36,961 nucleotides of DNA from a virus, in the IMG/VR virus record IMGVR_UViG_3300035181_001968, positions 1 through 36,961 of that record; one strand, 5' to 3'. Positions within the stretch are counted from its first letter, which is position 1. Every line of letters begins with the position of its first letter. Of this stretch, positions 1 to 36,961 are shown one piece after another. The notes under the pieces are model-generated. The model had not been told where the DNA came from, did no database searches, and saw only the letters and a program-made list of their open reading frames with translations. The translations under genes and the position numbers were made by a program.

Positions 1-1
1 C

Positions 2-376
2 GGTCGTGGCAGTTACCAGCGTACACGGGTCACGGCACAGGGATTCCCGCGAGGGATTCTGATGCGTCAAAAGCAGGTGCATGGCTTTCAGACCGGAGAT
101 ATGGTTAAGGCCGTGGTACCAGGCGGAAAAAAAGTTGGAACCCATGTCGGGCGCGTAGCAGTCAGGGCATCCGGCAGTTTCAACATCCAGACATCACAAG
201 GTGTCGTACAGGGCATATCCTGCAAGCACTGCAAATTGATTCAGCGTGCAGACGGATATGGTTATTCGACTGTGGCAAAAATGGAGAGTGAACAGGTATG
301 CCACAAAGCAAGGATTGCTCCGCAATCCGCGCTCTACCTCCTCGGCATGAATGCCGGGGTTTCACGCGCAAAATGA
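2..376 (+). CDS. iscB: IscB RNA-guided nuclease, C-terminal part (5' end outside window)
   Basis: The frame is open from base 2 and encodes the C-terminal target-interaction part of an IscB-type OMEGA nuclease. It reads GRGSYQRTR, GFPRG, LMRQK, VHGFQTGDMVKA, GTHVGRVAVRA, GSFNIQ, VVQGISCKHC and RADGYGY, a string I recognise from IscB proteins downstream of the HNH/RuvC nuclease. The ATG at 62 is internal, not a start. IscB uses a guide RNA (omegaRNA) normally encoded just upstream of its gene, so both the nuclease domains and the guide should lie left of base 1. The segment is clearly richer in GC than the AT-rich phage genes that follow, which suggests transfer. Its TGA stop overlaps the ATG of the dNMP kinase. 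Family assignment is strong; activity cannot be judged from this fragment. Confidence 0.88.
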   Translation, partial: GRGSYQRTRVTAQGFPRGILMRQKQVHGFQTGDMVKAVVPGGKKVGTHVGRVAVRASGSFNIQTSQGVVQGISCKHCKLIQRADGYGYSTVAKMESEQVCHKARIAPQSALYLLGMNAGVSRAK

Positions 377-987
377 TGAAACAGCTTAGTTCAAAAACCC
401 CAGTTCTCGTGGGAATTCACGGACCGTTAAACGGTGGGAAAGATACTGTCGCTAACATAATTCAATCAATATTTCCTGAGGATTATCGTCGTTACGCGTT
501 TGCAGAACCCTTAAAGAAAGCAGGAGAAGTTTTGTTTGGATTCACTCGTCATCAAATGGAAGATCGAGTGTTAAAAGAAGCCCCCGATCCTTTCTGGGGA
601 TTCACCCCACGTAAAGCGATTCAGCTTCTTGGAACTGAATATGGTAGAGATAGTTTAAGAGAAGATGTTTGGATCAAGAGGGCAGAGCTTGAATTATTAA
701 AGAATAACAATGATGGATATAAGACAATCATCACTGATGTTCGCTTTGAAAATGAAGCAGCTTGGATTAGGTCAGTACCTAACTCAATCTTGATCTATCT
801 TAAAGTTCCTGGGTTAGAACGTGATGAAAAATACAATCACGCATCAGAAGCTGGGATTGAGCTAATTGATACTGATTTTGTTATCATTAATGATAAAAGC
901 TTAGGGATAAATAATCTATTTCGACAGATTGAACATGTCTTCACTGATCGAGATGTTGAATTCTTTCTACCTGAATTTTCGGAATAA
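373..987 (+). CDS. deoxynucleoside monophosphate kinase
   Basis: P-loop kinase of the T4 gene 1 family, which phosphorylates dNMPs to dNDPs for phage DNA synthesis. The N-terminal sequence VGIHGPLNGGKDT holds the Walker A-like loop (GxxxxGKD(T/S)). Mid-protein AIQLLGTEYGR and a TDVRFENE motif with acidic and arginine residues fit the family, as does HASEAG near the C-terminus (T4 has HITEAG). From the ATG at 373 it is 204 residues, slightly shorter than the T4 enzyme. Two ATGs in a row (373 and 376) overlap the iscB stop. An in-frame ATG at 298 lies inside iscB coding sequence and is unlikely to be used. No clear ribosome binding site is visible, so translation may be coupled to iscB, or the original leader may have been replaced when iscB inserted. 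Confidence 0.85.
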   Translation: MMKQLSSKTPVLVGIHGPLNGGKDTVANIIQSIFPEDYRRYAFAEPLKKAGEVLFGFTRHQMEDRVLKEAPDPFWGFTPRKAIQLLGTEYGRDSLREDVWIKRAELELLKNNNDGYKTIITDVRFENEAAWIRSVPNSILIYLKVPGLERDEKYNHASEAGIELIDTDFVIINDKSLGINNLFRQIEHVFTDRDVEFFLPEFSE

Positions 988-989
988 TC

Positions 990-1706
990 ATGAAATTAAT
1001 TTTAAGCGTTCTGTTGTTTATTAGCTTTAACGCTTTTGCTGACTGTAGTGATATGGCTCCCAAGGGATTGCCGATTACCACCACAAAAACTAGTTTAATC
1101 TGTCATAAAACTTATCTAGTCAAATACGATCCTGTCTGTAAGATCCCAGCTATCGTAGTTGAGCACTTGATACCATCAGAGATCGGTGGAACTGAACCCA
1201 GAGTTCAATTTAGACCTGATCCAGATTTAAGCTCTGAAACTAGAGCAGAACTAAGTGATTATGTAAAATCAGGTTATGACCGAGGACATCTGGCTCCTGC
1301 AGGTGACATGAAAACTGATTCAACAGCAATGATCGAGAGCTTTTATCTATCAAACATTGTTCCACAAGCTCCAAAGAATAATAGGGGAGTTTGGAAACGA
1401 ATTGAAATGAGAGCTAGAGCTCTCGCAGTAAAGTATAATGGAGTTTATGTCATCTCAGGATCAATTATTGGATCTGATCTTAAGATCGGAAACAGAGTAT
1501 GTGTACCTACACAGCTCTATAAGGTGATTGTTAATAACAATCTTAGCATGGGAGTTGCTTATCTTTTACCTAATACCAATGAAGTGGGCAACAGAAAGAT
1601 TTCTGAATTTGAAACTACGATTAATACAGTTGAGTTCACTGCTAAAGCTAACTTATTCCCTCAGTTGTCAATTGATGAAACTAGCAAGATTGGGAACTTT
1701 AAGTGA
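990..1706 (+). CDS. secreted DNA/RNA non-specific endonuclease (NUC1 family)
   Basis: A 238-residue protein with a typical signal peptide (hydrophobic residues 3-14, likely cleavage after AFA-17), so the product should reach the periplasm or beyond. The catalytic DRGH motif is at residues 97-100, followed by LAPAGDM and then NIVPQAPKNNRGVW, the metal-binding and substrate region of the beta-beta-alpha-Me Serratia/NucA family. Several cysteines suggest disulfides, as expected outside the cytoplasm. It starts 3 bases after the dNMP kinase stop. A secreted nuclease in a lytic phage could degrade incoming competing DNA in the periplasm or released host DNA. That role is inference; the family call is firm. 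Confidence 0.88.
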   Translation: MKLILSVLLFISFNAFADCSDMAPKGLPITTTKTSLICHKTYLVKYDPVCKIPAIVVEHLIPSEIGGTEPRVQFRPDPDLSSETRAELSDYVKSGYDRGHLAPAGDMKTDSTAMIESFYLSNIVPQAPKNNRGVWKRIEMRARALAVKYNGVYVISGSIIGSDLKIGNRVCVPTQLYKVIVNNNLSMGVAYLLPNTNEVGNRKISEFETTINTVEFTAKANLFPQLSIDETSKIGNFK

Positions 1707-1753
1707 GATGATTTCAGAACAAGTAGAGAAACATAAATTTGTCAACGTTCTTG

Positions 1754-1782
1754 TTTACTTTTCAATCATAAAGTGATAAAAT
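1754..1782 (+). promoter_or_regulatory. T4-like early promoter for RNA ligase
   Basis: TTTACT at 1754-1759 and TAAAAT at 1777-1782 are separated by 17 bases, with the wider context TTGTTTACTTTT. The same pattern recurs at 8738, 18683, 20121, 25266 and 27986. It matches the strong sigma70-type early promoters of T4-like phages. Confidence 0.8.
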
Positions 1783-1783
1783 A

Positions 1784-1806
1784 CTCCTAAGTTAATGATT
1801 TAGGAG
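1784..1806 (+). promoter_or_regulatory. hairpin that covers the RNA ligase Shine-Dalgarno
   Basis: CTCCTAA (1784-1790) can pair fully with TTAGGAG (1800-1806), which contains the GGAG ribosome binding site of the ATG at 1813. The 5' arm lies between the -10 box and the expected start of transcription (about 1789). Read-through transcripts from upstream would fold this hairpin, while transcripts from the local promoter would lack most of the 5' arm. Pairing is seen in the sequence; the switch is inferred. Confidence 0.6.
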
Positions 1807-1812
1807 CTTCAA

Positions 1813-2997
1813 ATGTATCTTAAGCTAGGTGAAAGTATATTCCCAGTTATCTTTAATGACGTTGCAATGCGTCATGAATTAAGTGAAAAGACCGAGATTC
1901 GATTCATGGAGCAACCTAACGGAACTATAGTTTGCTCCTACATTGTAGCTGCTGAAGATACGTTTGATTCACCTTTCTCACGTGAAGCCCGAGGTATCGT
2001 TTTTGATGCTTCTGGAGAGATCATCTCCCGTCCACTGCATAAGTTCTTTAACGTCAACGAACGTACTGAAACTCAACTGGCTAACATTGATTGGACTGAT
2101 GTTTCGCGGGTGATGGTAAAGCGTGACGGATCGATGATTCACACTGTAGCGATCAAAGATGGCTTAAAACTGTTTGATCTGAAATCAAAGAAATCTTTTT
2201 CTTCTGACGTGGTCTTGCAGGCTGAAGAATGGCTGTCACAAGATCCATGGCGTTACGGTGCATATCATGCTCTTTGTACTTACGCAGTGACGCACGACTT
2301 GACTGCGATCTTTGAGTGGACTTCACCTACTGCCCGAATCGTGCTTCACTATCCAGAGAACGAACTGCAGCTCTTACACATACGTGAAAACAATACTGGA
2401 CGTTACTTTACAAAAGCTGAACTTATTAAGCTCAGCCGTGAGTGTCACGTTCCGTTGGTTAAAGATGATGAATCCATTCAAGATCTAATCGCAAACAATC
2501 CAAAATCCTGGGTAGAGATCGCTCAAGCGATTGAAGGTGTTGAAGGTTGGGTGATTCAATTCAACAACGGTGACATGGTCAAACTAAAAACAAAGTGGTA
2601 CCTTGAACGTCACCGTGCAATGACGTTCTTGCGTGAACGTGACATCGCATTGATGACCTTACATGAGAGCATTGATGATCTAAAATCGCTGTTGGTAGGT
2701 GAAGGTGCTGACATTACTGAAATCTTGAAGATTGAAGCTGACGTTGTACACCGAATCGATGAAATGATTGAATCTATTACATCAACGTTTGAACAGTGGA
2801 AACACCTTGAACGTAAAGACTTTGCGTTGAAATTCGGACGTACAGGTGAAGATCATGCTCACTTTGGTTTGATGATGCACTTGTATTCAGAAAAAGAACC
2901 TGATTACAAAAATTATTTTGAAAAAAATTATCTTAAAGAAATTTATTCTTTGCGTCAACTTAACATACTACAGTCAGTTGCTGAGATAGAGCAATGA
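1813..2997 (+). CDS. rnlA: RNA ligase 1 (T4 Rnl1-type tRNA repair ligase)
   Basis: ATP-dependent RNA ligase of the T4 Rnl1 family, 394 residues against 374 in T4. The nucleotidyl-accepting lysine is K103 in KRDGS (motif I, KxDG). Upstream REARGIVF and SRPLHKFFN match the T4 segments around CRGI and SRPMEKFFN. FEWTSPTARIVL corresponds to motif III/IIIa, GVEGWVIQF to motif IV, and VKLKTKWYL to motif V. In T4, Rnl1 with polynucleotide kinase/phosphatase reseals tRNAs cut in the anticodon loop by host nucleases such as PrrC. No kinase/phosphatase partner is in this window. The gene has its own early promoter and a hairpin over its ribosome binding site. Its presence in a genome with discontinuous tRNA genes (19689-19994, 25302-25463) deserves attention. 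Confidence 0.92.
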   Translation: MYLKLGESIFPVIFNDVAMRHELSEKTEIRFMEQPNGTIVCSYIVAAEDTFDSPFSREARGIVFDASGEIISRPLHKFFNVNERTETQLANIDWTDVSRVMVKRDGSMIHTVAIKDGLKLFDLKSKKSFSSDVVLQAEEWLSQDPWRYGAYHALCTYAVTHDLTAIFEWTSPTARIVLHYPENELQLLHIRENNTGRYFTKAELIKLSRECHVPLVKDDESIQDLIANNPKSWVEIAQAIEGVEGWVIQFNNGDMVKLKTKWYLERHRAMTFLRERDIALMTLHESIDDLKSLLVGEGADITEILKIEADVVHRIDEMIESITSTFEQWKHLERKDFALKFGRTGEDHAHFGLMMHLYSEKEPDYKNYFEKNYLKEIYSLRQLNILQSVAEIEQ

Positions 2998-3061
2998 AAT
3001 GACTCAATGACAATGAAATAATTCTGTTTCAAGAAGAACTATCTTCTTTGCTGGAGAAAGC

Positions 3062-4405
3062 ATGACAATAGAAAAGAAAACTTTAGTATGCTCAGATGCT
3101 GTGAATAACAACAATAAATTTTGGAGCTATGAGTATGACACTGACACATCAATATGTATCGTTAAGTACGGACGAGTAGGTAAAACCGCTACTGAAGATC
3201 CTCCTAAGCACATGTCACGTTCTGAACTTGACACCAAGATCCGTGAAAAACTGCGTGCTCGCGGAAAAGAAGGTACCCCTACCTATAAACCTCCTTATCG
3301 TGAAATCGCAGTTGTGATTGACACGGTTCCCACAGATCCAGCAGCTAATCTATCAAAAGAAGTTGTGCGTGAAGCGGCAAAAAGTCAACTTGCAAAAAAT
3401 AATAGTGAGCTATCAACCCTCGTTGAACGCTTAGTTGAAGCTAATCGCCACGAGTTGATAAAAACTTCAGGTGGTCAGATGGACATTGATCTCAAGACAG
3501 GGATCATCTCTACTCCGATCGGAGTAATTACAAAAGATACAGTAAAACAAGCGCGTGACATACTGGATAACTTGTCGATCTATGTCAATAAGCATGACTT
3601 TGATGCTAAACAGTACATTGAGTACTTGAACTCTTACTTGATGATGGTTCCACAACAAGTAGGACATGCACGAGGTTGGTATAAGAACTTTTTCAATACA
3701 CACAACACCCTAACAAAACAAAGCTCTTTGCTTGACCAGCTTGAAGCTTCGGCTGACTTGGCTGAAAGTCGTTTACTTGCGGCTAAGAATGGAGCCGTTC
3801 AAACCGCAATTTCAGATACACCTGACATCTTCAATGCAAAGCTGAATATCTTGACTGATAAGGCTGACATCGCCAAGATCGAAAAACTGTTCTATGACAC
3901 GATTAATGCTAATCATGATTCAAAAAATATGAAACCTGTACGTTTCTATGAAGTTGAGATCCCACATACAAAAGCAGCATTTGAAGCTGACGGTGCTAAG
4001 CTGCACAACATTCAGCTTCTATGGCATGGAACTCGTGTTTTCAATGTTTTATCTATTTTAAAGAATGGATTATTCTGCCCTCCAAAATCTGGATCCTTCC
4101 ATGTAACAGGCCGTATGTTTGGTGATGGAATTTATGGTTCAGATCAATCTTCTAAAGCGTTAAATTATTCAAGAGGTGGAACTTGGGATCATGGTCCAAT
4201 TGATAAATCGTGTTTTATGTTTTTAGTAAATTTTGGATTAGGTGATATGTACATTCCAAAGAGTTCATATGAAACTTTACCAAAACCCGGATATCATTCA
4301 ACATTTGCAAAACCAGGAGTATCTGGAATTCTTAATAATGAATTTATTGTTTATCGTAGCAGTCAAGTTGATATTAGATATCTAATTGAATTTGAAGAAA
4401 AATAG
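3062..4405 (+). CDS. poly(ADP-ribose) polymerase-like protein (WGR + helical + ART domains)
   Basis: A 447-residue PARP-family ADP-ribosyltransferase with three recognisable parts. Residues about 8-80 form a WGR-like domain (FWSYEYD, IVKYGRVGK). Residues about 115-245 align by eye with the PARP regulatory helical domain (TPIGVITKDTVKQARDIL resembles the PLGKLSKRQI region; NSYLMMVPQQVG resembles NRFYTLIPHDFG). Residues about 290-447 are the catalytic domain: LLWHGTR (H322), MFGDGIYGSD (Y358), NYS (Y369) and NNEFIVYRSSQVDIRYL (E427). H322-Y358-E427 reproduces the H-Y-E triad, so it should be active. Two nicotinamide- or adenosine-contact positions of PARP1 differ (Y889 to R351, S904 to A366). 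The site GGAGAAAGC precedes the ATG. The target is unknown; a Nudix hydrolase lies downstream. Confidence 0.93.
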   Translation: MTIEKKTLVCSDAVNNNNKFWSYEYDTDTSICIVKYGRVGKTATEDPPKHMSRSELDTKIREKLRARGKEGTPTYKPPYREIAVVIDTVPTDPAANLSKEVVREAAKSQLAKNNSELSTLVERLVEANRHELIKTSGGQMDIDLKTGIISTPIGVITKDTVKQARDILDNLSIYVNKHDFDAKQYIEYLNSYLMMVPQQVGHARGWYKNFFNTHNTLTKQSSLLDQLEASADLAESRLLAAKNGAVQTAISDTPDIFNAKLNILTDKADIAKIEKLFYDTINANHDSKNMKPVRFYEVEIPHTKAAFEADGAKLHNIQLLWHGTRVFNVLSILKNGLFCPPKSGSFHVTGRMFGDGIYGSDQSSKALNYSRGGTWDHGPIDKSCFMFLVNFGLGDMYIPKSSYETLPKPGYHSTFAKPGVSGILNNEFIVYRSSQVDIRYLIEFEEK

Positions 4406-4515
4406 ATTGAATTTTATTTCTGGTATGTAATGTAAATGATATTTTTTACCCATGTGACATTGGAATATGGCGTGATGAATTTGACTTTAATGCAAACATT
4501 ACACTTGTCCCAAAA

Positions 4516-4704
4516 ATGAAGACTAACTACAAACTATTTTATGACCGTATTGAATTGATAGAGTTTCTCAAACGACACGGAGTGAGGATGAATGATCCGT
4601 CTCATCCACTCACATTTACAAAACATCACGGTAGCCATCCAACGCTAGGTGATAATGTATATGATGTACGCCAAATGTTATTATTGGGTTGGGTTACTGA
4701 ATGA
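4516..4704 (+). CDS. small protein of unknown function
   Basis: A 62-residue protein with no family I recognise (KTNYKLFYDRIELIEFLKRHG, ending LLLGWVTE). Its stop overlaps the Nudix start (ATGA), so it probably belongs to that operon. No convincing ribosome binding site precedes 4516. The same frame is open back to about 4410 without a normal start codon and reads plausibly (YPCDIGIWRDEFDF). The gene may therefore be longer with a non-standard start, or its 5' end may be damaged. Bases 4406-4515 hold nothing else I can name. Confidence 0.5.
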   Translation: MKTNYKLFYDRIELIEFLKRHGVRMNDPSHPLTFTKHHGSHPTLGDNVYDVRQMLLLGWVTE

Positions 4705-5141
4705 AAAAATCTTGTGCTTGTGGTTTTATAATTGAAGAGCCCCGTGGTTGGCTTCTTTGTCACCCTACGAACAGTGGAAATCGATGGGACTTTCCGAAAG
4801 GTGGTTCTGAAGTTGGTGAAGACCATCTTGTTGCTGCTAAACGAGAGCTTTTAGAAGAGACGGGCTTAGTATTAACATCCAATCAAGATATCATTGATCT
4901 AGGACAACATCCTTATCAAGATAATCGCGATCTACATCTTTACTATGTCAAAGTTGATAAAATTGATACTAAAGTGATGCACTGCACTTCAATGGTACTA
5001 AATCCAAAGGGGAAAAACTTTCCAGAAATGGATGCATTTGTAGTGTTTCCTAAAGATTTAGTTCTCAGTAAGGTGGGAAATCGATTGAAAACATGGATTA
5101 CAAAGTTTATTCCAAAGGAGATTTTTAGTGAAGCCAGTTAA
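4701..5141 (+). CDS. Nudix hydrolase
   Basis: A 146-residue Nudix enzyme that hydrolyses a nucleoside diphosphate linked to another group. The Nudix box is complete at residues 34-56: G34, E40, R48-E49, then LLEETGL with E52 and E53 as metal ligands. A typical first beta strand with a FPKGG turn precedes it. T4 encodes a related enzyme (NudE) reported to act on ADP-ribose, NADH and diadenosine polyphosphates; whether this one shares that substrate cannot be read from the sequence. It overlaps both neighbours and lies about 300 bases after the PARP gene, so a role in clearing ADP-ribose is attractive but unproven. Confidence 0.9.
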   Translation: MKKSCACGFIIEEPRGWLLCHPTNSGNRWDFPKGGSEVGEDHLVAAKRELLEETGLVLTSNQDIIDLGQHPYQDNRDLHLYYVKVDKIDTKVMHCTSMVLNPKGKNFPEMDAFVVFPKDLVLSKVGNRLKTWITKFIPKEIFSEAS

Positions 5142-5316
5142 ATTGTTAGAGTTAATTGATTCTGAACGAGCTGCCAAGATCTTAGACATTCCGATCTTAG
5201 CTTTAGGACAAATGATGTTTGATGGAAAGATCACGATCTATCCAGGGTTTATGTACAACAAAGAAGAAGTTATTGAAATTGCAAAGAAAGAAGATTACTT
5301 AAAAACGTTACGATAA
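5128..5316 (+). CDS. small protein, possible HTH/excisionase-like
   Basis: A 62-residue protein with a GTG start at 5128 chosen because AAGGAG lies about 6 bases upstream inside the end of the Nudix gene. The sequence (ERAAKILDIPILALGQMM, then GKITIYPG and YNKEEVIEIAK) has the rhythm of an excisionase/MerR-like helix-turn-helix with a small wing, but the match is weak and no function is assigned. It overlaps the Nudix gene by 14 bases and is followed 10 bases later by the next gene, consistent with one operon. Confidence 0.6.
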   Translation: MKPVKLLELIDSERAAKILDIPILALGQMMFDGKITIYPGFMYNKEEVIEIAKKEDYLKTLR

Positions 5317-5326
5317 AGGAAATAAA

Positions 5327-5953
5327 ATGAGAAAGCCAGAAACTCAATACATCATTCGTGGATTCAACCTAGTTGATGAAACATTTCAAGCTCCTACTGG
5401 ATTGATTGAAGAAAAAAAATCGTTCAAAGAGATGGTAGTAGTAAAACAACATGAAGCTATCGTTGCTATGATGTGTGATGATGACTTCATAACCATGACG
5501 GTCCCTTATATAAATTCGATCAAGTATACTCTTGATGTCCTGGGAAGTGATGAGATGGAAGCGCTTGATCCCAAGAATATGGTTTATGTGGTAGATCTGA
5601 AGATCACGATAGCTGAAACTGACAAGTTGGAAGTTAAGCGCTTGAAGAGTTCTATCCGTGAAGATCTTAAGCGCTGGGCTGAAAAATCCAGGGTAAAAAA
5701 TCTGCGTGGATGGCGTGTCAATGCTATCAAGACTCCCAAGTATGAATACCTTGATGATGTTACTGTAGTGAGCACCCAAGTGATTCTAAGTAATGCAGTG
5801 ATTTACAGTGACATGACTTGTACTATCTCTCCACTTGATTACATATCTGGGATGACTGACCTTAGGCATCTTTACAAACGTCTGAAAAAAGATCTACCTT
5901 TGGTTGAACTTCGTTACAAGCACTCACTGTTTGGTAGCGGAGAGGTGAAATGA
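5327..5953 (+). CDS. conserved phage protein, unknown function
   Basis: A 208-residue soluble protein with a good ribosome binding site (AAAGGA) before the ATG. I do not recognise the family. The middle (residues about 90-150) is rich in charged helices (KLEVKRLKSSIREDLKRW) and the rest is mixed alpha/beta. There is no signal peptide or membrane segment. Its stop overlaps the start of the next gene (ATGA), so the two are co-translated. It sits among nucleotide and ADP-ribose genes. Confidence 0.7.
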   Translation: MRKPETQYIIRGFNLVDETFQAPTGLIEEKKSFKEMVVVKQHEAIVAMMCDDDFITMTVPYINSIKYTLDVLGSDEMEALDPKNMVYVVDLKITIAETDKLEVKRLKSSIREDLKRWAEKSRVKNLRGWRVNAIKTPKYEYLDDVTVVSTQVILSNAVIYSDMTCTISPLDYISGMTDLRHLYKRLKKDLPLVELRYKHSLFGSGEVK

Positions 5954-6264
5954 GCTTTGTGCTTGTAAAGTTTCAAGCTAACTATGCTGATGAATTTGAC
6001 GTATACGGGTTTGCTGTATTTCAAGCCTCAACATGGGAAGAGATCAAAGAGCTAGCCAGAGATCTTGACTGGTCAAATCCAATTGAAAGATACTTTGGTA
6101 CTAATGAAGCGATTACGTTTAAATCTTACGCCGACTATATACATCATTTTAAAGTAACTACTATATCTGAAGCTGAATTCTTAATGCTTAAGAAATTATT
6201 TGGGACTGAGAAAGATAAGATATGTCCTGCTTACTTTGGTCAGTTCTTAACCGTTACTGATTAG
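5950..6264 (+). CDS. small conserved phage protein, unknown function
   Basis: A 104-residue acidic protein (VLVKFQANYADEFDVYGFAVF, then W-rich and acidic stretches). It starts in the ATGA overlap with the preceding gene. The pattern of an opening beta strand with DEFDV, followed by helices, is seen in small phage proteins of unknown role. No domain is assigned. It is the last gene before a promoter and hairpin at 6276-6329. Confidence 0.65.
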   Translation: MSFVLVKFQANYADEFDVYGFAVFQASTWEEIKELARDLDWSNPIERYFGTNEAITFKSYADYIHHFKVTTISEAEFLMLKKLFGTEKDKICPAYFGQFLTVTD

Positions 6265-6275
6265 ATCAAGTAAAA

Positions 6276-6304
6276 TATACTTCTTTTGAAATAGATGTTA
6301 AAAT
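6276..6304 (+). promoter_or_regulatory. early-type promoter for the MazG-like gene
   Basis: TATACT at 6276-6281 and TAAAAT at 6299-6304 are 17 bases apart. This is one base off the TTTACT consensus seen at the other promoters of this window. The expected start is near 6311. Confidence 0.6.
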
Positions 6305-6329
6305 GCTCCTATGATTTTTAATAGGAGCA
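6304..6329 (+). promoter_or_regulatory. hairpin that covers the MazG Shine-Dalgarno
   Basis: TGCTCCTAT (6304-6312) pairs fully with ATAGGAGCA (6321-6329) around an 8-base loop. The 3' arm contains the GGAG (6324-6327) used by the ATG at 6337. As at 1784, the 5' arm falls between the -10 box and +1, so only read-through RNA would form the whole hairpin. Confidence 0.65.
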
Positions 6330-6336
6330 TTACTTT

Positions 6337-6996
6337 ATGCATTATTGTACTGACGTAAAAGCCTTTCATGATAAGTTCGGTCTAAAAACTCCCTCAAAAT
6401 TTACTTTCATTCCAGAAGATCTACATCACTTTCGCTCTAAGTTCTTTCACGAAGAACTTACAGAATTCTTCCAAGGTGTACAAGAAAATGATCTAGCAGG
6501 TGCTATTGATGCTTTGATCGATCTTGTATACATCACCTGTGGTTGTGCCCTGCTCTACGGAATCCAACCCGAAGAGTTTACTAAGATGGCTAAAACACAT
6601 GAAGGTATCTTCACTTACCACTTTTCAAATGTTAATTTTATTGATGGACCTCACTTACTTGACTTTGATAAGTCAAGAGAACTTTACACTGTATTAGCAA
6701 TTGCAATCATTGACTATGAGTGCGGTTATGATCAGAAAGATGAAGAAAAGATCAAGAACGCTTTGACCTCAATCTACGTGAACTGTTTATTTGGAGCAAA
6801 TGACATGGGATTCACCCCTGAAATGTGGGATGAACTTTGGGCTGATGTGCAAAAATGTAATTTATCAAAAGAACGTGCAAAAAAAGCTTCTGATTCTAAG
6901 CGTGGATCTGATTGGGACGTTGTCAAGCCCAGCGGTTGGATTGCACCTCAAACTGAAGCTCTAGTGAAAAAGTTTGTATCTCAAAGTAATATATGA
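6337..6996 (+). CDS. MazG-like nucleotide pyrophosphohydrolase
   Basis: A 219-residue protein of the all-alpha NTP pyrophosphatase (MazG / PRA-PH-like) superfamily, which cleaves (d)NTPs to monophosphate and pyrophosphate. The metal-binding signature is visible: HEELTEFF (EExxE) then AIDALIDLVYI (DxxxD), as in many phage enzymes. The C-terminal NLSKERAKKASDSKRGS matches the usual family tail where a conserved MSK(L) and a lysine-rich loop bind phosphate. A roughly 60-residue segment between the helices makes it longer than the common 120-150-residue form. In phages such enzymes trim nucleotide pools or lower alarmone levels; which applies here is not visible. Confidence 0.8.
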   Translation: MHYCTDVKAFHDKFGLKTPSKFTFIPEDLHHFRSKFFHEELTEFFQGVQENDLAGAIDALIDLVYITCGCALLYGIQPEEFTKMAKTHEGIFTYHFSNVNFIDGPHLLDFDKSRELYTVLAIAIIDYECGYDQKDEEKIKNALTSIYVNCLFGANDMGFTPEMWDELWADVQKCNLSKERAKKASDSKRGSDWDVVKPSGWIAPQTEALVKKFVSQSNI

Positions 6997-7002
6997 ACAC
7001 TT

Positions 7003-7398
7003 ATGGTCGAGCTTAAAATGGACAAACGAATCGGTAAATTTCGAATAAGCCGAGAGATTATAGAAAACCATCCAGAAACAGCTAGAGCAATTATAGAACG
7101 ATGTACTGTGATTAAGGGTGAATGGGTTCTCTACTCAAGTGCGCTAGAATGTCTAGCCTTTTCACCTGAGTTTGACGAACTTCCGCTAGATGAATTTCCA
7201 CTACTAGATGAGCCTGTGCCTATGTATATAGTAGAGATCAGTGAGAATGGAACTTTCATCGAATTCAAGCGCATGATAGACTTCGGAGATCATATCTCAC
7301 CTACCAATAGCTCCGAACACCATTTTCGCGGCAAAGTAGAGCAGGATTGTGCCGAACAGCATCGCCGGGATCTTTGGTCAACGTATTTTCCTCGATAG
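7003..7398 (+). CDS. small phage protein, unknown function
   Basis: A 131-residue protein; a second in-frame ATG at 7018 may be the true start, since no strong ribosome binding site decides between them. The middle is strongly acidic and proline-containing (PEFDELPLDEFPLLDEP). The N-terminus (KFRISREIIENHPETARAII) resembles short phage proteins that carry no named domain. It lies between the MazG-like gene and a small coiled-coil gene. No function is assigned. Confidence 0.55.
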   Translation: MVELKMDKRIGKFRISREIIENHPETARAIIERCTVIKGEWVLYSSALECLAFSPEFDELPLDEFPLLDEPVPMYIVEISENGTFIEFKRMIDFGDHISPTNSSEHHFRGKVEQDCAEQHRRDLWSTYFPR

Positions 7399-7453
7399 TA
7401 TGAATGGGCCAATAAAAATATTACGCACACTGCAACCAAAAATGGGATGAAAT

Positions 7454-7657
7454 ATGGAACTCGATACCATAAACAAGCTGTATTTAGAGTTATCTCAGAT
7501 CGCAACAGTAAAAAACGAACGTGATTTGGAACTAGAAAAGATGATAGAACGCAGCAGGCGCCGTGGAAAATTACTTGTTGATATATTCAATTTCGACGAT
7601 GTAAGTTTATCGTTCGAACTAATGAGCCGTATAGAAGCTGAAGTAAAAGAAAAATAA
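7454..7657 (+). CDS. small helical protein, unknown function
   Basis: A 67-residue, highly charged and probably coiled-coil protein (residues 1-40 KNERDLELEKMIERSRRRGK). It starts with ATG after AATGGGATGAAAT, where GGGATG may serve as ribosome binding site. Similar short helical proteins are common in T4-like genomes without known role. It ends 5 bases before the structured RNA element at 7663-7715. Confidence 0.55.
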   Translation: MELDTINKLYLELSQIATVKNERDLELEKMIERSRRRGKLLVDIFNFDDVSLSFELMSRIEAEVKEK

Positions 7658-7662
7658 CGCGT

Positions 7663-7715
7663 AACTATTCCCTTATGGGAGTGGGCAAGCTATGTCCTTT
7701 AGGACGTGGTAGTTG
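7663..7715 (+). ncRNA. orphan TnpB-type guide-RNA scaffold (reRNA/omegaRNA end)
   Basis: A 53-base structured element. AACTA (7668-7672) pairs with TAGTT (7709-7713). Inside are TCCC-TTAT-GGGA and CTATGTCC-TTTA-GGACGTGG hairpins. A second copy at 22968-23008 has the same core with base changes that keep pairing (U.G becomes C-G, U-A becomes U.G). The sequence ending GTCCTTTAGGACGTGGTAGTTGAC looks to me like the right end and guide-RNA scaffold of IS200/IS605-type TnpB elements, whose guide lies directly 3'. Here the following bases, TACATAAATTTTGAAAAG, would be the guide. No tnpB gene is next to it. The family match is from memory. Confidence 0.6.
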
Positions 7716-7746
7716 ACTACATAAATTTTGAAAAGGTTAAAAAATA

Positions 7747-8697
7747 ATGAAAGAATATACTGGCCTTCTAAATAGAATCTTAGCTGAAGGTGAAGAGCGA
7801 CATGATCGGACTGGGGTCGGAACAATCTCAGTTTTTGGTGGAAATGATCTTGTATTTGACCTACGTGAACGATTCCCGTTAGTTACGATCAAGAAAACTC
7901 TCTGGAGAGCTGCATTTCTTGAGATGCTTTGGTTTATTAGCGGAGCTTCTAATATTAAGTTCTTGAAAGATAACAATGTTAAGATCTGGGATGCTTGGGC
8001 TGATGAAAATGGAAACTTAGGCCCTGTTTATGGAGTTCAATGGAGATCATGGCCTGGTAAGATCTACAAGTTCAGTCATTCTGAGATGATAGCCTGGTCT
8101 GAAGATCCGTCTATAAATCCAAATATTTCTAAAATTGCAATTCCTGACAATTTTATCGGAAATAGAGTAGATAAAGATAGTGAAACTCCATATGAAACTT
8201 TTAATCTTTATCAAGAAAATGTTGATCAACTTAAAAATATGATAGAGATGATCAAGAAAAATCCAACAGGCAGACGTCATATCGTTTCTGCTTGGAATCC
8301 TGGATTTCTAAGTGAAATGGGATTACCCCCATGCCATTACTTATTCCAGTGTTATGTGAGTAATGACGGCCATCTTGACTTGAAATTGCAACTGAGATCA
8401 TCAGATGTTTTTTTAGGTTTACCGTTTAATATAGCTCAATACGCGTTATTAACTCATTTAATAGCTCAATGTACTGGTTTGATTCCTAGATTTTTAAGAA
8501 TTTCTTATGGAGACGCTCATTTATACTCTAATCATATAGAACAAACTAAGCTTATATTAGAAAGAACTCCTGTATCATGTAATCCAAAATTGATAATTAA
8601 TAATATGACAGATAATATAGATGAGTTTAAAATAGAAGATTTTATTATTGAGGGTTATGAATCTCATTCATTTGTAAAAGCTCAAGTTGCTGTATAG
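7747..8697 (+). CDS. thyA: thymidylate synthase (ThyA type)
   Basis: Converts dUMP to dTMP with methylene-tetrahydrofolate. The 316-residue protein has all key motifs: DRTGVGT (residues 20-26), WRAAFLEMLWFISG, GPVYGVQWRSW, the phosphate-binding RR pair at 176-177, the catalytic cysteine C196 in LPPCHYLFQ, RSSD 217-220, LGLPFNIAQYALL and GDAHLYSNH. It is longer than E. coli ThyA because of an insert between about residues 103 and 155, as seen in T4-like and some eukaryotic enzymes. There is no intron, unlike T4 td. The leader carries the orphan guide-RNA scaffold 32 bases upstream of the start. Confidence 0.96.
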   Translation: MKEYTGLLNRILAEGEERHDRTGVGTISVFGGNDLVFDLRERFPLVTIKKTLWRAAFLEMLWFISGASNIKFLKDNNVKIWDAWADENGNLGPVYGVQWRSWPGKIYKFSHSEMIAWSEDPSINPNISKIAIPDNFIGNRVDKDSETPYETFNLYQENVDQLKNMIEMIKKNPTGRRHIVSAWNPGFLSEMGLPPCHYLFQCYVSNDGHLDLKLQLRSSDVFLGLPFNIAQYALLTHLIAQCTGLIPRFLRISYGDAHLYSNHIEQTKLILERTPVSCNPKLIINNMTDNIDEFKIEDFIIEGYESHSFVKAQVAV

Positions 8698-8737
8698 AAT
8701 CTTCAAAAAAGAAATTACCGATTGCTGTATAAAATTG

Positions 8738-8766
8738 TTTACTAGAGATAACTAGTGTGATATAAT
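8738..8766 (+). promoter_or_regulatory. T4-like early promoter
   Basis: TTTACT (8738-8743), 17 bases, TATAAT (8761-8766), within TTGTTTAC. ATAATT overlapping the -10 box can also pair with AATTAT just before the ATG at 8797, a weaker version of the start-site hairpins at 1784 and 6304. Confidence 0.8.
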
Positions 8767-8796
8767 TACTCTATCTTGTAATTTTGTGGAATTATC

Positions 8797-9063
8797 ATGA
8801 AACCTGTTGACGTTTTTAAAGAAACAGACGACGAGTGGTATCCGTCATTTAATCTGGAAAATGAAACTCAGCTAGTAAGAGTTTCATTTACTCAAACAAC
8901 ATCAAGTAAAAAATGGAGAGTTTGTGCTTGGGGAAATGATGACTGTGGACTTGAAGCTGACTTTGATAATGAAACTGTAGCTTGGAACACATTTTTGCAA
9001 GTTATCTTATCGGAAAAGGTAAACATGGACATGTTGATCTCTATGGGATTTGTTTCAGCATGA
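8797..9063 (+). CDS. small phage protein, unknown function
   Basis: An 88-residue acidic protein (WYPSFNLENE, then KKWRVCAWGNDDCGLE and DFDNETVAWNTF) with no named domain. The alternating aromatic and acidic pattern suggests a small beta-rich fold. It is the first gene after the early promoter at 8738, so it is probably expressed early, when phages take over host functions. Its TGA overlaps the ATG of the next gene. Confidence 0.65.
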   Translation: MKPVDVFKETDDEWYPSFNLENETQLVRVSFTQTTSSKKWRVCAWGNDDCGLEADFDNETVAWNTFLQVILSEKVNMDMLISMGFVSA

Positions 9064-9437
9064 AAGCTGATCTTTCAAAAACGATCTCATTTGAAAAAAT
9101 GGTGGGATGGAAGATACATTGGACAAAGTGTAAACTTTGGGATCTTGAAAAAGAAGCATCAAGAAGTTTTTCACATGAACGTGTAGCTTCTATGTTAGAG
9201 TCTTTACAAGATATTTGGAGCAATCATCAGCAATATATCTGGGAAGTTGCGACAATGCTTGAACATAACTATCATAGTTATGATGTGATCGAATATCTTA
9301 AAGACGTTCCAAAATATCAAGAAATGTTGGAGCTTCTACAAACAGTAAAAGAAAAGATCTTATCAATGCATCAAGCTTCAATAGAACAAGATACAACTCA
9401 ATTGAATGTAAAACTTGAAAAATTGAGTAAATACTAA
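9060..9437 (+). CDS. small helical protein, unknown function
   Basis: A 125-residue protein, almost entirely helical and charged, ending in a coiled coil (KEKILSMHQASIEQDTTQLN). The start is placed at the ATG (9060) that overlaps the previous stop; a longer reading from 8982 would lie inside the previous gene. No family is recognised. It is probably in one early operon with the 88-residue gene. Confidence 0.6.
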   Translation: MKADLSKTISFEKMVGWKIHWTKCKLWDLEKEASRSFSHERVASMLESLQDIWSNHQQYIWEVATMLEHNYHSYDVIEYLKDVPKYQEMLELLQTVKEKILSMHQASIEQDTTQLNVKLEKLSKY

Positions 9438-9493
9438 TGAAGTTAATTCTTGGGATCTTTATTGTTAGCGGTGTGTTGATCTTGCTCGCTTGA
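9437..9493 (+). CDS. possible 18-residue hydrophobic peptide
   Basis: The ATG overlaps the preceding TAA stop (TAATG) and opens MKLILGIFIVSGVLILLA, a single hydrophobic stretch long enough to span a membrane or act as a signal-like peptide. Coupled translation with the upstream gene is plausible. It is too short to be sure it is a gene. Confidence 0.3.
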   Translation: MKLILGIFIVSGVLILLA

Positions 9494-9533
9494 TGCTAGA
9501 ATAAAACTATATCGGGCATCTATTGTAAATAAT

Positions 9534-9541
9534 CTTGATAG
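9534..9541 (+). promoter_or_regulatory. probable late promoter of the tail-fibre cassette
   Basis: TGTAAATA, one base from the T4 late -10 TATAAATA, lies 22 bases before the fibre gene ATG at 9563. Related ATAAATA boxes stand before 11730, 14770, 15742, 23267, 29957 and 33518. Confidence 0.45.
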
Positions 9542-9562
9542 TTATCAAGATTGGATGAATAG

Positions 9563-11356
9563 ATGTCAAAAAAGATTTTCAATATTCCACCACAGGTTGC
9601 CGATGAAGTTGTTATCGGCAACCCTTGTCTCCCAAGCTCGTCGTCTGTCTTTACCATCAATTCAACTACGGCTGGAGCTTTATTACCTCGCTTAACTAAT
9701 CTTGAAATGAATTCAATTGTCAATCCAGACAATGGATTGATGGTGTACAACGTTTCAGTAAATAGTTTCTTTTATTACAATGGAAGCTATTGGTTAAACA
9801 TTGGAACTGGATCTGGGATCGGTCCCACTGGCCCAACAGGTCCAACAGGTCCAACATCTGTTGGGCCTGAGTCAGCTGTTTTCATCACCGACGTTACTAG
9901 TTCTACTGGAATCGTAGGAATGAAAACTTACAAACCAGGAAACGTACCTGCTAATGCAGTTATTTTAACTGCTGTCTCTGATACACCAACTGTCAGAATA
10001 GTAGTGGGAGCTGATGGAAGTAGCTTAAAATATAGCCCTGACATTACAGTGAACGGAATAAATGTATCTTTATCTGAATCAACTACTAAACGCTGGTTTA
10101 CTGGATATGCTGATTTAACGCTAGTAGAAGGTGTGAACACTATCACCGCATCTGCTTTAGATGGATCAAGTGATACGATTGAAATTACGTATTCAGTAGG
10201 TGGCCCTAGCATTCAATCTATTACTTTTGGTAACTTCCCAGGAGTACAAACTGCGCTTAAAGCTGATGACATGATTGGAGTAACAATTACTACTGATCTT
10301 TCTGCTACATCAGTTACGATCGCTGCAAACGGAGCAAACGCTTCAACAGTTACGCTACCTGTAACAAACGGGGTAGCTACTGGAAACATTACAATCAGAA
10401 ATGCTACCGGAAACCTTCCGATCACTGTAACTGCTAAAAATCTTTTAGGTACTTCAGGATCTCAGTTCATTAGCTCAAATCTCCCGCTTGATCAAGTTTA
10501 TCCTAGCATTTCACCGATCATAGTTACTTATCAATTAGGAAAGCAAGCGTTTGGAATGGGTGAAACTGGTTCACTTACGTCTACGGTTACTAACTTTGAC
10601 ACTATTCAATATTCTAGTACCGATTTCACAATTCAATCACCTTCAGATTATTCTGCTTCTAAGACAATCATAAATACAAGAACCGGTTATGTTTCTACAG
10701 GCACAAATTTGACAATTATAGCTAACAAAATTTCAAATGGATCAAGTACTATTGTCACCGGTTTAGGAAAGATCGCTACTGTAGCACCTACCGCGTACAT
10801 TTCAATTGTAGATGCTACTCGTTTAGTCGGATCTCCTAGTGGAGTAACTTATGAAGTTAGAATCTATCCAGATCAGATGTTGTTAAATAGTCCAACATTA
10901 ACAGCTTCAGCTGGATTATTAGGATCTAACTGGACCTCATATTTAGGATATTGGAAAAATACTCTAACTATCTATGATTCTACACCAAAGGGTATAGCTC
11001 AGTTTACAAATTTACAGTTGACAGGTTTATCAGGAATAAATGGTTCTACTATCACTAGTGGAAGTACTTATAACGTCGGTGGTTTCACCTCTAGGATTGT
11101 GACATTTCCTGCTTTTTCAAGAGTTGCTGACATGGGAGTAGCTGTAAGTGATCAAACAAAAACTGTTGCTCAAATATTGGGTGGAAATATTTTAACATTA
11201 CATCTTGACGCTGGTGTTTATCAAAATGGTTATTATTTTGCTAACTCAGATGGAACGTACAATCCAAACGGTACTTATCTAGGCTTATCAGATTCTACTT
11301 TTGCTGGATCAAACACTACAGGAACTCTTCAAGCTTCAATTGTTGAGAACGCATAA
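9563..11356 (+). CDS. tail fibre / receptor-binding protein with Ig-like repeats
   Basis: A 597-residue virion protein. Residues 1-90 resemble N-terminal attachment parts of tail fibres (LLPRLTNLEM, GLMVYN, FFYYNGSYWLNIG). A short collagen-like GPTGPTGPTGPT stretch follows at about 88-99, typical of trimeric fibres. The rest is serine/threonine-rich beta structure with at least three Ig- or cadherin-like segments (about 105-220, 220-310, 310-420). The C-terminus (about 500-597) is glycine- and tyrosine-rich and may bind the receptor. No catalytic site is seen. It opens a run of nine fibre or virion genes on the plus strand. Confidence 0.75.
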   Translation: MSKKIFNIPPQVADEVVIGNPCLPSSSSVFTINSTTAGALLPRLTNLEMNSIVNPDNGLMVYNVSVNSFFYYNGSYWLNIGTGSGIGPTGPTGPTGPTSVGPESAVFITDVTSSTGIVGMKTYKPGNVPANAVILTAVSDTPTVRIVVGADGSSLKYSPDITVNGINVSLSESTTKRWFTGYADLTLVEGVNTITASALDGSSDTIEITYSVGGPSIQSITFGNFPGVQTALKADDMIGVTITTDLSATSVTIAANGANASTVTLPVTNGVATGNITIRNATGNLPITVTAKNLLGTSGSQFISSNLPLDQVYPSISPIIVTYQLGKQAFGMGETGSLTSTVTNFDTIQYSSTDFTIQSPSDYSASKTIINTRTGYVSTGTNLTIIANKISNGSSTIVTGLGKIATVAPTAYISIVDATRLVGSPSGVTYEVRIYPDQMLLNSPTLTASAGLLGSNWTSYLGYWKNTLTIYDSTPKGIAQFTNLQLTGLSGINGSTITSGSTYNVGGFTSRIVTFPAFSRVADMGVAVSDQTKTVAQILGGNILTLHLDAGVYQNGYYFANSDGTYNPNGTYLGLSDSTFAGSNTTGTLQASIVENA

Positions 11357-11697
11357 TGGCTAGTTTTAATGACTTTGTTCAACAGGAACTTCCAAAACGT
11401 CCCTTCACAGAAATAGATGGAAGTGAAGGACAAGTTCTTGTGCGTCGAGGCCCAGGTCCAAGACAAGTAGCGTTTGAAACCATCCCTGTAGGATCAGGAA
11501 CTACATTACAAAAGTGGGTAACTACCATGACAGCTGGAGTTTTAACGTATGACTTACCAGCTCTTCCTAGCGGTGAAATTATGGTTTACATAAATGGAGT
11601 TCAAGTAAGTTCTTCTATTTCAGGCGTAGTTATGACAATCACCAGTTATACTGCTGGAATGATAGATTCAGACGATGAGTTAGTCGTTTATTATTGA
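11356..11697 (+). CDS. short tail-fibre protein with beta domain
   Basis: A 113-residue protein starting in a TAATG overlap with the fibre gene. Its C-terminal half (LPSGEIMVYINGVQV, then IDSDDELVVYY) is a shorter form of the beta domain found at the C-termini of the proteins at 11730, 15079 and 15742 (pattern: hydrophobic-VNG, then D-x-(I/V)-x-V-x-Y). It probably stacks on or extends the fibre. Confidence 0.6.
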   Translation: MASFNDFVQQELPKRPFTEIDGSEGQVLVRRGPGPRQVAFETIPVGSGTTLQKWVTTMTAGVLTYDLPALPSGEIMVYINGVQVSSSISGVVMTITSYTAGMIDSDDELVVYY

Positions 11698-11703
11698 TAA
11701 ATA
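11697..11703 (+). promoter_or_regulatory. late-type promoter box ATAAATA
   Basis: ATAAATA overlaps the stop codon of the previous gene and lies 26 bases before the ATG at 11730. It fits the T4-like late -10 box. Confidence 0.4.
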
Positions 11704-11729
11704 TCATCAAATGATTTAGGAGATTTTTA

Positions 11730-12410
11730 ATGGCTAAGATCAAGGGTAAACAGATAAATCAGTTAGTTGGACAAGCTAACTGGAATACTATAGGCATCGC
11801 AGTTCCTTCTGCATCAACTTTAGTTGTAACTACAGCATTCACAGGTAAAACCCCAGGTGGCAGTGATACTGTAGCAGGGGTATTAACTACTCCTATTTAC
11901 AACAAAGTTTTTTTGAGAGAATCAGCTAACGGTAAACCTCTAACAGATCCAGTTGACGGAGTGTCAGTTTTTGCTCGATTAACTGAAGCTAGCGGAACAT
12001 GGACACTATCATTCTTTGTCTTAGTTAACGGTATAGAAACTCCTTTTGACTTTACAGGACACCCAAAAGTTGGACAAAAATTTGATTTTAGGTGGTGTGA
12101 AGTAGTTCAACTTGCTGACAGTTCACCTACTACGATCGTGTATGCTGGTGAAGGTATTGATGAATTTGACCCATCTAGCCCAACAAATCACATTCACATT
12201 CAAGAAACATTCACAATCACCACCAATGGGCAAACCGTGTTTTCACTTACACAAACACCGAAAGATACAGCAAATGTTATTTTCTTTGTAAATGGAATTG
12301 CTTATAATATCACAATTGACTATACTGTAGTGGGTACTACATTGACTTGGCTTAATGTTGACTTTACTCTACAAACGTCTGACCGTGTAACTGCAGAATA
12401 TGCTTACTAA
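11730..12410 (+). CDS. tail-fibre / virion protein
   Basis: A 226-residue protein with a strong ribosome binding site (TAGGAG). It begins MAKIKGKQINQLVG, as does the next gene's MAKIAPKQIDLNAL, so the two share an N-terminal attachment peptide. Residues about 20-150 form a beta-rich body. Residues about 160-226 (QTVFSLTQTP, VIFFVNGIAYN, RVTAEYAY) are the VNG-type beta domain repeated in neighbouring genes. A structural component of the tail or fibre tip is the most likely role. Confidence 0.65.
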   Translation: MAKIKGKQINQLVGQANWNTIGIAVPSASTLVVTTAFTGKTPGGSDTVAGVLTTPIYNKVFLRESANGKPLTDPVDGVSVFARLTEASGTWTLSFFVLVNGIETPFDFTGHPKVGQKFDFRWCEVVQLADSSPTTIVYAGEGIDEFDPSSPTNHIHIQETFTITTNGQTVFSLTQTPKDTANVIFFVNGIAYNITIDYTVVGTTLTWLNVDFTLQTSDRVTAEYAY

Positions 12411-12419
12411 TAAATAAAT

Positions 12420-12818
12420 ATGGCTAAGATTGCACCAAAACAAATAGACTTAAACGCTCTTATTGTAGCGTTAACGTCAGGTGGGTTGACTACAACAGGA
12501 CAACCTGTACCGATAAGAATAACTATCCCTTCAATGTCATCTTCTGTGATAGAAGCATTAGATGGATCAGTATATCGATCTGCAAAATGGTTGTTAACTG
12601 TAACAGATTCTGTAGGTAATAGATTTGCAGTATCAGAAGTACTTGCTCTTCATACAAATGTTAGTGCTTCACATATCCATTATGGAAATGTAGGTGATAA
12701 TATCTTATACGAAGTTGAAATTACATTGATCCAAGGAGTTATGGTTTTTATGATCATAAATTCAGAAAATGTAGATTTAATTGTAGATGCTGTTAGAATT
12801 GGAAGTCTTACTGTATAA
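12420..12818 (+). CDS. small virion protein sharing a C-terminal domain with the 600-residue fibre
   Basis: A 132-residue protein. After a short N-terminal peptide (MAKIAPKQIDLN), residues about 45-132 match by eye the last 90 residues of the protein at 12863: SAKWLLTVTD corresponds to VAKWIVSVVG, VSEVLALHT to VAEVLATHD, and both end with a beta strand and V-R-I or I-R-T. It may be a free copy of that fibre head domain. ATAAATA overlaps the start region (12410-12416), too close to serve as its promoter. Confidence 0.6.
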   Translation: MAKIAPKQIDLNALIVALTSGGLTTTGQPVPIRITIPSMSSSVIEALDGSVYRSAKWLLTVTDSVGNRFAVSEVLALHTNVSASHIHYGNVGDNILYEVEITLIQGVMVFMIINSENVDLIVDAVRIGSLTV

Positions 12819-12862
12819 TAAACCCATATATTTTAATGAAATTTAGTAGGAGTTAATACAAA

Positions 12863-14665
12863 ATGGCACAAGATTTATTTAGAGTTGGTTTAGGTATTGC
12901 TGATGATAATATTGAATATCTATCAGGCGCAGGTGCTCCTCTTGGCACTTCTGGTAGCACGTTTAATGCTCCTATTGGTTCACACTTTACCAATAATTCA
13001 AACGGTGATGTTTATATAAAGAAAACAAATAACGGTACTTCTGATGACTGGCAAATGCTGGCTTCTGGTGGTAACCTTACAGGCATCAGTACTGAAGTTA
13101 ATGCAATTGAAACTGCGGCTGGCTTAAACGCAGATGGTACGTTCAAAGCCCATGTCGGTTCTAACTACATCGATGCTGCAACAACTATGTTTGCAGTTGA
13201 TGCTGCTCTTGATGCTCAGTTGTACACTACTACAACTGGTTTAGCTTCTGAAGTTACTGCTCGTACTGCTGCTGATACTTCAATTCGTGCTGACTTTGCT
13301 GCTGCTGATACGACTGAAGCTGGAATTCGCGCTGCTGCTGATACTGCACTGCAAACTGAAGTTGATGCAATTGAAGCTGGTGCAGGTCTTGAAACTAACG
13401 GTACATATGTAACTCCAGTAGGAACAAACTATCTTTCAACTGCAACTTCACTGAAAGGTGCTGATTCTCTGTTGGATGCTGCAATTAAAGCTGCTGTTGA
13501 CACTCAAGCTGCTACTGACGCTGCTCAAGATGTAGTGATCGCAAGTAAAGTAAGCAAAGCTGGTGATACCATGTCAGGTAACCTGAACATGAACAGCAAT
13601 GAAGTTATCGGGCTTCCTTCAATTCCTTCTGGTGCTACTGCTGCTGTTTCTAAGAGCTACCTTGATTCAGTAATTACTGGTTTAACTTGGAAAGCTCCTG
13701 TTAATACGATCGGGGCTACTAACCCAGCTACTGCTGCTATCGGTGATCGTTTCTTAAATACCACTGACAACAAGATTTACACCGCTACCGCTGTTAACAC
13801 ATGGGATGGTGGTGTTGTTCCTGTTGATGGTTGGGCTGTGTTTGATTCATCTACTGAAACCGGTTACGTATTCTCAGGAACTACTTGGGTTCAATTTACC
13901 GGTGGTGGTCAAATTGTTGCTGGTATGGGTTTGTCAAAGACCGGAAATCAACTTGACGTTAACTTAGGTGCTGGTATCGCTCAGCTCCCAACTGATGAAG
14001 TTGGTGTTGATGTTCTAACAACTGGTGGTTTGTTCACTACTGTTGACGGTACTACTAGTAGTACAGATACTAGTGCTCAGCTTGCGGTTAAATTAGACGG
14101 TACGAGCATCACTTCTGGTGTTAACGGTGTTAAAGTTTCTGACACGATCACTACTGCGCTTTCAAATGCAACTACTGGTCTTGCGCAAGAAATTATCAAT
14201 CGTACAAATGCTGATGCTACCATCACCACGAACTACCAAGCCGCTGATGCTACCATCACCACGAACTACCAAGCCGCTGATGCTACATTACAAACCAACA
14301 TCAATGCTCTTGCTGCTGAAGTTGCTGTAACTGGATCTGCTTCTGCTGTTACCGCTCTTACTGTCGTTGATGGCACAGCTCTTGTTGATTCAATCGAAGT
14401 TGCTAAGTGGATTGTTTCTGTAGTCGGAACTGGTGCAAACGCTAATAAGAAGTTGGTTGCTGAAGTTCTAGCAACACACGACGGTACACCTACTGCTGAT
14501 GCTACTGCTGCTGACTTTACAGTTTATGCTAAGCTAAAGTTTGGCAATATCACTGGTCTTACTTTTGACGTGATTCTGTCAGGTACAGGGGTAGCTCAAA
14601 CTATGCAATTGGCTGTTTCTAGTACAATGCAAGTTAACGTGAAGTCAATTCGTACTTCTCTGTGA
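12863..14665 (+). CDS. long tail-fibre protein with coiled-coil repeats
   Basis: A 600-residue fibre protein with a good GGAG ribosome binding site. The N-terminal 75 residues (LGTSGSTFNAPIGSHFTNNSNGD) are of the type found in T4-like fibres. Two segments (about 130-190 and 430-490) are alanine/aspartate-rich heptad-like repeats (TAADTSIRADFAAADT; NADATITTNYQAADAT) expected to form a trimeric coiled coil. The middle contains a KAPVNTIG...IGDRFLNTTDNKIY module common in phage fibres. The last 90 residues are a beta domain shared with the gene at 12420. The codons are noticeably richer in GC and alanine than nearby genes, as coiled-coil repeats require. Confidence 0.75.
   Translation: MAQDLFRVGLGIADDNIEYLSGAGAPLGTSGSTFNAPIGSHFTNNSNGDVYIKKTNNGTSDDWQMLASGGNLTGISTEVNAIETAAGLNADGTFKAHVGSNYIDAATTMFAVDAALDAQLYTTTTGLASEVTARTAADTSIRADFAAADTTEAGIRAAADTALQTEVDAIEAGAGLETNGTYVTPVGTNYLSTATSLKGADSLLDAAIKAAVDTQAATDAAQDVVIASKVSKAGDTMSGNLNMNSNEVIGLPSIPSGATAAVSKSYLDSVITGLTWKAPVNTIGATNPATAAIGDRFLNTTDNKIYTATAVNTWDGGVVPVDGWAVFDSSTETGYVFSGTTWVQFTGGGQIVAGMGLSKTGNQLDVNLGAGIAQLPTDEVGVDVLTTGGLFTTVDGTTSSTDTSAQLAVKLDGTSITSGVNGVKVSDTITTALSNATTGLAQEIINRTNADATITTNYQAADATITTNYQAADATLQTNINALAAEVAVTGSASAVTALTVVDGTALVDSIEVAKWIVSVVGTGANANKKLVAEVLATHDGTPTADATAADFTVYAKLKFGNITGLTFDVILSGTGVAQTMQLAVSSTMQVNVKSIRTSL
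14209..14292 (+). repeat. 33-base tandem repeat inside the fibre gene
   Basis: A 33-base unit, starting GCTGATGCTACCATCACC, occurs twice in perfect tandem (about 14211-14276) with a partial third unit. It encodes the 11-residue coiled-coil repeat ADATITTNYQA. Slippage here would change fibre length in 11-residue steps. Confidence 0.8.
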
Positions 14666-14679
14666 TTAAGTAACAATTT

Positions 14680-14710
14680 AAAAGCCTACCAGAATTCTGG
14701 TAGGCTTTTT
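14680..14710 (+). terminator. intrinsic terminator after the long fibre gene
   Basis: A perfect 13-bp stem (14680-14692 with 14697-14709, AAAAGCCTACCAG/CTGGTAGGCTTTT) with a 4-base loop AATT and a T tract. It lies 14 bases after the stop codon. Confidence 0.88.
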
Positions 14711-14735
14711 AATGCCCGATGGCATCAGGTTACCA

Positions 14736-14742
14736 ATAAATA
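14736..14742 (+). promoter_or_regulatory. late-type promoter box ATAAATA
   Basis: ATAAATA lies directly downstream of the terminator and 27 bases before the TTG at 14770. It would restart transcription for the second half of the fibre cassette. Confidence 0.5.
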
Positions 14743-14769
14743 AAAATATAATTGATAAGAGAGATTATC

Positions 14770-15069
14770 TTGGGTACTATTGTTAACAATGCGTTTCACG
14801 TTGAAGGAATTCTTTTAAATGATTCTGTATTGATCGTCGCAGATTCAGTAGACCCGTCAAAAAGTGATGGTTTAGAAGCTCCTATAGGTACATTGATGAT
14901 CATGCCCGATGGAACTACTAGAAGAAAGGTAGGACCTGAAGACACTGATTGGGATTATTGGCTACCTCAAAAATTCATCACTGAAGCTGACGTGGTAAAA
15001 CTTATTAAAGCTCATACTAAAAAATGCAGTAATTGTCAAAAGGGTAAATCAACCCTTAAAGACAACTAA
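14770..15069 (+). CDS. small tail/virion protein
   Basis: About 99 residues from the TTG at 14770, chosen over the TTG at 14752 because AGAGAG lies 6 bases upstream. The start remains uncertain. It contains SDGLEAPIGTLMIMPDGTTRRKVGPEDTDW, the same fibre-associated module as PIGSIYLCTSGDLWKKQGPLNSDW in the next gene. Near the C-terminus, KKCSNCQKGKS could hold a metal or a disulfide. It probably contributes to the fibre or baseplate. Confidence 0.5.
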   Translation: MGTIVNNAFHVEGILLNDSVLIVADSVDPSKSDGLEAPIGTLMIMPDGTTRRKVGPEDTDWDYWLPQKFITEADVVKLIKAHTKKCSNCQKGKSTLKDN

Positions 15070-15078
15070 AGGAGTCTT

Positions 15079-15714
15079 ATGAACATAAACCTTCATGAGT
15101 TCTTTGACGTTGATGGAATACAGTTTGACGGTGGTCCTGTCATTGCTTCAGGAGATCTAACACCTGATTTTTCTGCCCCGATCGGATCAATTTATCTTTG
15201 TACTTCAGGTGATCTTTGGAAAAAACAAGGTCCTCTAAATTCTGACTGGGTTAACACTATTCCTGCTACTCCGATCGTTAGAGAAACCCCAGCAGGATTG
15301 ATTGACGGAGTTAACAATATATTCACGTTACAGTATAACGTTGAGTTAAACAAAGAATCTATCTACGTAAATGGACTATTGTTGAACTCTGGAGTTGACA
15401 ATGATTATACAATCTCGCTCAATACTATAACGTTCAATTTCATACCACAAATAAATGATACGATATTAGTTACATATTTTAAACCTGATGGTAGCACCCC
15501 GATCATTAGAGAAGTACCGGTAGGATTAATTGACGGTTCAAACACACAATTCACATTATCATATGTTCCAGTTATAAATAAAGAATCTGTTTATGTTAAT
15601 GGATTATTGATGGCTTCAGGTCCTTTAAACAATTATACCATAATAGATAATAAGATCACTTTCAAATTTGCTCCTCAAGTTGGTGATGTAATATTAGTAT
15701 CATATTATAAATAA
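15079..15714 (+). CDS. tail-fibre protein with two VNG beta domains
   Basis: A 211-residue protein with a strong AAGGAG site. The N-terminal module (APIGSIYLCTSGDLWKK) matches the previous gene. Residues about 70-137 and 142-211 are two direct copies of a beta domain: IVRETPAGLIDG...YVNGLLLNSG...DTILVTYFK and IIREVPVGLIDG...YVNGLLMASG...DVILVSYYK. The same domain closes the next gene. Internal duplication is evident. A receptor-binding or fibre-tip role is likely. Confidence 0.7.
   Translation: MNINLHEFFDVDGIQFDGGPVIASGDLTPDFSAPIGSIYLCTSGDLWKKQGPLNSDWVNTIPATPIVRETPAGLIDGVNNIFTLQYNVELNKESIYVNGLLLNSGVDNDYTISLNTITFNFIPQINDTILVTYFKPDGSTPIIREVPVGLIDGSNTQFTLSYVPVINKESVYVNGLLMASGPLNNYTIIDNKITFKFAPQVGDVILVSYYK
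15706..15713 (+). promoter_or_regulatory. late promoter box, exact TATAAATA
   Basis: An exact T4 late -10 consensus TATAAATA overlaps the stop codon of the preceding gene and lies 28 bases before the ATG at 15742. Confidence 0.6.
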
Positions 15715-15741
15715 TTTAATTGAAAGAAAAAGGGATCAAAA

Positions 15742-16677
15742 ATGGCTTTAACTCAAATTAGAAATACTCAGGTGATGCCTACAACTATCACCGACAATGA
15801 AATCTCAAATTCTGCTGCTATCAAAACTTCAAAACTTCAAGATGGTGCTTTATTTGAAAGAACAACTAACAAGGGTGTAGCAAACGGCTATGCTAGTCTA
15901 GATGCTTCCGGAAAACTTACTGCATCTCAACTGCCGAGTTCTTTAGTTGGAGCTGTAGTTTACCAAGGGGTGTGGAACGCTACTACAAATACACCTGCAA
16001 TCGCTTCTGGGGTTGGTACAAAAGGTCAGTACTACAAAGTTTCTACAGCAGGTACAACTTCTATTGATGGAAACGCAAACTGGTCAGCTGGTGACTTAAT
16101 TATTTTTGACGGTACAGTTTGGGAACAAGTTCAAGGTGGATCTTCAGATGTAATTTCCGTTTTTGGACGAGTGGGTGCTGTAACTTTACAGAGCTCTGAT
16201 GTTACTACCGCACTTGGATTTACACCTTACAGCGCAGCAAACCCTAATAACTACATTTCTGCAAACCAAACTATTACAGTATCAGGTGATGCTACAGGTT
16301 CAGGTACTACTTCAATTACATTAACTCTTGCTAATTCTGGAGTTGTTGCAGGTACTTATACTAAAGTTACTGTTGATGCAAAAGGACGTGTAACAACAGG
16401 AAATTCACTTAATGCTACTGACATAAATACTGCACTTGGATTTACAGTTCAAAATACTACTCACATCATTCGTGAGACTCCATCTGGTGCAGTGAACGGT
16501 ACAAACACAACGTTTACTTTGGCTAACACTCCGATCGCAGGATCAGAGATGGTGTTTGTTAATGGTATGTTACAAGATGCTGGTACCGGAAATGATTACA
16601 CAATCACCGGTGCAACGATCACGATGCTTTATACTCCATTGACTAATGATAAGATTCGTGTATCATACATCAAATAA
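15742..16677 (+). CDS. tail-fibre protein
   Basis: A 311-residue fibre protein. The N-terminus (MALTQIRNTQVMPTTITDNEI, then AIKTSKLQDG) is a phage fibre/neck-appendage type opening. Next come a beta module (KGQYYKVSTAGTTSIDG, DLIIFDGTVWEQV) and the common fibre motif VISVFGRVGAVTLQSSDV, then DATGSGTTSITLTLANSG and VTVDAKGRVTTG, seen in many phage tail fibres. Residues about 242-311 are another VNG beta domain (IIRETPSGAVNG, VFVNGMLQDAG, KIRVSYIK). Confidence 0.78.
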   Translation: MALTQIRNTQVMPTTITDNEISNSAAIKTSKLQDGALFERTTNKGVANGYASLDASGKLTASQLPSSLVGAVVYQGVWNATTNTPAIASGVGTKGQYYKVSTAGTTSIDGNANWSAGDLIIFDGTVWEQVQGGSSDVISVFGRVGAVTLQSSDVTTALGFTPYSAANPNNYISANQTITVSGDATGSGTTSITLTLANSGVVAGTYTKVTVDAKGRVTTGNSLNATDINTALGFTVQNTTHIIRETPSGAVNGTNTTFTLANTPIAGSEMVFVNGMLQDAGTGNDYTITGATITMLYTPLTNDKIRVSYIK

Positions 16678-16688
16678 GGTATTTAAAA

Positions 16689-17255
16689 TTGAGAACTCAG
16701 CTTAATGGTACTGAAATTACAGATGGATCTATCCAGACAATCGATCTTGCAGATGGTTCAGTAACAGATACTAAGCTTGCAGATGGTTCAGTAACTATTA
16801 CTAAGCTAGCTCTTGGAGCGAATAAAATTGTATCAGGATCAACTCCAGCTACATCTGGGACTTCAATCATAGCAACTAACACAACTCCAGTTTCAACTAA
16901 TGGAACACAACTTTGGACACAGACGATAACCCCCAATAACGCTAACTCTAAGTTTACAATAGATCAGACACTTATGGTTGATACTAATACAACAAATAGA
17001 AATATTTCAATTGCATTATTTAGAAATACTACTTGTGTATATGCAGTAGGAGTAAATATTGCTACTCCAGGACGTCCTCAAATACTTAATGTTCATGCCA
17101 TTGACCAACCTGGATCTATCAATTCTGTGGTATATTCACTCAGAGTCGGAATAAGTTCTTCAGGAACTTGGTATGTAAATCAAAATTATGGATCAACCAT
17201 AACTTATGGCAATACAGTTAATGCATCAAACTGGTCTATCAAGGAGTTCTATTAA
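16689..17255 (+). CDS. tail-fibre / virion protein
   Basis: A 188-residue protein with a TTG start supported by AAGG upstream. The first 45 residues contain a duplicated decapeptide (LADGSVTDTK, LADGSVTITK), a pattern of fibre N-termini. The remaining 140 residues are a beta-sandwich-like domain (TPVSTNGTQLWTQTITP, SIALFRNTTCVYAVGV, GTWYVNQNYGSTITYG, ASNWSIKEFY) resembling TNF-like fibre heads. Receptor binding is a reasonable inference. Confidence 0.65.
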   Translation: MRTQLNGTEITDGSIQTIDLADGSVTDTKLADGSVTITKLALGANKIVSGSTPATSGTSIIATNTTPVSTNGTQLWTQTITPNNANSKFTIDQTLMVDTNTTNRNISIALFRNTTCVYAVGVNIATPGRPQILNVHAIDQPGSINSVVYSLRVGISSSGTWYVNQNYGSTITYGNTVNASNWSIKEFY

Positions 17256-17683
17256 TGTTATACACCTATGTTGAAGCAATTAGCATTGCATTTCCAAGTG
17301 TACAGTGCCATTCAATCGGAGACGGGTCAGTGTACACCGATATTGTATGGGATGCTGGTGACCCTGTACCAACTCAAGCTATTCTTGACGCTTGGATTAC
17401 TGCAAACCCAAAACCAGATACGTTGATGACTATTACAAAGTATGAATTTAGAAAACTGTTCACTCTAACTGAAAGAATTGCAATTGATGGAGCTCCATCA
17501 AATCCTAATATTCCAGCTAACTATAGAGCAATGCTGCTTACAATGAACAAAGATCTTGAGTTATCAAGTGAAATAGTTCTTAACAACCCTGATGTTGCAG
17601 CTGGAGTTAATTTTCTTGAACAGCTTGGATTAATAGATGTAGGTAGAGCTTCAAGAGTTTTAGCTAACCTACCACCACTCTAG
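17255..17683 (+). CDS. small tail-associated protein
   Basis: A 142-residue protein starting in a TAATG overlap with the fibre gene, with AAGGAG upstream. The N-terminal half (SIAFPSVQCHSIGDGSVYTDIVWDAGDPVP) and the C-terminal helices (TKYEFRKLFTLTERIAID, ELSSEIVLNNPDVAAGV) are typical of small proteins that follow fibre genes in T4-like and marine phages. They are probably chaperones or adaptors of fibre assembly. No specific function is assigned. Confidence 0.55.
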   Translation: MLYTYVEAISIAFPSVQCHSIGDGSVYTDIVWDAGDPVPTQAILDAWITANPKPDTLMTITKYEFRKLFTLTERIAIDGAPSNPNIPANYRAMLLTMNKDLELSSEIVLNNPDVAAGVNFLEQLGLIDVGRASRVLANLPPL

Positions 17684-17693
17684 GATTAAAAAT

Positions 17694-18182
17694 ATGCAAT
17701 ATGCTGAAAAACGACATGAAATTAAAACGGGTGACGTTCTTGCTTGGAGCTCAAATTGCATTCAATGCAAGATCGTAAGAGCGTGGACAGGTGAAACTTA
17801 TTCTCATGTCGGAATTGCTTGGGTCATTGCAGGAAGAGTATTGATACTCGAAGCAGTTACAAGCGGAATTCGAATCTTCCCTTTATCTAAAGAGCTTCCC
17901 TCATATTGGATTCCAATTCCACCAGAATTAAAAATTGATATCAATGTTCTGATAGAAACTGCATTATCTCATATGGGTGAACCCTATAGCAGATGGCAAG
18001 CAATTAGAGCAGGGTTTGGATTAAAGACATCAGGTACATCTTGGCAGTGTGCTTCATTTACGATGAAGTGTTTAGCTGCTGCCGGATTAGTGATTGATTG
18101 TGATGAAACTCCTGGGAAACTAATTGAAAAGCTGCAAGAACTTGGATCGTTTGTTGAGATCTTAAAAGACAACAATCTTTAA
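17694..18182 (+). CDS. permuted NlpC/P60 (YiiX-like) cysteine hydrolase
   Basis: A 162-residue protein resembling the YiiX/YebB-like branch of NlpC/P60 papain-fold enzymes. It has GDVLAW near the N-terminus, the histidine motif YSHVGIAW (residues about 36-43), and a later cysteine motif SWQCASFTMKCL (about 115-125). This His-before-Cys order is the permuted arrangement. Relatives cleave peptidoglycan peptides or act on acyl-amide bonds. After the fibre genes, a role in cell-wall digestion during entry or lysis is likely. No signal peptide is present. Confidence 0.65.
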   Translation: MQYAEKRHEIKTGDVLAWSSNCIQCKIVRAWTGETYSHVGIAWVIAGRVLILEAVTSGIRIFPLSKELPSYWIPIPPELKIDINVLIETALSHMGEPYSRWQAIRAGFGLKTSGTSWQCASFTMKCLAAAGLVIDCDETPGKLIEKLQELGSFVEILKDNNL

Positions 18183-18202
18183 TAGACAAAGAGATGAGCA
18201 AT

Positions 18203-18634
18203 ATGAATAGACTTGCATTTTATAAAGCTAAAAAACATCTCTTTAACATTTTAGTTTGCTGGTGGACTAGAGGTAAATATTCTCACGTTGAAGCGATCTA
18301 TGAAGGCCCAAATTCAAATGAAGAGTATCTGTGTGCTAGCAGCTCAGGTGTCGACGGTGGCGTAAGGTTTAAGTGGATGAAACTTCCAGCTGATACTTGG
18401 GATATAGTTGACATTTCATTTGATCATCTTGATACAAAAAACTGGTTCACCTTACATAAAGGTGACAAATATGATTTCTTGGGATTATTTGGATTTGTTT
18501 TACGTCGAGGAATTCAAAATAAGAATAAATGGTTCTGTTCAGAAGCAGTAGCTGAATCTTTGGAAATGATAGATAGTTGGAGATTTGATCCGAACACTTT
18601 GTACTCAGTGATAATGAGTAATGTAGTAAAATAA
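18203..18634 (+). CDS. second permuted NlpC/P60-like hydrolase
   Basis: About 143 residues from the ATG at 18203, chosen because AAAGAG stands 10 bases upstream and relatives begin MxRLxFYKAK; an ATG at 18194 is too close to that site. It has GKYSHVEAI (histidine motif, about 29-37) and KWFCSEAVAESL (cysteine motif, about 111-122), the same fold as the preceding gene but with low sequence identity. It is the last gene before a terminator. It probably acts on the cell wall. Confidence 0.65.
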   Translation: MNRLAFYKAKKHLFNILVCWWTRGKYSHVEAIYEGPNSNEEYLCASSSGVDGGVRFKWMKLPADTWDIVDISFDHLDTKNWFTLHKGDKYDFLGLFGFVLRRGIQNKNKWFCSEAVAESLEMIDSWRFDPNTLYSVIMSNVVK

Positions 18635-18653
18635 ACTAATTTTGAAATATTTT

Positions 18654-18683
18654 AAATGGGACATAAATATGTCCCATTTTTGT
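18654..18683 (+). terminator. intrinsic terminator closing the tail cassette
   Basis: An 11-bp stem (AAATGGGACAT/ATGTCCCATTT, 18654-18664 with 18669-18679), loop AAAT, then TTTTTG. Confidence 0.88.
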
Positions 18684-18711
18684 TTACTTTTTATGCACTT
18701 AATGATATAAT
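18683..18711 (+). promoter_or_regulatory. T4-like early promoter
   Basis: TTTACT (18683-18688), 17 bases, TATAAT (18706-18711), directly after the terminator. Its -35 box overlaps the terminator T tract. Confidence 0.82.
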
Positions 18712-18821
18712 TATTCATGTTCTTTAATCAAAAGAGCTATAAGGGTTTTGTCTTCTGGACAAATTTAATATACAATCAGTAAAAATGTATTATAATATCA
18801 AAATATCATATGGAGATTCAA

Positions 18822-19586
18822 ATGGGACGGTTACATGAAATTCTAGCAGTTGAAAAAGGTACTACCGCAGCTGCAAATAAACTTCTTCAAGATACTGAAC
18901 ACAAGTTCGGTAATGAAAACTTTTTCAAGGGCTTTTCAAAGTCACTGACAATGATTGAAGGTACTCCAGAAAATCAAAAACTTGAAGAAGCAAACCGTTC
19001 TGACCGAGCAGTGCCGACTACTGTGTACGAAACATTGGAATACGCGTTAGCTGCATGGTCAAAAGCTGAAGATGTGATCTTTCAGAAGAACAAAACCAAT
19101 CAAATTGCTATCAGCAACATTGAATTTCGTGGTGATGTAATCGCACAAGATATTCCTGTTGATGAACTCATGGGTCTTGAATCCCGTCTTGAAGGGATCC
19201 GCAAAGTATTTGATCGGATGCCGACTCTTGATGCAGCTAAATCATGGGAAATTGATACAGGTAAGGGTAAGTACATCTGGAAGGCAGTCAACCCAGAAAT
19301 CACGACCAAGACTGAAAAGATCTTGGTACCTGTTGAGATGTCTAAAGCCACTGAACATCACCCTGCTCAAGTTCAAGCAGTAACGAAGGACCAAGTTGTA
19401 GGTAACTATGTTACCCTGAACTGGTCAGGTGCTACAACGTCAGCTCAAAAAGCTGAAGCTCTAGCTACTATTGATGAACTGATCTCTGAAGTAAAGAAGG
19501 CCCGGATGCGGGCCAACAGTGTAGAAACTGTTAATGACAAGATTGGAAACGTGATTGTTGATCTGTTACTTGCTCCACTGAAATAA
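18822..19586 (+). CDS. conserved protein of unknown function
   Basis: A 254-residue soluble protein. The ATG at 18822 is preferred over 18810 because GGAG (18812-18815) is correctly spaced for it. The opening MGRLHEILAVEKGTTAAANKLL, then FFKGFSKSLTM, and the middle VIAQDIPVDELMGLE with RLEGIRKVFDRMPTL belong to a family I have seen in phages and bacteria (opening of the type xLHExLAVEKxLxxxA) with no known function. It stands alone behind a strong early promoter, directly before the permuted tRNA genes, and is probably made early. Confidence 0.7.
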   Translation: MGRLHEILAVEKGTTAAANKLLQDTEHKFGNENFFKGFSKSLTMIEGTPENQKLEEANRSDRAVPTTVYETLEYALAAWSKAEDVIFQKNKTNQIAISNIEFRGDVIAQDIPVDELMGLESRLEGIRKVFDRMPTLDAAKSWEIDTGKGKYIWKAVNPEITTKTEKILVPVEMSKATEHHPAQVQAVTKDQVVGNYVTLNWSGATTSAQKAEALATIDELISEVKKARMRANSVETVNDKIGNVIVDLLLAPLK

Positions 19587-19688
19587 CTAGGCGCTTCAGC
19601 TTTTAGTACTTAGTTTTAGCTTTTTGCTCTTTAAAATTTTTAGTAGTAAAGGATTATGGCATCGTTATCATTATCATTATTCATTAGA

Positions 19689-19798
19689 TAGCTTACCATC
19701 TTTATTTCCTGTCTTTTGACGTGAAGGTTCGAGTCCTTCCTCCCACACCCATGTGGGAGTGGTGAAATTGGTAAACACCTGGAAACTTAGGTAAGCTA
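19689..19798 (+). tRNA. circularly permuted tRNA-Leu(UAG)
   Basis: The 3' half precedes the 5' half. The 3' half (19705-19746) has anticodon-stem strand TTTCC, a 13-base class II variable arm (GTC-TTTT-GAC), T-arm GAAGG-TTCGAGT-CCTTC and acceptor strand CTCCCAC. After ACCCAT comes the 5' half (19753-19790): GTGGGAG, TG, D-arm GTG...CAC, anticodon strand GGAAA and CTTAG. Acceptor (7/7) and anticodon (5/5) stems pair perfectly. GGTAAGCTA (19790-19798) after the 5' half pairs 9/9 with TAGCTTACC (19689-19697) before the 3' half. TTATGGC (19654-19660) and GCCATAA (19828-19834) add a 7-bp outer helix. Joining CTTAGG to A gives a normal Leu loop CTTAGGA. No 5' half lies upstream. Confidence 0.8.
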
Positions 19799-19896
19799 GC
19801 TATGACTATAGTTATATTTTTCGTATCGCCATAACACCTGTATCATAAAGCTGTTGTTGTACTAGTTGGGAGTTTTTTAATTACAGAGATCATTCT

Positions 19897-19994
19897 ATAA
19901 TTAGCGATTGGAAGTCGGTGGTTCAAATCCATCTCCCGTCACCACTATATGACGGGGTACCTCAGTGGCCAGAGGACCAATAAAATTTAGTTAT
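19897..19994 (+). tRNA. circularly permuted tRNA, isotype unclear
   Basis: The 3' half (19907-19944) reads ATTGG, AAGTC, T-arm GGTGG-TTCAAAT-CCATC, TCCCGTC, ACCA. The 5' half (19951-19981) follows after CTATAT: GACGGGG, TA, D-arm CCTC-AGTGGCCA-GAGG, A, CCAAT. Acceptor (7/7 with one G.U) and anticodon (5/5) stems pair. TAGTTAT (19988-19994) pairs with ATAATTA (19897-19903), and ACTAGTTCAA (20012-20021) with TTGTACTAGT (19857-19866; 9 of 10 pairs). Loop bases on the two sides (AAAATT and GCG) do not show an obvious U33 and anticodon, so I give no amino acid. Confidence 0.72.
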
Positions 19995-20077
19995 CATAAA
20001 CTCACTCAGTTACTAGTTCAATGATGGGGACGAAAATCCGAAGATTCCTATACATAGCGGGCAATGCTAGTCTAGGG

Positions 20078-20121
20078 GTCTTTCTAAATTGTTAAATTCT
20101 AATAATTTAGAAAGACTTTAT
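20078..20121 (+). terminator. terminator after the permuted tRNAs
   Basis: A 13-bp perfect stem GTCTTTCTAAATT (20078-20090) with AATTTAGAAAGAC (20104-20116), then TTTATTT. It closes the transcript that carries both permuted tRNAs. Confidence 0.75.
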
Positions 20122-20149
20122 TTACTTTTAATCTAAAGCATGTTATAAT
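20121..20149 (+). promoter_or_regulatory. T4-like early promoter for the tRNA cluster
   Basis: TTTACT (20121-20126), 17 bases, TATAAT (20144-20149). It lies directly behind the terminator and 13 bases before tRNA-Gly. Confidence 0.8.
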
Positions 20150-20161
20150 AAATAAAATTAT

Positions 20162-20247
20162 GCGGGTGTAGCCTAGAGGTCAGGCACTTGCCTTCCAAGC
20201 AAGCAGACGTAAGTCGCACGCAGGTTCAAATCCTGTCACCCGCTCCA
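20162..20247 (+). tRNA. tRNA-Gly(UCC) with long variable arm
   Basis: Acceptor GCGGGTG/CACCCGC, D-arm GCCT-AGAGGTC-AGGC, anticodon arm CTTGC-CTTCCAA-GCAAG, T-arm GCAGG-TTCAAAT-CCTGT, encoded CCA. The variable region is 16 bases with a GAC-GTAA-GTC hairpin, unusual for a glycine tRNA. Confidence 0.88.
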
Positions 20248-20329
20248 TACGTGTAAGTCAGCTACCTTACTAGGGGTGCAATATGGAGATGTCCTGAGAA
20301 GAATCGCGTATAAAGTAATAGTGGATGTT

Positions 20330-20845
20330 ATGTCTAATTTGCTTAAAGAAATTCTTGATATGGTTGCATTACCTTATCAGTGGTTAGATTCTGAACGAGC
20401 TATTTTTAAATTTGAAGATATATCTTACGGTATCATCGTAGAATATTTAGAATTAAAACTACCAACTAGAATAATACATGTTAGTAATGTTTCATTTGGC
20501 TTAATCAAGGAAAAACTACAAACAGCAGATGACCTTGATACTTCATTAACAAAATTTGGTAAACTTAGAACGATCTTGTCAACAGTTGCTGAAGCTTGTT
20601 TAGCAAATTCTGACTTGATGAAGTGTGATGTAATTGCGTTAGCTGCAGCAGAACAAGCTAGAGAAAAACGTTCAATAGTTTATTCTTTTGCGATATCTGA
20701 GATAAAAACAAAGGTAAAAGCATTTAGAAAAGACTTCACGGTTAAATCAAAAAGCGGATCTTTGATCATGCTTCTAACTAAAATTGATTTAACAGTTGAA
20801 GAACAAAGTTACATCAAAGATCAACTTGGATTAAATAAAGTTTGA
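20330..20845 (+). CDS. conserved phage protein A of a paralogous pair
   Basis: About 171 residues from the ATG at 20330 (SNLLKEILDMVALPYQW); the frame is open back to a GTG at 20276, but no ribosome binding site supports that start. The central pattern is N-V-S-F, then T...FGKLRTILSTVAEACLANSDLMKCDVIALAA, then R..Y (EKRSIVYSFAISEI). It is shared with the gene at 20951, so the two are distant paralogs. Proteins with this order (beta strand with VSF, V.tv....., D.i.f.A......R..lY) are common in large phages without a function. It sits between tRNA genes. Confidence 0.65.
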   Translation: MSNLLKEILDMVALPYQWLDSERAIFKFEDISYGIIVEYLELKLPTRIIHVSNVSFGLIKEKLQTADDLDTSLTKFGKLRTILSTVAEACLANSDLMKCDVIALAAAEQAREKRSIVYSFAISEIKTKVKAFRKDFTVKSKSGSLIMLLTKIDLTVEEQSYIKDQLGLNKV

Positions 20846-20849
20846 TCAT

Positions 20850-20926
20850 TGCAGTTGGGGAGCTAAGGAAGCTCACCGGTCTCATAAGCCGGTAACATGT
20901 AGGTTCGATTCCTACCGCTGCTACCA
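20850..20926 (+). tRNA. tRNA-Met(CAU) or Ile2(CAU)
   Basis: D-arm GAGC...GCTC, anticodon arm CCGGT-CTCATAA-GCCGG, T-arm GTAGG-TTCGATT-CCTAC, ACCA encoded. The acceptor (TGCAGTT.../CGCTGCT) has a mismatched first pair and one bulged base. The elongator, Ile2 and initiator roles cannot be separated by eye. Confidence 0.8.
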
Positions 20927-20950
20927 GACATTGTATAGATTAGAATTTTG

Positions 20951-21493
20951 ATGAAAATAAATGATCTTTTTACTGGATTTGTACCATCTCTTAATGAGAT
21001 CTTTGATACAAAAATTCCAGTCGAAAATTGGATGACATCAAAATCTGGAGCTAGAATCGGTAAACTTGAAGTAGATGAAGATTTGTATTTGATTGAACTT
21101 ACACCTCATACATATGATTTTCAAACAACTACATACAAGTTTATTAACGTAAGTTTTAAAAAGATTATTAATGGAAAAGAATCAGAAGATCTTACTTTTA
21201 CAAATAAAACAGGATCAAAGGTTATCGGTTCCATTGTACATGGTGTAATAGATGAGTTAAAAAACTTTGATGCAGATGCTATTGTTTTCATTGCAACTGA
21301 TCATATAGAACAACGAATGAGAATTTATAATCGTTTATTTAGTAATCTAGGTGGACTCATCAATAGTGAATTTTCCGGTTCGATTAAAGATATAAAAATC
21401 CCTAATGGGAACATGAGTATTATCTTAAATAAACGTATTTCTAACGAAGATGTAAATAGTTTTGTTGAATATTTAAAAACTGTTAATAAATGA
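20951..21493 (+). CDS. conserved phage protein B of a paralogous pair
   Basis: A 180-residue protein from the ATG at 20951, one codon after a TTG. It shares the fold pattern of the gene at 20330: KFINVSFKKI, then TGSKVIGSIVHGVIDELKNFDADAIVFIATD, then QRMRIYNRLFSNLGG. The N-terminus IDELFTGF-like (KINDLFTGFVPS) differs. No catalytic motif is obvious, although the conserved D-A-I-V-F-x-A and R-x-x-x-Y positions suggest a nucleotide- or RNA-related fold. It lies between tRNA-Met and tRNA-Thr. Function unknown. Confidence 0.68.
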   Translation: MKINDLFTGFVPSLNEIFDTKIPVENWMTSKSGARIGKLEVDEDLYLIELTPHTYDFQTTTYKFINVSFKKIINGKESEDLTFTNKTGSKVIGSIVHGVIDELKNFDADAIVFIATDHIEQRMRIYNRLFSNLGGLINSEFSGSIKDIKIPNGNMSIILNKRISNEDVNSFVEYLKTVNK

Positions 21494-21553
21494 AGTATTA
21501 TAGTACCGTAGTTACATACCAGTCATTAGAGTAGGTAAATACTGTGTAACTAT

Positions 21554-21624
21554 GCCCTTTTAGTACAATGGTAGTACAGTTGACTTGTAATCATCTGATG
21601 TTGGTTCGATTCCAGCAAAGGGCA
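21554..21624 (+). tRNA. tRNA-Thr(UGU)
   Basis: Acceptor GCCCTTT/AAAGGGC, D-arm GTAC-AATGGTA-GTAC, anticodon loop CTTGTAA, T-arm with canonical TTCGATT. One mismatch in the anticodon stem; CCA not fully encoded (ACCC). Confidence 0.88.
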
Positions 21625-21654
21625 CCCACTAAAAGTCATAAAGGAATTGACACA

Positions 21655-21762
21655 ATGATGACTAAGATGGGTAATGAAGAAATGGTATTGCAACGATACT
21701 GTGTGATTACTTCTTCACCTATAATGAGAATCGTACCTGTATGGGATAACTATCAAGACTAA
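21655..21762 (+). CDS. possible 35-residue protein
   Basis: MMTKMGNEEMVLQRYCVITS... ending VWDNYQD, with AAGGA 10 bases upstream of the ATG. It lies between tRNA-Thr and the next gene. No domain. The ribosome binding site and normal codons make it plausible, but it is short. Confidence 0.4.
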   Translation: MMTKMGNEEMVLQRYCVITSSPIMRIVPVWDNYQD

Positions 21763-21837
21763 CTCCCACTTACAGAACATAATCTGTAAATGTAATATAC
21801 AAACATCAGACTGTTAAACATTAACAAGAGGCCTAGA

Positions 21838-22134
21838 ATGAACAAGAATGACATTACAGGAGATTCTTTGACAACCGGTGCCGCCACTGATTCCTACCGA
21901 GATAACTACGACAGAATTTTCCGGTCTAAGGCGGCTAAGGCGGCCAATAAGGATGAGGAGTCCAAGCCGGTACCCGAGGATGCCGCCTATGCCCGCGCAG
22001 AGGCGGAACTGGTACAAATCCTTGAACCCTTGATCGGTAAAACTGTCAGTGTAGAAACAAGAGAAGAGGCAGTGGCACTCATTGCTGCTTATGCATCTGA
22101 AAAAATGCGACCTTCACGGCCCTCAGTGAATTGA
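21838..22134 (+). CDS. small protein with SYRDNYDRIFR motif, GC-rich
   Basis: A 98-residue charged protein. Residues about 19-31 (DSYRDNYDRIFRS) match the small protein at 25108 (DSYRENYDKIFRK), so the two share an N-terminal module seen in short T4-like phage proteins. The rest is acidic and helical (AYARAEAELVQILEP). Codons in 21880-22020 use far more G and C (GCGGCTAAGGCGGCC) than neighbours, suggesting a foreign or fused segment. AAGAGG precedes the ATG. Function unknown. Confidence 0.6.
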   Translation: MNKNDITGDSLTTGAATDSYRDNYDRIFRSKAAKAANKDEESKPVPEDAAYARAEAELVQILEPLIGKTVSVETREEAVALIAAYASEKMRPSRPSVN

Positions 22135-22149
22135 AATAATAGATAAAAA

Positions 22150-22858
22150 TGGTAACCCCTGTTAAGAAAGCAAAAAGACAAAGAAACCTACTAACACTCG
22201 TATCTTCTTTGTGATTGACCGTTCAGGATCAATGCAGTCTATTAAGACTGAGACGATCGGTGGTTTTAATGCTTTTGTTGAAGAACAGAAAAAGATCCCT
22301 GAAAAAGCTACGTTTTCAATGATTCAATTTGATCATCAATATGATGTTGTTCATGATCAAATTGACATTCAAGCTGTACCCTTGATGACTGATGAAAATT
22401 TTCAGCCACGTGGGATGACAGCTCTCTATGACGCAGTAGGGATGACTATCGGTTCAAACATGAAGGCTAAAAAGAACGAAAAGACCTTGATGGTTATCTT
22501 AACTGACGGACAAGAAAACGCAAGTAAAGAATTTTCATATGAAAAAGTACAAGATCTGATCAAAGAAGCTCAAACTGATCATAATTGGGAAGTAATGTTC
22601 ATCGGAGCTAATATGAACGCTACTCAAGTGGCAACTGGGTTAGGTATCAGTGCAAAAAAATTCTGTAACATTTGACTATGACGCCATGGGCGCTACAAAT
22701 GCTCTAAGCACGATGAGTTATGCTATATCAAGCAAGCAAGCGCGGTTATACAACAGATATTTCAGCAACCTGTGGTTTTGTTGCTGATATAAATGATGTC
22801 GATCTAAGCACCGTATACGCTAACTTTAAATCTGCAGCTGATCAGAAAACAAAATGAT
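22150..22858 (+). pseudogene. vWA-domain protein, broken by three frameshifts
   Basis: The reconstructed product is a von Willebrand factor A protein of about 235 residues, with the MIDAS motif DRSGSM after TNTRIFFVI, then PRGMTALYDAVG, VILTDGQENAS and VMFIGANMNA. Three breaks are visible. One A is missing from an A run near 22177, so the ATG at 22150 runs into TGA near 22213. One extra A in a seven-A run near 22655 stops the main frame at 22675. A 4-base duplication (AGCA/AAGC) near 22730 breaks the tail, which resumes as GYTTDISATCGFVADIND and ends QKTK at 22858. The longest intact piece is 22211-22675. The final TGA overlaps an ATG (22855), the start of another broken gene. Sequencing error in the A runs cannot be excluded. 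Confidence 0.75.
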
Positions 22859-22867
22859 AAAAGTAGT

Positions 22868-23008
22868 ATAGTCGCATGCAATAGGCGACTTGGGAGAAAT
22901 CCCAGTGGCCTACAGAAAATGACTAGTAAAATCGAGAGATCCAATGTTGATACGTTGGTCATGGGAGTGGGCAAGCCATGTCCTTTAGGGCGTGGTAGTT
23001 GACATGAT
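22868..23008 (+). mobile_element. truncated TnpB (IS200/IS605-like) element: tnpB tail plus guide-RNA scaffold
   Basis: Bases 22871-23002 read through as VACNRRLGRNPSG...SNVDTLVMGVGK...GRGS-stop, which looks like the C-terminal tail of a TnpB protein. The same DNA folds as a guide RNA: AGTCGC/GCGACT, TGGGA-GAAA-TCCCA, CCAATG/CGTTGG, and CCATGTCC-TTTA-GGGCGTGG, ending GGTAGTTGAC. The last 40 bases match the orphan scaffold at 7676-7715. The guide would start at 23009 (ATGATTTAGTATCTATTT). The nuclease domains and the left end are gone. Identification rests on remembered features of the family. Confidence 0.6.
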
Positions 23009-23211
23009 TTAGTATCTATTTCTCAAGAAGAACAGTTTCAATGTGAAAAACTGCACTAAGCTTTAAAAGCTCTTGGTTTTACTAAGCATTGGCATGTCAG
23101 AAAACGTAAGGATAATGTAACTTCAGAGTTACTGTCTTGAAATTCAATGATGCAATCTGTCATGAACTTAGTAAAACCAAGCAGTCTTGAAAATTTAGTA
23201 GGTAAAATTTG
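23009..23211 (+). pseudogene. remnant of a gene interrupted by the TnpB element
   Basis: Directly after the element one frame reads DLVSISQEEQFQCEKLH-stop-ALKALGFTKHWHVRKRKDN...SELLS-stop-NSMMQSVMNLVKPSS...GKI-stop, protein-like but with two internal stops. To the left, ATGATAAAAGTAGTA (22855-22869) overlaps the vWA stop and could be the original start, so the element probably inserted about 15 bases into this gene. No function is recognised. Confidence 0.45.
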
Positions 23212-23231
23212 ACTAAATATACACCCTTGAG

Positions 23232-23238
23232 ATAAATA
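23232..23238 (+). promoter_or_regulatory. late-type promoter box ATAAATA
   Basis: GATAAATACATTT lies 28 bases before the ATG at 23267, the spacing seen at other late boxes here. Confidence 0.45.
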
Positions 23239-23266
23239 CATTTGATATCTCTATTAGGGAAGAAAT

Positions 23267-23686
23267 ATGAAGCTTTCTGAAATAAAAGTACAGTTGATTC
23301 AAACGTTTTTCACTGAAGATCTAGTAGGAGTACCCAGTGATCAAATCGATGAAATTTTTGAATCGTTGGGTAAGTTAGCTAACATTGATTTAAGTCTTGA
23401 TAAATTTTTGAATATCTCTCAAAATTCCATTCAGTCAGCAGACCCAAGTAAAGCCTTCAAAAAATTCACTGAAGGAAAGATCTCACTGATCACGATCACT
23501 GAAGATGACGGTTCACGTTCTAATGTTATCTTTGCTGCAGTTAGAACTGGTAAAACTGTTTTTTATGTTGATCTTACAAAGTCAATGATCACAGAAAAAC
23601 AATGTGATTTCAGTACTGTAAAGCAAGCGATCAGACAAGCAAAAAACATTAATGATGATGTTTACTATAACATCATGTCAAAATAA
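23267..23686 (+). CDS. conserved phage protein, unknown function
   Basis: A 139-residue soluble protein with GGGAAG before the ATG. The N-terminal half is helical (VPSDQIDEIFESLGKLANIDLS); the C-terminal half is mixed (KISLITITEDDGSRSNVIFAAVRTGKTVFYVDL). RTGKT resembles a phosphate loop only superficially, without the rest of a P-loop domain. It is probably a late protein judged by the promoter box, and is followed 6 bases later by the 349-residue gene. Confidence 0.65.
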   Translation: MKLSEIKVQLIQTFFTEDLVGVPSDQIDEIFESLGKLANIDLSLDKFLNISQNSIQSADPSKAFKKFTEGKISLITITEDDGSRSNVIFAAVRTGKTVFYVDLTKSMITEKQCDFSTVKQAIRQAKNINDDVYYNIMSK

Positions 23687-23692
23687 GGCAAA

Positions 23693-24742
23693 ATGAAAAA
23701 TATGAACACCCAACTAGATAGAATGTTAGCACTTTCTGGAAAAAACAAAGAACAGAATTTAATCAACCAGCTTAAAATTGAAAAACACGCGATCATAGAA
23801 AGTTATGATCGCACAATTGAACATTTAAAAAACAACAATCAGATTGATGAAGGAATTTTTACTGCTCTTAAAAACGCGTTTGGAACTGCAAATAACCTAA
23901 GAAAGGCAGGTGTACAAGGGGTAAAAAATAAAATAAGCACGCTTGCTGGAAACGTCAAGGCGATATATAAGTCAGCAAGAGCTAAAGCTGAATTAAAAAC
24001 TTTGATCGATGGTCTTGAAGATGCAATCTTGTCGTTTGAAAATCTTACTAAACAGACAAATACGATCATTAGTAGCGATCCTGAGATCAGGCAAGAGTTA
24101 GAAATTTTCAAAAAGACGTTTGAAGCGATGATCATTAGTTTAACTGCTCGCCAAGCAGTTGCTGAAAATATTGAAACAGATGATTCAGCGATTAAAAATA
24201 TGTTGGTTGAAATGGGTGTTATAGTTGAAGATCAACTAACATTACTAGAAGCTGAAAAAGTTTCACCTGAACTAATTAAAGATGTAATGATAACTGCAGC
24301 ATTTGAAGAAGCTGCAAAGCGCATGAAATTCATCAGCACCGCAACTCAACTCAAGAACGGAACGCTGGTATTTGACACTGGGTTGAATGGGATCAAAAAT
24401 GACGGCTCGGAAGATCCAAATTCTTCTTATCTGTTAAAGATCTATGCTGACGGCCAAATTAGGGGTGAACTCAAGGGTATTAAGTTAGCTAGAGTAAATG
24501 ATGGTTGGACACAAGGAAAACCGTTTAACAGTTCACATTATCGTTTAGGTAAACCAATCACAGGTAAAAATGAAGCAGAAATGTACAAAAATGCTTTGAT
24601 TGACGTAGTAAAACGTTACGAGAAAAAGAAAGCTCGTTACGGTAAAGAAAAGCAAATCATTGCTGATCGCTTTGCCGAGTTTAACAAAGTCTGGAATTAT
24701 GCTAACTACGGCAGCGAAGCTGAACCTGACACAAAGGATTAA
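23693..24742 (+). CDS. large helical phage protein, unknown function
   Basis: A 349-residue protein (a second ATG at 23702 is possible). Residues 1-250 are mainly long charged helices and probable coiled coil (NKEQNLINQLKIEKHAII, KAELKTLIDGLEDAILSFENL). The C-terminal 100 residues form a different, beta-containing part (YLLKIYADGQIRGELKGIKLARV, SSHYRLGKPI). It might be a virion or injected protein given the late promoter upstream, but it lacks the MKTF(K/R)QYIQEA peptide of the 3'-end genes. Function unknown. Confidence 0.68.
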   Translation: MKNMNTQLDRMLALSGKNKEQNLINQLKIEKHAIIESYDRTIEHLKNNNQIDEGIFTALKNAFGTANNLRKAGVQGVKNKISTLAGNVKAIYKSARAKAELKTLIDGLEDAILSFENLTKQTNTIISSDPEIRQELEIFKKTFEAMIISLTARQAVAENIETDDSAIKNMLVEMGVIVEDQLTLLEAEKVSPELIKDVMITAAFEEAAKRMKFISTATQLKNGTLVFDTGLNGIKNDGSEDPNSSYLLKIYADGQIRGELKGIKLARVNDGWTQGKPFNSSHYRLGKPITGKNEAEMYKNALIDVVKRYEKKKARYGKEKQIIADRFAEFNKVWNYANYGSEAEPDTKD

Positions 24743-24745
24743 ATC

Positions 24746-25087
24746 ATGAAACTATCTGACATAATCAGAGATGAAACCATCAAAGAATCATTTGTATCAA
24801 GATTAGATAAACTTACTGAAAAAGAACTTACTAAAAAGCTAAAGCAGTACGAAGGAACTATTACTGAAACAAAAATTCTTTTTTCAAAATTCATCAGTTT
24901 AAAGAATGGAACGACTGCTAAGTACGCGATCGTTACTTTTGATGACGACGAATACTTAGTAAATTTTATCGAACTTGAACATGACCTTAAGAACGGAATT
25001 GAAGTCATTAAAGTAGATCCAATGCCAACTGAAATATTTGATTCTAAAACTAAAGCAATAAACTACGTGCGAAGTATAGCACAGTAA
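24746..25087 (+). CDS. small phage protein, unknown function
   Basis: A 113-residue protein starting 4 bases after the previous stop, with AAAGGA upstream, so both are likely co-translated. The pattern is helical N-terminus (SFVSRLDKLTEKELTKKLKQYEG) and beta C-terminus (GTTAKYAIVTFDDDEYLVNFIEL). It resembles the C-terminal part of its neighbours in style only. No family assigned. Confidence 0.62.
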   Translation: MKLSDIIRDETIKESFVSRLDKLTEKELTKKLKQYEGTITETKILFSKFISLKNGTTAKYAIVTFDDDEYLVNFIELEHDLKNGIEVIKVDPMPTEIFDSKTKAINYVRSIAQ

Positions 25088-25107
25088 ATACTAAATTCTG
25101 GATAAAA

Positions 25108-25257
25108 ATGAGCATAAATGAACATACTGGCGAAAAACAAGCCACTAAAGCAGCATCTGACAGCTATCGTGAAAATTATGATAAAATTTTCAGAAAAGAA
25201 AAAACTGCTAAAAAAGAAACAGAAAAAGAAGCTGATAAAAGTAATGAAATGAAGTAA
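25108..25257 (+). CDS. 49-residue protein with SYRENYDKIFR motif
   Basis: The ATG at 25108 opens 49 codons ending KSNEMK-stop. DSYRENYDKIFRKEK (residues 18-32) matches the 98-residue protein at 21838, and the upstream EHTGEKQATKAA also parallels its N-terminus. The tail is lysine- and glutamate-rich. AGTAAATACTA (a late-promoter-like box) lies about 17 bases before the start. The paralogy is the main reason to accept it as a gene. Confidence 0.55.
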   Translation: MSINEHTGEKQATKAASDSYRENYDKIFRKEKTAKKETEKEADKSNEMK

Positions 25258-25265
25258 AATAAATG

Positions 25266-25293
25266 TTTACTTTCTAGCTCACTAAGATATAAT
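25266..25293 (+). promoter_or_regulatory. T4-like early promoter before the large tRNA array
   Basis: TTTACT (25266-25271), 16 bases, TATAAT (25288-25293). The first transcribed bases would be the 23-bp helix of the tRNA-like element. Confidence 0.75.
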
Positions 25294-25301
25294 GTTTAAA
25301 C

Positions 25302-25463
25302 TAGATGTTGTTAAGGAATTCAAGTAGTTTAGCGGCGAGAACGGAGCTGAAGGCTAGTTCATCAGAATTAAGGTACCTTGATTCTGAAAAGAAAACCGTG
25401 AGGTGCTTTCGTGCAGGTCAGACCTTGGTTCGAATCCAAGCTTGAATTCCTTAACAGCATCTA
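25302..25463 (+). tRNA. interrupted tRNA-like element with 23-bp flanking helix
   Basis: Acceptor ATTCAAG (25318-25324) pairs with CTTGAAT (25441-25447). A D-like arm (GTTT...GAAC) and a T-arm CTTGG-TTCGAAT-CCAAG are clear. The acceptor pairing extends outward without a break to 23 bp (25302-25324 with 25441-25463, one G.U). Between the D- and T-arms are about 76 bases instead of about 26. They include a 12-bp inverted repeat (TCAGAATTAAGG/CCTTGATTCTGA). One reading is a split anticodon arm: CGGAG-CTGAAG (Phe-like GAA), about 50 extra bases, then C-TTTCG. The isotype is uncertain. Confidence 0.5.
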
Positions 25464-25515
25464 AGTCAAAGGCATGTTAATGACGAGACTTTGTTGCTCG
25501 TGTATAAATAAAATT

Positions 25516-25641
25516 ATGAAAGCTATTGCAATGAAAACTAAACCCTGTATACAAGCTACAATTATCGATCAGCATATTGAACGAGAGTTTAATATGCCAG
25601 CAGATAATCATGGGAAACCCTTGCAATGGAAAGTGGAATGA
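25516..25641 (+). CDS. possible 41-residue protein
   Basis: ATG at 25516 opens MKAIAMKTKPCIQATIIDQH, ending KPLQWKVE-stop. An exact TATAAATA box (25503-25510) lies immediately upstream, but no ribosome binding site is seen. A terminator follows at 25677. Could be a gene remnant. Confidence 0.35.
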   Translation: MKAIAMKTKPCIQATIIDQHIEREFNMPADNHGKPLQWKVE

Positions 25642-25676
25642 GTTAACGCTTAAACCACAAAGTTAGAATCTAAAGC

Positions 25677-25710
25677 AAGGGACCTTAAAATAAGGTCCCT
25701 TTCTTATTTT
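25677..25710 (+). terminator. intrinsic terminator
   Basis: AAGGGACCTTA (25677-25687) pairs with TAAGGTCCCTT (25691-25701), loop AAA, then TCTTATTTT. Confidence 0.85.
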
Positions 25711-25917
25711 GGTTAAAAGAAAATTAAAACCGGTCTTCAATCTGGAGAATGGTTTAAGATTATTAAGGATGATGATACTATAGAAATTTTTATCAAGTTG
25801 TAAGCTAAACTCGAAAAGGCACACCCGGTGTCCACAGACGAGGATAAACAAACTGTAGTAAGTAGGGGGGTTCTGGAGGCTAAAGCCGATAGACAAGCAT
25901 ATGATGTATATGCGGCT
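25711..25917 (+). other. gene-free stretch with two short coding relics
   Basis: Two adjacent frames look coding but have no start codon: KKIKTGLQSGEWFKIIKDDD...FIKL-stop (ending near 25803) and AKLEKAHPVSTDEDKQTVV...DVYAAASVV-stop (ending inside tRNA-Val). They are probably fragments of lost genes. No promoter is evident. Confidence 0.35.
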
Positions 25918-25991
25918 GCTTCGGTAGTTTAATGGTAGAACACTGCTCCTACAAAGCAGATACGAGGGTTCGATTCCCTAACGAAGTACCA
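25918..25991 (+). tRNA. tRNA-Val(UAC) with C33
   Basis: Acceptor GCTTCGG/ACGAAGT (6 of 7 pairs), anticodon arm CTGCT-CCTACAA-AGCAG, T-loop TTCGATT, ACCA encoded. The universally conserved U33 is C. Confidence 0.8.
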
Positions 25992-25999
25992 AAATTATT

Positions 26000-26069
26000 G
26001 CCCTATCCAGTGGAACTGGTGCTGAGCCTACGAAGTTCGGTGACGGAGGTTCGATTCCTTCATAGGGTG
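26000..26069 (+). tRNA. tRNA-Arg(ACG) with shortened D-arm
   Basis: Acceptor GCCCTAT/ATAGGGT, anticodon arm TGAGC-CTACGAA-GTTCG, T-arm GGAGG-TTCGATT-CCTTC. Only 16 bases separate the acceptor and anticodon stems (CCAG-TGGAA-CTGG), fewer than normal. Confidence 0.8.
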
Positions 26070-26071
26070 CC

Positions 26072-26124
26072 GATGAGGTGGTGCAATGTTAGCACAGGTC
26101 TCAGTTCCGAGACTTAAATGAAAT
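26072..26124 (+). pseudogene. tRNA 5'-half remnant
   Basis: A D-arm (GTGC-AATGTTA-GCAC) and an anticodon-like arm (GTCTC-AGTTCC-GAGAC, six-base loop) are present, but no T-arm or acceptor strand follows before tRNA-Asn begins. Confidence 0.45.
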
Positions 26125-26216
26125 TCCACGGTAGCATCAAGGTGATGCAGCGGACTGTTAATCCGTGACTTAATTGTCTAGGCTGGTTCGATCCCAGCCC
26201 GTGGAGCATCACATCC
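26125..26216 (+). tRNA. tRNA-Asn(GUU) with long variable arm
   Basis: Acceptor TCCACGG/CCGTGGA, D-arm GCATC...GATGC, anticodon arm GCGGA-CTGTTAA-TCCGT, T-arm GCTGG-TTCGATC-CCAGC. The variable region is 15 bases with GAC-TTAATT-GTC, unusual for asparagine. Confidence 0.88.
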
Positions 26217-26219
26217 AAT

Positions 26220-26295
26220 GGTTGTAAAGTGTCTATAGATACACGGGACCCTGTCAAGGTTCAATAGTTGGGAGCGTTACCCACTACAACCGCCA
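26220..26295 (+). tRNA. tRNA-Asp(GUC), alternative elbow
   Basis: Acceptor GGTTGTA/TACAACC, D-arm GTGT-CTATAGAT-ACAC, anticodon loop CTGTCAA, T-loop AGCGTTA, GCCA encoded. It has A8, no GG in the D-loop and no TTC in the T-loop. Confidence 0.85.
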
Positions 26296-26307
26296 AAATG
26301 ATAAAAT

Positions 26308-26382
26308 ACAGCATGAGTCAGCTAGGGTGGACACTTCCCTTTCAAGGAAGAGAGACGGGGGCAGAACCCGTATGCTGTGCCA
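26308..26382 (+). tRNA. tRNA-Glu(UUC), alternative elbow
   Basis: Acceptor ACAGCAT/ATGCTGT, D-arm GTC-AGCTAGGGTG-GAC, anticodon arm CTTCC-CTTTCAA-GGAAG, T-arm ACGGG-GGCAGAA-CCCGT, GCCA encoded. G8; T-loop starts GGC instead of TTC. Confidence 0.86.
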
Positions 26383-26400
26383 GATGTTAGAGTGTTTTGG

Positions 26401-26475
26401 GGTGACTTGATTGTGATAGTAGCAACCCTCTCTGTGAAAGAGGTAGAACGGGAGCGGAACCCGTAAGTCACCCCA
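26401..26475 (+). tRNA. tRNA-His(GUG), alternative elbow
   Basis: G-1 (26401) faces C73. Acceptor GTGACTT/AAGTCAC, D-arm TTG-TGATAGTAG-CAA, anticodon arm CCTCT-CTGTGAA-AGAGG, T-arm ACGGG-AGCGGAA-CCCGT, CCA encoded. G8, D-loop AG, T-loop AGC. Outer bases TTTGG/CCAAA extend the acceptor pairing. Confidence 0.86.
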
Positions 26476-26493
26476 AAGCGCTTTATGAAAAAT

Positions 26494-26568
26494 GGGCTGT
26501 TAGTGATAACGGGAGCACGGGTGCCTTGCAAGTACTTAGACGGGGTTCGATTCCCCGACGGTCCACCA
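26494..26568 (+). tRNA. tRNA-Ala(UGC)
   Basis: Acceptor GGGCTGT/ACGGTCC, D-arm GTG...CAC with GGG, anticodon loop CTTGCAA, T-arm CGGGG-TTCGATT-CCCCG, ACCA encoded. Canonical core. Confidence 0.88.
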
Positions 26569-26595
26569 GATAGAAGATAGATTAAAAGAAATAAT

Positions 26596-26667
26596 CGGTG
26601 TGTGGGTCAAAGGTTGATCACTCGTTTTGGGAGCGAGACTATGTGTGTTCGAGTCACACCACACCGA
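26596..26667 (+). tRNA. tRNA-Pro(UGG)
   Basis: Acceptor CGGTGTG/CACACCG, D-arm GGTC-AAAGGTT-GATC, anticodon arm CTCGT-TTTGGGA-GCGAG, T-arm GTGTG-TTCGAGT-CACAC. Confidence 0.92.
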
Positions 26668-26701
26668 CCGGTTTTCAGGTGGTTTTATCCTAGTGAAATG
26701 A

Positions 26702-26944
26702 CAAGGGGGAGGCTTATCGGGAACAAATAACCGATATGAGCGCCACGATGCTTATAGCGAATATACTCCGCAAGCTATAGGAAAATCTAAGAATTTATTA
26801 GAGAATTATTATGAAATTAATAGTCAAAAAGATCTTAATGAAATCTTTGATTGGATAAAGTTAAACTATGATCCTTTGATCAAGTATTGGAACAATGAAT
26901 ATTCTAGCGATCGTAATTTTTATGATGAGTTAGTAAAGATTTAA
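26702..26944 (+). pseudogene. open frame without a normal start, probable gene remnant
   Basis: About 80 codons (QGGGLSGTNNRYERHDAYSE, then GKSKNLLENYYEIN, FDWIKLNYDPLIKYW, FYDELVKI-stop) have protein-like composition but no ATG, GTG or TTG in a usable place; a TGA precedes the frame. The tRNA-Pro gene lies just upstream. Either the 5' end was lost or a frameshift has occurred. No family is recognised. Confidence 0.4.
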
Positions 26945-26948
26945 ATTC

Positions 26949-27022
26949 GGGATTCAAACATTAAAGTGATGTAACTGGCTTTTAACCAGTAAAACAGGGG
27001 GCAGTACCCTGGAGTCCCACCA
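26949..27022 (+). tRNA. tRNA-Lys(UUU), alternative elbow
   Basis: Acceptor GGGATTC/GAGTCCC, A8-A9, D-arm ACAT-TAAAGTG-ATGT, anticodon arm ACTGG-CTTTTAA-CCAGT, T-arm CAGGG-GGCAGTA-CCCTG, ACCA encoded. Confidence 0.88.
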
Positions 27023-27067
27023 AACGTTATATTGATCCCAGACATGTAGCGCTTCCAACACAGATAT

Positions 27068-27141
27068 AGTTCTTTAGCTCAATGGTAGAGCAATCGACCG
27101 ATAATCGATAGATGAAAGTTCAACTCTTTCAAGAACTACCA
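27068..27141 (+). tRNA. tRNA-Ile(GAU) with C33
   Basis: Acceptor AGTTCTT/AAGAACT, D-arm GCTC-AATGGTA-GAGC, anticodon arm ATCGA-CCGATAA-TCGAT, T-arm GAAAG-TTCAACT-CTTTC, ACCA encoded. U33 is C, as in tRNA-Val. Confidence 0.88.
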
Positions 27142-27196
27142 GTTACTTTCTAGTCTAGTAATAGGATGTCTGGTTCGATTCCAAGGAGGGCTGCCG
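27142..27196 (+). pseudogene. tRNA 3'-half remnant
   Basis: T-arm-like TCTGG-TTCGATT-CCAAG followed by GAGGGCT-GCC, without its own D-arm. The 5' strand AGTTCTT of the preceding tRNA-Ile could pair with this acceptor strand too (three G.U pairs), suggesting a duplicated 3' half. Confidence 0.45.
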
Positions 27197-27201
27197 TAAG
27201 T

Positions 27202-27272
27202 TGGGGTATAGTTAAGTGGTATAACAAAAGGTTTTGAACCTTTCATCCTCAGTTCGATTCTGAGTGCCCTAG
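27202..27272 (+). tRNA. tRNA-Gln(UUG)
   Basis: Acceptor TGGGGTA/TGCCCTA, D-arm GTT-AAGTGGTAT-AAC, anticodon arm AAAGG-TTTTGAA-CCTTT, T-arm CTCAG-TTCGATT-CTGAG. CCA not encoded. Confidence 0.9.
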
Positions 27273-27384
27273 GTAATTTTACAAGACAGTGAAAAGAATT
27301 CACAATTTGCTACTTGTTGGATCCATAACAATGAATCAATATGTAAATAATGGTTGGGTTAGAGGTAGAAACATGAAATTCAAA

Positions 27385-27460
27385 TCTGTCTAAGCTAATC
27401 TAGTGAAAGCGCTGCGCTGAAAACGCAGAGAGGTTGGAGCAAAACCAACAGACAGAACCA
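27385..27460 (+). tRNA. tRNA-Phe(GAA), alternative elbow
   Basis: Acceptor TCTGTCT/AGACAGA, A8-A9, D-arm GCT-AATCTAGTGAA-AGC, anticodon arm CTGCG-CTGAAAA-CGCAG, T-arm GTTGG-AGCAAAA-CCAAC, ACCA encoded. Confidence 0.88.
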
Positions 27461-27536
27461 GACATATTCGTAGATTGGTTCATGCGTCGGTCTGCAAAAC
27501 CGAAGAAGATGGGTTCGATTCCCTCATATGTCTCCA
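27461..27536 (+). tRNA. tRNA-Cys(GCA)
   Basis: It starts at the base after the previous CCA. Acceptor GACATAT/ATATGTC, anticodon arm TCGGT-CTGCAAA-ACCGA, T-loop TTCGATT, discriminator T plus CCA. The T-stem has weak outer pairs. Confidence 0.86.
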
Positions 27537-27645
27537 AAACATGTTTAGCACGTGAATGAGCTCAAAAAGATTGTACTTAGCAGTTTAGCTCTGTTAGTGA
27601 TAGTGGTTAGCAACGTCAGACTACCTGTACTGATAACATAGAATT
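27537..27645 (+). other. spacer with tRNA-like words, no gene
   Basis: Contains AGTTTAGCTCTGTTAG and TAGTGGTTAGCAACG, similar to D-arm sequences, but I could not fold a complete tRNA. No reading frame of note. Confidence 0.3.
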
Positions 27646-27737
27646 CCTACGGCAGCTCTCGGTAGAGCAGGCGGTCTTATAAACCGTTTAGGGCAGATAA
27701 CCCCCAGGTCTAGGTTCAACTCCTAGCCGTAGGACCA
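27646..27737 (+). tRNA. tRNA-Ile(UAU) with long variable arm
   Basis: Acceptor CCTACGG/CCGTAGG, D-arm GCTC-TCGGTA-GAGC, anticodon arm GCGGT-CTTATAA-ACCGT, T-arm CTAGG-TTCAACT-CCTAG, ACCA. About 22 bases of variable region include GGG...CCC, as in class II tRNAs. Confidence 0.82.
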
Positions 27738-27800
27738 ATAATCTCTACTACACTACTACCAACAAACGTAACTTTTAGTATAGTAAACTTTCAGCGTCAT

Positions 27801-27872
27801 CACGATCTGGTGAACTGGCTATCACGGATCCCTCATATGGATTAGTACACGGATCGTAACCGTGGATCGTGA
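27801..27872 (+). tRNA. tRNA-Met(CAU) or Ile2(CAU)
   Basis: Acceptor CACGATC/GATCGTG, D-arm GTGA-ACTGGCTA-TCAC, anticodon arm GATCC-CTCATAT-GGATT, T-arm CACGG-ATCGTAA-CCGTG. T54 is A, but T55-C56 and the D-loop GG are kept. CCA not encoded. A run of eight C follows. Confidence 0.82.
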
Positions 27873-27985
27873 CTAAACCCCCCCCCTCTTTTTCTTGAGA
27901 TGTCTTATCTCAAGGTATCTTAGATCGAGTCATGGTAAATCTACCATCTCCTATATCAAAAGCTCTATGATTAACATAAAACTTG

Positions 27986-28014
27986 TTTACTTTTTGCATA
28001 AATGATGATAAAAT
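27986..28014 (+). promoter_or_regulatory. T4-like early promoter for the helicase
   Basis: TTTACT (27986-27991), 17 bases, TAAAAT (28009-28014), within CTTGTTTACTTTTT. Confidence 0.82.
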
Positions 28015-28045
28015 TATCATATCTTGAATGCGTTAGGAAACAAAA

Positions 28046-29524
28046 ATGGTTACCTACTCTCCTCAGCAACAAGCTTACTTTGACTGGATTGAAAAAGAAT
28101 CTGGATCTGCAATTTTAGAGGCGACAGCAGGATCAGGTAAAACGTTTACTTTAATCAAGGGTCTTGACCTAATGAAGGGTAAGATCTTCTTCGGTGCTTA
28201 CAACAAGAAGATTGCTGACGAGATCAAGGCCAAAGCTACTCCTAGCAGCTTTTTGACAATCTCTACCATGCACGCCGCTGGATTCAAGATCTGGAAGAGC
28301 TTCGCTGGAAATGTTAAAGTTGAAGGTAATAAGTGTCGTAATCTTTTTAGAGAAGCTTCTGCAAAATATCCGCACTATGCAGTTTTTGAAGCACCAGTAC
28401 TTTCATTGGTATCTTACGCCAAACAAGCTGCAGTAGGAATCACCAAACCAGTTAACAATGTCAATACTTGGATAGAGCTGATTGATCACTTCAGCATTGA
28501 AACACTTGAAAATGACAAGATGATCATCTCATTAGCTAAGAAGCTACTTGAGAAATCAATTTCGCTTGATCACAAGGTTATTGATTTTGATGACATGATT
28601 TACGCTCCCTTGATTCACCAAGCAAAACCTGATCTCTATGATTGGGTGCTGATTGATGAAGCTCAAGACACCAATTCTTCTAGGCGTGCACTTGCACTGT
28701 CAATGCTAAAGCGGGGTGGTAGGTTAGTTGCTGTAGGTGATCGTCACCAAGCGATCTACGGTTTCACCGGTGCTGACGCAGATTCACTTGACTTGATTGC
28801 TAAAGCCGTATCAGCAGTTCAACTTCCCTTGACAGTTACCTATCGTTGCCCTAAAGCTGTAGTTGCTTATGCTCAAAATTGGGTGTCTCACATTACTGCT
28901 CACGAATCTGCACCTGAAGGATTGGTTTCAAGTACAAAACAATCTGATCTGGTTAAATCTGTAAAATCGGGTGATGCGATTCTTTGTCGTTTTAACGCTC
29001 CATTGATCAAGATTGCATATCAATTGATCGCTAATAGCATCCCAGCTAAAGTTGAAGGTCGTGAGATTGGAAGTGGATTGAAGAACCTAGCAAAGCGTTG
29101 GAAAGTTCGTTCTTTCTCTGCTTTGCTTACTAAACTTGATAATTATCGTGAACGTGAAGTTACAAAATTTCGCGCTAAAGAACAAGAAAGCAAAGCTGTT
29201 ACAATTGAAGATCAAGTTGAGTGCTTGAAAATCATCATTGATCTTGTGATCAAGAATAACCCAAACACTGCATCTCCGATTGACGCGATCTGCAATGAAA
29301 TTGACAAGATCTTTGGAGATGACGTTAACAATGAGCATGTGCTTTTGTCAACTATTCATAAATCCAAAGGACGTGAATGGGAAAAAGTGTATTGGTTGCA
29401 AACTGGACCTTCTAAGTGGGCAAGGATGGCTTGGGAACTTGAACAAGAAGACAATCTTTGTTATGTCGCTGCTACCAGAGCTAAACAAGAATTGATCTTG
29501 GTTGAAATGGAACTTGACAAATGA
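28046..29524 (+). CDS. UvrD/Rep-type superfamily 1 DNA helicase
   Basis: A 492-residue SF1A helicase. Motif Q/I: SPQQQAYFDW and ATAGSGKT (Walker A, residues 26-33). Ia: TISTMHAAGF. II: VLIDEAQDTN (Walker B). III: GDRHQAIYGFTGAD. IV: VTYRCPKAVVAYAQ. V: LSTIHKSKGREWEKVYWL. VI: NLCYVAATRAKQELILV. It is much shorter than UvrD (about 720 residues) because the 1B/2B insertions are small, a form common in phages. It should unwind DNA 3' to 5' during replication, repair or recombination. AGGA precedes the ATG. The last codons overlap the PanD start (ATGA). Confidence 0.92.
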   Translation: MVTYSPQQQAYFDWIEKESGSAILEATAGSGKTFTLIKGLDLMKGKIFFGAYNKKIADEIKAKATPSSFLTISTMHAAGFKIWKSFAGNVKVEGNKCRNLFREASAKYPHYAVFEAPVLSLVSYAKQAAVGITKPVNNVNTWIELIDHFSIETLENDKMIISLAKKLLEKSISLDHKVIDFDDMIYAPLIHQAKPDLYDWVLIDEAQDTNSSRRALALSMLKRGGRLVAVGDRHQAIYGFTGADADSLDLIAKAVSAVQLPLTVTYRCPKAVVAYAQNWVSHITAHESAPEGLVSSTKQSDLVKSVKSGDAILCRFNAPLIKIAYQLIANSIPAKVEGREIGSGLKNLAKRWKVRSFSALLTKLDNYREREVTKFRAKEQESKAVTIEDQVECLKIIIDLVIKNNPNTASPIDAICNEIDKIFGDDVNNEHVLLSTIHKSKGREWEKVYWLQTGPSKWARMAWELEQEDNLCYVAATRAKQELILVEMELDK

Positions 29525-29886
29525 ACTATAATTTATGTAGAGCAAAGATTCACAAGGCTACTGTCACAAGTGGAAACGTAAACTATTCAGGTAGTATCAC
29601 GATCTGCAAAGATCTTCTAAAAGCTGCTGGGATCTTGCCGTATGAGCTAGTTCACGTGAACAACGTGAACAGTGCAGCACACTGGGAAACCTACGTGATC
29701 CCAGGTCCAAAAGGTGAAATCATCTTAAACGGTTCTCCTGCTAGACTATTTCAGCCAGGTGACCCAATCGTGATCATGGTATTCAGTGAGTATACAAGAT
29801 TAGAACTTGAAGACTTTGTTCACACTACCCTACTAGTAAATGAGCAGAATCAAGTTACTGAGGTTATTCTAAATCAAATGATTTAA
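29521..29886 (+). CDS. panD: aspartate 1-decarboxylase (pyruvoyl enzyme)
   Basis: A 121-residue PanD homolog, which makes beta-alanine for pantothenate and CoA. Key residues fall at the E. coli numbering: K9 and H11 (RAKIHK), the self-cleavage pair G24-S25 in NYSGSI with Y22, and T57-Y58 in WETYVI. LLKAAGILPYELVHVNNV and GSPARLFQPGDPIVIM match the family. R54 of E. coli is H54 here, which may affect activity. The start overlaps the helicase stop (ATGA), so the two are co-translated. PanD as a phage-borne metabolic gene is unusual. Family assignment is strong; enzymatic activity is inferred. Confidence 0.9.
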   Translation: MNYNLCRAKIHKATVTSGNVNYSGSITICKDLLKAAGILPYELVHVNNVNSAAHWETYVIPGPKGEIILNGSPARLFQPGDPIVIMVFSEYTRLELEDFVHTTLLVNEQNQVTEVILNQMI

Positions 29887-29907
29887 GTCCGGTGCTGACC
29901 TTCTAGA

Positions 29908-29914
29908 ATAAATA
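29908..29914 (+). promoter_or_regulatory. late-type promoter box ATAAATA
   Basis: AGAATAAATAAG lies after the panD stop and 42 bases before the ATG at 29957. It would drive the membrane and secreted protein genes late. Confidence 0.45.
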
Positions 29915-29956
29915 AGTAAAACATAAAATAAGTTTAAACTTCTAGAGGTTAAATCA

Positions 29957-30355
29957 ATGGCACCTAAACAACTTCGCCGCAGCACTGATGTTCCAGATTA
30001 TAGCATATCATCTCATACAGGTGTTAAGTTTGAGCTTAAAGACATTTTTACAATCATCGTAGTAGTGTTCGGTCTTGCTAGTGTTTGGTACGGATTGAAT
30101 TCACGTGTTGAAAAGATAGAATATTACATCTCTCAAGCGCAAATGTCTGACGGTAAGTTTCAAGAAATTCCACCTAGAGTTATCCGTCTAGAAGAAAATG
30201 ACAAGCGTCAAGACGATCAGATCGCAAAGATCAATGGAAAGCTTGATGATCTTCGTAATGACATGAACACACAATTTAAAGCGATGGACGTACACTTTCG
30301 AGACATTGAAGTGATCATGAGCAACAATATTAAATCAAGTGGTAGACAAAAGTGA
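29957..30355 (+). CDS. single-pass membrane protein with coiled coil
   Basis: A 132-residue protein with one membrane span at about 30-46 (IFTIIVVVFGLASVWYGL), a short basic N-terminal region, and a long coiled coil after it (EENDKRQDDQIAKINGKLDDLRNDM). GAGG precedes the ATG. The layout resembles small phage holin-accessory or spanin-like proteins, but no lysis motif is seen. It starts a three-gene overlapping set with the two exported proteins downstream, which suggests an envelope function. Confidence 0.65.
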   Translation: MAPKQLRRSTDVPDYSISSHTGVKFELKDIFTIIVVVFGLASVWYGLNSRVEKIEYYISQAQMSDGKFQEIPPRVIRLEENDKRQDDQIAKINGKLDDLRNDMNTQFKAMDVHFRDIEVIMSNNIKSSGRQK

Positions 30356-30798
30356 AGTTTAAAGTTCTACTTTGTGGAGCTTTATTGCTTGTTTTAAGTT
30401 TAATTTCATCCGCGAGTGATGTCTCTCGCGATGTAGCTCCGATCGGCTTCTATGATACTACCCCAAAACGAATTGACAGAAACGTTTTATACTCTATCTT
30501 CACTCTAAAGATAACATCATGGAGCGACGGTACCCACATAAAAGTCTTCATCTTACCTCGTGACAGCGATACTTCACGTGAGTTCATCTATAAATATTTT
30601 AATGTGATGCCGAATCATTATTATGATATGATCAATGCTTCTAGTTCATCAGGAAAAACAAATTCTGCTTTTGTTATTGAATCTGAAGTTGATCTTGTTC
30701 GTAAGGTGGCTGCAACTTCAGGTGCAGTAGGATTTGCAAATAGATCTATAATTATCAATGTTGGAGAATCTAGTGTTAAGATCATTAACGTTTATTAG
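30352..30798 (+). CDS. exported protein, unknown function
   Basis: 148 residues with a GTG start that overlaps the previous stop (GTGA). A clear signal peptide (KFKVLLCGALLLVLSLISSAS, cleavage near residue 22) predicts export. The cysteine at 8 is inside the hydrophobic core and not a lipobox. The mature part is beta-rich (FTLKITSWSDGTHIKVFILP, REFIYKYFNVMPNHYYD). Its 3' end overlaps the barrel-protein gene by 26 bases. It may be a periplasmic partner of that protein. Confidence 0.65.
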   Translation: MKFKVLLCGALLLVLSLISSASDVSRDVAPIGFYDTTPKRIDRNVLYSIFTLKITSWSDGTHIKVFILPRDSDTSREFIYKYFNVMPNHYYDMINASSSSGKTNSAFVIESEVDLVRKVAATSGAVGFANRSIIINVGESSVKIINVY

Positions 30799-31966
30799 TT
30801 TACTGTTGTTAATGAATCTTTCACATGCAGAAATAGATTCAAGTGATAACAGTACTTCATTCAATGCTTACATTAGCCAAGGTTGGATAAAAACGTCAGC
30901 AAATAAAGTCAGTGGAAGTTCAGACGCAGCAGTTGGATCATTTGACCGTACTGAGATTGGAGCGTATGGATATAAACAACTTAATTCTAATTTTGATATT
31001 AGGCTAAATACCAAGATCTTCAATGATGGTAAAAGGTCAGATAACTTTGAACCTAAGGTGATTTACTTCTTAGGTGATCTACATCAAGAGCTTGTTACCT
31101 CAGTTTATGGAGTTAGAATTGGACGTGTGAAGCACTTGTTAGGTTTTTATAACGGAAGTAGAGATAACCCAGCCTATCGTGATCTTGACATTCTACCCCA
31201 AGCGATCTACCGAGACAACTTCAGAGATATGGCGACTTCAGGTGACGGATTTCAAACTTACTTCTATGAGAGAGATCTACCTGTAGTTGATGTCGAGATT
31301 GAAGCTTCAAGAATGAAACCTGTGTTATTTCCCATGCAAGATATCTTAGCCGGGTTCTTTGGATTTGGTGCACCTTCCGGAAACTTTTCAAGTTCAGCTT
31401 TAGTTTACGGGTTCAATGTCGGAATAAATGAAAAGAAAGGTAATTGGTCTTTGCGTTATGATCTAACTGACATGGACTACGATTATGAAACCGGCAAGAA
31501 CGACATTTTTCCTAGCGGTAAGATGAACACTAATGTTCATTATTTTGGTGCTAGAAAGTACTTTATTAATTCAGACATTACAGCAGAATATATCTTCGTT
31601 AAACGAAACGGTAAAACATGGAACTTTTTGCTAGCATCTGATCCTCAATCTACTCCCTTCGGATACAATCTCACTTATCGCTATAGTCAACATTGCTTTA
31701 CATATTCAGTCAGTTATAATGCTTGGTATTATAGTAACCATGACAAAGATGGTTCTAAAATGCAAGCAATGACAGGAGTTCCTGCTAGTCAAGCATATTC
31801 TAAGGATTTAAATTTTGGTGTAAAATGGTCACATCATCACTGGACGATCAAGGGTGAATTTCACCACATCAATGGCACTAACATGCTGAGCAATATTGAA
31901 AATCAAATCTATCAAACTAAACCAAATTGGAATCTTCTGTCTAGCTCAATAACTTATGAATTTTAA
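30773..31966 (+). CDS. outer-membrane beta-barrel (porin-like) protein
   Basis: 397 residues from the GTG at 30773, chosen because GGAG (30763-30766) is well spaced and the product then begins with a proper signal peptide (LRSLTFISLLLLMNLSHA, cleaved before EIDSS). The mature chain is all amphipathic beta strands rich in Tyr, Phe and Gly (FDIRLNTKIFND, NWSLRYDLTDMDYDY, HYFGARKYF, ITAEYIFVKR, FTYSVSYNAWYY, WTIKGEFHHI). It ends SSSITYEF with a C-terminal aromatic residue, the signature recognised by the BAM machinery. There are no cysteines apart from one. A phage-made outer-membrane protein could block receptors, alter permeability, or be a captured host porin. Confidence 0.75.
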   Translation: MLRSLTFISLLLLMNLSHAEIDSSDNSTSFNAYISQGWIKTSANKVSGSSDAAVGSFDRTEIGAYGYKQLNSNFDIRLNTKIFNDGKRSDNFEPKVIYFLGDLHQELVTSVYGVRIGRVKHLLGFYNGSRDNPAYRDLDILPQAIYRDNFRDMATSGDGFQTYFYERDLPVVDVEIEASRMKPVLFPMQDILAGFFGFGAPSGNFSSSALVYGFNVGINEKKGNWSLRYDLTDMDYDYETGKNDIFPSGKMNTNVHYFGARKYFINSDITAEYIFVKRNGKTWNFLLASDPQSTPFGYNLTYRYSQHCFTYSVSYNAWYYSNHDKDGSKMQAMTGVPASQAYSKDLNFGVKWSHHHWTIKGEFHHINGTNMLSNIENQIYQTKPNWNLLSSSITYEF

Positions 31967-31995
31967 TCAAATTCTTTGAAAATTTTGTTTGTATT

Positions 31996-32006
31996 TATAA
32001 TATAAT
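31996..32006 (+). promoter_or_regulatory. sigma70-type -10 region
   Basis: Overlapping TATAAT boxes (31996-32001 and 32001-32006) lie about 35 bases before the ATG at 32039. The -35 is not clear (TTGAAA at 31976, spacing 14 or 19). Confidence 0.4.
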
Positions 32007-32038
32007 TATCATATCTTCAATCAATATGAGGTTCAAAA

Positions 32039-32416
32039 ATGCTTACCAAAGAAAACATCGCAATTATATACTCTGACATTCGACAAGCACTTGAAGCTGT
32101 AGCCAAAAAACATAATCTCTCGATTGCTAAAACTCTCATCTCTTACAGATCTACTGGATTTAAGCTTACCGGTGAGTTCGGTGACAAAAGTGAGCTCGGT
32201 GAAATCAACCCTTTGTTTCACAAAGACACCGTACGTTACGGCCGAACGATCGGCATGACGGTATCTGACATCGGTAAAACAATCAAGATCGGTACACGTT
32301 CTTATGAAATTCAAGGAATGAGGGGACGCAACTGGGTGATCGGCAAGGATTTTGCTGACGGTAAGATTTACAAGTTGCGCCCTGAAGACGTAAAAGCAAA
32401 GCTCAACAAAGATTAG
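32039..32416 (+). CDS. conserved phage protein, unknown function
   Basis: 125 residues, GAGG before the ATG. Part 1 is helical (SDIRQALEAVAKKHNLSI); part 2 (KLTGEFGDKSELGEINPLFHKD, YGRTIGMTVSDIGKTIKIGTRSYEIQGM) resembles a small family widespread in phages: gaE.ne.F...a..yGl...dlGk.f...g..y.I.Gi. No catalytic residues are known to me. It is followed by a short decayed stretch and two tRNA loci. Confidence 0.68.
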   Translation: MLTKENIAIIYSDIRQALEAVAKKHNLSIAKTLISYRSTGFKLTGEFGDKSELGEINPLFHKDTVRYGRTIGMTVSDIGKTIKIGTRSYEIQGMRGRNWVIGKDFADGKIYKLRPEDVKAKLNKD

Positions 32417-32500
32417 CATGGAGCTCCGGTCAGAAGAGGGTGGGTAAAAATATCATTGAGTTTGAAGATTACCTAAGCAGGCTTGATAAGATCTAGTTTA

Positions 32501-32560
32501 GCCCTTGTAGCTCAGTGGAAGAGTGCACACTAAGTGATAAGTGTAAGTTCAACACCGGGT
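32501..32560 (+). pseudogene. degenerate tRNA
   Basis: The opening GCCCTTGTAGCTCAGTGG and D-arm are tRNA-like, and ACACT/AGTGT could form an anticodon stem with an eight-base loop. The T-arm and 3' acceptor strand are missing or scrambled (GTTCAACACCGGGT). Confidence 0.55.
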
Positions 32561-32564
32561 ATCC

Positions 32565-32637
32565 GTTTCTGTAGCTCAGTGGATAGAGCGCTAGCCTCCG
32601 AAGCTAGAGGTCGTGAGTTTGATTCTCACCAGGAACG
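32565..32637 (+). tRNA. tRNA-Arg(CCG)
   Basis: Acceptor GTTTCTG/CAGGAAC, D-arm GCTC-AGTGGATA-GAGC, anticodon arm CTAGC-CTCCGAA-GCTAG, T-arm GTGAG-TTTGATT-CTCAC. CCA not encoded. Confidence 0.92.
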
Positions 32638-32710
32638 CAAAAGTATACTTTCTTAGAAATGCATGTTAAGATAATCATGCTTTACAAAAATTCTACTTTA
32701 AAGGAAAACT

Positions 32711-32983
32711 ATGAATAAGTTGATAGGATATACATTGATTGTTGCTGGAATTTTCGGCGGAATTTATGTCGGTGCTTGGTTGATGCTTATCGGTGGAATT
32801 GTTGAGATAATTGAAGCAGTTAAATCAACTCCAGTTAATGGGATTGACATAGGGATCGGTTTACTTCGAGTAGTTTTATCTGGGATTGCTGGTTGGGTTA
32901 CAGCGTTCTTTACGTTTTTTGTTGCCAGTGTGTTCTTAGGTGCTAATATCAACGTTCGTCGTAAAAATAGATTTCTACGTTAA
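32711..32983 (+). CDS. small membrane protein
   Basis: 90 residues, mostly two or three membrane spans: about 4-33 (glycine-rich hairpin YTLIVAGIFGGIYVGAWLMLIGGI) and 50-76 (LLRVVLSGIAGWVTAFFTFF), then a basic tail (NVRRKNRFLR). The central KSTPVNGIDIGIGLLRV resembles a small bacterial and phage membrane family that I know only as unnamed. AAAGGA precedes the ATG. It is the last plus-strand gene before a strong terminator. Confidence 0.7.
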   Translation: MNKLIGYTLIVAGIFGGIYVGAWLMLIGGIVEIIEAVKSTPVNGIDIGIGLLRVVLSGIAGWVTAFFTFFVASVFLGANINVRRKNRFLR

Positions 32984-32997
32984 ATCAGCTTCATCTT

Positions 32998-33039
32998 CAT
33001 AGCTTACTCAATGTTACCATTGAGTAAGCTATGATTTTT
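32998..33039 (+). terminator. strong terminator between converging genes
   Basis: A 15-bp perfect stem CATAGCTTACTCAAT (32998-33012) with ATTGAGTAAGCTATG (33019-33033), followed by ATTTTTAG on the plus strand. The minus-strand gene ends at 33038, so the hairpin lies at its 3' end as well, although no T tract follows on that strand. Confidence 0.85.
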
Positions 33040-33370
33040 AGCATTGATCCTGTACATTAAAATCTGATAGGCTTTTCAATACTAGGTTAGAAAGTTCAGT
33101 TTCACGTTTTATCCGATCATCACTTACATAATCAGAATCTTTTGAAAAACTAAGTGGATTCTTCTCTTGAGATGTCTTTAAATGATCATTAACTTTTCTA
33201 ATTACGGCGCTTGAGATCATGAAATTCACTCGTTCAATCATCTCTCTTGGGTCACCCAAAATCGGTAAAGTTATCATCACTTCTCGAGGTGTTAAGCTGC
33301 CTTCTGGGTAGCGACCTAATGCTTGAGCTAAGTGTTTTTTAACTAATTCAATACCGTCAAATGTTTTCAT
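33038..33370 (-). CDS. minus-strand conserved phage protein, unknown function
   Basis: 110 residues, the only clear minus-strand gene in the window. AAAGG stands just before its ATG on that strand. The protein is helical and charged (DGIELVKKHLAQALGRYPEG, EVMITLPILGDPREMIERVNFMISSAVIRKVNDHL). It starts MKTF like the array genes, but the next residues (DGIEL) differ, so it lacks the targeting peptide. It converges on the terminator at 32998 and diverges from the injected-protein array. Function unknown. Confidence 0.65.
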   Translation of the reverse strand: MKTFDGIELVKKHLAQALGRYPEGSLTPREVMITLPILGDPREMIERVNFMISSAVIRKVNDHLKTSQEKNPLSFSKDSDYVSDDRIKRETELSNLVLKSLSDFNVQDQC

Positions 33371-33472
33371 AAAATACCTTTAATTTTATTTATGGCGCCG
33401 TAAAAGGTCAGTATAAGGTGTGTTTTCTTGACTTATCAGATCACATGAGAAACCCTACCCCTTTACGATTAC

Positions 33473-33479
33473 ATAAATA
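33473..33479 (+). promoter_or_regulatory. late-type promoter box for the effector array
   Basis: ACATAAATAATT lies 38 bases before the first TTG start (33518), consistent with late expression of packaged proteins. Confidence 0.45.
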
Positions 33480-33517
33480 ATTCTATTATCCAAGAAAGTT
33501 TAAGAGTGGTATAGAAA

Positions 33518-34315
33518 TTGAAAACGTTTAAACAGTATATTCAAGAAGCATCAGTGACTCCAATCAAATCAACTCCGATTGATTTACAAGAGGCATTTAA
33601 AGTCATTAAGAAGAACTGTTCCGATTCATTGTGGATGTTCGAATTTAAGACTCCGATATGGAGAGGAGAAAAACAACAAAATTCAATCTTAGGAAAAGAT
33701 GGAGTTGCTGTTATTGACACGACGAAATCAGAACGGAAAAGCAAAAATACAAGTAATTGGTACACGTTGATTATCGACAATAGTCCAAAATATAAAGAAT
33801 ATCCAAAAAGAAGTCAATCGCTTATCTGCACGAATAATATTAAATCCGCTGAGGTATATGGAACCCCTATGGCAGTTATTCCATTTAATAGCGCTAAAAT
33901 TGGAGTAGTCAATGCTCCAGATATATGGGATAAAACGATTACTATGGGCGATGAAAGAATGGACATCGAAAGTGCAAACAATTATTTTAATATTCTTAGA
34001 GAATTCGGACTTTCCGACACCAATTGGCAATCATTCGTTGATTTTGACAAGAAACTGAAAACCGATGAAAACTTTAGAGAGGAAGTAGAAGATAGTGTTG
34101 AAGACAAACCTTTAGAAGGCTTGTTGGATGATTTCGTTAATAAAGTCAGAAAAATGTATGATTATCTAGGATTTGAGTTGCTAACCCCAAAACAATATGA
34201 AAAAAGACCGACGACAAGTCGTGAAACAGAAATGTGGGTTGGTGGAGAAGTTGTGTGCCTTAGTGAAAATATTTTCAAAACACTATGTAACGAGTTCAAA
34301 ATTGAAAACATTTAA
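33518..34315 (+). CDS. putative injected ADP-ribosyltransferase, copy 1
   Basis: 265 residues, TTG start. Residues 1-11 MKTFKQYIQEA resemble the N-terminal capsid-targeting peptide of T4 internal head proteins, with a prohead-protease site I-Q-E|A. The rest has the order of an R-S-E ADP-ribosyltransferase: W48-R49-G50; SERKSKNTSNWYTLIIDN; KRSQSLICT (S99/S101) followed by a helix and G; AVIPFNSAKIGVVNAPDIW; and E236-T-E238 in RETEMWVGGEVV (ExE). I therefore infer a mono-ADP-ribosyltransferase packaged in the head and delivered with DNA, as with T4 Alt. It overlaps copy 2 by 14 bases. The enzymatic call comes from motif reading, not alignment. Confidence 0.65.
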   Translation: MKTFKQYIQEASVTPIKSTPIDLQEAFKVIKKNCSDSLWMFEFKTPIWRGEKQQNSILGKDGVAVIDTTKSERKSKNTSNWYTLIIDNSPKYKEYPKRSQSLICTNNIKSAEVYGTPMAVIPFNSAKIGVVNAPDIWDKTITMGDERMDIESANNYFNILREFGLSDTNWQSFVDFDKKLKTDENFREEVEDSVEDKPLEGLLDDFVNKVRKMYDYLGFELLTPKQYEKRPTTSRETEMWVGGEVVCLSENIFKTLCNEFKIENI

Positions 34316-35099
34316 ACAATATATTCAAGAAGCATCAGTGACTCCAATTAAATCGACTCCGATTGATTTACAAGAGGTAAAAGAAATTATTAAAAAGAAC
34401 TGCTCTGATTCATTGTGGATGTTTGAAACCAGAACAGCGATATGGAGAGGTGAAAAGCAACAAGATTCAATCTTAGGAAAAGATGGAGTTGCTATCATTG
34501 ACACAACAAAATCGGAACGGAAAAGTGCATCCGCGAGTAATTGGTACACGTTAATTATCGACAATCATCCAAGATATAAAGAATATCCAAAAAGAAGCAA
34601 GTCACTTATCTGTACGAATAATATAGAAACTGCTGAAGCATATGGAACCCCTATGGCAATTATACCATTTAATAGCGCTAAAATTGGAGTAGTCAATGCT
34701 CCAGATATATGGGATAAGACGACTACTATGGGAGATGAAGAAATGGACCTATTACGTGCAAACAGTTATTTTAATATTCTTAGAGAATTCGGACTTTCAG
34801 ATACTAACTGGCAATCATTCATTGAGTTCGATAAGAAACTGAAAACCGATGAAAACTTTAGAGATTCAGTAGAAAATAGCGTTAAAGGCAAACCTTTAGA
34901 GGACTTATTCGATGATTTTGTTAATAAAGTTAGAAAAATGTATGATGATCTAGGATTTGAATTGCTAAATCCAAAACAATACGAAAAGAGACCGACGACA
35001 AGTCCTGAAACAGAAATGTGGATTGGTGGAAAAGTTCTATGTCTTCGTGAAAGCATTTTCAAAACATTGTGTAGCGAGTTCAAAATTGAAAACATTTAA
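34302..35099 (+). CDS. putative injected ADP-ribosyltransferase, copy 2
   Basis: 265 residues from the TTG at 34302, which lies inside the last codons of copy 1; the start is fixed by identity of MKTFKQYIQEAS with the other copies and by GAGTTC upstream. It is very close to copy 1 along its whole length. WRGEKQQ, ERKSASASNWYTL, KRSKSLICT and PETEMWIGGKV keep the R, S and ExE positions. Differences cluster around residues 140-155 (MGDEEMDLLRANSYF) and in the central acidic stretch. A longer in-frame reading back to 34197 would lie inside copy 1 and is rejected. Confidence 0.65.
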   Translation: MKTFKQYIQEASVTPIKSTPIDLQEVKEIIKKNCSDSLWMFETRTAIWRGEKQQDSILGKDGVAIIDTTKSERKSASASNWYTLIIDNHPRYKEYPKRSKSLICTNNIETAEAYGTPMAIIPFNSAKIGVVNAPDIWDKTTTMGDEEMDLLRANSYFNILREFGLSDTNWQSFIEFDKKLKTDENFRDSVENSVKGKPLEDLFDDFVNKVRKMYDDLGFELLNPKQYEKRPTTSPETEMWIGGKVLCLRESIFKTLCSEFKIENI

Positions 35100-35871
35100 A
35101 CAATATATTCAAGAAGCATCAGTGACTCCAATTAAATCGACTCAACTTGATCTACAAGAAGTAGAAGAAATTATTAAAAAGAACTGCTCTGATTCATTGT
35201 GGATGTTTGAATCTAAGACTCCAATATGGAGAGGTGAAATGCGACAAGATTCAATCTTAGGAAAAAATGGAGTTGCTATCGTTGACACAACAAAATCGGA
35301 ACGAAAAAGTCAAAATACAAGTAATTGGTACACGTTAATTATTGACAATCATCCAAGATATAAAGAATATCCAAAAAGAAGTCAATCGCTCATTTGTACG
35401 AATGATATCGAAACTGCTAAAAGATATGGAACCCCTATGGCAATTATACCATTTAATAATGCTAAAATTGTGATAGTAAATGATCCAGATATATGGTATA
35501 AAATAATTGTAATGGGCAATGAAAGAATGATGATAGAAAATGCAAACGATTATTTTGATATTCTTAGAAAATTCGGACTTTCAGATACCAATTGGCAGTC
35601 ATTCATTGATTTTGATAAGAGATTGAAAACCGATGAAAACTTTAGAGATTCAGTAAAAGATAGTGTTGAAGGAAAACCAATAGAGAGTTTGCTGGATGAT
35701 TTTGTTAATAAAGTTAGAAAAATGTATGGTGATCTAGGCTTTAAATTGCTGACTCCAAAACAATACGAAAAGAGACGTGAAACAGAAATATGGATTGGTG
35801 GAGAAGTTGTGTGCCTTAGTGAAAGCATTTTCGAATCATTGTGTAGCAAGTTCAAAAATGAAAACGTTTAA
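35086..35871 (+). CDS. putative injected ADP-ribosyltransferase, copy 3
   Basis: 261 residues from the TTG at 35086, again overlapping the previous gene by 14 bases. WRGEMRQ, KRSQSLICT and RETEIWIGGEV are kept, while the loop before ExE has lost the four residues PTTS present in copies 1 and 2. The region MAIIPFNNAKIVIVNDPDIWYKIIVMGNERM differs most from the other copies, where the consensus is SAKIGVVNAPDIW, so target or regulatory contacts may differ. The targeting peptide MKTFKQYIQEA is unchanged. Confidence 0.63.
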   Translation: MKTFKQYIQEASVTPIKSTQLDLQEVEEIIKKNCSDSLWMFESKTPIWRGEMRQDSILGKNGVAIVDTTKSERKSQNTSNWYTLIIDNHPRYKEYPKRSQSLICTNDIETAKRYGTPMAIIPFNNAKIVIVNDPDIWYKIIVMGNERMMIENANDYFDILRKFGLSDTNWQSFIDFDKRLKTDENFRDSVKDSVEGKPIESLLDDFVNKVRKMYGDLGFKLLTPKQYEKRRETEIWIGGEVVCLSESIFESLCSKFKNENV

Positions 35872-36634
35872 ACAATATATTCAAGAAGCATCAGTAATTC
35901 CGATTAAATCGACTCAACTTGATCTACAAGAAGTAGAAGAAATTATTAAAAAGAACTGTTCTGATTCGTTGTGGATGTTTAAACGCAGAAGAACAATATG
36001 GAGAGGTGAAAATGATCTGAATTCAATTTTAGGAAAAGATGGAGTTGCTATCATTGACATAACAAAATCAGAGCGGAAAAGTCAAAATACAAGTAATTGG
36101 TACACGTTAATCATCGACAATAGTCCAAAATATAAAGACTTTCCAAAAAGAAGTCAATCGCTAATTTGTTCGAGTAATATAGAAATTGCTAAAGCATTCG
36201 GGCCCCCTATGGCAATCATACCATTTAATAGCGCTAAAATTGGAGTAGTTAATACTCCAGATATGTGGAATAAATCAGTTATTATAGGCGGCAAAAAAAT
36301 GGACGTCGAAGTAGCAAATAAGGTTTTTAATCCGCTTAAAAAATTTGGGCTTTCTGATACCAATTGGCAGTCATTCATCGATTTTGACAAAAAACTAAAA
36401 ACCGACAAAAAATTTAGAGAGGAAGTAGAAGATGATGCTGAAAGCAAACCTTTAAAGAGCTTATTTGATGATTTTGTTGTCAAAATTAGAGGACTATATG
36501 ACAATCTAGGATTCGAATTGCTAACTCCAAAACAATATGAAGAAAGAACAAAGAAAAGACGACGCGAAACAGAAATGTGGATTGGTGGAAAAGTCGTGGC
36601 TCTTAGTAAAGAAGTTTTTGAAACAATATTATAA
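35858..36634 (+). CDS. putative injected ADP-ribosyltransferase, copy 4
   Basis: 258 residues with a normal ATG (35858), unlike the TTG of copies 1-3. It is the most diverged copy: MFKRRRTIWRGENDLN, RSQSLICSSNIEIAKAFGPP, MWNKSVIIGGKKMDVEVANKVFNPL and KKRRRETEMWIGGKVVALSKEVF. R, S and ExE positions remain. It ends earlier (FETIL-stop) and does not overlap the next gene; 11 bases containing GAGTTC separate them, so the array's overlap pattern breaks here. Confidence 0.63.
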   Translation: MKTFKQYIQEASVIPIKSTQLDLQEVEEIIKKNCSDSLWMFKRRRTIWRGENDLNSILGKDGVAIIDITKSERKSQNTSNWYTLIIDNSPKYKDFPKRSQSLICSSNIEIAKAFGPPMAIIPFNSAKIGVVNTPDMWNKSVIIGGKKMDVEVANKVFNPLKKFGLSDTNWQSFIDFDKKLKTDKKFREEVEDDAESKPLKSLFDDFVVKIRGLYDNLGFELLTPKQYEERTKKRRRETEMWIGGKVVALSKEVFETIL

Positions 36635-36645
36635 CGAGTTCAAAA

Positions 36646-36961
36646 ATGAAAACATTTAGACAATATATTCAAGAAGCAGATCAGAGTTTTGACCTGGATA
36701 AGTTCAAAGAAGATTGCAATTTCTTCTTGACAAAATTAAAAGGAACTCATGGAAAAGATCTTTTATACCATGGAACCCACAAGTTACCTAGCGGTGATTT
36801 TGAAATACGCCAATTTCAAGAAAGAACAGGGCCCAAAGATTCAACCAAATATTCACATGACCAATTGAACAAGATGTTTGTCAAAAAATTTGGAGTGAAG
36901 GCTCGCAATTGGTTATTTGTTACTGGACGGTTGTCATATGCCTTCGATTATGCAAAGAATG
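36646..36961 (+). CDS. different ADP-ribosyltransferase-like protein with the same targeting peptide (3' end outside window)
   Basis: It starts MKTFRQYIQEA like the four upstream genes, then diverges at once (DQSFDLDKFKEDCNFF). The visible 105 residues contain DLLYHGTHKL, EIRQFQERTGPKDS, HDQLNKMFVKKFGVKARNWLFVTG and YAFDYAKN. LYHGT and LFVTG...A.DYA are typical of the first and second motifs of ADP-ribosyltransferases with an H- or R-type entry motif. The ribosome binding site context GAGTTCAAAA is the same as for the copies. The active-site glutamate would lie beyond the window. Probably another packaged effector. Confidence 0.6.
   Translation, partial: MKTFRQYIQEADQSFDLDKFKEDCNFFLTKLKGTHGKDLLYHGTHKLPSGDFEIRQFQERTGPKDSTKYSHDQLNKMFVKKFGVKARNWLFVTGRLSYAFDYAKN

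Follow-up and report, generated by a model that had tools for sequence, protein, structure and literature searches.

The two permuted tRNA-like elements of the viral DNA analysed here (the window, that is, the 36,961-nt stretch formed by positions 1 to 36,961 of IMG/VR record IMGVR_UViG_3300035181_001968) are best explained, with a probability that we put at roughly 0.6, as tRNA-mimic domains of one conserved non-coding RNA that is encoded behind a gene for a DUF7873 protein and would form a particle with that protein. In each of the two permuted cloverleaves, g1 and g2, the half with the T arm precedes the half with the D arm, and both elements sit directly 3′ of the 258-aa DUF7873 gene (Table 1). 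Sequence and covariation show that each domain combines T and D arms with an acceptor stem and that enclosing helices anchor it, through its anticodon end, in a larger RNA; because the acceptor end is closed by a short linker, the halves appear swapped.

The window bears out the structural part of the sequence-only reading, which had described swapped halves with 7/7 acceptor pairing, linkers of 6 and 10 nt, 5/5 stems at the anticodon position, and, outside g1, a 9 bp helix and the 7 bp helix TTATGGC/GCCATAA: all are present in the sequence. Both elements also have a 5/5 T stem and a complete D stem. Neither ARAGORN nor cmscan reports a tRNA in normal order from 19586 to 20162, in agreement with the earlier statement that no halves in normal order lie nearby. 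Folded alone, the g1 region adopts the permuted cloverleaf, set upon an extended helix (-57.2 kcal/mol, z -4.1), and 1 of 200 shuffles folds equally well. A search for terminator-like hairpins returns one, as compared with a mean of 0.4 in shuffles.

Table 1. Features of the DUF7873 and RNA locus in the window.
Feature	Position	Strand	Remarks
DUF7873 gene, 258 aa	18810..19586 (start may be 18822)	+	directly upstream of the RNA
g1 outer helix, 5′ strand TTATGGC	19654..19660	+	pairs with 19828-19834, 7 bp; compensated in relatives
Conserved 6-nt-periodic segment TCGTTATCATTATCATT	19662..19678	+	16/17 to phage motif GCGTTATCRTTRTCRTT
g1 inner enclosing helix, 5′ strand TAGCTTACC	19689..19697	+	9 bp with 19790-19798; in minimum-energy fold
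g1 3′ half: anticodon-position strand TTTCC, variable arm, T arm, acceptor 3′ strand CTCCCAC	19705..19746	+	
g1 anticodon-position stem, TTTCC/GGAAA	19705-19709/19781-19785		5/5
g1 T arm	19723-19739	+	
g1 acceptor stem, CTCCCAC/GTGGGAG	19740-19746/19753-19759		7/7
g1 linker ACCCAT	19747..19752	+	6 nt; closes acceptor end; family-wide position-specific CCA conservation
g1 5′ half: acceptor 5′ strand GTGGGAG, D arm, anticodon-position strand GGAAA	19753..19785	+	
g1 inner enclosing helix, 3′ strand GGTAAGCTA	19790..19798	+	9 bp
g1 outer helix, 3′ strand GCCATAA	19828..19834	+	context TCGTATC-helix-CAC conserved
g2 outer helix (candidate), 5′ strand CTGTTGTTG	19851..19859	+	9 bp including G-U with 20019-20027
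g2 inner enclosing helix (candidate), 5′ strand ATAATTAG	19897..19904	+	8 bp including G-U with 19987-19994
g2 3′ half: ATTGG, variable loop, T arm, acceptor 3′ strand TCCCGTC	19907..19940	+	
g2 anticodon-position stem, CCAAT/ATTGG	19977-19981/19907-19911		5/5
g2 acceptor stem, TCCCGTC/GACGGGG	19934-19940/19951-19957		7/7, one G-U
g2 linker ACCACTATAT	19941..19950	+	10 nt; CCA encoded after discriminator A
g2 5′ half: acceptor 5′ strand GACGGGG, D arm, CCAAT	19951..19981	+	
g2 inner enclosing helix (candidate), 3′ strand TTAGTTAT	19987..19994	+	
g2 outer helix (candidate), 3′ strand CAATGATGG	20019..20027	+	
Terminator-like hairpin	20075..20119	+	20-pair stem and T run; would end the RNA

Permuted tRNA-like elements were repeatedly seen in the DNA behind DUF7873 in the first phage relatives. 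A pattern scan for DUF7873 gave 213 viral and 221 genome (bacterial or archaeal) stretches, and the best 80 of each, 160 other loci in all, were searched with a detector comprising a T stem, a TTCRA loop, acceptor pairing, and a D arm with a GG loop. At a loose threshold, an element lies within 1.2 kb downstream of DUF7873 in 79 of the 80 genome loci and 67 of the 80 viral loci, counts that apply to loci chosen through DUF7873, a choice by which most RNA copies without the protein would escape; the upstream control gives 1/80 and 5/80, respectively. The sole genome locus without a downstream match (L103) has a 122-bit covariance-model match upstream instead, and two elements are present in 48/80 genome loci. 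At a strict threshold (5/5, 7/7, linker of at most 40 nt), 138 of the 160 loci have at least one element within 1.2 kb downstream, and there are 180 matches in 189 kb of downstream DNA vs. 6 in 1,138 kb elsewhere. The 186 strict matches hold 120 distinct acceptor sequences, and acceptor strands from different loci, when re-paired, match 7/7 in 2.1% of cases only. The RNA and DUF7873 co-occur from phages to Actinomycetes, Myxococcota, Chloroflexota, Armatimonadota, and others, and the window, with two elements directly behind the gene, shares this arrangement. The contrast of 180 vs. 6 matches, combined with the covariation described below, rules out chance or a tandem-tRNA artefact. We conclude that the permuted elements are real and far more widespread than first stated: the same arrangement recurs behind DUF7873 genes in relatives, and the elements are not confined to phages but also occur in bacterial chromosomes.

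De novo consensus folding with RNAalifold of 36 chromosomal g2 modules recovers the permuted acceptor (7 bp), T (5 bp), and D (4 bp) stems together with three enclosing helices, with double-sided changes in 28 of 32 pairs. In this consensus 95.1% of cells are paired, vs. 74.4% in shuffled alignments, and the covariation score is 0.614, vs. 0.217 in shuffled alignments (reached in 0/500 shuffles) and 0.11-0.14 in slid controls. The same core is found in 44 chromosomal g1 modules, with 98.5% of cells paired. In the alignment of chromosomal g2 modules (A4), an internal loop with a conserved cTGTGA opposite CTGA, kink-turn-like in appearance, lies between the cloverleaf and the enclosing helix formed by columns 49-54/160-165.

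Compensatory changes are seen in these chromosomal g2 enclosing helices and in the g1 outer helix of close phage relatives; the outcome that would have refuted the sequence-only reading, stems in relatives that fail to covary, was not observed. In close relatives the 3′ strand of the g1 outer helix usually stands after TCGTAT[C/T] or a close variant and before ACA or CAC, and the helix itself is compensated: TTATGGC/GCCATAA in the window is replaced by CTTGGCA/TGCCAAG, TGAGGC/GCCTCA, GTTAGGT/ACCTAAC, CTAGGCG/CGCCTAG, GTTGGC/GCCAAC, TCAGGC/GCCTGA, and TCAAGGC/GCCTTGA. When 43 loci are pooled, weak motif matches included, the helix reaches at least 6 bp in 27/43 (vs. 38% of shuffles) and at least 7 bp in 8/43 (vs. 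10% of shuffles). The pooled comparison is thus a weak test outside close relatives, and the case for the helix is its fixed sequence context within them. In relatives with a single head the offset of the 3′ strand falls from ~170 to ~50-80 nt, making g1 an optional insert in the hairpin closed by this helix.

Further conserved segments flank the heads. The phage motif matches at 14/17 or better in 23 of 78 viral loci, vs. 0.2 expected. At L113, L142, L105, and most other chromosomal loci a 6-nt-periodic tract, (ARRYTN)n, stands before g1, often after GGAG; T at 6-nt spacing in runs of at least four occurs in 56% of chromosomal loci, vs. 6% when shuffled. The tract may be a repeated protein-binding site or may hide coding (K-L-K-L or S-L-S-L if translated). 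A covariance model (R1) built from chromosomal copies only gives, in each of ten whole genomes, a top full-length match beside DUF7873 (56-166 bits), with partial matches of 29-51 bits elsewhere that are mostly of the kind given by tandem ordinary tRNAs. The model scores 98 bits in phage Mimi, 29.1 bits for window g2 (19887-20006, E 6.7e-5), and 28.3 bits for window g1, and, since tandem ordinary tRNAs reach 28-29 bits, the window scores alone prove little. The membership of the window is therefore argued from synteny, the 7/7 acceptors, and the shared flanking motifs.

According to the sequence-only reading, the elements were tRNA genes matured by an endonuclease and a ligase. Its account of halves that are swapped, paired with each other, and under structural selection has held; the account of their maturation has found no support. 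In its full form, that the elements are true permuted tRNA genes whose halves are cut and then sealed by the Rnl1-type RNA ligase that the phage encodes (1813-2997) or by a host ligase to yield codon-reading tRNAs for the phage, this explanation is distinctly improbable. The best case in the window for a real tRNA is g1, which has a good tRNA-Leu(UAG) body and a tRNA-Leu(UAG)-like anticodon-position loop, CTTAGGT; some other phage elements likewise have plausible anticodon loops (e.g. CTGAAAG, CTTAAAT), and the window phage carries a tRNA array (ARAGORN) alongside its ligase, with which ligation may occur. The loop of g1 and the Rnl1-type ligase thus leave the permuted-gene explanation some probability for that element. 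However, the loop is not conserved across elements: T occupies position 33 in 37/83 phage elements, window g2 has the loop AAAATTT, which lacks U33, and contiguous pairing at the anticodon position extends over anything from 1 to 11 bp, with at least 6 bp in 90/228 elements. Moreover, covarying helices continue beyond the anticodon end in chromosomal copies, many phage linkers prolong the acceptor as a hairpin, no RNA-ligase gene stands beside the chromosomal units scanned, and the g1 junction in the window has, in place of a bulge-helix-bulge (BHB) motif, a 7×4 internal loop that lacks the two 3-nt bulges and the 4-bp helix of that motif. Decoding by these elements in general appears unlikely.

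Permuted intron-exon arrangements can be engineered, and on this model a group I intron, split between the two flanks, would splice the exons. Bacterial tRNA introns are indeed of the self-splicing type (PMC4390854), but the Rfam matches at E≤10 in the window and in locus L003 include neither group I nor group II introns nor any self-cleaving ribozyme, and no such family appears at gathering scores in 15 loci, a comparison that a permuted core could escape. The flanks, at ~110 nt, also look too short for two catalytic cores, and we regard a permuted self-splicing intron as hardly credible.

The acceptor end is conserved in its sequence as well as in its pairing. CCA stands exactly after the discriminator in 98/183 elements, vs. 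0-18 at each other offset examined, and of 67 distinct chromosomal acceptors 62 have G at position 1. The conservation of CCA and G1 indicates that in many members the acceptor end is probably seen by tRNA enzymes; the conserved discriminator and CCA, with G1 in chromosomal copies, further suggest that such enzymes may cut the linker in some members. A cap with a structural role alone would hardly be expected to keep CCA and G1, which would fit a processed, perhaps aminoacylated, end. These features speak for a rival reading in which RNase P and tRNase Z cut every linker, the free CCA ends are aminoacylated, the pieces stay base-paired as in two-piece tmRNA, and the charged particle is held or delivered by DUF7873. 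Permuted two-piece tmRNA probably matures by RNase P/tRNase Z (PMC3985003), and circularly permuted tRNAs served as photoaffinity probes of RNase P RNA (Nolan 1993, cited in PMC9433436). The linkers tell against a cut in every member. Chromosomal linkers are short (median 7 nt) and viral linkers longer (median 27 nt), and 27 of 44 long phage linkers self-pair, extending the acceptor as a hairpin and often placing CCA inside the helix, an RNase P anti-determinant (PMC9433436). In addition, CCA is missing in about half of the elements, and no locus scanned by ARAGORN has a tmRNA. Alanine identity as in tmRNA was also considered and rejected, G3:U70 not being enriched in chromosomal copies (4/36 g2, 2/31 g1). 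We therefore consider a multi-piece RNA with universal cleavage unlikely. A bolder reading, which we hold to be rather unlikely, would be an undescribed ancient RNP common to phages and bacteria, in which host RNase P cuts within one or two permuted tRNA heads of the DUF7873-bound RNA to give a multi-piece RNA whose internal CCA ends are charged or capped and are used outside normal decoding (in ribosome, tRNA, or RNA quality control).

The DUF7873 assignment is secure (PF25283; E 4.5e-67, 226.8 bits vs. a Pfam gathering cut-off of 27), and homologues occur in 73 phage records with hosts that include Klebsiella, Rhizobium, Vibrio, Gordonia, Arthrobacter, and others. The literature searched yielded no paper naming DUF7873. 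An AlphaFold2 model (mean pLDDT 93.7, pTM 0.69) consists of helices and two long strands; Foldseek searches with it of the PDB and of viral structures gave no match with E≤0.001, and a sequence-profile search of the PDB gave insignificant matches only (best E 0.07). In view of this lack of a significant structural match, it is synteny that argues for RNA binding by DUF7873. The gene is nearly always single-copy and is patchily distributed, being present in 25/297 genomes of the class of an Actinomadura genome (~8% of the Actinomycetes-class genomes sampled) and 7/141 genomes of the phylum of a Nannocystis genome (5% of Myxococcota). Its bacterial neighbours are unrelated genes (kinase, RecQ, riboflavin synthesis, resolvase, dehydrogenase), and the next-largest neighbour cluster is found in 9/80 loci, from which DUF7873 and the RNA appear to be a two-part unit. 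Neighbour ORFs were picked by length; in GC-rich loci this tended to select ORFs on the antisense strand, and roughly half of the DUF7873 genes dropped out, so infrequent neighbours could have escaped notice. An RNA-repair operon was considered and rejected, no conserved RtcB, TROVE, or Band-7 neighbour being found among the neighbours scanned. In phage NiceHouse a Band-7-like gene adjoins the DUF7873 and RNA locus.

The patchy, single-copy bacterial distribution, and the frequent occurrence of the elements in phages with tRNA arrays and RNA-repair genes, would also suit a decoy or sponge, with tRNA-like heads that soak up anticodon nucleases, or other effectors directed at tRNAs, when phage and host are in conflict. 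Yet no anticodon loop is conserved, four window proteins tested give no defence-family match, and the chromosomal neighbours scanned include no recognised defence genes, and a decoy is in our judgement very improbable.

Our preferred reading remains the tRNA-mimic RNA with DUF7873 as its partner. DUF7873 would bind the RNA, possibly at the 6-nt-periodic segments, and the two would form a particle, whose tRNA-shaped heads would dock with tRNA-binding partners, such as RNase P, tRNA-modifying enzymes, or a nuclease. In some members tRNA enzymes may cut the linker, with the pieces then held by base pairs. Such a mechanism would need neither ligation nor codon reading. If correct, it would establish a new kind of tRNA-mimic particle, present in phages and in the ~8% and 5% of sampled genomes given above, it would make tRNA permutation an RNA scaffold architecture in bacteria and viruses, beyond gene disorder, and it would supply a candidate partner RNA for DUF7873, a protein family of unknown function. 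The system can be tested in culturable hosts (Nonomuraea, Actinomadura, Glycomyces) and phages (Klebsiella FBKp24, Arthrobacter Mimi, Gordonia Ziko). A permuted RNA would also account for mis-annotations: the deposited ‘tRNA-Sup-TTA’ of Klebsiella phage FBKp24 (L005:5018-5097) sits on the second permuted element, in its 3′ half, and is a probable example.

Several other features of the window were recorded. At 25305-25460 there is a tRNA-like element in normal order, with an acceptor helix of ~20 bp (GTTAAGGAATTCAAG/CTTGAATTCCTTAAC), a well-formed T arm, and a stretch of ~80 nt where the anticodon arm would be (fold z -6.05), for which BLAST gave no phage match. An isolated sequence resembling a tRNA 3′ half (GTCTGGTTCGATTCCAAGGAGGGCTGCCG) lies at 27141-27200 with no 5′ half nearby, and a tRNA missed by ARAGORN is recognised by Rfam at 27385-27457 (50.2 bits). 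A PARP-type protein with WGR, PARP_reg, and catalytic domains (3062-4405) adjoins the Rnl1 RNA ligase. Four tandem paralogous ORFs of 265-300 aa (MKTFKQYIQEASVTPIKST...) occupy 33518-36634, the first without a Pfam match, and no homologue was found for the 181-aa ORF at 20948-21493.

Among known systems, Rfam at gathering scores identifies no family but tRNA in 15 loci, which sets aside GOLLD and other large phage RNAs, and the literature searched holds no description of permuted tRNAs in phages or bacteria. Burroughs and Aravind reportedly described in 2016 a novel tRNA-like molecule with SPFH/Band-7 genes in bacterial RNA-repair systems. That molecule is likewise a tRNA-like non-coding RNA of bacteria, but the present RNA has no conserved Band-7 or RtcB neighbour among those scanned, a Band-7-like gene adjoining it in one phage, NiceHouse. 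The RNA thus probably represents a class new to Rfam and to the literature searched, though the 2016 work may already describe it in part.

The permuted tRNA genes of algae and an archaeon, of which 34 are listed for six algae and one archaeon, mature through a BHB motif, splicing endonuclease, and circular RNA (PMC3978253). Like g1 and g2, they have the 3′ half upstream of the 5′ half, a short linker, and complementary acceptor strands, which pair 7/7 in both window elements, and the loop of window g1 is tRNA-like; unlike them, the present elements show no BHB in the window and lack a consistent anticodon loop, and they are enclosed by helices and accompanied by a protein. Permuted two-piece tmRNA shares with the present RNA the acceptor 3′ part before the 5′ part, CCA and G1, and plausible RNase P/tRNase Z processing (PMC3985003), but the present RNA has one or two tRNA-like domains, in which D and T arms are complete, and shows no enrichment of G3:U70, and no tmRNA is found by ARAGORN in the window or in 20 loci, or by Rfam. 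In YrlA the 5′ and 3′ ends of the RNA form a basal stem bearing a tRNA-like domain with D, T, and acceptor arms, which docks PNPase (PMC8394870). YrlA/Rsr is thus, as here, a protein-linked non-coding RNA with a tRNA-like domain borne on a basal stem, a resemblance confined to topology, and a domain on such a stem must be closed at its acceptor end. The partner differs, being DUF7873 rather than TROVE/Ro60 (Rsr is a Ro60 homologue), with no TROVE match among window proteins or neighbours scanned and no rsr-rtcBA operon, and the present RNA is often two-headed, with conserved flanking segments and no Rfam family but tRNA matched at gathering. We conclude that the RNA is a member of neither the YrlA nor the tmRNA class and resembles both in topology.

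What the first reader, a model, noticed from the sequence alone, without database searches (positions are those of the whole stretch)
25302..25463. tRNA-like element clamped by a 23-bp helix and containing about 50 extra bases
The acceptor stem continues outward to 23 bp with a single G.U, far beyond any normal tRNA precursor. Between the D- and T-arms there are about 76 bases with a 12-bp internal hairpin. The promoter at 25266 puts the first transcribed bases at the helix edge. It may be an intron-containing tRNA, a tRNA mimic or decoy, or a stable scaffold RNA.
Basis: partly seen in the sequence, partly recalled or inferred. Interest (0 to 1): 0.75.

Follow-up and report, generated by a model that had tools for sequence, protein, structure and literature searches.

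The report
Phage tRNA mimic closed by helix
A large phage carries a small RNA gene that folds like a transfer RNA but is sealed by a long double-stranded stem, close to two other RNAs laid out like bacterial Y RNAs (known tRNA mimics), so it is more likely a tRNA mimic than a working tRNA.

Summary
25302-25463 has a 23-bp terminal helix (22 Watson-Crick, one G.U), an intact tRNA elbow and 81 nt between D- and T-arms; no window shuffle gives so strong an inverted repeat. It lies in a predicted promoter-to-terminator unit with the start at the helix edge. No close homolog was found. Context decides the reading. The window is collinear with a 345-kb phage (G009). At the same place G009 has three helix-clamped tRNA-like RNAs, one circularly permuted like YrlA, and it encodes a TROVE (Ro60) protein. 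The window itself holds two permuted YrlA-type RNAs at 19.7-20.0 kb that Rfam misses; a model built only from Y RNAs beside other Ro60 genes finds them (46.7 and 37.0 bits). A tRNA-His at 26.4 kb is also clamped, as in two relatives, with compensating changes. The element is unpermuted, lacks the YrlA module and has no U33. Best reading: a non-translating tRNA mimic that works like a Y RNA but is not a YrlA member. The intron reading is disfavoured. Function is inferred; no RNA data exist here, and no Ro60 gene lies in this 37-kb fragment.

The parts
25266..25293 (+). sigma70-like promoter TTTACT-16-TATAAT; transcription start inferred at about 25300
   Evidence: same extended motif TTTACTTT..GATATAAT in relatives L007, L008, L015. 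Start site is inference.
25302..25324 (+). 5' arm of the 23-bp terminal clamp (last 7 nt act as acceptor 5' strand)
25327..25342 (+). D-arm, loop AGCGGCGA with G18G19; preceded by U8 A9
   Evidence: low probability (0.03) in a purely thermodynamic ensemble
25344..25360 (+). anticodon-like arm GAGCT-GAAGGCT-AGTTC, 5 bp and 7-nt loop in tRNA register, no U33
25363..25386 (+). 10-bp hairpin where a long variable arm would be
   Evidence: pair probability 0.95-0.96
25395..25404 (+). small ACC-GTGA-GGT hairpin in the remaining insert
25424..25440 (+). T-arm CTTGG TTCGAAT CCAAG, flush with the clamp
   Evidence: matched by model R1 positions 1-17 only, 14.0 bits
25441..25463 (+). 3' arm of the clamp; no CCA at the acceptor end
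25677..25711 (+). intrinsic-terminator-like hairpin ending the predicted transcript
26388..26485 (+). second clamped element: tRNA-His(GTG) inside a 22-bp helix
   Evidence: orthologs clamped in L007 and G009
19685..19802 (+). permuted YrlA-type RNA Y-A: clamp 19685-19697/19790-19802, then T-arm, acceptor hairpin, D-arm (module 19723-19779)
   Evidence: R1 46.7 bits, E 2.2e-13
19851..20027 (+). permuted YrlA-type RNA Y-B (module 19917-19976; outer clamp weak)
   Evidence: R1 37.0 bits, E 2.6e-10

Best explanation
The element is a dedicated noncoding RNA gene of a large phage, by its promoter type probably read by host polymerase: a tRNA mimic with Y-RNA-like logic. A two-turn terminal helix seals both ends, so the molecule has no free acceptor end and no CCA and should not be charged or used by the ribosome. 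The tRNA elbow (D-loop/T-loop) is kept so that tRNA-binding proteins still recognise it; the anticodon-like arm has lost U33. Most likely it acts as an RNA ligand or bait: the helix is held by a Ro60/TROVE-type protein or another dsRNA-binding partner, and the tRNA-like head docks an elbow-binding enzyme, as YrlA does with PNPase, DusA and TruB. Shown by computation: the anatomy, the excess over chance, the promoter and terminator motifs, two permuted Y-type RNAs in the same window, clamped tRNA-like RNAs at the syntenic place in G009, and a TROVE gene in G009. Inferred: expression, lack of processing, the protein partners, and a role in tRNA damage or defence conflicts.
For: Helix beyond chance. 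Collinearity with G009 and synteny: MKLSEIK gene (54% identity), then clamped RNA(s), then tRNA-Val-Arg(acg)-Asn in both, with one extra Arg(ccg) in G009. G009 has three clamped tRNA-like RNAs there (22, 23, 22 bp), one permuted with 30 bits to YrlA RF02553, and a TROVE protein (89.9 bits). Two YrlA-type RNAs in the window. RNAs beside Ro60 genes in other phages share the gross layout: in 4 of 8 TROVE loci (L281, L283, L284, L287) they are about 142-197 nt with 14-29 bp clamps and a T-arm. Some of those (CcrColossus 2266-2407, Marchewka 2559-2708) look unpermuted too, by my reading of the sequence.
Against: No Ro60 gene in the 37-kb fragment. In G009 no T-arm was found near the TROVE gene, so the gene-RNA adjacency seen at the other Ro60 loci is absent. 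The element lacks the YrlA permutation and the inner motifs (UGGCGUAG, UACUUCG, GUUCC) seen by eye in Y RNAs beside other Ro60 genes. It scores only as a T-arm with R1 (14.0 bits) and not at all with RF02553. No homolog, hence no covariation. The D-arm is not favoured thermodynamically (0.03). Clamps also occur on an ordinary-looking tRNA-His, which argues for a processing role instead.
Confidence: 0.5

Rival explanations
1. A precursor tRNA whose outer helix is a processing or protection handle (for instance an RNase III site of about two turns) from which a product is released; the element would be a diverged member of the same class as the clamped tRNA-His.
For: The tRNA-His at 26388-26485 has a 22-bp clamp and intact anticodon loop; orthologs in L007 and G009 keep an outer helix with paired changes. 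Clamp lengths cluster near 22 bp.
Against: The element has no U33, no CCA and 81 nt between D- and T-arms. None of the 14 ARAGORN tRNAs of the window has a leader-trailer helix scoring above 10.0, so the array does not need such handles.
Confidence: 0.16
2. A tRNA gene with a short intron in the anticodon loop (tRNA-Thr CGT, 59 nt).
For: A relative, G009, has a tRNA-Leu with a 38-nt anticodon loop, so anticodon-loop insertions exist in this group.
Against: G.G mismatch in the stem, splice site at 31/32, stem probability at most 0.09; too short for a group I intron. Default ARAGORN and Rfam tRNA do not detect the element.
Confidence: 0.1
3. A decayed tRNA relic whose acceptor stem was extended outward by template switching (quasi-palindrome growth), with no function.
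For: No close homolog in 50,697 phage records or by the IMG/VR patterns tried. Inverted repeats near tRNA stems are natural seeds for such events (inference). The adjacent clamps in G009 share strands.
Against: 23 bp with a single G.U and an intact elbow implies recent origin or selection; promoter-terminator framing; syntenic clamped RNAs in G009; clamp kept in 3 of 3 tRNA-His orthologs.
Confidence: 0.14
4. A cis-acting 5' leader: a tRNA-like element upstream of a small ORF (25516-25641), comparable to the yjdF riboswitch.
For: It is the first part of a predicted transcript that runs over a short ORF to a terminator. tRNA-like leaders can raise translation (PMC9142559, passages read).
Against: The small ORF has no detectable similarity to the one at the same place in G009. 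A TATAAATA motif at 25503 just before it could be its own promoter. A 23-bp closed helix suits an independent RNA better (inference).
Confidence: 0.1

Closest known systems
Bacterial Y RNA YrlA (RF02553)
   Same: Long stem made by the 5' and 3' ends, tRNA-like head with D- and T-arms, size class (YrlA 90-150 nt per PMC8394870; here 162), presence in a phage with other Y-type RNAs
   Different: YrlA is circularly permuted against tRNA (PMC11472068); the element is not. No RF02553 match, no conserved inner motifs, no Ro60 gene in the fragment.
Clamped RNAs of jumbo phage G009 (233477-232943)
   Same: Same syntenic place, 22-23 bp clamps, T-arm inside; #1 is 161 nt against 162 nt here
   Different: No sequence similarity beyond the T-arm. 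#3 is permuted, #2 encloses 214 nt; neighbouring clamps share strands.
Clamped tRNA-His(GTG) of the same phage group
   Same: Acceptor stem continued outward to about 20-22 bp; element, tRNA-His and Y-A clamps of this window all begin TAGA
   Different: Complete anticodon arm with U33 and normal tRNA length between the arms
yjdF riboswitch (tRNA-like leader)
   Same: tRNA-like fold at the 5' end of a transcript without a free acceptor end
   Different: No match in Rfam scans; no shown link to the downstream ORF

Membership tests
YrlA / bacterial Y RNA | large stem formed by 5' and 3' ends | tested here: met
   23 bp
YrlA / bacterial Y RNA | permuted module T-arm, acceptor hairpin, D-arm | tested here: not met
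   D-arm precedes T-arm; strict scanner finds only Y-A and Y-B in the window; R1 matches only the T-arm
YrlA / bacterial Y RNA | score to Rfam RF02553 | tested here: not met
   no match at E up to 10 in 25200-25600 or E up to 1 in the record; note that Y-A and Y-B are missed too
YrlA / bacterial Y RNA | Ro60 (TROVE) protein in the same genome | tested here: inconclusive
   none in the 37-kb fragment, present in the collinear relative G009
YrlA / bacterial Y RNA | binds Ro60/Rsr and PNPase | not testable with these tools
   needs pull-down
functional tRNA | anticodon arm of 5 bp and 7-nt loop with U33 | tested here: not met
   GAGCT-GAAGGCT-AGTTC has A at 33
functional tRNA | found by tRNA models (default ARAGORN, RF00005) | tested here: not met
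functional tRNA | elbow residues G18G19, T-loop TTCRA, U8/A14 | tested here: met
   sequence, (tRNA numbering is recalled knowledge)
intron-containing tRNA | anticodon stem restored on removing the insert | tested here: inconclusive
   only with a G.G mismatch; probability 0.09 or less
tmRNA | tmRNA covariance model or ARAGORN call | tested here: not met
   ARAGORN -m finds nothing; Rfam no match

The most novel reading that the evidence does not exclude
This phage group tags a set of RNAs (permuted Y RNAs, an unpermuted tRNA mimic and one of two tRNA-His genes) with a roughly two-turn terminal clamp whose end sequence is alike within one genome. The clamp would be recognised by one phage factor (a Ro60-like protein or nuclease), making a clamped tRNA pool that is withheld from translation and serves as bait for tRNA-cleaving host defences or as a scaffold for RNA repair with the phage's Rnl1 ligase.
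Probability: 0.22. Interest if true: 0.82.

Novelty: new variant of a known kind. Interest (0 to 1): 0.6.

Why it matters
Phage Ro60 genes are known in some jumbo phages, but their RNA partners can escape annotation: Rfam's YrlA model missed both Y-type RNAs of this window. Here a simple permuted-module model finds them, and near them lie an unpermuted, helix-sealed tRNA mimic and a helix-sealed tRNA-His. That makes a concrete test possible: whether phages keep sealed tRNA look-alikes to tether or distract tRNA-acting enzymes during infection.

Tried and rejected
Intron reading: weak. tmRNA: no match. Rfam at E up to 10 on 25200-25600: six chance-level matches, two of which overlap the element and both on the minus strand. 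Close homologs: blastn 'distant' in 50,697 phage records gave 2 short chance matches; an IMG/VR pattern on D-arm/anticodon region gave 3 coding chance matches; a pattern on T-arm/acceptor gave 1 coding chance match. Protein neighbours 23693 and 23267 gave no IMG/VR relatives. The window's vWA protein (22211) is not similar to the G009 TROVE protein. The small ORFs after the element in window and G009 show no BLASTP similarity, so I do not call them homologous. A T-arm RNA beside the G009 TROVE gene was looked for and not found.

Caveats on my own tools: RF02553 at low score rings in 13 of 14 control genomes, and R1 gives 40.5 bits to a place in G013 that lies across two tandem tRNAs (tRNA calls), so such scores alone do not prove a Y RNA. 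Y-A and Y-B are accepted because no tRNA is called at 19586-20161 and their acceptor hairpins have tight loops (6 and 10 nt by the strict scanner). Their outer clamps (Y-A 16.8, Y-B 16.4) only just exceed the 95th percentile (15.6) of 200 random places. The MAFFT alignment of the three tRNA-His is not in structural register in the outer helix; the paired changes were read by eye. My best-clamp routine gave tRNA-His 15.6, against 31.6, because its search box was badly placed. In one search the helicase set was empty by a naming error; it was redone (79 loci, 2,252,660 strand-bases, 0 hits). With relaxed settings the permuted scanner gives many chance hits in G009 and G012, which I did not use except that it includes clamped element #3.

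AlphaFold of the DUF7873 protein (window 18810-19586) with a 2-row alignment was useless (mean pLDDT 36).

Full report
What is there. The window is a 36,961-base virus fragment with a T4-type Rnl1 RNA ligase, a PARP, a UvrD-like helicase and a tRNA array at 20.1-32.6 kb (14 ARAGORN genes; 12 Rfam matches). At 25302-25463 the two ends pair over 23 bp with one G.U; inside are a D-arm just after U8-A9 and a T-arm flush against the 3' strand. MFE z-score is -6.7. In 60 dinucleotide shuffles of the whole window the best inverted repeat within 330 bases scored 29.6; the element scores 35.8 and the tRNA-His at 26388-26485 scores 31.6.

Internal fold. ARAGORN with introns allowed proposes tRNA-Thr(CGT) with a 59-nt intron. 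This needs a G.G mismatch and a 31/32 splice; its stem has probability 0.09 or less when D- and T-arms are forced. Under the same constraint a contiguous 5-bp/7-nt arm in anticodon register (25344-25360) has 0.44-0.45 and the 10-bp hairpin at 25363-25386 has 0.99-1.0. I therefore read the region as a degenerate anticodon arm without U33 followed by a long variable-type hairpin and about 37 further bases. Without constraint the D-arm has probability 0.03, so the elbow rests on sequence, not on energy.

Transcription. TTTACT-16-TATAAT at 25266-25293 is the best promoter-like site of the region, and an 11-bp terminator-like hairpin lies at 25677-25701. The extended promoter motif recurs in relatives L007, L008 and L015. 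This is inference from motifs.

Relatives. The helicase finds 79 IMG/VR loci. The nearest with tRNA arrays are L007, L008 and L015; L015 lies in a 345-kb record, G009. Of 27 window proteins tested, 10 have a tblastn match in G009 at E up to 1e-4 (one of them short and weak), in collinear order from about 267 kb to 219 kb. Around the element the order is the same: the MKLSEIK gene (54% identity), the RNA locus, then tRNA-Val(tac), Arg(acg), Asn(gtt), with an extra Arg(ccg) in G009. G009 has three clamped elements at that place: 233477-233317 (22 bp, 161 nt, T-arm of 4 bp), 233334-233075 (23 bp, T-arm, acceptor CGCTCTCG/CGAGAGCG) and 233092-232943 (22 bp). The third is permuted (T-arm, acceptor hairpin, D-arm) and is G009's best match to YrlA RF02553, 30 bits, under the gathering score of 69. 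G009 also encodes a TROVE/Ro60 protein (89.9 bits in Pfam). TROVE was found in 2 of 13 records searched, the window included (G009 and G012), and not in one further unrelated record.

What phage Y RNAs look like. The G009 TROVE protein matches 114 of 50,697 phage records. I fetched 8 such loci of the 40 listed. In 4 of 8 (L281, L283, L284, L287) the clamp scan finds RNAs of about 142-197 nt with 14-29 bp clamps and a T-arm; in L282 and L288 the one T-arm-bearing repeat looks like chance in or near coding sequence. RF02553 reaches 28-50 bits in 7 of 8, though the L287 match lies across tandem tRNAs. A strict scanner for T-arm, acceptor hairpin and D-arm gives 10 hits in 6 of these 8 loci. In 78 unrelated loci (1.43 million strand-bases) it gives 2 hits, both in L230, and L230 proved to carry a Ro60 gene just downstream (TROVE 123 bits, vWA_Ro60 218 bits). 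In 79 helicase loci it gives 0 hits. It gives 1 hit each in G006 (a tRNA neighbourhood) and in G011 right after the DUF7873 gene, and 0 strict hits in G009, G012, L007/L008 and the G013-G015 pieces.

Y RNAs in the window itself. The scanner gives 2 hits in the window, at 19723 and 19917, and none in 40 shuffles on both strands. The MFE fold of 19680-19810 shows clamp, T-arm, acceptor hairpin and D-arm. A covariance model (R1) trained on 11 permuted modules from Ro60 loci, none from the window, gives 46.7 bits (E 2.2e-13) and 37.0 bits (E 2.6e-10) at these places; the next window match, across tandem tRNAs, is 18.0 bits. The element gets only its T-arm, 14.0 bits. Rfam reports neither Y RNA. 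So the phage very probably makes Y-type RNAs, and the element is not one of the permuted kind.

Clamped tRNA-His. The window's tRNA-His(GTG) at 26.4 kb, not called by ARAGORN, is enclosed in a 22-bp helix; orthologs in L007 (140-237) and G009 are clamped too. Read by eye, the window helix TAGAGTGTTTT/AAAGCGCTTTA differs from L007 GAGTGTACTT/AAGTACACTT by a two-pair insertion on both strands and U.G to U-A changes, and G009 AAGTGTACA/TGTACATTT by further paired changes. L007 (or its near twin L008) and G009 each also have an unclamped tRNA-His(GTG). Among 168 ARAGORN tRNAs (overlapping loci counted more than once) the L007 clamp was the strongest leader-trailer helix. Clamp ends resemble one another within a genome (TAGA in the window, AAGT in G009), which suggests a shared partner or origin; this is a small-sample remark.

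Reading. The element is best described as a sealed, unpermuted tRNA mimic that works like a Y RNA. It fails the permutation and sequence tests of YrlA, so I do not file it there. The literature gives a frame: YrlA has a large end stem and a tRNA-like domain modified by DusA and TruB and tethers Rsr to PNPase (PMC8394870, passages); Y RNA superposes on tRNA with circular permutation (PMC11472068, passages); the YrlA head was proposed as a competitive inhibitor of an anticodon nuclease (PMC7790460, passages); a small subset of jumbo phages have ROT/TROVE proteins (PMC7824862, passages); a Vibrio jumbo-phage paper notes a Ro60-related protein and says several phages have YrlA (PMC7765460, passages); phage tRNAs can defeat tRNA-cleaving defences (PMC11555353, abstract). 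Searches for sealed or permuted phage tRNAs in print listed nothing on this arrangement, but most subscription papers are not held and two key Y RNA reviews could not be read.

Limits. One sequence, no orthologs of the element, no expression data, and a fragment without a Ro60 gene. The function is inference.

Noticed in passing
window 18810-19586 and L109:10001-10765: A DUF7873 protein (54% identical between the two phages) sits immediately before permuted Y-RNA-type modules in both the window and G011; it may belong with the Y RNA locus. No paper in the library mentions DUF7873.
   Followed up: partly
window 26308-26378, 26402-26471, 26949-27018, 27385-27456: Four tRNAs (Glu TTC, His GTG, Lys TTT, Phe GAA) have T-loops GGCAGAA, AGCGGAA, GGCAGTA, AGCAAAA in place of TTCRANN; three of the four are missed by both ARAGORN and Rfam. 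A fifth, Asp-like, at about 26217-26296 has AGCGTTA (read by eye).
   Followed up: partly
window 27646-27737; L015 2351-2450: tRNA-Ile(TAT) with a long variable arm in both phages, loop CAGATAA or CAGATTA; the window copy nearly reaches the tRNA-Sec model cut-off (46.4 against 47 bits).
   Followed up: no
L092 4158-4268 (reverse strand numbering; G009): tRNA-Leu with a 38-nt anticodon loop holding a hairpin, as if a short intron were present.
   Followed up: no
L015 4134-4860 (G009): A tRNA-Lys-like gene split in the anticodon region by an ORF that looks like a homing endonuclease (read by eye).
   Followed up: no
L145 reverse strand 5741-5912 (G015): A 25-bp perfect clamp around 172 nt with two T-arms, in a phage with only 40% helicase identity.
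   Followed up: partly
G009 233477-232943: The arms of the three neighbouring clamps overlap, so one strand can pair with either neighbour: possible mutually exclusive folds.
   Followed up: no
window 33518-36634: Four consecutive similar ORFs of 265-300 aa (tandem paralogs).
   Followed up: no

Follow-up and report, generated by a model that had tools for sequence, protein, structure and literature searches.

The locus described here raises the question whether natural tRNAs can exchange the contacts between the D- and T-loops, which form the elbow, for other contacts and still work. As the contacts G18-Ψ55 and G19-C56 are said to be conserved throughout all domains, natural covariation in the elbow has hardly been visible before, and Ψ55 is called universally conserved in reviews (PMC4810234, PMC7912444). 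We analysed a linear piece of phage DNA of 37 kb from IMG/VR (36,961 nucleotides, the whole of which is called the window below). Its genes include those for an Rnl1-type RNA ligase, a WGR-PARP protein, a thymidylate synthase and a DNA helicase, and it has a big tRNA cluster. A first-pass annotation had described five tRNAs in this cluster which carry RGC T-loops, A18-G19 and A8 or G8.

Five tRNA genes of the window

Reading by hand and a home-made cloverleaf scanner, which scores the stems, T33, positions 32/37 and CCA and is blind to the D- and T-loop sequence, both recovered the five genes as annotated, all on the plus strand and all with an encoded CCA. tRNA-Asp(GTC) lies at 26220-26295 and has A8, the D-loop CTATAGAT (A18 at 26237, G19 at 26238), the T-loop AGCGTTA at 26273-26279 and G73 (score 21.2). 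tRNA-Glu(TTC) at 26308-26382 has G8, the D-loop AGCTAGGGTG with A18 and G19, the T-loop GGCAGAA, which gives G54 and G58, and G73 (score 23.0), while tRNA-His(GTG) at 26401-26475 has G8, the D-loop GATAGTA with A18 and G19, the T-loop AGCGGAA and a G-1 at 26401 facing C73 (score 23.4). In tRNA-Lys(TTT) at 26949-27022 we found A8, the D-loop TAAAGTG with A18 and G19, the T-loop GGCAGTA with G54 and G58, and A73 (score 23.4); here the triple A8-T14-G21 replaces T8-A14-A21. Finally, tRNA-Phe(GAA) at 27385-27460 has A8, the D-loop AATCTAGTGAA with A18 and G19, the T-loop AGCAAAA and A73 (score 23.0). The scores of 21.2-23.4 are among the best of the window, and Markov-shuffled windows gave 0.4 hits scoring at least 15 per strand. 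All five satisfy the RF00005 cloverleaf, with stems of 7/4/5/5 bp (D stem 3-4), a 7-nt anticodon loop with T33, a 7-nt T-loop and CCA, and their discriminators (G73 in Asp and Glu, C73 with G-1 in His, A73 in Lys and Phe) are those expected from the anticodons. The canonical elbow, G18G19 with T54T55C56, is absent in each of them and A18G19 stands with RGC instead; the T8-A14 pair is likewise absent in all five, being A8-T14 in Lys, G8-G14 in His and other non-canonical combinations elsewhere.

It had also been noticed that the canonical tRNAs of the window with a readable D-loop keep GG with T55-C56, and we read the remaining tRNAs in the same way, with the exception of Arg-ACG at 26000, whose D-arm could not be read with confidence. 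An intermediate form is tRNA-CAT at 27801-27873 on the plus strand, which has the T-loop ATCGTAA, with A54-T58 instead of T54-A58, and the ordinary G18G19/T55C56; A54-T58 is a recurrent class. Two known scaffolds were considered for the five genes and ruled out: a truncated mitochondrial-type tRNA, as both the D- and T-arms are full, and a tRNA-Pyl-like scaffold, which combines an anticodon stem of 6 bp with a variable region of 3 nt (PMC6337575), as in the five genes the stem has 5 bp and the variable region 4-5 nt. We sought close DNA relatives of the window among GenBank phages and found none, and its tRNA-His gave no match there. A tRNA-Phe orthologue occurs in Pseudomonas phage Boevelstad, with GG retained and the T-loop ATCGTAA. 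The Xanthomonas phage X1 relative of the Lys tRNA was excluded from the G55 class, as it has ATC with GG. Three further tRNAs of the window have long variable arms: tRNA-Ile(TAT) at 27646-27737, whose class II-like arm of about 22 nt recurs in other phages (L090, L192), and tRNA-Asn at 26125-26207 and tRNA-Gly at 20162-20247, with arms of 15-16 nt. The long-arm tRNA-Asn is found also in L384, L389, Xanthomonas phage X1 and Brevundimonas phage Kikimora.

Standard finders do score such tRNAs poorly, as had been suspected. ARAGORN called 14 tRNAs in the window and none of the five, and by class it recovered 99% of the T55C56 tRNAs, 43% of the G55C56 tRNAs and 8% of those with a GGC loop. The Rfam tRNA model, with a gathering cut-off of 29 bits, gave 50.2 bits for Phe and, in a one-record search, 35 bits for Lys, and its search did not report the Asp, Glu and His tRNAs. 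As ARAGORN misses more than half of the G55C56 class, phage tRNA counts are too low. The window further contains, at 25305-25451, a long near-perfect hairpin with an outer stem of about 20 bp (TGTTAAGGAATTCAAG/CTTGAATTCCTTAACA) which encloses a canonical T-arm, CTTGGTTCGAATCCAAG; it is a tRNA-like element lacking the ordinary D/anticodon part. The stretch 25305-25470 folds at -59.5 kcal/mol and has neither an Rfam nor an ARAGORN match.

Altered elbows in other viruses

A search with the helicase gave 79 related viral loci, in which 8 of 83 tRNAs had a non-TTC T-loop; among these, A18 with G55 was already seen in unrelated genes. Using the T-loop pattern RGCRGWA in viral contigs, we obtained at least about 410 non-TTC tRNAs at the loci fetched among the matches listed. 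Class counts are biased in most of the viral loci, which were gathered by this pattern; we therefore rely for unbiased pairing tests on T-loop-blind loci, for which viral tRNAs were picked by anticodon loop and stem letters only. In the latter sample the genes with G55C56 numbered 4 of 86 for Lys, 7 of 59 for His and 5 of 81 for Glu, and on these loci as a whole 103 of 2539 tRNAs (about 4%) belonged to this class. Loops which start with ATC (the A54-T58 swap, with GG kept) are common in the viral loci L208-L323 and L390-L606; in the same sample, for instance, they occur in 24 of 59 tRNA-His and 23 of 81 tRNA-Glu genes.

In most phages G55 tRNAs are usually a minority beside canonical neighbours, and the elbow classes are mixed within 114 loci. 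We found 193 disjoint near pairs of opposite elbow class, one Glu pair being 96% identical outside the loops, and in the cultured Brevundimonas phage Kikimora close Val genes have opposite but matched elbows. A tRNA-His with GGCAGTA and A18 is present in two further cultured phages, Jay2Jay and Evy of Streptomyces, although the annotation of only one of them lists it; by the scanner it is the sole tRNA of its cluster with an encoded CCA, which suggests that it came from elsewhere.

G55 tRNAs are frequent in dense clusters, where identical T-arms would amount to long repeats, and T-loop starts diversify in several ways (GGC, AGC, TGC, ATC, TTT, TTA, TTG). Both observations would suit a cause at the level of DNA, namely that altering the T-arm word GGTTCGANTCC avoids recombination between genes or integrases which use tRNA 3' ends, the D-loop following so as to keep the fold. 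Nevertheless, 2162 of the 2539 tRNAs on T-loop-blind loci, which are clustered phage tRNAs, retain TTC, and the new loops themselves repeat, GGCAGTA recurring 72 times. We consider this explanation improbable.

Covariation across the elbow

Where the D-loop has 7 nt and the D stem 4 bp, positions 18 and 19 can be assigned simply by counting, and this holds for 959 distinct tRNAs. Among these the 18-55 combinations were G-T in 760, A-G in 180, G-C in 8, T-T in 6, C-G in 3, and T-G and A-A in one each, and the crossed states G18-G55 and A18-T55 were not found at all (0/959). At 19-56 there were 918 G-C, 25 A-T and 8 T-A. On T-loop-blind loci the 18-55 counts were 569 G-T, 25 A-G and no crossed state, and in a set of 533 tRNAs 521 were matched, whereas 2000 shuffles gave 295 on average and 331 at most. 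When D-loops of any length were admitted, the letters at 55-56 went with those at 18-19 in the same manner: TC with GG in 98%, GC with AG in 96%, TT with GA in 96%, TG with GC in 9/9 and GG with AC in 3/3, so that the 19-56 rule at all D-loop lengths extends to C19-G56 and to combinations with A18. Position 54-58 is T-A, A-T or G-G, with G58 in 204 of 205 G54 loops. Furthermore, corrected mutual information computed with no prior placed 54-58, 18-55, 19-56, 9-23, 22-46, 8-14 and 15-48 among the top non-stem pairs, which are known tertiary pairs.

To account for common descent we used a FastTree tree built without positions 18 and 19 and the T-loop, the sequences being short. On the best tree positions 18 and 55 changed 112 times each, and on supported branches they changed jointly in 21 of 21 independent pairs (p 9.5e-7). 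Joint change under the same control was about 10.8/12 for 19/56, 14.6/18 for 54/58 and 8.7/11 for 8/14, while 8/55, taken as negative control, showed no link (1.8 same, 2.5 opposite, p = 1). The proposal that A18 facing G55 and G19 facing C56 are co-adapted is thus supported, and D- and T-loops varying independently in related phages, which would speak against it, were looked for and the loops were seen to stay coupled. The part of the same proposal which placed position 8 in one concerted change is not supported: this position tracks 14 and shows no link to 55, and T8 is retained in 72% of G55C56 tRNAs. We have thus dropped the idea of a single concerted core. As 18/55, 19/56, 54/58 and 8/14 each change together and 8/55 does not, the changes of the elbow are shown to be separate compensated modules that can be combined.

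The same data bear on whether these genes work. G55C56 tRNAs cover 45 anticodons, all major ones included; CCA is encoded in 428 of 466 of them and in 1355 of 1497 T55C56 tRNAs, and the discriminator for a given anticodon is mostly equal in both classes. Intact cloverleaves, CCA, discriminators and the near-identical pairs of opposite class together argue that the tRNAs work. The low covariance-model scores and the failure of ARAGORN might be taken as signs of decaying pseudo-tRNAs or of tRNA-like RNAs without a role in translation; against this stand intact stems, CCA, T33, matching discriminators, the range of anticodons and, above all, the compensated tertiary pairs, as decay yields no compensation. 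The pseudogene reading, which we regard as very improbable, was dropped on account of the intact stems and the compensation.

Relaxed drift is a further reading. Supplementary phage tRNAs may tolerate change at the elbow, and the double change would then be neutral and have no role in escape. The 112 switches on the best tree, the loci of mixed class and the several unrelated module types fit such a near-neutral crossing, and so does the independent variation of position 8, but the complete lack of crossed states among 959 tRNAs implies strong selection on the elbow. We judge drift to be a somewhat unlikely explanation, and the bacterial arrays described below bear on it too.

Bacterial arrays and a possible function

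When 257 billion bases from the genomes of bacteria and archaea (84,980 species) were searched, the T-loop pattern matched 60 stretches, 35 of which sit in cloverleaves and 25 outside; among Verrucomicrobiota it matched 2 of 288 genomes. Descent of the G55 tRNAs from ordinary cellular host tRNAs is unsupported by these 35 loci and two genomes. Some bacterial arrays, in several Verrucomicrobiota, are nearly wholly G55, with ratios of 19:1, 17:0 and 15:0, and Chthoniobacter flavus Ellin428 has such an array in addition to, and apart from, a dispersed set of ordinary tRNAs. Relaxed drift fails to predict near-total G55 arrays beside such rarity.

In 6 of 12 genomes with a G55 array, a TROVE gene, of the RNA quality-control protein Ro60, lies in the array (so in C. 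flavus and others) or beside it, on the same contig and no more than about 5 kb away, as against 2 of 115 Verrucomicrobiota overall; the second of these two was identified by TROVE alone, and three G55 tRNAs adjoin it, no other tRNA being found in the stretch. Ro60 also adjoins arrays with mainly canonical elbows, in a cyanobacterium (L631) and in two viral loci (L238, L514), which links Ro60 to arrays and not strictly to G55. The tRNA cluster of the window has no TROVE protein, and the vWA protein at 22211-22675 is without a TROVE match. In the C. flavus locus (L611, 4142-10674) the array is followed by genes for a Lon-type protease, a TROVE/vWA protein, a further tRNA-Lys with G55 and an AAA ATPase, and these genes are possibly an RNA-damage response module. 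In another, viral locus (L563, 2553-7489) a TROVE/Ro60 homologue lies immediately upstream of an array of more than 20 tRNAs; there the pair 19-56 takes the permuted forms C-G, T-A and A-T, with D-loops that match.

Ro60 is a component of operons for RNA repair which respond to tRNA damage (PMC7790460), and long tRNA arrays can serve as stress-induced back-ups (PMC10272220). The Verrucomicrobiota arrays resemble the long, inducible trn operon of Anabaena and the Ro60/RtcB operon in being extra tRNA sets, tied there to translational stress, and Ro60 stands beside the C. flavus array too, while RtcB was not found among the proteins scanned there. They differ in that altered elbows go unmentioned in the passages of both reports that were examined.

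We consider it likely, from the evidence of the genes themselves, that G55 tRNAs are working translation tRNAs with an alternative elbow independent of modification, and that they are probably replacement sets hidden from readers of the canonical elbow. The pairing part of this reading is well supported; the reason for selection we infer. They share with canonical type I tRNA (RF00005) the cloverleaf, the 7-nt T-loop, a Watson-Crick 19-56 pair and purines at 18 and 57, and differ from it in having A18-G55 in place of G18-U55, A or G at 54 in the five window genes, and no T54/Ψ55 uridines. In the RNA, by covariation, G55 for U55 comes together with A18 for G18, 19-56 stays Watson-Crick (G-C, A-U, U-A or C-G), 54-58 is U-A, A-U or G-G, and 8 pairs with 14. 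In the known T-loop architecture the gap between residues 57 and 58 is occupied by residue 18, and a U-turn begins at residue 55 (PMC4810234, PMC7912444). A G would be able to stand for the U in turns of this kind: G55-C56-R57 would preserve the turn of the T-loop as a GNR-type U-turn replacing UNR, and A18 would occupy the 57/58 stacking gap in place of G18, with its partner edge altered to fit G55. The flat 19-56 surface, which RNase P and the ribosome read, would thereby be preserved, so that processing and translation would be possible, while positions 54 and 55 would lose their modified uridines and agents which read TUC or G18 would no longer recognize the tRNA. That host T54 and Ψ55 are excluded, as the first-pass annotation held, follows directly from an A or G at 54 and a G at 55. 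With less certainty, phages and Ro60-linked bacterial arrays may hold replacement sets, which would stay usable after cleavage, faulty processing or undermodification of the canonical tRNAs.

We hypothesize that such tRNAs most likely benefit by not depending on modification by the host and by escaping readers of the canonical elbow. One CdiA-CT toxin domain at least reportedly cuts within the T-loop, between T and Ψ (PMC9086364). The minority position of G55 tRNAs among canonical neighbours in most phages would be odd if a whole set had to evade one agent. We know of no agent reading U55 or G18 that has been tied to any host of G55 tRNAs. A bolder version, which we put forward only tentatively, is a second, parallel elbow code, A18-G55 with freely permuted 19-56 and 54-58, kept by phages and by mobile or stress-linked tRNA arrays, which would hide whole sets from TruB/TrmA-type modification and from nucleases that read the elbow or T-loop, and so sustain translation when the canonical pool is destroyed.

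Suppressor tRNAs with altered D- and T-loops have reportedly been obtained by combinatorial selection in the Steinberg laboratory. Like synthetic tRNA-Tyr cores, which retain U54-A58 and are built on a tRNA-Pyl scaffold (PMC6337575), these suppressors indicate that non-standard combinations of the two loops also support function; both are laboratory selections, whereas G55 tRNAs are natural genes. Phage tRNAs which evade anticodon nucleases (PMC10264068) are likewise altered so as possibly to escape attack on host tRNAs, but the changes reported lie in the anticodon loop, the T-loop, D-loop and elbow being unmentioned, whereas G55 tRNAs change the elbow. We found no earlier report of an A18-G55 elbow in the literature examined, although papers on arrays or on T-loop selection may mention it. 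The hundreds of natural examples, in phages and some bacterial clusters, offer a test of which contacts RNase P, the ribosome, synthetases and modification enzymes need, and the altered elbows suggest a new way for phages to continue translation under tRNA attack.

Two further features were noticed in the window. A protein of some 265-300 aa is encoded at 33518-36634 in four divergent copies arranged in tandem; they start near MKTFKQYIQEASVTPIKST, and the two copies scanned gave no Pfam match. The phage WGR-PARP protein adjoins the Rnl1 RNA ligase (3062-4405 and 1813-2997).
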